A stretch of DNA of 37,645 nt from Melioribacter sp. (GTDB lineage Bacteria > Bacteroidota > Ignavibacteria > Ignavibacteriales > Melioribacteraceae): NCBI GenBank assembly GCA_003155655.1, contig PMDS01000093.1, positions 21,985 to 59,629 on the forward strand, given 5' to 3'. Shown here piece after piece: positions 1 through 37,645 of the stretch; within the stretch, counting starts at the first letter, position 1; each line of letters begins with the position of its first letter. The notes beneath the pieces were generated by a model that saw only the letters and a list, made by a program, of their open reading frames with translations, did no database searches and was not told the DNA's origin. The position numbers were made by a program, and so were the translations under genes.

Positions 1-113
1 GTCCGGAATACTTTTATTCTCACGCTTGTCCAATAGGTTTATTGCGGGACTTTTTACTTACTAGCCCGGATGGAAGAAAAGGTCAGACAACCATTTATTG
101 GTTTTGTTATAAA

Positions 114-623
114 TTATTTAGGAATATGTTTCATTGCAACCCATCCAGGACCCATATTAAATTGTGTACGCAGCCGCTCATATAGTTGTCCTGTATGATG
201 TTGTATATGCCGAATATTATAGAACTGAAGTTCTAATTTATTGAATGACAGCCAGGAAAATCCTGATTCAGCGTAGAGATTTATTGAATCAAGTTTCAAA
301 TCAACTTCCTCCTTGCACATCAGTAGAAATTCGAGAATATCGTCCCTAGTGTATGGCTCACTAATTTTTGGCTCATTGTGCGGCGGCCAGGGAATTGGTC
401 CCATAAATTGATATTGGTCTTTGTGTTTACTCCACGGAACAAATTTTTGTTCTGATTCCTGCAAATAAAGGTGCGTGTAAAAAAGAACATGGTAGGCAAT
501 ATGCCAGAATTTATTCTTGAAGTTGCAATCATTCCACAATGAATCCGGACACTTTATGACAGCGTGATGTAACATTTCAAGCGATGCCAAATATTGGGAT
601 TTTATTGTTTCATTTATTTCCAT
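114..623 (-). CDS. DinB-like four-helix protein
   Basis: Encodes about 169 residues resembling the DinB/YfiT superfamily, four-helix-bundle proteins that often bind a divalent metal through three histidines. His41 and His45 lie in the second predicted helix (HIAYHVLFYTHLYL), and a histidine cluster sits in the C-terminal helix (IRHIQHHTGQLYERLR), the usual family layout. The frame stays open to 770, but I chose the ATG at 623 because the protein then starts just before the first helix, an AAGGG lies 8 bases upstream, and the 49 extra residues look non-coding. DinB-like proteins include thiol-dependent transferases and damage-inducible proteins, so the substrate cannot be named. It is divergent from the aldehyde dehydrogenase gene and stands alone. 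Confidence 0.75.
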   Translation of the reverse strand: MEINETIKSQYLASLEMLHHAVIKCPDSLWNDCNFKNKFWHIAYHVLFYTHLYLQESEQKFVPWSKHKDQYQFMGPIPWPPHNEPKISEPYTRDDILEFLLMCKEEVDLKLDSINLYAESGFSWLSFNKLELQFYNIRHIQHHTGQLYERLRTQFNMGPGWVAMKHIPK

Positions 624-925
624 TGATGTAACCCTTATATAATCAGCGGCTGTATTACGACACTGGTTTTTACTTCTCCGACTTAAATTGCATGAACGAA
701 CTGAAAACAACAGGCAACTTGTCCACCGGGACGGATTGAGAATTATGAATTCCTGGTCGCTTAAATTCATTTACTAATGTTAATATTTCCATTCCAAATG
801 CATCTAGATTTTTGACCTTAACTTAATGCATAAAAATTCAAAAAAAAACACTTTTGAAAGTATAAATCTAAATTGAAGTTTGCGGCATCATGTTTTATAT
901 TTGGTTAGATAAACAAAAGCAAAAA
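624..925. other. divergent intergenic region
   Basis: About 300 bases separate the divergently transcribed DinB-like gene and aldehyde dehydrogenase gene. It must hold both promoters, but I see no convincing TAnnTTTG box for either. The closest is TAGATTTTTG near 805, one base too long. The last 100 bases are very A-rich. No RNA gene or strong hairpin was seen. Confidence 0.4.
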
Positions 926-2521
926 ATGAATTTTGATAAAGATCTTCAATCAATTCAAGAATCCCGAACTTTAGCAGCCGCTGCAAAAGAAGCCCAGTTG
1001 GAATTTAAACATTACAACCAGGATCAGGTTGATAAGGTGTGTAAAGCTATGGCAGATGCAGGATTCAATGAAGCCGAACGTCTTGCAAAAATGGCTTATG
1101 AAGAAACCGGTTTTGGAAACGTTCATGATAAAATTATTAAAAACCAGTTCGGTACAAAAAATGTCTGGGAATCAATAAAAGATTTAAAAACAGTCGGGGT
1201 TATAGAAGTAAAGAAAAACGGGAAAGTTCTTAAAATTGCTGAGCCAATGGGAGTAGTTGCTGCATTAGTGCCATCAACCAACCCAACATCGACTGCAATG
1301 TTTAAGGCAATTATATCTTTAAAATGCAGAAATAGTATTGTAGTATCTCCGCATCCCAAAGCATTGAATTGCACTTCTGAAGCTTTGCGGGTTATAGCAA
1401 ATGCTGCAGAAAAGGCAGGAGCGCCAAAAGGTGTAATACAATGCCTTAGCATTCCAACTATTGAAGGAACAAATGCTTTAATGAAAAATAAAAATGTTGC
1501 CGTAATTCTAGCTACGGGTGGAATGCCAATGGTTCAGGCAGCATATAGTTCAGGAACACCGGCTTATGGGGTTGGAAGCGGAAACGTTCCTGCATTTATT
1601 GAGAAAACTGCAAATTATCAAAAAGCTGTTGCCGACATTGTCTATGGTACTACTTTTGACAATGGAACATTATGTTCTTCTGAACAGGCAATGATAGTTG
1701 ATAGAACACTTCGTGAAAAAGTAATTGAAGAAGCAAAACGAATTGGCTGCTATTTTGTAAATGAAGAAGAGAAGAAAAAATTAGAAAATAAAGTTGCGCG
1801 GGGCGCTAAATTAAATGCCGATATAGTAGGAAAACCGGCAGTATGGATTGCAAATTACGCCGGGTTTAAAGTTCCTGAGAAAACTACTGTACTTATTGCA
1901 GAATGTGATAAAGTTGGCAAAGATGAACCGCTATCAATTGAAAAACTCTCTCCGGTGCTTGCTTTTTATACAGTTGACGGCTGGATGGAAGGATGCCATA
2001 AATGCATTGAGTTATTGGAGTTTGGAGGCATTGGTCATACAATGGCAATTCATTCTAACGATAAAGAAATAATACTGAAATTTGCACTTGAAAAGCCTGC
2101 GTTTCGAATTGTTGTTAATACACCTTCTTCTGTAGGTGCAGTTGGATATACAACAGGCTTAATGCCGTCGCTCACTTTAGGTCCCGGTACATGGGGTGGT
2201 TCAATAATTTCTGAAAATGTTTCGGCTGTGCATCTGATGAATATAAAAACCTTAGCGTTTGAAATAAACCCTGTTAACAGTGGAAATTGTGTTACCTCGT
2301 TAGATTTACCTGACGCAATACAAAACACAAAGATAACCTCAGCACCCGGTAATTTTACAAAACAAATTGAAGAAAGATTAAGAGCGCGTGCAGGTAATCC
2401 TTCATCAAATCCTCCCGGAAATGTAAGCCGAACAACTGCCGGCAATAAAGAAAAAATTGCCTATGGTTCCGGTATCAGCGAGGAAGAAATTCAAAAAATT
2501 ATTAGAGAATTTAATAAGTAG
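926..2521 (+). CDS. CoA-acylating aldehyde dehydrogenase with C-terminal tail
   Basis: Encodes about 531 residues of the acetylating aldehyde dehydrogenase family (EutE, PduP, AdhE N-terminal half), which oxidises an aldehyde to its acyl-CoA with NAD+. The catalytic cysteine is Cys250 in the motif NGTLCSSEQ. The nucleotide-binding region contains VPSTNPTST and the C-terminal core GPGTWGGS. I chose the ATG at 926 rather than 890 because family members begin near there. After the core ends, a Pro/Gly/Ser/Asn-rich linker of about 50 residues leads to a short amphipathic helix (GISEEEIQKIIREFNK). That arrangement resembles encapsulation peptides that target enzymes into bacterial microcompartments. 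No shell-protein gene is visible in this window. Confidence 0.9.
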   Translation: MNFDKDLQSIQESRTLAAAAKEAQLEFKHYNQDQVDKVCKAMADAGFNEAERLAKMAYEETGFGNVHDKIIKNQFGTKNVWESIKDLKTVGVIEVKKNGKVLKIAEPMGVVAALVPSTNPTSTAMFKAIISLKCRNSIVVSPHPKALNCTSEALRVIANAAEKAGAPKGVIQCLSIPTIEGTNALMKNKNVAVILATGGMPMVQAAYSSGTPAYGVGSGNVPAFIEKTANYQKAVADIVYGTTFDNGTLCSSEQAMIVDRTLREKVIEEAKRIGCYFVNEEEKKKLENKVARGAKLNADIVGKPAVWIANYAGFKVPEKTTVLIAECDKVGKDEPLSIEKLSPVLAFYTVDGWMEGCHKCIELLEFGGIGHTMAIHSNDKEIILKFALEKPAFRIVVNTPSSVGAVGYTTGLMPSLTLGPGTWGGSIISENVSAVHLMNIKTLAFEINPVNSGNCVTSLDLPDAIQNTKITSAPGNFTKQIEERLRARAGNPSSNPPGNVSRTTAGNKEKIAYGSGISEEEIQKIIREFNK

Positions 2522-2625
2522 CCTCCCGGCAAAAAAAGTTCTTACAGATGAAAAACTATTGCGAAATTGTTTCAAACAGATGGAATTTATGGTGTACTCA
2601 AAATTTTGAATAAAGGACTTGTTAA

Positions 2626-2817
2626 GTGCATAAAATAAAAGATAATAATTATTATAAATGGTCTGTTGAGAAAGGTGATTACGACCGGGATAGTGAAGCA
2701 ACAACGAGTCATATAAAAAAAATCAGCAGAAAAAAAAGAATTAAATTGACCTTATTAATTTTGCTCTATGTATTAAGTGTTACTGCATTTTCCTATTTAA
2801 TAATTTCGCATTTGTAA
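2626..2817 (+). CDS. small single-helix membrane protein, paralogue A
   Basis: A 63-residue protein starting at GTG, with AAAGGA eight bases upstream. It has a polar N-terminus carrying YYKWSVEKGDYDRD, a basic stretch (KKISRKKRIK), then one transmembrane helix (about residues 40-60). The positive-inside rule suggests the N-terminus is cytoplasmic. It is clearly homologous to the gene at 2975 (shared pattern Y-x-W-[ST]-[VI]-[DE]-K-G-D-Y-x-R-D), which argues strongly that both are real despite their size. I do not recognise the family. It lies about 100 bases after the aldehyde dehydrogenase gene in the same direction. Confidence 0.75.
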   Translation: MHKIKDNNYYKWSVEKGDYDRDSEATTSHIKKISRKKRIKLTLLILLYVLSVTAFSYLIISHL

Positions 2818-2974
2818 GTTATTTTTTTCTCTACTGTTTTTACTGATTTTTTAATTTTACAATTAATTTTAAAATATTTCCCGCTAAACTTTTCCTATTT
2901 CAATCCGATGATAATTTATAAAATTGTAAGCAATTTGAATTTATTGAGAAAATAATTGTAAAGGAAGATTTTTA

Positions 2975-3157
2975 GTGGGAAAAAATGATTTTTACACATG
3001 GACGATTGATAAAGGTGATTATTTAAGAGATGAATACTCTACCTTATCATATCAAAAAAAAATAATCACCAGAAAGAAAATAAAAATTACATTGTTTACA
3101 TTTATTTATTGCGGAATAATTTCAGCAATTACTTATTTAATATTTGTAACTCTTTAG
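2975..3157 (+). CDS. small single-helix membrane protein, paralogue B
   Basis: A 60-residue protein starting at GTG, with a good Shine-Dalgarno (AAGGAAG, 2961-2967) seven bases upstream. Layout matches paralogue A: aromatic/acidic motif ([15 protein letters not shown]), basic hinge ([11 protein letters not shown]), one hydrophobic helix (about residues 38-58). The 157-base gap between the two genes is AT-rich and non-coding, as expected after an old tandem duplication. Its TAG stop (3155-3157) overlaps the TAA stop of the convergent lptB (3154-3156), so no terminator can lie between the two genes. Function unknown. Confidence 0.75.
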
Positions 3158-3897
3158 GAATACCTGTCCAGTCTAAAATTTTCACCGAGGTATAATTTTC
3201 TAACATCGGGATCTTCTGCCATGCTGTTTGCAGTTCCTTCCTTGAATATTTTCCCGTCAATCAAAATATAAGCGCGGTCAACAATGCTTAGGGTTTCGTG
3301 AACATTATGATCTGTAATTAAAATTCCAATGCCTTTGTGTTTCAGATTCGCAACTAAAGTCATAATTTCTTCTACTGCGATTGGATCAATACCGGCAAAT
3401 GGCTCATCCAATAATATAAATTTCGGGTCCGTAGCAAGTGCTCTAGCAATTTCACAACGTCTTCTTTCACCGCCGCTTAACTGAAAGCCCATACTTTTAC
3501 GCACTTGGCTAATGCCAAGTTCATTCAATAACTTCTCCTGTTTTTCTTTTCGTTCTTCGTTTGTAATTTTCATCATTTGAAGCACAGCCATAATATTATC
3601 TTCAACACTCAATCTCCTGAAAACAGAAGCTTCTTGAGGAAGATAACCAATTCCCATCTTTGCGCGTTTATACATCGGTTCATCTGTTATTTCTTTTTTT
3701 TCTAGAAAGACTTTACCCCCATTTGGTTTAATCATTCCAACAATCATATAAAACGTAGTAGTTTTGCCTGCGCCGTTAGGGCCCAGCAGTCCTACTACTT
3801 CACCCTGTTGAACCTGTACCGAAACGCGGTCTACAACAGTCCTCTTCTTGTAAATTTTAATAAGATTTTCACTTCTTAGAATTAAGTTTTCCTGCAT
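3154..3897 (-). CDS. lptB: LPS export ABC transporter ATPase LptB
   Basis: Encodes about 247 residues of the cytoplasmic ATPase that powers LPS extraction from the inner membrane with LptF/G and LptC. Walker A is GPNGAGKTT, the Q-loop region is [13 protein letters not shown] (typical of LptB), the signature is LSGGERRR, Walker B is [12 protein letters not shown], and the switch histidine is in LITDHNV. An in-frame ATG at 3909 would add four residues; I prefer 3897 because an AAGGA lies upstream of it and LptB proteins start close to the NL.K.Y..R.VV segment. It overlaps the end of the OstA-like gene, consistent with translational coupling. The lptF/G permease genes are not in the window. Confidence 0.93.
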
Positions 3898-5293
3898 AGT
3901 ATTGAGCATCCTTGATTAAATAAGAAAGTATATCTTTTCTTTTTAGAAGAAGATTTTCTTTTGTAGGCTTATTAGAATAAATTCTGAATGTTGGAATAGT
4001 AAAATCTTTTTCTTTTCCTTTAACTTTATTTTCCGGGTGATATTCACTGACAGGCTTGCCATAAAGATGTACATCATTAACAGAACTGTTTTTGAAATAT
4101 ATTTTTGTTCGTTCTGCGCTGGATTTGAGCAGTCCATTAGGTTCATTATCCTCAAACATATAATAAATGCTCAAGACATTTCCGGTAACTTCAGACCTCT
4201 TTAATCCATCTTTGTCAAAAAACATTTTAATATTTTTGCCGGACATCTGATCAAAACGTGAAAGCGAATCTTTATTCTGTGTAATAATTGAAGCATTTGA
4301 TTTAACCTCTAACCATTCCAGGCTGTTTTTTTTCAAATATATATTAATTGAATCGCCTGCCATTTGTGTTTCATCATTCCAAATCACCGGCTGCACTAAA
4401 TCCGATTCCCTTTTGTATGTCTCAATCTTATCTCCCTTTTGATAATAAAAAGTCTGTCCGTTAACTGAAGCAAATGTACCTCTCACAATTTTAACGGAAT
4501 CAGTTACAATCATTTTTTTCACACTGTCGTTATAAGATTCCATTATTTTTGAAGAAATCATTAAAGTGTCAAGTTTGCCGGTTGACGTTGTATCTAATCT
4601 GACAAGAAAAGGATTTCCTGTAATAATTGAATAGTTGTTTTTCCCGGTATCTTCAAGCTTGTTCCCAAATATGGCAAGATGGTTTGCGGGATCATAAATT
4701 CTAATATTATTAAAAGCATAAGTTTCTTTTGTTTTGCGGAAATGAATCAGGCTATCAGCAAATATTGTTGAAGAAGTATCATTTACCTGAACACTGCCGA
4801 CTGCAATGGCTTTATTCTCATTATTAAAATAGGTGAGCTTTCTTGCAAACATTGAAGAAACAGAATCTTTCAGATTAACATTTTCATAAAAGTAAGAACG
4901 TTTTTCGTCGAAATAGTAATACCCGTTTTTAGCTGTTAAATTAAAATGACCATCTGTTAAAAATACTCCGTAATTAGAAAATGAAGTTTTAGTATCACCG
5001 TAATAAAATCCGTGCTCGGTTTTTATTATAACGCTATCCTGCGTTGCAACAACATTTCCTATTAATTCAGCTTCATTGCGGGCAATAAACTGAACAGCCT
5101 TATTACACGTAATTTTAACACCGCCTTGTGTTATAATAACATGTCCATAGACCTCGTGTACACTCTCACCATTAATATTTTTTCCGACAAGGCTATCTCC
5201 TACAACCCGGAAACGATTGTCTTGATTCTGAGCAGCTAAATAAGATGCAAATAATAGTATTATAAAAAATATGTATGAAAATCGTTTCATCAT
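3869..5293 (-). CDS. OstA-like LPS transport protein, extended LptA type
   Basis: Encodes 474 residues. The signal peptide ([22 protein letters not shown]) is followed by repeated beta-strand-rich OstA/LptA-like units, for example [22 protein letters not shown] and [20 protein letters not shown]. These form the beta-jellyroll that carries LPS across the periplasm. At 474 residues it is far longer than E. coli LptA (about 185) and has no obvious C-terminal barrel like LptD, so it matches the OstA_2-type proteins of the Bacteroidota side. The start overlaps the lptC stop by 4 bases (ATGATGA) and the end overlaps lptB. Export in the periplasm is inferred from family and operon. Confidence 0.85.
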
Positions 5294-5832
5294 TTTTTCT
5301 TTTTTGATTCTGAAGCAGAGTACGTTACATTACGTATAACGTAATTGTCAAGGTGCTGATCAGATTCAAATCCATATCCCTGGATTGTTTCTTTAGGAGA
5401 ATTAATAGTAACAAATTTATCAGAAACAATTTTTTGATCTTTATTACGCCACATCAATTCAGAAGTTTTAAGGACGGTACCGCTGTCGTTTTTTGCAATT
5501 ACACTGTCGTAAGCAAACATATTTTTAGTAGCGTCATCAACTTTACCCCGCAACGATGTCAGCCATGAAGTATTTTTCTGCTCCCTGTTAAAGAATTGAA
5601 TATGCACTCCGTCGAGCAGCGTAATTTTTTGAATATCAAACATTTTTAAATGGTCTGTAAAAAGAACAGCTTTTATCTTTCCGTCATCAGTAAACATAAT
5701 TTTCGAGTTCCAGCTTTCATTGGAAGGAATCTCGCCGGGATTAATAGATTTTTCAACTTGAGGTTGAATTTTCTCTTCGGAGCAGGAAATAATTGCTAAA
5801 ATTAAAAAAAATAAACATACATATTTTTTCAT
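5290..5832 (-). CDS. lptC: LptC-like periplasmic LPS export protein, lipoprotein
   Basis: Encodes 180 residues with a lipoprotein-type signal peptide (hydrophobic run then AIISC, cysteine about residue 17). The body matches LptC-family proteins: short beta strands such as KIMFTDDGKIKAVLFTDHL, followed by WLTSLRGKVDDATKNMF. LptC normally bridges the LptB2FG transporter and LptA. Here anchoring appears to be by lipid rather than by a transmembrane helix, which is common outside Proteobacteria. It overlaps kdsD by 4 bases and the OstA-like gene by 4 bases, so it lies inside the Kdo/Lpt operon. Confidence 0.85.
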   Translation of the reverse strand: MKKYVCLFFLILAIISCSEEKIQPQVEKSINPGEIPSNESWNSKIMFTDDGKIKAVLFTDHLKMFDIQKITLLDGVHIQFFNREQKNTSWLTSLRGKVDDATKNMFAYDSVIAKNDSGTVLKTSELMWRNKDQKIVSDKFVTINSPKETIQGYGFESDQHLDNYVIRNVTYSASESKKKK

Positions 5833-6827
5833 CTTGACTGCAGGCCTAACTTTACCAGATCGTGCAGGTGAACTATTCCCTCGGGATTATTTGAATTATC
5901 ACTTACTATTAACGACGTAATATTAAATTTTTCCATCTGTTGTAATGCAAATGAAGCAAGAAAATCTTTACTGATTGTTTTGGGTTTTTTAGTCATAACA
6001 TCCGCTGCAATTAAATTTTTTATATCAAGAGTATGTTCTAACAATCTGCGCAAATCACCATCTGTAATAATCCCAGTAAGTATTCCCAATTCATTTACAA
6101 CGCATGTCATTCCTAGCCGTTTGGAAGTTATTTCAATTATAGCATCTTTCAATGAAGATCTTTCACTTATTATTGGAACATCATTTCCTTTAATCATTAT
6201 CTCATTTATCCTTAAGGAAAGACGCCTGCCCAAACTTCCGGCAGGATGAAGCAGAGCAAAATCTTCTTCAGTAAAACCGCGTTTTTCCAAAAGTGTTATT
6301 GCAAGCGCGTCTCCCATTACAAGTGCAGCAGTTGTAGAGGCTGTCGGAGCAAGATCATATGGACAAGCTTCTTCTTTTACTCCAACATTTAATACTAGGT
6401 CACAGTCCTTACCTAATGAAGAATTATTCCCTCCAATCATACCAATAATTGCTGCTCCAATTCTTTTAACCATAGGAATGAGCTGCAGCAGCTCTTCAGT
6501 ATGACCGCTTTTTGAAATTAAAATTACAACATCATTTTTGCGTACCATACCAAGATCACCGTGTAAAGCATCGGTTGGATGCATGAAAATTGCAGCAGTA
6601 CCAGTTGAATTCATTGTGGCAACAATTTTGCGTGCAATAATTCCGGATTTGCCCATACCGGTAAAGACAACCCTTCCAGTGGAATTAAATATTAACTCAA
6701 CTGCTGAGGCAAAATTTTGATCGATACTCTTCAAAAGATTTAATACTGCTTCTGCTTCAACCCGGATTACTTCTTTCCCTTTTGCAATTATGTTTTCTAC
6801 AGTCACATTATCCTCTTTATTATTCAA
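5829..6827 (-). CDS. kdsD: arabinose-5-phosphate isomerase KdsD
   Basis: Encodes 332 residues converting ribulose-5-phosphate to arabinose-5-phosphate, the first committed substrate for Kdo. An N-terminal SIS domain (about residues 35-190) has GMGKSGIIARKI, HPTDALHGDLG and SKSGHTEE. A tandem CBS pair follows (about 205-330), with LTGIITDGDLRR and the terminal PEGIVHLHDL. Length and order match the KdsD/KpsF/GutQ family. Position between lptC and the Kdo genes supports KdsD over GutQ. Starts and stops overlap both neighbours by 4 bases. Confidence 0.93.
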   Translation of the reverse strand: MNNKEDNVTVENIIAKGKEVIRVEAEAVLNLLKSIDQNFASAVELIFNSTGRVVFTGMGKSGIIARKIVATMNSTGTAAIFMHPTDALHGDLGMVRKNDVVILISKSGHTEELLQLIPMVKRIGAAIIGMIGGNNSSLGKDCDLVLNVGVKEEACPYDLAPTASTTAALVMGDALAITLLEKRGFTEEDFALLHPAGSLGRRLSLRINEIMIKGNDVPIISERSSLKDAIIEITSKRLGMTCVVNELGILTGIITDGDLRRLLEHTLDIKNLIAADVMTKKPKTISKDFLASFALQQMEKFNITSLIVSDNSNNPEGIVHLHDLVKLGLQSR

Positions 6828-7576
6828 CCCTTAGAAAAAAAGCTGAAAAATGATTTATTTTTTTTGGTTTCTTTCTTTTCAAAGAGATGATAGTCCAGCT
6901 CTATACGCCGCCAATACTTGTTATAAACCAAAAATCCTTGAATTAATTCTTCATCAGAAAAATCATTCAGGTTTGTAAAAAGTTTCCCGGGATTTAATGC
7001 AGTCTCAGAATCCTTAATGTTAATCAACATCATCATTTCGTTATAATAATTTGTAACCGGAACAAAATGGTTAATGCCGCTTTTTGCATTATACACCCAA
7101 ACTTTTTTATGTGCCGGAGCAATAACCAAAATAATTTCATTTTTGATAAGATGAATTTCACGCACTTCTGTATTATCAAGCGGGGCTTTTTCACCAGGGA
7201 CCCAATCCGAGTAAGTCCAAACTCTTGCCTGCGATAAATCATCGGGAATCATATCTGCTGCAGTTCCATTAATGTCAACTTCAATCTGACCGTCAAGTTC
7301 TTCATGGATTGCAACGTAAACTTTACCGACATCAAAAATTATAGTTGCAACGGCAAAAATTGGGGTTGACGATATGTCCGGGTCAACTTCGTCATTTTCC
7401 TGACCAAGAATAAAATTCCCATCACCAAATCTACCATTACCAATCACATAAAGTGATTCAATAATATCCCTGTATTGTTTGTAGCCCAATTTATTTTCAG
7501 GAAGAGCCGTTAGCAGCCAATTTTTTTCTCTTTCAAAAAGTTTACGCGGAAATTCTATATTAAGATTTTGTTGCAC
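6824..7576 (-). CDS. unrecognised 250-residue protein in the Kdo operon
   Basis: I do not recognise the family. The 250-residue protein has no signal peptide or clear transmembrane helix and is probably cytoplasmic. Visible features are an N-terminal helical part (FPRKLFEREKNWLLTALPE), a central beta-rich part (FAVATIIFDVGKVYVAIHEE), and a basic, Phe-rich tail (KKNKSFFSFFSKG). It overlaps kdsC by 17 bases at its start and kdsD by 4 bases at its end, so it is almost certainly co-translated with both. Context suggests a part in Kdo or LPS production, but nothing in the sequence shows an activity. Confidence 0.8.
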   Translation of the reverse strand: MQQNLNIEFPRKLFEREKNWLLTALPENKLGYKQYRDIIESLYVIGNGRFGDGNFILGQENDEVDPDISSTPIFAVATIIFDVGKVYVAIHEELDGQIEVDINGTAADMIPDDLSQARVWTYSDWVPGEKAPLDNTEVREIHLIKNEIILVIAPAHKKVWVYNAKSGINHFVPVTNYYNEMMMLINIKDSETALNPGKLFTNLNDFSDEELIQGFLVYNKYWRRIELDYHLFEKKETKKNKSFFSFFSKG

Positions 7577-8057
7577 GGCTTGGTTTCTCCTTAGAATTTA
7601 TGTATGCGGAAATAATTTCCTGAATTAAATCTTCGCATTTATCAGATTTTAATATAAAATTTACAACTCTTTTAACTTCCCTTCTAGCACTGTTAGGTGC
7701 CGCGGAAACTTTGCTCTTCTTTAGCAGCTGTATATCTAAAAGGTCATCACCGATATAAAAAACATTTTCATAATCTAATGAATTGAGTTTAAGAAATTCA
7801 TCAACAGCAGAAACTTTATCAAGTGCCGCTGCTAAAACATTGCAGCCTTTAATCTCTTTTAATTTTTTTATTAATTCGTCATCCTTTCTGGCCGTAACAA
7901 TACCAAATATCAACTCTAACTTGTTAAATTCCAAACACGCATTAGAAATCAATTCAATGCATTTTTCTTCCGGATAATCCGAATGAGTAAGTACGCCTTC
8001 CAGATCGAATAAAAATAATTTAACGTTTTCAAACTTTAATAAAATATCATCCTTCAT
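7560..8057 (-). CDS. kdsC: KdsC-like Kdo-8-phosphate phosphatase (HAD), altered motif I
   Basis: Encodes 165 residues of the HAD superfamily, similar to KdsC, which removes phosphate from Kdo-8-phosphate. Motif II is GIVTAR, the motif III lysine is in ALDKVSAVDEFL, and motif IV is IGDDLLD. Motif I reads FDLEGVLTH: the nucleophile Asp18 is present, but the usual second aspartate (DxD) is Glu20. The glycine-rich loop seen after motif I in typical KdsC is shortened. Overlap with kdsA (4 bases) and length support KdsC, but the activity may be changed or lost. Other HAD phosphatases in the genome could substitute. Confidence 0.8.
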   Translation of the reverse strand: MKDDILLKFENVKLFLFDLEGVLTHSDYPEEKCIELISNACLEFNKLELIFGIVTARKDDELIKKLKEIKGCNVLAAALDKVSAVDEFLKLNSLDYENVFYIGDDLLDIQLLKKSKVSAAPNSARREVKRVVNFILKSDKCEDLIQEIISAYINSKEKPSRATKS

Positions 8058-8863
8058 TCTTTCACTAATGCGTCAATTTGTTTAATTGTTATTAAAAGTT
8101 TTTTTAGATGTTCCAGGGGGAACTGGCTTGCAGCATCGCTTAAAGCTTTTGCCGGTTCCGGGTGAACTTCTAAAAAAAGACCATCAATTCCAACTGCCGC
8201 AGCAGCCCTTGCTAACGTGGGTATAAAACGTGCTTCGCCTCCTGAAACATTTGTATTACTTGGAAGCTGAACAGCATGGGTAGCATCCATAATAACCGGG
8301 TAACCAAACTCTTTCATAATCTCAAGCGAACGCATATCAACAATAAGATTATGGTAGCCAAAAGATGAGCCTCGTTCGGTTAGTAAAATTTTTTTGTTCT
8401 TCGCCGATTCAATTTTTTCAATTATATGTTTCATATCCTGCGGGGCAAGAAATTGTCCTTTCTTAACATTGACTGCTTTACCAGTCCTTGCAGCAGCTAT
8501 CAATAGTTCCGTTTGTCTGCATAAAAATGCCGGAATTTGAAGAATATCGGCAACGTGCGAGACCGGTTCTGCTTCCTGTTCCGAATGAATATCAGTTAAG
8601 ATTGGAACGTTTAATTCTTTTTTAACTTTTTCAAGAATTTTCAATGCCTTGTCAAAATGAATTCCTGAAAAGGAATTAATACTTGTACGGTTTGCTTTTT
8701 TGTAACTTGATTTGAAGATAAATGGTATCTGAAGATCGCATGTAATTTTTTTTATTGCTTCAGCTGTGGTCATTGTTATTTTTTCGTTTTCAATAACACA
8801 AGGACCTGCGATCAATACAAACGGCAAGTTACTGCCGATTTTAATTTTGTTTACTTGAACCAT
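8054..8863 (-). CDS. kdsA: Kdo-8-phosphate synthase KdsA
   Basis: Encodes 269 residues condensing arabinose-5-phosphate with PEP. Recognisable segments are AGPCVIENE near the N-terminus, FKSSYKKANRTS (PEP site), QIPAFLCRQTELL, VNVKKGQFLAPQDM, and DATHAVQLPS. The cysteine in AGPC, with the His of DATH, the Glu of LEVHPEP and the Asp of ALSDAASQ, fits the metal-dependent class of KdsA (Aquifex type). E. coli KdsA has Asn at the cysteine position. It is the first gene of the tight kdsA-kdsC-unknown-kdsD-lptC run and starts 17 bases after the ruvB stop. Confidence 0.95.
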   Translation of the reverse strand: MVQVNKIKIGSNLPFVLIAGPCVIENEKITMTTAEAIKKITCDLQIPFIFKSSYKKANRTSINSFSGIHFDKALKILEKVKKELNVPILTDIHSEQEAEPVSHVADILQIPAFLCRQTELLIAAARTGKAVNVKKGQFLAPQDMKHIIEKIESAKNKKILLTERGSSFGYHNLIVDMRSLEIMKEFGYPVIMDATHAVQLPSNTNVSGGEARFIPTLARAAAAVGIDGLFLEVHPEPAKALSDAASQFPLEHLKKLLITIKQIDALVKE

Positions 8864-8880
8864 GTTAGCTGCTATTATAT

Positions 8881-9912
8881 TTATTGAAAAAGATTTTCTT
8901 GAGTCTTAACAGGGCCGCGTTTTTTGCCAAACCGTATATAAGCAAGATCAGTTGCTTCCCTTCCTCTGGGTGTACGATGAATAAATCCCTGCTGAATTAA
9001 AAAAGGTTCATAAACTTCCTCAATAGTACCGGCATCTTCATTTACAGCAACTGAAAGAGAGCTTAATCCAACGGGACCGCCATTGAACTTTTCAATAATG
9101 GTTAAAATAATTTCCTTATCCATCTCGTCCAGACCAAACTCGTCAACTTCAAGAGAGTTCAATGCTTTTTTAGTAATCTGCATATCAATCGTTTTTTTAT
9201 TTTCAAAGTCTGCAAAATCGCGTGTTCTCCTGAGCAGACGGTTGGCTATTCTAGGCGTACCACGTGAACGTTTAGATAATTCAATTGCAGCATCGTCTTC
9301 AATCTTGACATTTAATATTTCCGCAGAACGATGAATTATTTTTCCAATCAAATCACTTTCATAATAGTCAAGTCTTGATTTAATTCCAAACCGGTCTCTT
9401 AATGGAGCAGTAAGCAAGCCAGCTCTTGTTGTAGCGCCAATTAATGTATAACGCGGCAGTTTAATTTGAACAGTCCGCGCGTTAGGTCCGGTATCGATCA
9501 TTATATCCAACTTAAAATCTTCCATGGCAGAATATAAATATTCTTCAACAACAGGACTAAGTCTATGAATTTCATCAATGAAAAGAACAGATTTTTCTTC
9601 AAGATTTGTGAGTATACCGGCAAGGTCTCCAGGTTTTTCAAGAACAGGGCCTGATGAGATTTTTATTTTAACACCCAGTTCGTTAGCTATAATAATAGCA
9701 AGAGTGGTCTTACCAAGACCGGGCGGTCCTGTAAGCAAAACGTGATCCAATGCTTCGCCACGTTTAATAGCAGCGCCAATAAAAACTTTAAGATTGTCTG
9801 TTATTTTTGATTGACCTGTAAACTCGCTGAAACTTTTTGGACGAAGCGAAAGATCAACCTTTTTATCTTCTTCATTTACAAAAGGATTTAATTCATTAGA
9901 TTTTCGCTTCAC
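8881..9912 (-). CDS. ruvB: Holliday junction branch-migration helicase RuvB
   Basis: Encodes 343 residues of the AAA+ motor that drives branch migration with RuvA. Walker A is [11 protein letters not shown], Walker B is LFIDEIHRL, the sensor/arginine-finger region is GATTRAG...PLRDRFG, and the C-terminal winged-helix DNA-binding domain contains [15 protein letters not shown] and [13 protein letters not shown]. Length is normal for RuvB. It sits between the Kdo genes and an acyltransferase gene, and ruvA and ruvC are not in the window. Start is ATG after AAGGAG. Confidence 0.97.
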
Positions 9913-9930
9913 AAATTACTCCTTGAATAA

Positions 9931-11034
9931 TTAGATCTCAACAGTAACAAATTTTTTCCGGCGGTAAATTTTAAGCCATTCAACAATTGAAACCAACCCA
10001 AACATTAGAGTTATTAAAACCCCAGCAGCAAGTATTGAGAGCTGAATATTTAAAGTTTTGGAATAAAACATTGCAAACCCGGGAATCCATGCGCTGCCAT
10101 ATAGAATAATAATGTGAACTGTGTATATAAACAAAGTATTTTTGCCAACCTGACTAATTAAAATAGGGATGCTTTTAATTTTTATAGAAATAAAGGCCAT
10201 AAAGCTATTAAGAATCAAAACTATTCCCAGCCTGTAAAAAATTAATGTCATATTGTCCGTCCAAAATTCTTTTGTGCCGAACTCAAAATTTTCTAAAAGA
10301 TTAAGCGCACAAGAAAATATCACCGAAAAAACACCAACTGCTAATAACTTATAACAAAAAGTCTTTGTTGAAACAAAGGTAGGATTTTTTGCTATATAGA
10401 TGCCAAGTATGGCCCCGCATACAACATATCCGCTCCAAGGGAAAATCGGAAAAATAGAACCTGTACCCTGGTACAAATAAGAGGCAAATGGAACTGGTAA
10501 ATAATTAGCCCAGGAAATTTTTTCCGAGAAAAATGAAAATAAGAATAAAAAGCATGCTGCAATAGCAAATACAAAATAATCACTGCGCTTATACACTTCA
10601 GCAAAGTAAGCCAGGCATAAAATTATAAGAATGCTAATGCCAATTACATGAAGTGCATCAATTGTAAAAAAGACCATCCATTGCTGCTTAGTTACTTCAT
10701 TGAATACAAACATTTTTGGGGTTGGAAAACGTAAAAGATATCCTATCAATATCAGAACAATAGCCCTGTAAACACCTTTTTTAACTCTTGGATTATACAC
10801 AAATGGTATAGAATTGGAACGCAAGAGATATGTGAACACAACACCGGAAGTAAACATAAATATCGGCGCTGTAATACCTCTCATAGTAAGCCAGAAATCA
10901 TAAACAGGTGAATCAAATGATCTATATTGATCTCCAAGAAAAGTATCAATAGTGTGCCCTTGTACCATCATCAATACTGCAAAAGCTCTCATCAAATCCA
11001 AAAAAATGATACGCTTAACGGAATTTGAAGCCAT
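9931..11034 (-). CDS. multi-pass membrane acyltransferase-like protein (DUF1624/HGSNAT type)
   Basis: Encodes 367 residues with about ten predicted transmembrane helices. The N-terminus (FLDLMRAFAVLMMVQGHTIDTF) has the conserved Asp and His arrangement of the heparan-alpha-glucosaminide N-acetyltransferase catalytic domain family and related acyltransferase_3 proteins. These move acyl groups across or at the membrane, often onto sugars. The N-terminal helix and IPILISQVGKNTLFIYTVHIII near the C-terminus are typical. The stop is 18 bases before the ruvB start, so they may share a transcript. A role in glycan modification is inferred only from the family. Confidence 0.75.
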   Translation of the reverse strand: MASNSVKRIIFLDLMRAFAVLMMVQGHTIDTFLGDQYRSFDSPVYDFWLTMRGITAPIFMFTSGVVFTYLLRSNSIPFVYNPRVKKGVYRAIVLILIGYLLRFPTPKMFVFNEVTKQQWMVFFTIDALHVIGISILIILCLAYFAEVYKRSDYFVFAIAACFLFLFSFFSEKISWANYLPVPFASYLYQGTGSIFPIFPWSGYVVCGAILGIYIAKNPTFVSTKTFCYKLLAVGVFSVIFSCALNLLENFEFGTKEFWTDNMTLIFYRLGIVLILNSFMAFISIKIKSIPILISQVGKNTLFIYTVHIIILYGSAWIPGFAMFYSKTLNIQLSILAAGVLITLMFGLVSIVEWLKIYRRKKFVTVEI

Positions 11035-11073
11035 ATTTTTCCTAATATTTCATTTGTAAAAATAAATAAACAT

Positions 11074-11098
11074 TACCACTTATAAAATTAAAGTGGTA
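11074..11098 (-). terminator. hairpin, candidate terminator after B12-binding gene
   Basis: A perfect 8-bp stem (TACCACTT at 11074-11081 with AAGTGGTA at 11091-11098) encloses a 9-base AT loop. Read on the minus strand, it follows the B12-binding gene and is trailed by ATGTTTATTTATTTTT, a U-rich but interrupted tract. It could end that transcript or lie in the acyltransferase leader. Confidence 0.45.
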
Positions 11099-11129
11099 GT
11101 CTTAAAACTAATATTATTTAGTAAACTAG

Positions 11130-11168
11130 AACACGGATGACGCAGATTTAACTGATTTTCACTGATAG
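11130..11168. repeat. dispersed-repeat-like fragment
   Basis: This stretch (AACACGGATGACGCAGATTT then AACTGATTTTCACTGATA) resembles short intergenic repeats with the core ACACGGAT...GATTT...TGATT that recur in many bacterial genomes. It also has weak internal repetition of GATTT and CTGAT. Only one copy is visible here, so the call rests on resemblance. Confidence 0.3.
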
Positions 11169-11217
11169 AAAAGTTGAATAATTAATATTGAGACATCCTC
11201 ATAAATAATCACTTATT

Positions 11218-11625
11218 TTACACCCGCGGGTGCTGTTCTGCCCATAACCGCAAATATTTAATAATTTCTTGTGTTGATGTGCCGGGAGTGAACAAATCTC
11301 CCACACCCATTTCTTTCAGTTTTTTCAAATCTTCTCCCGGTATAATTCCCCCTCCAAATAGGAGTATATCATTGACACCTTTTTCCTTCATCAAGTTTAA
11401 AATTCTTGGAAAAAGAGTCATATGAGCCCCGGATAAAATGCTAATTCCAACAGCATCTACATCTTCTTGAATTGAAGCTTCAACAATCATTTCCGGCGTC
11501 TGGCGCAGTCCTGTATAAATTACTTCCATTCCCGCATCACGGAGAGCCGCCGCTACTACTTTTGCTCCTCTATCATGACCGTCGAGCCCGGCTTTAGCAA
11601 TCAGCACCCTTATTTTTCTTTCCAT
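11218..11625 (-). CDS. B12-binding (methylmalonyl-CoA mutase C-terminal type) subunit
   Basis: Encodes 135 residues that make up a complete cobalamin-binding domain. The base-off/His-on motif [11 protein letters not shown] (DxHxxG) lies at residues 14-24; later come SILSGAH and the GGGIIPGED loop. It matches the small subunit or C-terminal domain of methylmalonyl-CoA mutase and relatives. No large catalytic subunit is nearby, so the partner must be elsewhere. It could serve methylmalonyl-CoA, isobutyryl-CoA or a related acyl-CoA mutase. It lies downstream of kdsB in the same direction after a 71-base gap. Confidence 0.9.
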
Positions 11626-11696
11626 TTATTAACCTTTCTAATATTTTTAATTTTTACCTACAAAATTATGATAAGGTTGAAAAATTCTACCAGCAG

Positions 11697-12473
11697 TTAT
11701 TTTCTAACCGGTTTTTCTTGCAGTCTAACATTTTTATCATAAAATCTTCTAGCAATCTCTAAATCTTTTGGAGTATCAACAGATAAGCTATCGTAATCAG
11801 TTACAACAATTTTAATTTTCATGCCGTGTTCAAGAAATCTAAGCTGTTCCAATTTCTCAATTTGTTCAAGATCAGTTGGTCTTAACCGGGTGAATTTTAA
11901 TAGAGCCTCTCTACGGTAAACATATAGTCCAATATGTTTATAAATTTCAGTAGATTGGATTCGTTCAAGATTAGTCTTTGCATCGCGGACAAATGGTATT
12001 GGTGAGCGTGAAAAATACAGCGCATAATTATTATAATCATAAACAACCTTAACTACAGATGGGGATTTCATATCTTCAACATTTGTAATCCTTCTTGCAA
12101 GAGTTGAAAGATCGACTTTCTTATCGAACAATAAAGGTTCTATTGCTTCATCAATCATTCTTCCTTTAATGAACGGTTCATCCCCTTGTATATTAACAAT
12201 AATATGCGCATCAGGAATTTTTTCAGTGACTAATGCAATTCTATCGGAGCCGCTTGTACAAGTTTTAGGAGTCATGTACACTTCAGCGCCGAAACTTTTA
12301 ACCACACGAAAAACTTTTTCATCATCAACAGCAATAATAAGTTTATCAAGCAGTTTAGATTTTTTTGCGCTGGCATAGGTATGCAGAATCATCGGTTTGC
12401 CGCCAATATCTGCAAGCGGTTTTCCAAGTAATCTGGATGAAGCAAATCTCGCCGGTATAATTCCAATGATCAT
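11697..12473 (-). CDS. kdsB: CMP-Kdo synthetase KdsB
   Basis: Encodes 258 residues of 3-deoxy-manno-octulosonate cytidylyltransferase, which activates Kdo as CMP-Kdo before transfer to lipid A. The N-terminal motif is IIPARFASSRLLGKPL. NIQGDEPFI carries the metal-binding aspartate, and YFSRSPIPF and KHIGLYVYRREALLKF are typical KdsB segments. Length is standard. Together with kdsA, kdsC and kdsD nearby it completes the Kdo branch. It starts 11 bases after the gatC stop. Confidence 0.95.
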   Translation of the reverse strand: MIIGIIPARFASSRLLGKPLADIGGKPMILHTYASAKKSKLLDKLIIAVDDEKVFRVVKSFGAEVYMTPKTCTSGSDRIALVTEKIPDAHIIVNIQGDEPFIKGRMIDEAIEPLLFDKKVDLSTLARRITNVEDMKSPSVVKVVYDYNNYALYFSRSPIPFVRDAKTNLERIQSTEIYKHIGLYVYRREALLKFTRLRPTDLEQIEKLEQLRFLEHGMKIKIVVTDYDSLSVDTPKDLEIARRFYDKNVRLQEKPVRK

Positions 12474-12484
12474 TAAGTTTCTGT

Positions 12485-12778
12485 TTAGTCTTGGTTAATA
12501 ACTTTTGGAACTTTGAAAAATTCTTCTGTACTGCTAGGGGCATTTTTTAATGCCTCATCAGTTGAAATTGATTCAGCAAGCTTGTCTTCTCTGAAAACAT
12601 TTGTATTTTCAACCGGGTGTGAAAGCGGCTGAACATTTTCGGTATTAAGTTCATTCAATTTTTCAACGTAATTCAATATCTCATTAAGCTGATGTGTAAA
12701 ATTTTCTAGCTCTTCATCTTTGAATTTGAGTCTTGCTAATTCAGCAATATATTCAACATCTTTTCTTGTAACTGACAT
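12485..12778 (-). CDS. gatC: Asp-tRNA(Asn)/Glu-tRNA(Gln) amidotransferase subunit C
   Basis: Encodes 97 residues, the usual GatC length. Typical elements are VEYIAELARLKFKDEELENF at the N-terminus and the LNTENVQPLSHPVE segment, with the C-terminal FFKVPKVI. GatC wraps around GatA and GatB to hold the transamidosome together. gatA and gatB are not in the window. It lies between the VWA lipoprotein gene and kdsB with short gaps, probably one transcript. Confidence 0.93.
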   Translation of the reverse strand: MSVTRKDVEYIAELARLKFKDEELENFTHQLNEILNYVEKLNELNTENVQPLSHPVENTNVFREDKLAESISTDEALKNAPSSTEEFFKVPKVINQD

Positions 12779-12792
12779 TTTTTATTCCCTTG

Positions 12793-14082
12793 TTAAAATC
12801 CTGAACTATTATAATTAACCTGTAAATATGAATCATTGCCATTGTATAAATTATTTTTAATGGTTATCGTCAACAGGTGATCAAAATTTCCCCTCTTAGG
12901 GCTGTGATAAACCAATTTATAATAACTGTTAACATTATCATTAAGTATGCTATGTATCAAATCAAACTTAGACTGGAGCTGGTCAGCCGAAGAAATTGTA
13001 AAATACCCGCTGGTTCCGAATGATTGCAATATTGCAGGGTCAATTTCATTACCTAATCCAATTGTAAAAACAGATTTATTGTTAATTGCGCTTAATGCAT
13101 CAGTCAGACTAGTCGAACCCTGAGTATCAGTACCGTCAGTAAATACAATTAAAACCCCTTTTGTAACTCCGTTAATCGAGTTCTGGTCTTTCAATTGCGA
13201 TTCACCTATTACAACAGCACCATATAAATTTGTTGATGATTTACCAGTAGTAATTAAATCTATTTTACTATTGATCATATTAGGGTCATCGGAAAAACCT
13301 GTGTATAACGAATCTACCGTCTCGGAAAACTGAAACACTTTAATTAGCTGGTTTCCGCCTATAGTTATATTTTGAGTAACGTAGTTTTTTGCAGCAATCT
13401 TTATCTGGTCTAAATCACTTTGAGATAAACTTGAACTGTTATCCAGCATAAGACATGTATAAATTTTTAAAGGCAGTTGCGGATATTTTGAAAAGTTAAC
13501 TAAAGATTCTGATGTTATTGGCACCCCATCTTCAGCTATATTAAAGTCGGTGGATTGTAAAGTTGAAACTCCCACACGATTCATATCAACTACCTGGAAA
13601 ATAACATTAACCACATCCGGCGCGGCAGTATTTGATTGATTATAATACATTGCGTAACCATTACCCATTGGAAGTGTTCCTGCCAGGGTTGTAAATTTCC
13701 AAACAGGGCCCTCTTTCATACTTCCATCACTTGTGTAAGCGTAAACTCTCCAGTAATAATCAGTACTGTAAGAAAGTAGTTTTGGTAAAGAAAAAGTATT
13801 GCCGGTCTGTCTTAAAACCGTCTGGCTGTTTGCAGAAACCGGCGATGGAGGATTATTAGTATCTAAAATTATATCATAATTAACAGTATTATCAGAAGTC
13901 CATTGCAAAGTTGGTTTAATGCTTATATCAGTAGTGCCATCAGCCGGTGCTGGACTGTGCGGAATTGTAACATCGCTCACGCTTCCGCCCGGCTGTGTAG
14001 AATTGTTATCAAAAGAGCATGTATTGAACAGGAAAATAGTCAACGGTAAAATCCAGATGAAATGTTTAGATGATCTTAGCAT
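12793..14082 (-). CDS. VWA-domain lipoprotein with fibronectin III-like domain
   Basis: Encodes 429 residues. A hydrophobic leader ends at Cys22 (FLFNTC, a weak lipobox). A fibronectin type III-like domain (about 40-135) follows, with PADGTTDISIKPTLQW and YYWRVYAYTSDG. A von Willebrand factor A domain (about 205-395) has an intact MIDAS: DNSSS at Asp214 and FTDGTD further on. The protein is thus likely a surface or periplasmic lipoprotein that binds a ligand through a metal ion. It starts 30 bases from a candidate TAnnTTTG promoter and its stop lies 14 bases before gatC. Ligand unknown. Confidence 0.85.
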   Translation of the reverse strand: MLRSSKHFIWILPLTIFLFNTCSFDNNSTQPGGSVSDVTIPHSPAPADGTTDISIKPTLQWTSDNTVNYDIILDTNNPPSPVSANSQTVLRQTGNTFSLPKLLSYSTDYYWRVYAYTSDGSMKEGPVWKFTTLAGTLPMGNGYAMYYNQSNTAAPDVVNVIFQVVDMNRVGVSTLQSTDFNIAEDGVPITSESLVNFSKYPQLPLKIYTCLMLDNSSSLSQSDLDQIKIAAKNYVTQNITIGGNQLIKVFQFSETVDSLYTGFSDDPNMINSKIDLITTGKSSTNLYGAVVIGESQLKDQNSINGVTKGVLIVFTDGTDTQGSTSLTDALSAINNKSVFTIGLGNEIDPAILQSFGTSGYFTISSADQLQSKFDLIHSILNDNVNSYYKLVYHSPKRGNFDHLLTITIKNNLYNGNDSYLQVNYNSSGF

Positions 14083-14111
14083 TTACAAAAATATTTCCAG
14101 TTGGTTGATTA

Positions 14112-14119
14112 CAAATATA
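14112..14119 (-). promoter_or_regulatory. candidate -7 box for VWA lipoprotein gene
   Basis: On the minus strand this reads TATATTTG, a perfect match to the Bacteroidota TAnnTTTG -7 element, about 30 bases before the start codon at 14082. The expected TTG about 19 bases upstream is imperfect (GTTAC). Confidence 0.4.
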
Positions 14120-14189
14120 AGTAATAAAATCATTTTTGTAACAGCGTATAATAGATTTGATTTCTTTGCGATTATGCCTGTCCATCAAT

Positions 14190-14626
14190 GTGTATTACTT
14201 CAGCAATTCGGTAACGTTCAGGAGGAGATAAACACCAGGATTTTTTATCAATCTTTTATTTTTTTTCAGAATCTTTTTTCCCGGAAAATAACAAGGCTTC
14301 TAATACTGGTCCTCAATTTTTCGTCCATTTCAATCCAATTCAATCCATTTTTGACAATTTCAATCCCGTTTTTGACCATTTCAATCCCGTTTTTTCACCA
14401 TTAGGCATCTATGGAATAGTCAGTATGTCAAAGAACTTTTTTCAGGGTAAAATATTTTTACATCTAAAATTCCCTTAGCGAATATGCAAAACTTCTTTAA
14501 AAAATAATTTTGAACAGTTCAAAAAACTTGCCCTGATCCAGTCGAAGGGTCTGCTCAACTTTTTTTGTACACCGGATTATTAATAAAATATAAATCCTGT
14601 GGTACCTAAATACTGAAGTAATACAC
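14190..14626. repeat. inverted-repeat-flanked segment, possible small mobile element
   Basis: GTGTATTACTTCAG at 14190-14203 is matched perfectly in reverse orientation by CTGAAGTAATACAC at 14613-14626. Weaker similarity continues inwards (CAATTCGGTA against TATTTAGGTA) and outwards for some 10-15 bases, so the arms total roughly 35-40 bases. The 409 bases between hold no gene. This is the outline of a non-autonomous element or a degraded insertion sequence, but no target duplication was confirmed. Confidence 0.4.
14327..14399. repeat. short tandem repeat, about 21-bp unit
   Basis: Units run head to tail: a partial copy at 14327-14336, AATTCAATCCATTTTTGACA (14337-14356), a 21-base copy ATTTCAATCCCG+TTTTTGACC (14357-14377) and a 22-base copy ending TTTTTTCACC (14378-14399). 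The core TTCAATCC occurs in all. There are no spacers, so it is not a CRISPR array. Confidence 0.65.
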
Positions 14627-14669
14627 TATGGCAAACTGACATGCCGGCTTTGATTTTTTCAGCGTCAAA

Positions 14670-14723
14670 GACTTCTCAAAGTCCTAAAGGGATTCCTGCA
14701 GAAGCGACCCTTTGGAAGAAGTC
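14670..14723. repeat. long imperfect hairpin
   Basis: GACTTCT (14670-14676) pairs with AGAAGTC (14717-14723), and TCCTAAAGGG (14682-14691) pairs with CCCTTTGGA (14708-14716) with one bulge. The 16-base loop carries the palindrome CTGCAG. No U-tract follows, so it is more like a dispersed palindromic repeat than a terminator. Confidence 0.4.
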
Positions 14724-14968
14724 CTGAGGCTACAGAAACTTAATTAAGAATTATAATCAAAAAAATTGTAACTGAATAGTTCATCGGAAAGTTATATGGG
14801 AGTTGTATTTGAGGAGAAGCCAATAATTATAATAAATACCAAAAGGTTGTATAATATAAAAGGTACAACATACTTTAACTTAGTACTTTATTTTAGCTAA
14901 GAATTAAATAAAGATATTTGAATAGTTTAATTTTTATATTAAGTTGCAGTTTATAGACGGGGAAGGTT

Positions 14969-15142
14969 ATGAATTTAATTAAAGATGATTATAAGCAAAA
15001 ATTCAAATATATTAACTTTCTAATCAATTCTACAAATTGGGGATTAGAAGTAGATAAGCGGAACAAATTTGATGTTACCCTTTTCTCCAGCATATCTTGT
15101 ATACAAAAAAATAGATTTAATATTAAGTCGTTTTTATTTTAA
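14969..15142 (+). CDS. possible 57-residue orphan protein
   Basis: A short frame starts at ATG after the purine-rich GGGGAAGG (14959-14966, close spacing) and encodes MNLIKDDYKQKFKYINFLIN and so on to SFLF. It has no recognisable domain and could be the start of a decayed gene. It is 118 bases upstream of the accessory operon. Support is only the open frame and the possible ribosome site. Confidence 0.25.
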   Translation: MNLIKDDYKQKFKYINFLINSTNWGLEVDKRNKFDVTLFSSISCIQKNRFNIKSFLF

Positions 15143-15260
15143 CATAATGGTACCATAACGTAGTTCAGTAATTTTTAGGAAAGCAAGCAATAAATAAAAT
15201 AAATATTTAATCGTAATATTTCTAAAAACACTATTAGCTTATTAAATAAAGGAGAGAGTT

Positions 15261-15728
15261 ATGACTACAGATGGATTAAAGAAACTAGCTCAAGAAATTG
15301 TTAATCAAGCTCAACAATTAAACATTGCTTATACTACTGAGCATAATGCTCCAGTAAATTATGCTTGTGTATTTTCTCAAAGTGAGTACGAATATGAGGA
15401 GTTGATTCATACAGCAAGTCAATTCGGTTCTATTGTACAAGAAACAAAAACAGGACCCGTTTTTCAAATTCCACCCATCCAGACTGTAGCGGGTACATTA
15501 AAGTTACTGAAAATTCGTCATCCAGACCCGAAACGCACAGAACGTGGAGATGCAGATTTTACTGTATCTGATTATCCTTCTTTCAAGAAAAAATATCTCG
15601 GAACAACAGGCTTTGGTATAATAGAACGACCCGAGATGGAAATGATGGAACTTATTGACCCATCATATAATGTTCTTGCATATTACTCCTATCCAACACT
15701 TGCTAAAGTTTTAAAGATTGATCTGTAA
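15261..15728 (+). CDS. unrecognised 155-residue protein, first gene of accessory operon
   Basis: I do not recognise this family with confidence. The start is certain: ATG is preceded by AAAGGAGAG. The 155-residue soluble protein has a helical N-terminus, a central segment IRHPDPKRTERGDADFTVSD dense in charged residues that look conserved by character, then YPSFKKKYLGTTGFGIIERP and an acidic EMEMMELIDP. No signal peptide or membrane helix. It is followed 41 bases later by the WbqC-like gene in the same direction, so it is probably the lead gene of the operon. It might be an enzyme or a substrate-binding fold. Confidence 0.8.
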   Translation: MTTDGLKKLAQEIVNQAQQLNIAYTTEHNAPVNYACVFSQSEYEYEELIHTASQFGSIVQETKTGPVFQIPPIQTVAGTLKLLKIRHPDPKRTERGDADFTVSDYPSFKKKYLGTTGFGIIERPEMEMMELIDPSYNVLAYYSYPTLAKVLKIDL

Positions 15729-15769
15729 TGTTAATACTAATAAAATTTAACTGAATGAGGGAGATCAAT

Positions 15770-16558
15770 ATGCCGGATAACAGCCAATTAGATAAAACAA
15801 AAAAAATAAAACTAGCAATTCATCAACCAAATTTTTACCCTCGTCTCAAGGTATTGCAAAAATTAGCTTATGCTGATGTTTGGTGTATTCTTGATTCAGT
15901 TCAATATTGTACAAGAGAATGGCAAAACCGCACATGTATTATTCCTATGCATGGAAATAGAGGTCCTTTTTGGCTTTCAATTCCAGTAAATCGACCGAAT
16001 GGGAGAAGTACATTAATTAAAGATGTTTCCATAATTAATCCCATCTCCACAACATCACTTATTGAAAGAACATTGCATCATGCATTTCACAGAGCTCCTT
16101 ATTGGAGTTTTATTAAGCATATTATTCGAGAAAATAAAGATGTAATGGCTGCTAATAATCTTACTGATATGTGTGTAGAGACTACTAATACACTGTTAAA
16201 TTTAATTGACAGGAGACCTACTTTAATTTTTGCATCTACTCTTGATGTCAGAGGAAAAGCTTCGAACCTAATGGCTGCAATTTGCAAACATTTAAACGCA
16301 ACAACATACCTCGCTGATAGTGGTTCCAAAAATTATCTTGTTGCTAGTGATTTCACAGACATTGAAGTAGTGTGGCAAAATTGGGAAGAACCTATCGAAT
16401 CTTGGCCAGAAATAAAATCATGGAGAAACCTTTCCAGCGTAAATTATTTATGCAGAGAAGGACCCGAAAAGTTCGCTAATCATTTAATCCGTGATAATTT
16501 TACACCGGATCTAGTATGGTCAAAACCAAAGTTAAATACTTATTCAAAGTCGAGGTGA
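15770..16558 (+). CDS. WbqC-like family protein
   Basis: Encodes about 262 residues of the WbqC-like family, found in O-antigen and other glycan clusters. The family signature at the N-terminus is LAIHQPNFYPRLKVLQKLAYAD, followed by VQYCTREWQNRTCI and FWLSIPV. I chose the ATG at 15770 because GAGGGAG (15757-15763) is placed properly before it; the ATG at 15755 lies upstream of that site. Biochemistry is poorly defined for the family; a transfer reaction on a sugar or amino group is the usual guess. It overlaps the following HAD gene. Confidence 0.85.
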   Translation: MPDNSQLDKTKKIKLAIHQPNFYPRLKVLQKLAYADVWCILDSVQYCTREWQNRTCIIPMHGNRGPFWLSIPVNRPNGRSTLIKDVSIINPISTTSLIERTLHHAFHRAPYWSFIKHIIRENKDVMAANNLTDMCVETTNTLLNLIDRRPTLIFASTLDVRGKASNLMAAICKHLNATTYLADSGSKNYLVASDFTDIEVVWQNWEEPIESWPEIKSWRNLSSVNYLCREGPEKFANHLIRDNFTPDLVWSKPKLNTYSKSR

Positions 16559-17343
16559 TTATTAAAAAAATTAAATATAAAAAAGAAATATGCGCCATAC
16601 TCGACATTGATGGTGTACTCTGGATAGGAAATTCTCCAGGAGAAGGAGCGGTTAAATTTTTAGATTCGCTACATTCAGATGATATTCCTTTTTGCCTTTT
16701 ATCCAACACTTGCAATGTCTCAAAAGATAAAAGATTTAAAGAACTTAGAGATGCAGGATTCAAATTAGAATCAGAACAACTTATAACCGCTGTTGAGGTA
16801 ACTAAAGATTGGTTGTTAGAAACTGGTGTCAAAACAATAATGTATCTTGGGACCCAGGATGCTTTTAAGGATTTACAAACCAGTTTTGTAGTAAAGAATA
16901 CAAAACCAGTAGATGCGGTTGTTATTGGTGATTTTTTTACAAATTATGAACGTAGCTTATTAAATAATGCGACTAAAGCTGTAATAGCTGGTGCCACTTT
17001 GGTAGCAATGCACCGTAATCCACGTTGGTTTGATGGGATAGAATGGTATGTTGATAACGGATTTTGGGTTGCAGGTTTAGAGTACGTTACCGGTAAAAAA
17101 GCGATTGTATTAGGCAAACCATATCAGAATGCATATCAAGCGGCAATGAATCGACTTGGAAAATCAAAGAGTTGCAGTAAGGATGTTATTTTTATAAGTG
17201 ATGATATAATGTTTGATTTGAAGGGGGCAAAAGATTTTGATTTAAGAACAGTACACTTTGGTTCAACTGAGACATCACAACCGTGGGTTGATTATTATGC
17301 TAAAGATTATGATTCTCTATTATCGCTCATAAGAAATGGTTAG
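16516..17343 (+). CDS. HAD-IIA (NagD-like) sugar or nucleotide phosphatase
   Basis: Encodes up to 275 residues of the NagD/4-nitrophenylphosphatase branch of HAD hydrolases. Motif I is LDIDGVLW (Asp30, Asp32), motif II is LLSNTCN, a typical cap region spans about 90-190, then the motif III lysine region VLGKPYQNAY and motif IV ISDDIMFDLKGAKD. Substrates in this group are small phosphomonoesters. The start is uncertain: ATG at 16516 overlaps the WbqC-like gene by 43 bases, while a GTG at 16555 would give the common GTGA stop-start overlap and a protein 13 residues shorter. It overlaps the kinase gene by 8 bases. Confidence 0.88.
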   Translation: MVKTKVKYLFKVEVIIKKIKYKKEICAILDIDGVLWIGNSPGEGAVKFLDSLHSDDIPFCLLSNTCNVSKDKRFKELRDAGFKLESEQLITAVEVTKDWLLETGVKTIMYLGTQDAFKDLQTSFVVKNTKPVDAVVIGDFFTNYERSLLNNATKAVIAGATLVAMHRNPRWFDGIEWYVDNGFWVAGLEYVTGKKAIVLGKPYQNAYQAAMNRLGKSKSCSKDVIFISDDIMFDLKGAKDFDLRTVHFGSTETSQPWVDYYAKDYDSLLSLIRNG

Positions 17344-18703
17344 TGTAACTATTGGAATAGACATAGGAACATCTTATACAAAATGTTCAGCTCGGACGAA
17401 AAATGGAACAGTAATAGCTTCTTCTAGAAAACCATCGTCTAAAATTTTGGTAAGTCATCTTACCGATATATGGTCAGCAACAGAATGGTGGAAAGATGTT
17501 AAAGAAGTGTTTAATAGATTGTTTATAAGTGTTAAACAAGAAAGGATTTGCATTAAATCAATCTGTGTATCAGCTATTGCTCCAACTTTGACTCTGTTTG
17601 ACTCTTCAAATCCAGATAAAGCATATTCTATATTATATTCGACTCTACCAAAATTTGAAGATGGATCTTCATTCTCACAATGTGATCCATTGTTAACAGA
17701 ATACCGTCTAAATATTCTTAAGCAAATTGCTATTACGGAACATTTCATCAAACCTTGTGTAACTGATCTGGTAGGATATATAAATTGGAGATTTACGGAA
17801 GCATTGACAATTAATAATATTTCCCTTGTTGAAATGGGAATGTCTCAAGGAATGAAAGATTGTGAAAGACTAACAATTGAAAATAATATTAGCCCTCGAC
17901 TTGTTGCTGTGGGAGAGGTAATAGGTATAATTTCTAAAAAAGTCGAACAAGAGTTAAATATTTCAAAAGAAGTTACTATATGTGGTGGTTGTCCAGATAC
18001 AATGAGTTCTATTGTCGGGGCTGGTCTTTCTAATTCTCAAGATGTAATGTTATATCTTGGGACTTTTGGCTCTTTTATGTCAATCGAAAAAGATGTTCAA
18101 ACACTTTTAGATTCAACTAACCTTAAATACACTCCATTTAATTGGCAACTTTCAGTACCTGGACTTGGACCTCAAATTGAATTTCTAAGTCATCAATGGT
18201 TTGACTCTAAATATAATATTGATTGTTTAGCTACTCTTGATCAATTCGCAGCTAGTATGACTCAGGGAGCTGATGGAACATTATTTTTAATACCAAGATG
18301 GAAAAATGGGATGACTTCAGTTGGCAAATTTGAATTCATGCCAAATAGAAAAGGAGAAATTGGAAATATTGCTCGGTGCGCAAGAGCGGTGCTTGAAAGT
18401 ATTTCATACGCAATACTAGCAGTTGAGCCTTATTCTTGTGACAGAATTTATGTTAGTGGTGGTGGTTCCCGCAGTAAAACTTGGATAAATATTATATCAT
18501 CAATTCTTGAGAAAGATCTCCTTGTTCATAATATGGCATGGGAAGCTGTTGGTGCTGCTGATATTGCTGCAAGAACAATTTGGTCTAATTTTGAAACACG
18601 CCCTCTTTATTATGCTCGAACCGATATGCAACCTACTAATAAAATTGCAATTGATAATTTTAAACGTGTTATGGAGTACTATAATGAATTCAACTGGTTA
18701 TAA
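17336..18703 (+). CDS. FGGY-family carbohydrate kinase
   Basis: Encodes 455 residues, a little shorter than typical FGGY kinases (about 480-520). The N-terminal phosphate-binding motif is GIDIGTSYTK. SATEWWKDVKEVF matches the family W-W region. The catalytic base is probably Asp221 in GGCPDTMSS. C-terminal ATP-site motifs are YVSGGGSRSKTWINII and EAVGAADIAA. The substrate, a polyol or ketose, cannot be read from sequence. It is placed between a phosphatase and a membrane protein and overlaps both (8 and 20 bases), so translation is probably coupled. Sequence is divergent from xylulokinase and glycerol kinase. Confidence 0.88.
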   Translation: MVSVTIGIDIGTSYTKCSARTKNGTVIASSRKPSSKILVSHLTDIWSATEWWKDVKEVFNRLFISVKQERICIKSICVSAIAPTLTLFDSSNPDKAYSILYSTLPKFEDGSSFSQCDPLLTEYRLNILKQIAITEHFIKPCVTDLVGYINWRFTEALTINNISLVEMGMSQGMKDCERLTIENNISPRLVAVGEVIGIISKKVEQELNISKEVTICGGCPDTMSSIVGAGLSNSQDVMLYLGTFGSFMSIEKDVQTLLDSTNLKYTPFNWQLSVPGLGPQIEFLSHQWFDSKYNIDCLATLDQFAASMTQGADGTLFLIPRWKNGMTSVGKFEFMPNRKGEIGNIARCARAVLESISYAILAVEPYSCDRIYVSGGGSRSKTWINIISSILEKDLLVHNMAWEAVGAADIAARTIWSNFETRPLYYARTDMQPTNKIAIDNFKRVMEYYNEFNWL

Positions 18704-19481
18704 TATTCAACAAATAACTGAAACAAAAACTTTCTTAAGTCGATTTAATGCTTTTCGAGATCGATACAGAATTCAATTTTCCGCAACACTTGCAGTTATC
18801 GCTTCGATTACATTTGTCGTTGCTACAATAATCCCAATTGTTCAAAAATATGTATCAGATAGTGGTCTTCTTCAATATTTAACGGTTATTATTGTTTTGG
18901 ATTTAGCGGTCACGATATATCGTCAACAACGTCCGGAAAATACTACTCTGATCAAGAATCAAGATGATTCAATGCCGAAATTAATTGAAGTGGTAGAACA
19001 TTGTAAAACTGATGGTGTGGACTTACTAGAATATGCTGGTGCAACGGCTTTACCCTTAATAAGAGCAATTCAAAGAAATGGTGTCCCGTTTCGATTGCTA
19101 GTAAAACATCCAAATACAGTTTCTGGAATTCAAAAACAAAGAATGATTACGACACTAGATACATTATACAATTCCATTTTTGATAATTGTGAAGGTACAT
19201 TTGAAATTCGCTGTTACAAATTACCATATACACTCAGAGGGCGACGTCTTGGCAGAGAACTACTTGAATTGGGCTGGTTAACTCCGGATATTAAACGTGT
19301 AACAGCATTCGGACATGCGAATCCATCTGTACTAGCGGATTTATCTATAAAGAGTAATGATTATCTTTACCATTTTTTCAACAAGACATTTCTTGATTAT
19401 TGGGAGGATAAAAACACGGAAGATGGTAATGTTGTATTAACAAAATTATTAAGTGGGACTAAAAAGGTCAGGCATAAATAA
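18684..19481 (+). CDS. two-helix membrane protein with PLD-like soluble domain (tentative)
   Basis: Encodes 265 residues from the ATG at 18684, which has GGAG at 18673-18676. The frame is open upstream to 18507, but that part is inside the kinase gene. Two hydrophobic helices (about 33-55 and 61-79) anchor a cytoplasmic C-terminal domain of about 180 residues. Its start, GVDLLEYAGATALPLIRAIQ then NGVPFRLLVKHP, has the strand-helix-strand pattern of phospholipase D-like folds. A complete HxKxxxxD motif is not present; the nearest candidate is FGHANPSVLAD. The call is a fold guess. It is the last gene of the accessory operon. Confidence 0.75.
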   Translation: MNSTGYNIQQITETKTFLSRFNAFRDRYRIQFSATLAVIASITFVVATIIPIVQKYVSDSGLLQYLTVIIVLDLAVTIYRQQRPENTTLIKNQDDSMPKLIEVVEHCKTDGVDLLEYAGATALPLIRAIQRNGVPFRLLVKHPNTVSGIQKQRMITTLDTLYNSIFDNCEGTFEIRCYKLPYTLRGRRLGRELLELGWLTPDIKRVTAFGHANPSVLADLSIKSNDYLYHFFNKTFLDYWEDKNTEDGNVVLTKLLSGTKKVRHK

Positions 19482-19649
19482 ATATTCCATAATTTTATTC
19501 TTCTTTGCAAATTCTTTTGTCATTAAGCTAAGCGATAATGATAGAATTAATTGATTTACTGTTTCCTAACTGACAAGTACTATGAGTCTGTAGGAGTACT
19601 CTGATTTTTAAGAATTTTCATTCATTGTTGTTTTGTTTTTTTTAAACCA

Positions 19650-19688
19650 GAGTCTGTTTTTTCAAAAAATTGGTTTTCGGACAGACTC
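19650..19688. repeat. hairpin at right edge of accessory operon
   Basis: GAGTCTGT (19650-19657) and ACAGACTC (19681-19688) form an 8-bp stem. A third copy, GAGTCTGT, lies at 19584-19591, between two AGTACT palindromes (19576-19581, 19594-19599). It lies between convergent genes, but no U-tract directly follows on either strand, so the terminator role is uncertain. Confidence 0.35.
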
Positions 19689-19722
19689 CCATTCGTTGCC
19701 GACCGTGGAAAATGGTTAGGTA

Positions 19723-20856
19723 TTATTGCAAAGATATTATTGCTTCAATCCTGTTTTTTATCGATGGGTGGCTGTAGAAGAACCACTCGACTAATGGATG
19801 AGGTTCTTTATCGCCAAGGTTTTGCTCTGTAAGTTTTTCTAGTGTTGAGATGAATGCTTCTTTTTTATTTGTTGATTGGACTGCGTACTGATCTGCTTCA
19901 TATTCAAATTTGCGCGATATATAATTTGAGATTGGCTCCTGCACCAAGCCAATTAGCGCACCCCACAATGCTAATAATGGAAGAGACGCAACCTGTATTA
20001 TATTATTAAAGCCGAACCATGTTAATGAAATATAGTGCAATTGTGCCATTAAGAAAAACACCAGGAAACTTGATACTGTTCCTATGAAGATATTTTTTAT
20101 AATATGTTTTTTCTTATAATGACCGAGCTCGTGGGCAATAACAGTTTCAATTTCATCATCTGTATAGTTATCTAATAAAGTATCTCCAAGAAGAATGCGC
20201 TTGGTTCTGCCAAGACCTGTAAAAGCAGCATTTGCTTTCTTTGTATTCTTGCTCATATTGAATTTGAATACATTTTCGACTTTCAATCCGGCATTTTTGC
20301 TAAGTGCAATAATTCTTGTTTTCAAATTTTCATTTTCAATTGGCGTTACTTTGTAAAAGATTGGAAGAATTACAATCGGCATAATCTGCGCAAGAAAAAC
20401 TGAAACGATAAACATCAGTACTGCAAACGGAAGCCACCAGTAAATTCCAAATGATCTCATCACAAAATAAAAAAGGAGTAAAAGCGGAACGCCAATTACC
20501 AGTCCTACCAGAGTTTCCTTACAACCTTCCCATATCCATTTCCAAAAAGTCTGGTTGGATAAATTGTATTTGTGCTCAAGATAAAAGCCTGTATAATAAT
20601 TAACCGGTGAAAATAAAATGGATGAGGCTATTCCTAATACAAACAGGTATAAAAGAAAAATTAAATAATCATTTATAAAAAAGGTTCTTAAATAATTTTC
20701 CAGATGGGTACTAAACCCAAAAGCAATAAAAACAAAAAGAAGGATGAAAGAAGCAATCCCCTCGCCGATTCCTATAAAAAGTTTTGTGTTGCTGTATTTT
20801 TTAGCCTGGGTGTTATCCAAAGTTAAATCTGCCCGATTGCATTTTTTTGCACCCAT
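19723..20856 (-). CDS. M48 family membrane metalloprotease (Ste24/CAAX protease 1-like)
   Basis: Encodes 377 residues. About six or seven predicted transmembrane helices surround the zinc motif HELGH at residues 242-246; the third ligand is a glutamate in KFEYEADQYAV. Family members are membrane-embedded proteases that cleave membrane or prenylated proteins, and bacterial ones also act in envelope quality control. The start overlaps the end of batE by 34 bases, so it is the last gene of the Bat operon. A TTG start near residue 13 is also possible. HtpX is a less likely name given the length and N-terminal helices. Confidence 0.9.
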   Translation of the reverse strand: MGAKKCNRADLTLDNTQAKKYSNTKLFIGIGEGIASFILLFVFIAFGFSTHLENYLRTFFINDYLIFLLYLFVLGIASSILFSPVNYYTGFYLEHKYNLSNQTFWKWIWEGCKETLVGLVIGVPLLLLFYFVMRSFGIYWWLPFAVLMFIVSVFLAQIMPIVILPIFYKVTPIENENLKTRIIALSKNAGLKVENVFKFNMSKNTKKANAAFTGLGRTKRILLGDTLLDNYTDDEIETVIAHELGHYKKKHIIKNIFIGTVSSFLVFFLMAQLHYISLTWFGFNNIIQVASLPLLALWGALIGLVQEPISNYISRKFEYEADQYAVQSTNKKEAFISTLEKLTEQNLGDKEPHPLVEWFFYSHPSIKNRIEAIISLQ

Positions 20857-21656
20857 CCAACTTTGCCGTCGGTCAGCCTAATTTTTACCCAATCGTTTAA
20901 CTGATCATCAATTGCAAATTTAATGCCCTCATGGACAACAAATGCATCACTCCCCTTTGAATCCGGAGAAGCCTTAGCGGAATATGTCTGCTCTAAAAGA
21001 ATTCCATAATTTGTAGCAGCTTCGCGGTTAACACGGGAAAAAAGAATAAGTATTACAATTAAAAGTAAAGCAAGAGAAACGGAACTGCTAAGAAAAGCAA
21101 TTCTTAAAAATTTAGTTCTGCGCGAAAAATAGTACACAGCAATGCTACCTAACAATATCCAGAAAACAACTACAACAACCATCGACCAACCGGAAATACC
21201 GAGAAAAGTAATCAACCCTTCCCACCATGAAACAATAAATAATTTAGGAAGCTGCGTTATTTTATCAAATGTGCGCAGGTTTGCTATCTTTAGATTATAA
21301 ACAAGGTCTTCATCATTGGGCTCAAGCTTTAGCCCTTTTTCGTAATTGTAAATTGCATAACCAAGTTTCCCGCTCCTGAAATAAGCGTTGCCCAGATTGA
21401 AATACAGCGCTCCGCTTTCAAAACCCTGAGCAAGAATTTTTTGATATGTCTGAATTGCAGAATCAAAATTTCCATCCTGGTAAAATTTATTGGCATTCTG
21501 CATAAGCTCATCAGGAGTTTGAGCAAACAAAACCGTTGAAAAAAGAAATACTACAGCAATAGTTTTGAATATTGTACTTTTTACTGCATTACATTTTTCT
21601 AAAATATTTGGACTGAGATTCTTCGCTGTTTCACTCTTCAGAATTAAAAAATTCAT
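20823..21656 (-). CDS. batE: BatE-like TPR and SH3 membrane protein
   Basis: Encodes 277 residues. A leader or signal anchor (about 28-46, ending VLFAQ) is followed by TPR repeats (NKFYQDGNFDSAIQTYQKIL, ALYFNLGNAYFRSGKLGYAI), two transmembrane helices (about 150-210) and a C-terminal SH3-like domain (LTDGKVGWVQKNAIGQI). This order is characteristic of BatE in the aerotolerance operon of Bacteroidota. The ATG overlaps the batD stop by 4 bases. Bat proteins are thought to form a membrane complex; the exact job is unsettled. Confidence 0.88.
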   Translation of the reverse strand: MNFLILKSETAKNLSPNILEKCNAVKSTIFKTIAVVFLFSTVLFAQTPDELMQNANKFYQDGNFDSAIQTYQKILAQGFESGALYFNLGNAYFRSGKLGYAIYNYEKGLKLEPNDEDLVYNLKIANLRTFDKITQLPKLFIVSWWEGLITFLGISGWSMVVVVVFWILLGSIAVYYFSRRTKFLRIAFLSSSVSLALLLIVILILFSRVNREAATNYGILLEQTYSAKASPDSKGSDAFVVHEGIKFAIDDQLNDWVKIRLTDGKVGWVQKNAIGQI

Positions 21657-23488
21657 TTTTTCCTCCTGGCATCAACAGCGGCATCAACTTCAACAATTAC
21701 TTTTACAGCTTCGTTATAAATTTCTTTTGCTTCTGCAGTAGTTTCACCTTGCGGGGCAAAACGAACATACTCACATTTTTCTGCAATCTTCTTTACACGG
21801 TCAACAAGGCTGCTATCAACGTTTCTCTGGAGTAATCTTTCAACAGCATCATCCATTGTGAATTCGGACTTTTGTATACCAAGTTTATCTTCAAGGTATC
21901 CAAATAATGCAAGAGACAATTCCGAGTAAAAATTTACAGTATTATTTTTATCAAGAGCTTCTTTTGAGACTTTCAATCTTTTGCGTGCAGCTTTTTCTGC
22001 TTTATTATACCGCATCAGAAGTACATTTCCGGAAAGTTTATCCTGTCTGCGTTTAACAACAACAGCGCCAATTAAGGCAAAAAGAGGAAACAGCATTGAA
22101 ACCCAGAACATAGGCTTAATTAAAGAAATCTCATGTCTTGGTTCAAGATTGAAATTTGAAGTTTTAATATAACGAATATCCTCGCTTAACATTTTCACAT
22201 CTTCGCGCGAAAATCCCTGAGATGCAGTTTCGTTACCTCCTACACCCTGGCGTACATTTATTTTGAACGGCTGGGTTTTTAAAGTAACATATTTTCTTGA
22301 AGACGGATTGAAATAAGTAAACTCAACAGGCGGAATTTCTTTTTCTCCTGCAGTACGCGGTACAATCAGGTAGTCAATAATTTTTTGCCCGGAAATAACT
22401 GCACCCCTGTTAACATTCTCTACAATTTTTGGTTCATATTTTTCAAACCCTGCAGGAAGCTGCGGCTCGGGTACCTTTAAAAGTTTTATGTTTCCATTTC
22501 CGCTAATTGTTAAACGGAGTGTAATACTTTCATTAGCAGTAACATCTTTTTTATCAAGCTCAGCTTTAAGATTTAATTCTCCGACAGCACCGCTAAATGA
22601 AGCAGGCGCTCCTGAAGGCAACGGATCAACATCAATTTTTAGCGTATTGGATTTAGCGGGGTACTCAATAGTTTCAGTTCTTCCAAAAAAAGAATCATTA
22701 AAAAATTCATCAAAAACATCATTACCGGTTTTTTTCTTTTTAACAATTACAGGAATGTTTAATGCAAAAGGAGTAACTGAAAGTGTCCCGGTTTTTGAAG
22801 GAAATAGAGCCACCTGCTTAATTTTTGCAACGCGGTAACGTTCACCTTTATACATCGCGATTTCAAAATTAATATTTTGGAGGGCACCAACTTCTTCAGC
22901 CCAAAATCCATCATAAGACGGCAGCTTTGAAATTTGCGGAGAAGAAATATTTAACTTTGTATAAAGCTTGTAAGTAACTGTAACTTGTTCTCCAAGCAGC
23001 GTACGGGATTTATTAGATTCTGCAAGTATGAAAACATTTTTAGCAAGTTCTTCCTGTGTATAACCCCCTGTACTTTCCTTTTGCTGCTGTGGAGTTCCCT
23101 TTTCTACTTTAATTTTGACTGGCTGAGTATGAAATGTTTTTCCGCCGAAATCAATCGAAGCAGAACCAACAGTGAACTCGCCAATGTTTGAAGGCTGTAA
23201 GATATATGAAAAGATGAGAGAGCCGGATACTTTGCCATTAATTATCTGCATGCTGCTTGATTGATTTGGTCCGCTAAGAATTTTAAACCCCGGAAAAGAG
23301 GGCGGTCTAAAATTACTTGTACTATTAATATCGGCGCCTTCAAATGTAAAGTAGAACTGGAACCTGTCAAACTGTCCAACAGTAGTTCTATCAACAGTTG
23401 CGTTGAATTGCTGGGCATTAATTCCGGTGTTAAAACAGATTAGCGCCAGGCAGAACATAAATATTTTTAAATAATTATTTCTTTTCAT
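21653..23488 (-). CDS. batD: BatD-like oxygen-tolerance protein
   Basis: Encodes 611 residues. A signal peptide (ending NTGINAQ) leads into repeated beta-sandwich domains in the periplasm, with recognisable BatD segments: TVGQFDRFQFYFTFEGADI, LAENVFILAESNKSRTLLGE-like strands and FSGAVGELNLKAELDKKDV. One transmembrane helix (about 452-475) and a cytoplasmic C-terminal helical domain (YSELSLALFGYLEDKLGIQK) follow. Length and order match BatD. It lies between the TPR gene batC and batE. Confidence 0.9.
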   Translation of the reverse strand: MKRNNYLKIFMFCLALICFNTGINAQQFNATVDRTTVGQFDRFQFYFTFEGADINSTSNFRPPSFPGFKILSGPNQSSSMQIINGKVSGSLIFSYILQPSNIGEFTVGSASIDFGGKTFHTQPVKIKVEKGTPQQQKESTGGYTQEELAKNVFILAESNKSRTLLGEQVTVTYKLYTKLNISSPQISKLPSYDGFWAEEVGALQNINFEIAMYKGERYRVAKIKQVALFPSKTGTLSVTPFALNIPVIVKKKKTGNDVFDEFFNDSFFGRTETIEYPAKSNTLKIDVDPLPSGAPASFSGAVGELNLKAELDKKDVTANESITLRLTISGNGNIKLLKVPEPQLPAGFEKYEPKIVENVNRGAVISGQKIIDYLIVPRTAGEKEIPPVEFTYFNPSSRKYVTLKTQPFKINVRQGVGGNETASQGFSREDVKMLSEDIRYIKTSNFNLEPRHEISLIKPMFWVSMLFPLFALIGAVVVKRRQDKLSGNVLLMRYNKAEKAARKRLKVSKEALDKNNTVNFYSELSLALFGYLEDKLGIQKSEFTMDDAVERLLQRNVDSSLVDRVKKIAEKCEYVRFAPQGETTAEAKEIYNEAVKVIVEVDAAVDARRKK

Positions 23489-23518
23489 AATTTTATATAA
23501 AAATCTCTTAAAATATAA

Positions 23519-24208
23519 CTACCAATTCTTATCAGTTACAACAGGTTTGCCTTTAGCGCGTCTTAATTTTTTCTGAGTATCGGTTTCATTATTCTTCAAA
23601 GCTTCAAGAATTCTTTGCGCTTCTTCTTTTGAGATCTGGTTTTTCTGTTGTTGCTGCTGCTGTTTTTGCTGATCCTTGTTTTTATCTTTTTGATCCTGGT
23701 TCTGCTGATTTTGATTTTGCTGCTGGTCTTTATTTTGATCTTTGTTCTTATCATTCTTGTTTTGTTTCTGTTTCTGCTGGTTCTGTTTCATCATATCAAG
23801 AGCGTATGAAAGATTATATTTTGTATCAAGATCATTAGGTTTACTTTTCAAAGCATTTTTATAAGCTTCAATGCTCTCCGGGTATTTTTGTTGTTTTAGC
23901 AGTCCGTTGCCAATATTGTGGTAAGCTTGAGCCTGTTTGCTCTTATCTTCAGTGAACTGAAGCGAATTTTTGTATGATTGAATTGCTTCGTCATAGCGTC
24001 CCTGTTTATAGTAAGTATCCCCCAGATTGAAATGCCCTTGAAACATTTGGGGATCTTTTTCCAAACCCTTTTTGAAATTGACTTCCGCGTCGGTATATTT
24101 TTTTTGATCGTACAGATCAACGCCGCCGTTATTCAAACTCCTTGTACTTTGCGCAAAATTAAGCGCAGCAGAAAATATTATTGCAATCAATAAAAAATAT
24201 TTTTTCAT
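23519..24208 (-). CDS. batC: BatC-like TPR protein with Q/N/K-rich tail
   Basis: Encodes 229 residues: signal peptide (ending ALNFAQS), three or more TPR units (KKYTDAEVNFKKGLEKDPQM, GHFNLGDTYYKQGRYDEAI, YPESIEAYKNALKSKPNDL), then a low-complexity stretch at about 140-195 made mostly of Gln, Asn, Lys and Asp, ending with a short helical tail. BatC in Bacteroidota has this form. The low-complexity DNA (23640-23800) is repetitive and prone to length change. Its stop is 31 bases from the batD start, and its ATG overlaps the batB stop by 4 bases. Confidence 0.88.
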   Translation of the reverse strand: MKKYFLLIAIIFSAALNFAQSTRSLNNGGVDLYDQKKYTDAEVNFKKGLEKDPQMFQGHFNLGDTYYKQGRYDEAIQSYKNSLQFTEDKSKQAQAYHNIGNGLLKQQKYPESIEAYKNALKSKPNDLDTKYNLSYALDMMKQNQQKQKQNKNDKNKDQNKDQQQNQNQQNQDQKDKNKDQQKQQQQQQKNQISKEEAQRILEALKNNETDTQKKLRRAKGKPVVTDKNW

Positions 24209-25251
24209 GATTGTTTAACCTCTCTCAACTTCTCAAACCTTGCAAGCCATTTTGATTTATTGGATGAAATTAAAATTTCAGCAAACAAAATTATTATTGC
24301 CGGGAAAAGAAAATAGTAAAATCTATCTTCATACTCGGTAATTTTTTTAGAACCGTATTCACTCTGCTGAATTTTAGCAAGATCGTTATAAATTTCGTTA
24401 AGCTCATCTTGCCCGTTACTTCCCCTGTAGTATTTCCCGGAAGCTTTTTCTGTAATCGATTTAAGAATTTCCTCGTCAAGTTTTGTTAGAACAATATTGC
24501 CCTGGTTATCTTTCATAAATCCGGTCTGCTTGCCGTTATCATCATAAACAGGAATAGGAACACCTGCGGGTGAACCGAAACCAATCGAGTAAATTGCAAC
24601 ATCCTTTGATTTAGCTTCATCAACTGCCGCGTCAATGTTTCCTTCATGGTCTTCGCCATCGGTTATTAAAACAATAGCTTTTTTTGTATCATCATCATAA
24701 CGAAATGATTTCAAAGCCATATCAATAGCAGGACCAATAGCTGTTCCCGGCTGGGGAACAGAATTAAAATCCACTGCATTTAAAAATAAATTGGCAGCTG
24801 AATAATCAGAAGTAAGCGGAAATTGTATATATGCCTGTCCTGCAAAAACAACTAATCCTAATTTATCACCTTGCAGCTTTTGGATAAGATTAGAGATTTC
24901 AAACTTTGCTTTATCCAACCGGCTTGGTTTAATATCTTCAGCGCCCATGCTTCTTGACACATCAAGAAGAATGTAAACTTCAATACCAATCTGTTTAACA
25001 TCTTCTATTTTTGAACCGACTTGCGGATTTGCCAGTGCAATTATTATCAGGACAATTGCAAAAAGCGTCATTCCATATTTTAATGATGGTTTGAGTTTGC
25101 TTCTTAAAGGAAAAAGAACATCGTGCAGTTTTTTGCCGGCAAATTTTTCGAGAATATTATTTTGCTGTTTGAACGTATACCAGTATAAGGCAATTAAAAT
25201 TGGTACAAGCCACAGTAAATAAAGATAATCACTATTTGCAAATCTGATCAT
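24205..25251 (-). CDS. batB: BatB-like VWA membrane protein
   Basis: Encodes about 348 residues with N-terminal transmembrane helices (LYLLWLVPILIALYWYTF and a second near 57-75), a VWA domain with intact MIDAS (DVSRSM; LITDGEDHEG) and a C-terminal helix. The start is probably the ATG at 25251; an in-frame TTG at 25260 adds three residues. Family members sit in the inner membrane with the VWA domain facing the periplasm. It follows the inserted nuclease-like gene by 6-15 bases. Confidence 0.9.
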   Translation of the reverse strand: MIRFANSDYLYLLWLVPILIALYWYTFKQQNNILEKFAGKKLHDVLFPLRSKLKPSLKYGMTLFAIVLIIIALANPQVGSKIEDVKQIGIEVYILLDVSRSMGAEDIKPSRLDKAKFEISNLIQKLQGDKLGLVVFAGQAYIQFPLTSDYSAANLFLNAVDFNSVPQPGTAIGPAIDMALKSFRYDDDTKKAIVLITDGEDHEGNIDAAVDEAKSKDVAIYSIGFGSPAGVPIPVYDDNGKQTGFMKDNQGNIVLTKLDEEILKSITEKASGKYYRGSNGQDELNEIYNDLAKIQQSEYGSKKITEYEDRFYYFLFPAIIILFAEILISSNKSKWLARFEKLREVKQS

Positions 25252-25266
25252 TTTTATCAATCTTTT

Positions 25267-26061
25267 TTAATTATTAACTAATTTAATATCAGAAGTCATA
25301 TTAGATATTATATTATTTTTAAGTTTTAATTCAAATAATTTGTCTTTAGAAGTTTCCAAATAAAATAATTTTTTAAAGGATGATTCATATTCATGTTGTT
25401 GAGTTTCAACCGATGGAGAATAATAACTTCCACCACCAATTCCTTTTTCGTAGACAACTAACCAATTTTCATCTGTTTTAAGCTTAGATTTTTTTATTTT
25501 CTTATCTTTTTCATAGATCAATTGTTGTAATTCAAAAATAAAATCATTGTAGTCCCGCCTATTTTTTGAAACAAAAAAATAATGGGAAAGAATGGAATCA
25601 TATCGTAAAATACTAATATAACTTATTTCAAATGGGAAATAATTGTTATTATCGAAATCATTGTAAAATGTAAAATTAAAATTTCTTGCTGGTAAATTTT
25701 CAATTATAAAATCATATAATCTATTAATTAGCCTAGTTTTTACTTTATTCCCTAATCTTTCAGTTACTCCAGGTATAATTATAATATGTAAAGGATCAAT
25801 TCCATTTTTAATCAGTTTCATTTCAATATTCTCAGCTATATTATCCCAAATTGCTTCTCTTTCAGTAAAACTAAATTTTCTTAGCTTTTTTTTGTCTATA
25901 ATTTTTGTCAGTTCAATACCTATTTTCTTTATTTTACTTATCAATATAAAATCTGGATTTTCATGATCTTCTCTTATGCAATCAGGATATTCATTATATA
26001 GTTTTTGGAAAATTGATAAATAAAATTTCTCCTCTTCTTTTTTATTTTGAAAATCCTTCAT
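25267..26061 (-). CDS. inserted nuclease-like protein, PD-(D/E)xK-like N-terminus
   Basis: Encodes 264 residues that are not a Bat component. Near the N-terminus, ENPDFIL (Pro36-Asp37) followed by KIKKIGIELTKI (Glu50) fits the PD...(D/E)xK endonuclease core, with Thr52 where lysine is usual. A middle part (about 100-130) is helical and basic; Lys, Asn and Ile are unusually frequent, and the DNA is visibly more AT-rich than its neighbours. It sits between batA and batB with 6- and 8-base gaps, so it should be transcribed with them. I infer acquisition by insertion; activity is unproven. Confidence 0.8.
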   Translation of the reverse strand: MKDFQNKKEEEKFYLSIFQKLYNEYPDCIREDHENPDFILISKIKKIGIELTKIIDKKKLRKFSFTEREAIWDNIAENIEMKLIKNGIDPLHIIIIPGVTERLGNKVKTRLINRLYDFIIENLPARNFNFTFYNDFDNNNYFPFEISYISILRYDSILSHYFFVSKNRRDYNDFIFELQQLIYEKDKKIKKSKLKTDENWLVVYEKGIGGGSYYSPSVETQQHEYESSFKKLFYLETSKDKLFELKLKNNIISNMTSDIKLVNN

Positions 26062-26069
26062 AATAATAT

Positions 26070-27065
26070 TTAGGGTAATTTTCTTAAATATGTTCTTGAT
26101 AAACCAACATCAGCAAGCAGTAAAAACAACCCTACAAAAGCCCATCCATAAAAAAGTTCCTTTGCGTTTCTATAGGAAGTAATTTCAACCCGGGTTTTTT
26201 CCATTTTATCAATTTCTTCATAGATATCGGCAAGAGTTTTATTATCAGTTGCACGGAAATATTTGCCGCCGGTTATATTTGCTATCTGCTGCAAAGCATT
26301 TTCATCTATTTCAACCGGGATAGTTTGATAACGAATACCAAAAGGAGTCTGGAACGGATATGGAGCATCGGATTTTGAGCCCACGCCAACAGTATAAATT
26401 CTAATTCCAAATTTTTGAGCAATTTGTGCACCGGTTAAAGGATCAATTTCTCCCCTATTGTTAACGCCATCAGTAAGTAAAATCATTACCTTGCTTTTTG
26501 ATTTACTGTCTTTCAGCCTATTAACACCGTTTGCTATTGCATTTCCAATTGCAGTTCCATCTTCAATCATACCTGTGTGAATTTCTTTCAGCAGGCTGCG
26601 CAATACATTGTAGTCAACAGTCAAAGGGCATTGAGTAAAGCTTTCTCCGGAAAAAATAACTAACCCAATTTTATCATTTGTTCGTCCTGCAATAAAATCA
26701 TCAATAACTTTTTTTGCAGCTTCAACGCGGTTAGGTTTAAAATCTTCAGCCATCATACTACCGGAAATATCAAGCAGCATTGCAATATCTATTCCCTCTG
26801 TGTAAATATTTTCTCCGCTCGAAAAACTTTGAGGGCGCGCTGCTGCAATTATAAAAAATGCCAGCGATAAAATTTTAAGCCAAGCGGGGAGATCAGCCAG
26901 TTTTTCTTTTAATGTTTTAGGAGTTTTTCCGAATATCTGCAATGATGAGAAAGCAAAATTTGGGGAAATTGAGTTTTTATTTTTCCAGTACCAGTAGCCC
27001 AGCGCCGGCACTAATAACAGCAGCCATAAAACAATTGGATAGGCAAATTTAACGTCACTGAACAT
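26070..27065 (-). CDS. batA: BatA-like VWA membrane protein
   Basis: Encodes about 331 residues. I chose the ATG at 27065 because GAGGTGG lies just before it and the protein then starts MFSDVKFAYPIVLWLLLLVP, as BatA proteins do; the frame is open to an ATG at 27092. Two N-terminal helices, then a VWA domain with MIDAS residues DISGSM and LLTDGVNNRGE, then a C-terminal helix. It overlaps the previous gene by about 11 bases. BatA and BatB probably interact, by family knowledge. Confidence 0.92.
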   Translation of the reverse strand: MFSDVKFAYPIVLWLLLLVPALGYWYWKNKNSISPNFAFSSLQIFGKTPKTLKEKLADLPAWLKILSLAFFIIAAARPQSFSSGENIYTEGIDIAMLLDISGSMMAEDFKPNRVEAAKKVIDDFIAGRTNDKIGLVIFSGESFTQCPLTVDYNVLRSLLKEIHTGMIEDGTAIGNAIANGVNRLKDSKSKSKVMILLTDGVNNRGEIDPLTGAQIAQKFGIRIYTVGVGSKSDAPYPFQTPFGIRYQTIPVEIDENALQQIANITGGKYFRATDNKTLADIYEEIDKMEKTRVEITSYRNAKELFYGWAFVGLFLLLADVGLSRTYLRKLP

Positions 27066-28005
27066 TTTCCACCTCATTAACAGGCGGCTCAACTACAGGA
27101 GCAGGTATTGTCTTAGTAACAATTTCATTTGCCTGTTTCATCATATCATCATTCACATTAGGCATTGGCTGGAATTTTGCAAATTTTACAAGATCAGCAT
27201 TGCTGAAAAAACTTTCCGCTGAATTAACAACAACTTTCCCGCCGTCGATATAACTTAACACTGCAAGAATTTCTGCCGATGTCATTTCGAGAGCGCGGAA
27301 ATTAAAACGCGCTTCAAAGTATTGACGAACTATTTCAGTAATCTCGCTGTGATATTCTTTTACAAATCCATTTTGCCAGAGCTTTTTCTTATCCAATTCT
27401 AAAAGTTTTGCCAGGGCAGATTCATGAGGAGGAATTATTATTTCGGGAGCAGCGTCTTTTCCCGCAGGATGTTTTTTCTTATAGCGTCTATATAAATAAT
27501 ATGCTGCCGCAAATAAAATAATAGCTCCAATGGTTATTAAAATAATGAGCAGCCAATCAAGGGGGATAGTAATTGGCGCTTTTACATCTTTAATATCACC
27601 CTGTGAATTGATTGTCAATTTAGAAACGGTTATTGCAATTGGGTTTGTGGCTAATACTCTTTTTACAGTGTCGCTGCCAACAGTATAACAAATTTTTAAA
27701 GATGGAATTGTAACCTGTGCCGAATCATATTTTGAAAAAATGTAAGTGTATTTCTTAATGATTTTAGAATCAACCTGACTGCTGTCTACCGGAAGCTCCT
27801 TCAAATAATCCAAAACTTTAACACTATCTTTAACCGGCGGCAATATTACACTAATATTCTTATCAAAATGAAGTTCAAGCTGGTATTTAATGTAATCTCC
27901 AACTTCATATTTTATAGAATCAGTTGTTGCGGTTACAGAGATGCTTTGCGCTTTAACAAGTGAAAAGAAAAAGAAAAAAGAAATAAAGCAGATTTTTTTT
28001 ACCAT
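27055..28005 (-). CDS. membrane-anchored Bat-operon protein with BatD-like N-domain
   Basis: Encodes 316 residues: signal peptide (FFFFFSLVKAQ), a beta-rich periplasmic part (about 20-150) with YEVGDYIKYQLELHFDK reminiscent of BatD domains, one transmembrane helix (about 153-178), a basic YRRYKKKH stop-transfer, then a helical cytoplasmic part (EYHSEITEIVRQYFEARF, ALEMTSAEILAVL) and a Pro-rich tail. Such proteins often sit between DUF58 and batA genes in these operons. It overlaps the DUF58 gene by 7 bases. Confidence 0.82.
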   Translation of the reverse strand: MVKKICFISFFFFFSLVKAQSISVTATTDSIKYEVGDYIKYQLELHFDKNISVILPPVKDSVKVLDYLKELPVDSSQVDSKIIKKYTYIFSKYDSAQVTIPSLKICYTVGSDTVKRVLATNPIAITVSKLTINSQGDIKDVKAPITIPLDWLLIILITIGAIILFAAAYYLYRRYKKKHPAGKDAAPEIIIPPHESALAKLLELDKKKLWQNGFVKEYHSEITEIVRQYFEARFNFRALEMTSAEILAVLSYIDGGKVVVNSAESFFSNADLVKFAKFQPMPNVNDDMMKQANEIVTKTIPAPVVEPPVNEVENVQ

Positions 28006-28874
28006 CTCTTTTCCCTCAGCTTAAAGAAATCAACAAGGGGTTTGATGTATGACCCGCCTGTTTCAATATCAATTGAGTCCAGCCTGCTTGATAAAAAAAG
28101 CTGTCTTCGGTATTCCATCCACTTTTCATTCTCATTAATAATTGACTGACGTACGGATTTATCACTTGTATCAATAAACCGGATATCATTTGTCTCTGCA
28201 TCGCGGAATTTAATTAACCCTGCATTTATCAAATTTTTCTCTCGGATATCACGCAATACAATTCCAATCAGATCGTGTTTCTTTCCTACAATCCGCAATA
28301 TTTTTTCATAGCCGCCGTCAATATAATCTGAAATAAGAAAGACAATGGCTTTCTTCTTAATAGTATGATTAAAATACTCTAATGCCTGGCGGATATTAGT
28401 TTTATTTCCCTGCGGCTCAAAAGAAAGCACTTCGCGGATTATCCTAAGTGCATGGCTTTTCCCTTTTCTAGGAGGAACAAATTTTTCAATTTGATCGGTG
28501 AATAAGATTAAACCAACCTTATCATTATTTTTCAAAGCGGAAAATGCAAGAATGGCGCTCATCTCTGCAGCAATTTGCTGCTTTGTCTTTTCAACTGAAC
28601 CAAATACCAAAGAACCGCTCATATCAACAAGCAGCATAACAGTAAGTTCGCGTTCTTCCTCAAATATTTTAATAAAAGGATGCCCGAACCGTGCAGTTAC
28701 GTTCCAATCGATGCTGCGAATATCATCGCCAATATTGTATTCGCGGACTTCCGAAAATTCCATTCCCCTGCCTTTAAAAACAGAGTGGTATTCGCCGGAA
28801 AAAACTTCGTTCACAATTCCGCGTGTACGAATTTCAATTTGCTTAACTTGTTTTAATAGTTCTTTTGTTAGCAT
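27999..28874 (-). CDS. DUF58-domain protein
   Basis: Encodes 291 residues of the DUF58 family, which has a VWA-like fold and usually pairs with a MoxR AAA+ ATPase. The conserved GRGMEFSEVREYNIGDDIR and SIDWNVTARFGHPFIK are present, and the MIDAS-like DMSGSLVFGS lies near residue 84. It lacks transmembrane helices and is probably cytoplasmic. Its start is 75 bases from the moxR stop. The MoxR-DUF58 pair is thought to act as a chaperone-like system for the downstream VWA proteins. Confidence 0.93.
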   Translation of the reverse strand: MLTKELLKQVKQIEIRTRGIVNEVFSGEYHSVFKGRGMEFSEVREYNIGDDIRSIDWNVTARFGHPFIKIFEEERELTVMLLVDMSGSLVFGSVEKTKQQIAAEMSAILAFSALKNNDKVGLILFTDQIEKFVPPRKGKSHALRIIREVLSFEPQGNKTNIRQALEYFNHTIKKKAIVFLISDYIDGGYEKILRIVGKKHDLIGIVLRDIREKNLINAGLIKFRDAETNDIRFIDTSDKSVRQSIINENEKWMEYRRQLFLSSRLDSIDIETGGSYIKPLVDFFKLREKRW

Positions 28875-28949
28875 GTTCTTTTTGAAAAATTAATTTATCC
28901 TAATCTCTTTCTTAAAATCTAATAGCTAATGGCTAGCAGCTAAAAGCTA

Positions 28950-29933
28950 TCAAGGCACTTCAATTCTATTTAATATTTTGGAAATAATTGTTTCAGAAGT
29001 AATATCCTCCGCTTCCGCTTCGTAAGTAACGGCAATTCTATGGCGCATAACGTCTGCACAAATTGATCTTACATCTTCAGGTATTACATAACCTCTTCTG
29101 CGAATAAAAGCCATAGCACGCGCCCCTAATGCAAGATTGATTGAAGCACGCGGTGACCCGCCGTAACTTATTAATTCTGTCAGTTCATCAAGTCCAAATT
29201 CTTTAGGATACCTGGTTGCAAAGACAATATCAAGGATATATTTTTCAATTTTTTCATCGACATAAATTTCCTGCACAAGCTTTCTTGCACGTATTATATC
29301 TGCCGGTGAAACCACAGCATTTATAGCCGGACCCTCAGCAGATGTATTAAGCTTCATAATTTTTTGTTCTTCTTCCCGGGAAGGATAAGTAATTTTTACT
29401 TTGAGCATAAAACGATCGACTTGTGCTTCGGGCAAAGGATATGTTCCATCCTGCTCAATTGGGTTTTGAGTTGCAAGCACTAAAAACGGATCATCTAACT
29501 TAAAAGTCGACTCACCAATTGTAACCTGTCTTTCCTGCATACATTCAAGAAGAGCGCTTTGAACCTTTGCAGGGGCGCGGTTTATTTCATCTGCCAGAAT
29601 AAAATTGGCAAAGATTGGTCCTTTCTTGATAGCAAAGTTACCGTCCTTCTGGTTGTAAATTAAAGTTCCAACTAAGTCTGCAGGCAGAAGATCGGGAGTA
29701 AACTGAATCCTTTGAAATTTAGCTTTCATCGAAGCGGCAAGAGATTTGATTGCAAGAGTTTTTGCCAGTCCTGGCACGCCTTCAAGCAGTACATGCCCAT
29801 TTGAAAGCAGACCCACCACAAGACGCTCGAGCATTGCTTTTTGACCAACAATTGTTTTCCCAATTTCATTGAAAAGAATATCAATAAACTCGCTTTCTTT
29901 TCTTATTTTCTCATTGAGTGCTGTAATATCCAA
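28950..29933 (-). CDS. MoxR-family AAA+ ATPase
   Basis: Encodes 327 residues. Walker A is EGVPGLAKT, Walker B is FILADEINRAP, sensor motifs ATQNPIEQDGTYPLPEAQVDRF are complete, and the C-terminal lid has GGSPRASINLALGARAMAF. This is a standard MoxR ATPase, first gene of the Bat operon. It is probably transcribed from the TATATTTG box at 30041-30048, which would leave a leader of about 100 bases. Confidence 0.95.
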   Translation of the reverse strand: MDITALNEKIRKESEFIDILFNEIGKTIVGQKAMLERLVVGLLSNGHVLLEGVPGLAKTLAIKSLAASMKAKFQRIQFTPDLLPADLVGTLIYNQKDGNFAIKKGPIFANFILADEINRAPAKVQSALLECMQERQVTIGESTFKLDDPFLVLATQNPIEQDGTYPLPEAQVDRFMLKVKITYPSREEEQKIMKLNTSAEGPAINAVVSPADIIRARKLVQEIYVDEKIEKYILDIVFATRYPKEFGLDELTELISYGGSPRASINLALGARAMAFIRRRGYVIPEDVRSICADVMRHRIAVTYEAEAEDITSETIISKILNRIEVP

Positions 29934-30416
29934 TTTGAACCCTCACTGTTTTTATAATTTGAATATTTTTCTACAAACCTAATTTGATTTGGTTTCTGAA
30001 AATTTGTTAAAATCTGTTAAGATAAATATTTTTAGCGGCGCAAATATAAGAAATTTAGTTGTTTGAGATTATATATTTAATTAGCACTATCCCTCAAATA
30101 ATCTGCTGGAATTGAAGAATAAATGATTTCCAACAATGTATTATCCATATTGTTGTTAATTTATTTGATTGATAGTTTCTTTTTTCCCTATTTTGCCACA
30201 CAGTTTTTGGAAAATTGATATAAATAAGCGTTTAAATTAATATTATTTTTTTTTAATATTAAACCAAACCATAATTGTAGCAGTCTAACCTCCGAATATA
30301 GAAAATTAGTAGGTTCACTCTATCCCAAAATGGTAAAAATTACAAATTAAGGGAATAGAACTAAAAATTGGAAATAAATTTTTTAACAAAATAATAAAAG
30401 TAATCAGAGAAACATT
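29934..30416. other. divergent intergenic region between moxR and efflux operon
   Basis: About 480 bases, strongly AT-rich and without a gene. It holds a candidate moxR promoter (30041-30048) and an AT stem-loop, TTAATATTA (30237-30245) with TAATATTAA (30254-30262) around an all-T loop. No TAnnTTTG box was found for the plus-strand efflux operon. Confidence 0.5.
30041..30048 (-). promoter_or_regulatory. candidate -7 box for Bat operon
   Basis: The minus strand reads TATATTTG, matching the TAnnTTTG -7 consensus, about 108 bases upstream of the moxR ATG. A clear TTG -33 element was not found. Confidence 0.35.
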
Positions 30417-31769
30417 ATGAAAAAAAAGATAATTATCATTTCCTCAATTGTTATTGGTCTTGCAATCATTTCATATTTCTTATTTTTTAGAGGAGAAAGC
30501 CAGAGTACAAAATTTTCATTCTCTACAGTCAGCCGTGGAAATTTAGATGTTAAGATAAGCAGTTCCGGTACAATTCAAGCTATTAAGACAGTTGATGTTG
30601 GAACACAGGTTTCCGGTATAATAGCTAAACTTCTTGTGGATTTTAATTCACATGTTAAAAAGGGACAGCTTCTTGCAGTATTGGACACGGTAGTTCTTGC
30701 TGCTTCAGTAAGGGATGCAGAAGCAAATCTTGACAAAGCTAAAGCTCAGTTTGAACAAGCAGCTGCAGTTCATGAAAGGAACAAACAGTTGTATGAAAAG
30801 AAATTCATGAATGAAGTTGATTTTATTGCTTCAAAAACCAACGTGGCTACCTTTCAGGCTACTTATAAATCAGCTATTACCGCACTCGATAGAGCAAAAT
30901 TAAATCTTAATTACGCATATATTTATGCTCCTATTTCGGGTACAATAACAAACAGGGTTGTTGAACAGGGACAGACAGTAGCTGCAAGTTTTTCTGCTCC
31001 AACAATCTTTACTATTGCCGAAGACTTAACTTCAATGCGAATTTTGGCAAATGTTGATGAAAGTGATATCGGTCAAATTAAGGTGGGTCAAAAAGTTAAA
31101 TTCACAGTTCAATCATTTCAAAACAGAATTTTTGACGGTCAAGTAGTACAGATCCGATTAAATCCAACAACTGTTTCAAATGTTGTAAACTACACAGTAG
31201 TTGTAAATGCAGATAATAAAGATCTTGTTTTACTACCAGGAATGACAGCAACAGTCGATTTTTATGTTGATTCAAGAGAAAGTGTTTTATTAGTGCCAAA
31301 CATTGCATTAAGATTCCAGCCAAGTGATGTCATGATGGAAGAATATAGAAAAAACATGGAAAAAGAAATGGCTAATATGCCAGATAGCATTAAGAAAAGA
31401 TTCGGAAACATGGGTCAAGGCGGACAACAGGGCGGTGGTGGACAATTTGGCGGCGGAGCAGCTTTTGGCGGTGGTGCAGCTTTCGGTGGCGGTGGCGGAA
31501 CCGGTTCACCAAGACGCTCCGGTATGAACAGGTTGTGGTACCTTGATGAAAAAAACACCTTAAAGATGGCAATGGTTTTTGTTGGATTAAGTGATGGCAA
31601 GAATACTGAAATTGTAAGAGGAAGAAATGTTAATGAAGGAATGAAAGTAATCTCAGGTATTACTGATAATTCAACAGCAGCTGCCGCTTCGAGCAGTACG
31701 AACGTATTTAACCCAACTCAGAACCGTGGCGGCGGCGGACCCGGCGGTGGTTTTGGAAGAGGATTTTAA
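30417..31769 (+). CDS. MacA-like periplasmic efflux adaptor (HlyD/RND type)
   Basis: Encodes 450 residues: N-terminal membrane anchor (IIISSIVIGLAIISYFLFF), a barrel-sandwich hybrid half (SSGTIQAIKTVDVGTQVSG), a coiled-coil hairpin (about 95-160), the second lipoyl half (YAPISGTITNRVVEQGQTV) and a beta-barrel domain. From about residue 332 a Gly-rich insert with FGGGAAFGGG repeats interrupts the membrane-proximal domain, and the C-terminus is again Gly-rich. It is the first gene of a MacA-MacB-TolC-type operon. Confidence 0.92.
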   Translation: MKKKIIIISSIVIGLAIISYFLFFRGESQSTKFSFSTVSRGNLDVKISSSGTIQAIKTVDVGTQVSGIIAKLLVDFNSHVKKGQLLAVLDTVVLAASVRDAEANLDKAKAQFEQAAAVHERNKQLYEKKFMNEVDFIASKTNVATFQATYKSAITALDRAKLNLNYAYIYAPISGTITNRVVEQGQTVAASFSAPTIFTIAEDLTSMRILANVDESDIGQIKVGQKVKFTVQSFQNRIFDGQVVQIRLNPTTVSNVVNYTVVVNADNKDLVLLPGMTATVDFYVDSRESVLLVPNIALRFQPSDVMMEEYRKNMEKEMANMPDSIKKRFGNMGQGGQQGGGGQFGGGAAFGGGAAFGGGGGTGSPRRSGMNRLWYLDEKNTLKMAMVFVGLSDGKNTEIVRGRNVNEGMKVISGITDNSTAAAASSSTNVFNPTQNRGGGGPGGGFGRGF

Positions 31770-32537
31770 TTGGGAGATCAAATTTTGGAAAACACTATTA
31801 TTAAAACTGTAAACCTGACAAAAACTTATCAAGTTGGCGAAATAGATGTGCCTGCGTTAAAAGCAGTCAACATTACAATAGGAAAAGGTGAATTTGTTGC
31901 CATAATGGGTGCATCAGGTTCCGGCAAATCGACATTGATGAACCTGATAGGGTGTTTGGATATGCCCACCTCTGGTGATTATTTTCTTGATGGAGTTAAT
32001 ACAAGCAAGTTGACAAAGAATGAATATGCCAATATAAGAAACCAGAAAATTGGTTTTGTGTTTCAAGGATTCAATCTGCTGCCAAGAACAACAGCGCTCG
32101 AAAATGTTGAATTGCCTTTAATGTATGACAGACTAGATAAAATTAAAAACCCAATCAAACAGGCTAAACAAGCATTGGATAAAGTTGGACTTGCAGACAG
32201 AATGCATCATATCCCAAGTCAACTATCGGGAGGACAGCAGCAGAGAGTAGCACTTGCAAGAGCACTTGTTAATGAGCCGGCTATAATACTTGCAGATGAA
32301 CCAACCGGTAATCTTGACAGCAAAACTTCAGTTGAAGTATTTTCTCTCTTTCAAAAATTAAACAATGAAGGAATTACAATTGTAATGGTTACCCATGAAA
32401 GAGATTTTGCTGCATTTGCAAAAAGAATAATTGAAATGCGTGATGGAAAAGTAATTAAAGATTCACCTATTAAAGATAGACTTGATGCAGAAGCTGAATT
32501 AAAAAAAATCAATGAAGAAGCAATAATTGCTGAATAA
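31770..32537 (+). CDS. MacB-type ABC transporter ATP-binding protein
   Basis: Encodes about 255 residues. Walker A is GASGSGKST, the signature is LSGGQQQR, Walker B is ILADEPTGNLD, and the switch histidine is in VMVTHERDF. This is the MacB/LolD-type ATPase. The start is a TTG: either 31770, with GGAAGAGGA ahead, or 31785, with GGGAG ahead; five residues differ. In E. coli, MacB fuses ATPase and permease, while here they are separate genes. It starts directly after the adaptor stop. Confidence 0.93.
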   Translation: MGDQILENTIIKTVNLTKTYQVGEIDVPALKAVNITIGKGEFVAIMGASGSGKSTLMNLIGCLDMPTSGDYFLDGVNTSKLTKNEYANIRNQKIGFVFQGFNLLPRTTALENVELPLMYDRLDKIKNPIKQAKQALDKVGLADRMHHIPSQLSGGQQQRVALARALVNEPAIILADEPTGNLDSKTSVEVFSLFQKLNNEGITIVMVTHERDFAAFAKRIIEMRDGKVIKDSPIKDRLDAEAELKKINEEAIIAE

Positions 32538-32549
32538 AGGAATTAGAAA

Positions 32550-33767
32550 ATGCAGGCAAAAATAATTTTAAAAGTTGCTACAAAAAGCATTATGAAATCC
32601 AGAATGCGAAGCTTATTAACAGCTTTAGGTATTATTATTGGAGTAGCGGCAGTAGTTGTAATGGTTGCTATTGGAGACGGCGCACAAAGAAACGTTGAAA
32701 AGTCAATCGCATCCCTAGGGACAAACTTGATTATTGTAACACCCGGTACTTCAACCTCAGGCGGTGTTAGAGGCGGTGCAGGTACTTTTAATAGATTTAC
32801 AATGGATGATGTTGATAAAATTAAAAATGAAGCCACTTTAATAAAAGGTGTATCACCGCTTGTCAGATCAGGCGGGCAGATCATCGGCGGTACAGGCAAC
32901 TGGTTTACTCAAATCCAGGGTGTATCCCCCGATTATTTGGACATCCGTGAATGGCCTTTGCAAAGCGGTGAATTTTTTACAGATAGGGATGTGATGGCAA
33001 GATCAAAGGTTTGTATTTTAGGCATGGATGTAAAGAAAAATTTATTCCCTAATGATGATCCAATTGGACAGCAAATAAGAATTCGTAACACACCATTTAA
33101 GGTTATTGGAGTTCTTTCTGAAAAGGGTCAATCTTCTGTTGGAACAAGCAACGATGATGTTATATTGGCACCTTCAAAGACAGTTCTGGACCGTCTTTCC
33201 GGCGGAAGATTTATAAGTTCAATACAAGTCAGTGCTATTACTACAGATAAAATTGCAGCAGCACAGGCAGAATTAAGAAATATTATGAGAGAATCGCATA
33301 AGCTTGTACAAGGAGAGGATGATGACTTCACAATCCGTGACCAATCAGATCTTTCCGAAGCAGCTACCGAGACTTCAAGAATACTAACCATACTGCTGGC
33401 ATCAGTTGCGGGTGTTTCACTAGTTGTAGGCGGAATAGGAATTATGAATATTATGTTAGTTTCTGTAACTGAAAGGACAAGAGAAATTGGTATCCGCCTT
33501 TCGGTTGGAGCCCGGGCTTCTGATATACTAGTTCAGTTTTTAACTGAAGCAATTGTACTAAGTTTATCCGGAGGAGTTATAGGAGTGGCACTTTCATTCT
33601 TAATAGCTTATATCTTAAATACTTACACAGATCAGTCAGCTTTTATAAAACCGCAAATTATTATGATAGCTTTTGGATTTGCCGGTGCAATAGGAATATT
33701 TTTCGGATTTTACCCTGCAAGAAAAGCATCCGGCTTAAATCCAATTGATGCTTTAAGGTATGAATAA
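32550..33767 (+). CDS. MacB-type ABC transporter permease (FtsX family)
   Basis: Encodes 405 residues: one N-terminal helix (SLLTALGIIIGVAAVVVMVA), a large periplasmic domain of the MacB_PCD type (about 45-270) and three C-terminal helices of the FtsX domain, with TERTREIGIRLSVGARASDI and the final YPARKASGLNPIDALRYE, both family hallmarks. It couples ATP use to outward pumping through the adaptor and TolC channel. It starts 12 bases after the ATPase stop. The substrate is unknown; macrolides, peptides or lipids are all possible. Confidence 0.94.
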   Translation: MQAKIILKVATKSIMKSRMRSLLTALGIIIGVAAVVVMVAIGDGAQRNVEKSIASLGTNLIIVTPGTSTSGGVRGGAGTFNRFTMDDVDKIKNEATLIKGVSPLVRSGGQIIGGTGNWFTQIQGVSPDYLDIREWPLQSGEFFTDRDVMARSKVCILGMDVKKNLFPNDDPIGQQIRIRNTPFKVIGVLSEKGQSSVGTSNDDVILAPSKTVLDRLSGGRFISSIQVSAITTDKIAAAQAELRNIMRESHKLVQGEDDDFTIRDQSDLSEAATETSRILTILLASVAGVSLVVGGIGIMNIMLVSVTERTREIGIRLSVGARASDILVQFLTEAIVLSLSGGVIGVALSFLIAYILNTYTDQSAFIKPQIIMIAFGFAGAIGIFFGFYPARKASGLNPIDALRYE

Positions 33768-33822
33768 TATTTGTTTCAATAATTTGATATACATGAATTA
33801 ATAAAAAATTTGGAATAACCTG

Positions 33823-35154
33823 ATGAAATTTTGCAAAATTACATTTACAATAATCTTTACAGTGGGATGCTTGTTTAATCTGCATGCACAAGAAAAGATT
33901 TCTTTAAGTACAGCAATTACCACTGCACTCAATCAGAATACTTCTTTGGTTAAAAGTAATAATAACCTACAAACTTCTAATGCAGCGGTAAAAAACGCAA
34001 TTGGTAATCTTTTACCAAACTTAAACTTAAGCAGCGGCTGGAGCTGGCAGCATACTACAGTTGCGAGCCAAGGTGTTTCAATTGTCGGCTTTCAGGGAGA
34101 TGCACAAAATGCAGTCTCATCAGAAACCCGCAGTTATAGTCTTACTGCAAATGGAAATATTACTTTGTTCGATGGGCTTTCATCCATTACTAGTTTGAGC
34201 CAAAAGCAAAATGATTTGCAATCTGCCAAATATGATTTAGAAAAATTGAGACAGGACGTTATTCTGCAGACAGTTAGTTTATTTGTTACTATAGCAAACA
34301 ATGAAAAGATTTTAGCTTTTCAGGCTGAAGATCAAAAGTATAACCAGGATCTGTTGAACAAGGTTAATGAAATGTATAATCTTAGGATGGTTGCGAATGT
34401 AGATCTTTACTCGCAGGAATATCAGACATCAAATTCTCAGCTGAATTATATTACAGCAAAAAGTAATTTTGATAAAGCTAAGATCACTTTGTTAAATTAT
34501 CTTTCAAAAGATGTTTTGAAAGAATATAGTTTTGAAATTGATTCGACTTACATACCAGCTATAAACTACGCAAATAATGTTGATAGTCTTTACCAGGTTG
34601 CACTAAATAATAGAAGCGACTACCTAAGCCAGTTACGAAAAGTAACAAGCGCGGAATATCAAACAACAATAGCACAATCGGGTTTATATCCATCATTAAC
34701 CGGTAACTATAGTGTTTCAACAAGCGCAACGCAACCTTCTGATTTATTTCAAAGAAAGGTTTGGAGCTTTGGCATGACTTTAAGTTTACCAGTATTTTCT
34801 CATTGGAGTACCGATTTTGCGATTCAGTCTGCCAGTGTACAGTTAAAAAATACAAATGAAGATCTTAAAGCTCTTGACAGACAAATTAAAAGTGATGTTA
34901 AAAATGCAGTTATTGATTTACAAACTGCAAGACTACAGCTTGATGTTACAAAAGCCGCCTTAAAATCATCAAAAGAAACTTGGTCAATAAAAAAAGATTC
35001 ATACATACTTGGTTCTGCAACTTTTATTGATCAACAACAATCCTACCGCGATTATATCCAGGCAATGAACAACTCAATTGCCGCAGAATCAAATTTTATT
35101 TATAAGCAATTTGGACTTTTAAGTGCGCTTGGTTTGTTGAAAGTTGGTCAATAA
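33823..35154 (+). CDS. TolC-family outer membrane channel protein
   Basis: Encodes 443 residues with a signal peptide (ending NLHAQ) and two homologous TolC/OEP halves. Each half has long helices with typical segments such as GNLLPNLNLSSGWSW, KYDLEKLRQDVILQTVSLFV and SGLYPSLTGNYSVSTSATQP. It is the last gene of the efflux operon, 55 bases after the permease, and is followed by an intrinsic terminator. It should form the outer membrane duct for the MacA/MacB-type pump. Confidence 0.93.
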   Translation: MKFCKITFTIIFTVGCLFNLHAQEKISLSTAITTALNQNTSLVKSNNNLQTSNAAVKNAIGNLLPNLNLSSGWSWQHTTVASQGVSIVGFQGDAQNAVSSETRSYSLTANGNITLFDGLSSITSLSQKQNDLQSAKYDLEKLRQDVILQTVSLFVTIANNEKILAFQAEDQKYNQDLLNKVNEMYNLRMVANVDLYSQEYQTSNSQLNYITAKSNFDKAKITLLNYLSKDVLKEYSFEIDSTYIPAINYANNVDSLYQVALNNRSDYLSQLRKVTSAEYQTTIAQSGLYPSLTGNYSVSTSATQPSDLFQRKVWSFGMTLSLPVFSHWSTDFAIQSASVQLKNTNEDLKALDRQIKSDVKNAVIDLQTARLQLDVTKAALKSSKETWSIKKDSYILGSATFIDQQQSYRDYIQAMNNSIAAESNFIYKQFGLLSALGLLKVGQ

Positions 35155-35178
35155 ATAAACTATGCTTTTTAGATAAAG

Positions 35179-35212
35179 ATGCCAAAGAAAAATCCTTTGG
35201 CATTTTTATTTT
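35179..35212 (+). terminator. intrinsic terminator of the efflux operon
   Basis: A perfect 9-bp stem, ATGCCAAAG (35179-35187) with CTTTGGCAT (35195-35203), is followed by TTTTATTTT. It lies 25 bases after the TolC-family stop. The tract overlaps the stop of the convergent methyltransferase gene; a weaker U-rich stretch on the other side may make it bidirectional. Confidence 0.8.
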
Positions 35213-36381
35213 AAAGATACCTTAAAAGCGGCAAATTTAAGATAAGATGTTTCTTCCATTGCCGGCAGTGAGGGGTGATCCATGGAAGCATTATTAAAAT
35301 AAAACAACTGGATGTTCTTTTGGGATTTTTGTGCCGCTTTATTAACTGTTTCCAGAAAAACTTCCTCCTTCAGATGATGCGAACAAGATGAGGTGAAAAG
35401 CAAACCTCCGTCTTTTAGCAACTCCATTCCCAGGCGGTTTAGTTTTTCATAACCTTTGACTGCTTTCGGGATACTCTTTTTGTTTTTCGCAAATGCAGGC
35501 GGGTCTAAAATCAAAACATCAAATTTCTTTTTTTCCGTTATGCAATTTTCAAGATAATCAAAGACATCAGACTGAATAAACTGTGATTTGCAGTTAAATT
35601 CATTAAGAGTAAAATTTTGCCGCACGTTCTTAATTTCTTCCTGTGACGAATCAACAAACACAACTTCTTCTGCCCCTCCAGAAGCTGCATTCAAGCCAAA
35701 TCCGCCGGAGTAACAAAAACAATCCAACACGGTTTTATTTTTACAGAACTGCTTTACAAAACTTCTATTATCACACTGGTCAAAGTAAAATCCTGTTTTG
35801 TGCCCGGTTGAAAAATTTACATTGTATTTAACCTGCCCATCAGAGATAATTTCTTCACTCATGCCGCCTAAATAGACAGTATCATCCAGCGCAAGTCCTT
35901 CAAGCTTGCGGAAATACTCTTCATTTTTTGTGAAAATATTTTTAGCTGAAAATTCCTCAGCTAATATTTTTGTAATCAGTCCAATGTTTTTTTCTATGCC
36001 GGCAGAATAAATTTGCATAACAAAAGTGCTGTTATATTTGTCAATAATCAGTCCGGGTAAAAAATCACTTTCACTAAAAACCATTCTAAAAGAATCTCTT
36101 TGAGGGTAAACAGTTTTACGAAAATTATAAGCTTGCTCTAGTTTTTTCTTAATGAGCAGTTCTAGGTTGAAATCTTCCGCCAAAGAAATAATACGAACTG
36201 CGATCAAGGAATTTGCATTATAAAAGCCTGCGCCGAGAAAATTATTGCCGGTATCATAAACATTAATGACATCACCATTGGAAATGGTTCCTTCAATTTT
36301 GCCAATCTCATTGCTGAAAATCCAAAGATGCCCTTGTTTTATTCTTTTTTCTTCATTTTTTCTAAGAAATATTTTAGCCAC
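35206..36381 (-). CDS. RlmI-like 23S rRNA cytosine methyltransferase
   Basis: Encodes 391 residues: N-terminal PUA domain (KRIKQGHLWIFSNEIGKIEG), then a central domain with STGHKTGFYFDQCDNR and a class I SAM-dependent methyltransferase with motif I DCFCYSGGFGLNAASGG and motif IV LDPPAFAKNKKS. This matches the RlmI family, which makes 5-methylcytosine in 23S rRNA. A close relative in the same family could use another base. It is a single gene, convergent with the efflux operon. Confidence 0.9.
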   Translation of the reverse strand: MAKIFLRKNEEKRIKQGHLWIFSNEIGKIEGTISNGDVINVYDTGNNFLGAGFYNANSLIAVRIISLAEDFNLELLIKKKLEQAYNFRKTVYPQRDSFRMVFSESDFLPGLIIDKYNSTFVMQIYSAGIEKNIGLITKILAEEFSAKNIFTKNEEYFRKLEGLALDDTVYLGGMSEEIISDGQVKYNVNFSTGHKTGFYFDQCDNRSFVKQFCKNKTVLDCFCYSGGFGLNAASGGAEEVVFVDSSQEEIKNVRQNFTLNEFNCKSQFIQSDVFDYLENCITEKKKFDVLILDPPAFAKNKKSIPKAVKGYEKLNRLGMELLKDGGLLFTSSCSHHLKEEVFLETVNKAAQKSQKNIQLFYFNNASMDHPSLPAMEETSYLKFAAFKVSLK

Positions 36382-36420
36382 TTTTTTCTCTATTTGTTAA
36401 TGTAAATATAATCCGTTTCA

Positions 36421-36555
36421 ATGAAGTTCACAGTTCATTATTATTACATTAATACTAAAAAAAGTCCGCTTAAAGTAGGTCCAGCATTGAAAGAAAAATC
36501 AAAGATGAGATTTATGTCTAATGATGATTTGGTTGAATTATTTAGTAAATGGTAA
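36421..36555 (+). CDS. possible 44-residue fragment
   Basis: An open frame between the methyltransferase and the retropepsin-like gene, encoding MKFTVHYYYINTKKSPLKVG and so on, with the end MRFMSNDDLVELFSKW. No ribosome site is visible upstream. It may be a remnant or a chance frame. Confidence 0.15.
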   Translation: MKFTVHYYYINTKKSPLKVGPALKEKSKMRFMSNDDLVELFSKW

Positions 36556-36587
36556 AACTCAAAATTGCAGGAATTAATGTATTCTAT

Positions 36588-36872
36588 TTATCCATTGTGG
36601 ATATTTAATGAAGGATTATTCATGTAGTCAATAACGTGTTGCGAGGGAAATCTATATGACATGCACGTTTTATTCTGAAAATTTGAAATTGAAAAATCAC
36701 CTAAACTAAGTACGTCCATTCCTATTAAACAATTTCGATCTTTTGAAATTTGGCCTAAAACTACTCTATGCAAAATTAATTTAAGTTCCTGGTTAAGGTG
36801 TAATACAATACTGTATGTTGGACGTGGTTGTTCTGTTTGGCTCACGGAATTAACAAGAGCAAAACTTGTCAC
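36588..36872 (-). CDS. retropepsin-like gene, C-terminal part after in-frame stop
   Basis: This 94-residue part begins at GTG directly after the TAA of the preceding part and stays in the same frame. It contains CLIGMDVLSLGDFSISNF, the second conserved block of clan AA (retropepsin-like) aspartic proteases, and a Tyr/Arg-rich tail. It has no catalytic DTGA. Together with the upstream part it would make a normal small aspartic protease of about 165 residues. Either a nonsense mutation has split the gene, or reinitiation at the GTG makes a second chain. Confidence 0.6.
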   Translation of the reverse strand: MTSFALVNSVSQTEQPRPTYSIVLHLNQELKLILHRVVLGQISKDRNCLIGMDVLSLGDFSISNFQNKTCMSYRFPSQHVIDYMNNPSLNIHNG

Positions 36873-37088
36873 TTAAAGTGAAAGAGCGCTTACAACTTCT
36901 TGTGTAATGACCGAACTACTGGCACCTGTATCCCAAATAGCTGTTGTTTTAAACCGTACCTCTCGAGAAACATCTTTTTGTGATGGGTCGAATTTAGAAA
37001 TTTCAATGGAACTTTCTAATACTTTTAGAATTTTTTCTTCTCTTAGTGTTATGACATGCACTTCCCTCCCCGAATAGGTGCTTAACAT
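36873..37088 (-). CDS. retropepsin-like gene, N-terminal part with catalytic Asp
   Basis: Encodes 71 residues ending AIWDTGASSSVITQEVVSALSL. DTGA at Asp53 is the catalytic motif of retropepsin-like aspartic proteases. The frame then stops at TAA (36873-36875) and resumes at once with more of the same domain, including the conserved LIGMD block. A fold of this kind needs both parts, so this piece alone should be inactive. It starts two bases after the stop of the 83-residue companion gene. Confidence 0.6.
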   Translation of the reverse strand: MLSTYSGREVHVITLREEKILKVLESSIEISKFDPSQKDVSREVRFKTTAIWDTGASSSVITQEVVSALSL

Positions 37089-37090
37089 TA

Positions 37091-37342
37091 TTAACCTAAA
37101 CTGAACGAAACATTTGAATAAAACGTGGAAGTATAATCATCAGAGCCTTGCGTACATTTTTGAATCAAAAAACTTCCAGGTTCGAGCTCTTTGCATGTTT
37201 CAATGTATGCTTCTTCAAATGTATCATACGAACCAATAAGTTTCTGATCTTTAATAACAAGAAACTTACCATCATGTTTTTTTACATACTCTTCCTGATG
37301 CTCAAGGTAAAACTCAAACTCTTTTTTGAGTTGGTTCTCCAT
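37091..37342 (-). CDS. small companion protein of the retropepsin-like gene
   Basis: Encodes about 83 residues. I chose the ATG at 37342 because GGAGAG lies just before it; the frame also opens at a TTG at 37357. The segments KHDGKFLVIKDQKLIGSYDT and EPGSFLIQKCTQGSDDYTST form a compact alpha/beta domain found next to aspartic-protease-like genes in other bacteria, from memory. It may be a partner or cotranscribed factor of the protease. Function unknown. Confidence 0.75.
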   Translation of the reverse strand: MENQLKKEFEFYLEHQEEYVKKHDGKFLVIKDQKLIGSYDTFEEAYIETCKELEPGSFLIQKCTQGSDDYTSTFYSNVSFSLG

Positions 37343-37605
37343 GATTTCACTCTCCAATTATCAAAAACTAAAAATTTAAAATAAAGCTAGAAAGAAGAAT
37401 TATATTTTTATAAAAATAATTCACCTTTGTTCTCCTTTCGGTATCACTAAACACTATTATCCACTCACGTGCTATATATCTTTTTTCTATATTAAAAGTC
37501 AAATATTTTCTCATTATACAAGCAATTTTACACATAGGGATCAGAGGATTTTTAGGTGGCAAAAGAAACATTAAGTTTACAGAATAAAATAAAAAGGAAG
37601 AGAAA

Positions 37606-37645
37606 ATGGATAAAATAAAGGAGTTGATAGAAATATTCTTGCCGG
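37606..37645 (+). CDS. start of a gene cut by the window end
   Basis: ATG after AAGGAAGAG (37595-37603) opens a frame encoding MDKIKELIEIFLP before the sequence ends. The ribosome site is good. The product cannot be named. It diverges from the companion protein gene, and the 263 bases between hold no gene that I can support. Confidence 0.5.
   Translation, partial: MDKIKELIEIFLP

Follow-up and report, generated by a model that had tools for sequence, protein, structure and literature searches.

A predicted accessory operon joining a WbqC-type protein, a HAD-IIA phosphatase and a divergent FGGY kinase in a Melioribacter genome

What could bring together, in a single operon, a WbqC-type protein, a phosphatase, a sugar-type kinase and two proteins of no recognised family? 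The question is raised by a locus in a 37,645-nucleotide stretch of DNA from Melioribacter sp. (assembly GCA_003155655.1, contig PMDS01000093.1, positions 21,985 to 59,629 of the forward strand), here called the window. A sequence-only reading had described a compact accessory operon of five genes, and all five open reading frames were recovered on the plus strand at 15261-19481, in the place and direction proposed. The lead gene (15261..15728), with a Shine-Dalgarno-like GGAG upstream, encodes the 155-residue protein P0001. It is followed by the genes of the WbqC-type P0002 (15770..16558, 262 residues), the HAD-IIA phosphatase P0003 (16555..17343), the FGGY kinase P0004 (17336..18703, 455 residues) and the membrane protein P0005 (18684..19481, 265 residues). 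Pfam and NCBIfam profile scores agreed with the three family assignments, for the kinase in its N-terminal FGGY domain, and the first and last proteins, described as having no known job, drew no Pfam match at E values as high as 10.

The overlap claimed for the last four genes was also recovered by reading the sequence. The WbqC gene most likely starts at 15770, behind a GAGGGAG stretch, which leaves a gap of 41 nt after the lead gene; the alternative start at 15755 would leave 26 nt. It overlaps the HAD gene by 43 nt if the latter begins with the ATG at 16516, and by 4 nt (GTGA) if it begins with the GTG at 16555. The GTG seems the likelier start, with its four-base overlap and a short leader ahead of the DIDGV motif. 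The HAD and FGGY genes overlap by 8 nt, and the FGGY gene and the last gene by 20 nt, with a GGAG 7 nt upstream of the last ATG. With a codon score trained on 20 further genes of the window, taken as host genes, all five genes came out above zero in the proposed frame (from 0.096 up to 0.260; 0.223 for the lead gene) and below zero in the other five frames, so that all five frames look coding. The overlapping, co-directional unit is in our judgement, from its layout, a genuine operon. Scans for promoters (23 sites against 26.7 expected) and terminators (4 against 1.9) were uninformative, and the window held no Rfam match and no tRNA.

To place the operon among its relatives, the locus was fetched from 7 of 11 congener genomes. 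The two flanking genes, which we read from sequence as a putative M48 peptidase and a putative VWA lipoprotein, have matches in all seven, in an unchanged order and separated by 68-160 bp; in the Melioribacter window the distance is 5640 bp. None of the five genes has a match in the 16-18 kb fetched from each of these congeners (E 1e-6). The intergenic sequence common to the congeners can be traced to about 14141. Since the flanks adjoin in the congeners and the shared intergenic sequence ends there, we place an insertion of about 5.6 kb at approximately 14142..19722, its right edge being especially approximate. The set does interrupt a conserved run of minus-strand genes, as had been proposed, and the overlapping genes lie inside an insertion relative to the congeners, in keeping with the description of the operon as accessory. 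The insertion extends beyond the operon as first delimited. A contaminating contig was considered as its source and ruled out, the same contig carrying host-syntenic flanks and a repeat element found genome-wide.

That element accounts for the repeats previously said to precede the operon. They belong to a dispersed element copy of about 440 bp on the plus strand (14190..14633), with terminal inverted repeats at 14190-14213 and 14603-14626. The element gave 62 BLAST matches in its own genome, counting itself and fragments of copies, and no match in the 11 congeners (E 1e-6). When up to 3 mismatches were allowed, 28 left and 20 right ends were found in the genome, and none with the reversed control patterns. 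Ends were compared in eight copies that have both (that of the window and 7 of the 20 fetched; 430-582 bp): GGC stands three bases past the right end in 7 of the 8, and the 3-bp flanks are identical in 3 of the 8. The repeat resembles a non-autonomous transposable element; it sits within the insertion but is probably unrelated to the operon.

The composition of the five genes points the same way as their absence from the congeners. Their GC3 lies between 0.19 and 0.24, whereas the 20 host genes average 0.282 (sd 0.033), and the codon scores of the WbqC gene (0.113) and the P0005 gene (0.096) fall below that of the lowest host gene (0.194). The low GC3 and the two low codon scores fit acquisition from elsewhere, and the five-gene insertion looks like a horizontally acquired metabolic accessory.

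The two enzymes suggest what kind of metabolism this might be. P0003 scored 116.5 bits against TIGR01460 (cut-off 100.15), which places it in the HAD-IIA family, and it aligns to NagD and HDHD2 across residues 27-246 of its long form. Its DIDGV, LLSNT, GKP and SDD regions align with those of the two proteins, and their DxD, Ser/Thr, Lys and acidic motifs presumably have catalytic roles. P0003 had matches in 40 plasmid records at E 1e-10 (28-32% identity among the 20 matches listed) and none in viral contigs; the neighbourhood of one plasmid match held neither a WbqC nor an FGGY gene. P0004 passed the cut-off for FGGY_N (48.1 bits against 28.8; E 1.5e-12) and stayed under that for FGGY_C (23.7 bits against 27). 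Its GIDIGTS, GGCPDTMSSIVGAG and VSGGGSRS stretches align to XylB-like kinases, GIDIGTS being the N-terminal loop and GGGSRS C-terminal, and we take these aligned stretches to be catalytic. Both proteins have the motif regions of their families. P0004 was found in its own genome only, both among 345 genomes of the phylum (E 1e-20) and among 391 of the class (E 1e-12), and had no match in viral contigs. Among the operon proteins it alone has a clear PHROGs match (E 2e-12), with a family whose function is unknown.

Our preferred reading, which we hold tentatively, is that of a horizontally acquired single operon, present in one genome so far, that makes or modifies a small molecule. In such a scheme the substrate of the FGGY kinase would be a sugar, ketose or polyol. 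Its phosphorylated form could then be acted on by the WbqC protein, by itself or together with the lead protein, and the HAD enzyme would take off the phosphate, either as the final reaction or from by-products. The last protein might anchor the step, or what it yields, to the membrane. Several observations favour this reading: the overlap of the last four genes, the insertion and its absence from the congeners, the composition of the genes, the family matches and motif regions of the enzymes, and WbqC relatives that occur behind a peptide synthetase gene and in XRE-YdcF-WbqC operons. The insertion shows no gene for a transporter, isomerase, aldolase or dehydrogenase, which makes sugar catabolism an unlikely role for the operon. 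The small-molecule reading itself has points against it: the divergence of the kinase (23-26% identity among the 25 of 37 plasmid FGGY matches listed) points to no substrate, and neither the lead nor the last protein has a match. The view of the earlier reading that no named pathway has this combination held up, none having been found; in the portions of the literature on WbqC or FGGY kinases that were available, we did not find the five-gene set described.

In the search for the set elsewhere, the WbqC protein was the most productive query. A scan of genome contigs with the WbqC protein gave 218 relatives, of which the best 80 were kept; these loci favour the clade of P0002, since the patterns used to select them came from the proteins of the window and of Virgibacillus. 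None of the 80 had the lead, HAD, FGGY or last gene (E 1e-3) in flanks of up to 10 kb per side, several contigs ending sooner. In viral contigs a single-sequence WbqC search gave no match, and a two-row alignment gave nine loci, none with the other four genes. The same was true of the 11 WbqC loci found in the phylum. The genome sets of the lead, kinase, last-protein and phylum WbqC searches overlap, and the phylum and class sets are samples of larger groups. Within the searched genomes, plasmids and viral contigs, then, the five genes do not recur together, which is the outcome that the earlier reading had named as refuting its proposal. This is what would be seen if genes acquired separately, and serving no common pathway, had come under one transcript in a single strain, and the 41 nt gap that sets the lead gene apart would suit such a chance assembly. 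On the other side, the last four genes overlap by 4-43, 8 and 20 nt, as genes that stay together in an operon typically do, and GC3 is low in all five. We regard chance assembly as somewhat unlikely, and as the alternative to be taken most seriously. Because no second genome with the set was found, it is gene overlap that carries the functional link, and a single pathway for the five genes of this one genome is no more than plausible.

P0001 had one NCBIfam match, at chance level (glyQ, E 0.066; 12.5 bits, where the cut-off is 361), and its best match among solved chains was likewise chance-level (E 0.31). It was found in its own genome only among 146 relatives and among 395 phylum genomes, and was not found in plasmids (E 1e-2) or phages (E 0.1), nor in viral or genome contigs, where exact 8-residue stretches were searched, a method that misses distant relatives. 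P0005 has, as had been described, two hydrophobic helices, which we read near residues 30-80, followed by a C-terminal domain. It matched no NCBIfam family, its best solved chain was at chance level (E 0.94), and it was absent from the plasmids, phages and viral contigs searched. Two weak matches besides itself in 296 genomes were rejected, since no protein of this kind is present among the frames listed at those places. The structure predictions proposed as a check gave no usable models from single sequences (mean pLDDT 38.5 for P0001 and 37.8 for P0005).

The helix pair of P0005 raises the possibility of a defence-like conflict module, in which the enzymes would make or consume a small signal that controls the last protein as a SLATT-like membrane effector. 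The accessory, one-genome distribution would suit such a module, and the best library match of P0005 was RTasSLATT, over residues 15-79 (E 0.0081). The N-terminal part alone had DUF4231 as its best Pfam match (E 0.11), a family that we take to be SLATT-related. Scanned against the same library as the whole protein, this part preferred another model, CARF_TM (E 0.041). The RTasSLATT and DUF4231 matches are, however, below significance. In a control scan of seven other proteins of the window with membrane segments, three matched unrelated models (E 0.0043, 0.013 and 3e-07, the last taken to be a shared permease domain) and four matched none. P0005 is thus not placed among SLATT effectors, its E 0.0081 being no better than the controls, and the SLATT reading stays tentative because control proteins give similarly weak matches. 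A suspected resemblance of the C-terminal part to phospholipase-D-like regulatory domains was not borne out by Pfam and was set aside. In PADLOC, four operon proteins match nothing at E 1 and the fifth, P0005, matches weakly, so that the set does not fall into a known anti-phage system; in addition, no nucleotide cyclase, SLOG or nuclease gene is visible in the insertion. On balance we consider a defence-like module unlikely.

A role in glycans had been suggested from the WbqC-like protein, and this is the part of the earlier interpretation that came out weakened. P0002 belongs to the WbqC family (PF08889, 110.7 bits against a gathering cut-off of 21.3, E 1.2e-31, profile positions 1-215 of 218); its best match among solved chains was at chance level (E 2.1). 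The text available from one source describes the WbqC domain as functionally uncharacterised (PMC5532660). Elsewhere in the accessible literature the family is tied to O-antigen by location or by guess, or merely listed in an expression table, and those portions report no enzymatic activity. Two trees were built. The first has 26 rows, namely 21 of 89 loci (the 80 from genome contigs and the nine viral ones), hand-picked for spread, and five other proteins. The second has 36 rows, being the first without the long row L143 and with eleven phylum proteins added. In both, P0002 groups with actinomycete and Virgibacillus WbqC proteins (support 100/98). Where exactly P0002 falls within its group is uncertain, and both trees show the Virgibacillus row on a long branch. 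Across the split lie a second WbqC of the same genome (G000:C96), the Mariluticola and Brocadiaceae copies and all 11 proteins of the phylum search. A glycan-type cluster context was seen for three rows there, the second copy, Mariluticola and Brocadiaceae; the second copy is flanked by glycosyltransferase-like and sugar-nucleotide genes (putative names, by reading). P0002 is thus not in the O-antigen-type clade, the glycan context of the other side coming from those three rows.

The contexts of its own relatives differ. A YdcF (DUF218) gene adjoins WbqC in 77 of the best 80 of 218 loci, and an XRE-type regulator is also present in 74. The Virgibacillus WbqC gene sits behind a nonribosomal peptide synthetase (NRPS) gene, with genes for a PIG-L deacetylase and an MraY-family protein nearby. 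One Streptomyces plasmid match, whose clade was not placed, overlaps a UDP-galactopyranose mutase annotation, so that a glycan link is possible for some relatives; the PIG-L and MraY-family genes also count on that side. The separation from the glycan-cluster proteins and the XRE/YdcF and NRPS contexts count on the other, and as these sequences stand the glycan reading appears weakened.

It could still be imagined that the operon decorates a surface glycan, the kinase and phosphatase shaping a sugar phosphate and the WbqC protein attaching it to lipopolysaccharide or capsule. WbqC proteins are often in O-antigen loci, according to the part of the literature available, and putative KDO-synthesis-like genes (names by reading) lie about 3-9 kb away in the window; the mutase, PIG-L and MraY-family neighbours of relatives would also suit this role. 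However, no glycosyltransferase or nucleotidyltransferase gene is visible in the insertion, which disfavours a complete glycan pathway, P0002 is outside the clade of the glycan-cluster rows, and the O-antigen-type locus of the genome has its own WbqC. The kdsB-like gene of the window holds its place in all seven congeners and is hence outside the insertion. These points make surface-glycan decoration quite improbable. Also improbable, we think, is a new kind of signal-effector module in which the amount of a phosphorylated small molecule, governed by the kinase, the phosphatase and the WbqC protein, would control a two-helix membrane effector, the lead protein serving as sensor or adaptor.

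Our results indicate a second WbqC clade, in small operons with a regulator and YdcF and in a peptide-synthesis cluster, and the five-gene set would offer a compact route to the role of that clade. If the last protein is an effector, the set would be a new type of module; otherwise it is one more orphan accessory operon.

The closest known systems each share a feature with the set and differ from it in others. FGGY sugar kinases such as XylB and 3ifr have motif regions that align with those of P0004, but P0004 is highly divergent and has no visible isomerase or transporter partner. SLATT-type two-helix effectors (DRT-associated, DUF4231) have a similar arrangement of a neighbouring N-terminal helix pair and a soluble domain, whereas the P0005 match is at control level and no cyclase, SLOG or reverse transcriptase partner was seen. 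O-antigen and capsule loci with WbqC, such as that of the second copy, share the Pfam family of P0002 but carry the other WbqC clade amid glycosyltransferase-like and sugar-nucleotide genes. The XRE-YdcF(DUF218)-WbqC operons of actinomycetes have YdcF and a regulator in place of the FGGY, HAD-IIA, lead and last genes (80 loci, E 1e-3), and they resemble the Melioribacter set in their compact operon form and in the clade of their WbqC protein.

A dispersed element with terminal inverted repeats lies at 14190-14633 of the window, and copies of about 430-580 bp are found on many contigs of the same genome. BLAST returned 62 matches to the element in this genome, pieces of copies being counted, and none in 11 other genomes of the genus. 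Among the eight copies for which both ends were found, GGC stands three bases past the right end in seven, and the 3-bp flanks are identical in three. No autonomous partner of the element was identified.

The neighbourhood of the VWA lipoprotein gene seems to have received insertions more than once, since in one congener (L026:10192-11683) a further stretch of about 1.5 kb parts this gene from gatC. Elsewhere in the window, a 264-residue frame on the minus strand (25267-26061) is flanked by two VWA genes, which we read as Bat-like.

As to WbqC relatives elsewhere, a Virgibacillus plasmid (L003:3767-13664) carries a cluster with NRPS, WbqC, PIG-L deacetylase, ATP-grasp and MFS genes. In actinomycetes, a conserved operon comprises an XRE-type regulator, YdcF (DUF218) and WbqC (L033-L112, as well as loci L002 and L005); among L033-L112, the best 80 of 218 loci, YdcF adjoins WbqC in 77 and all three genes are present in 74.
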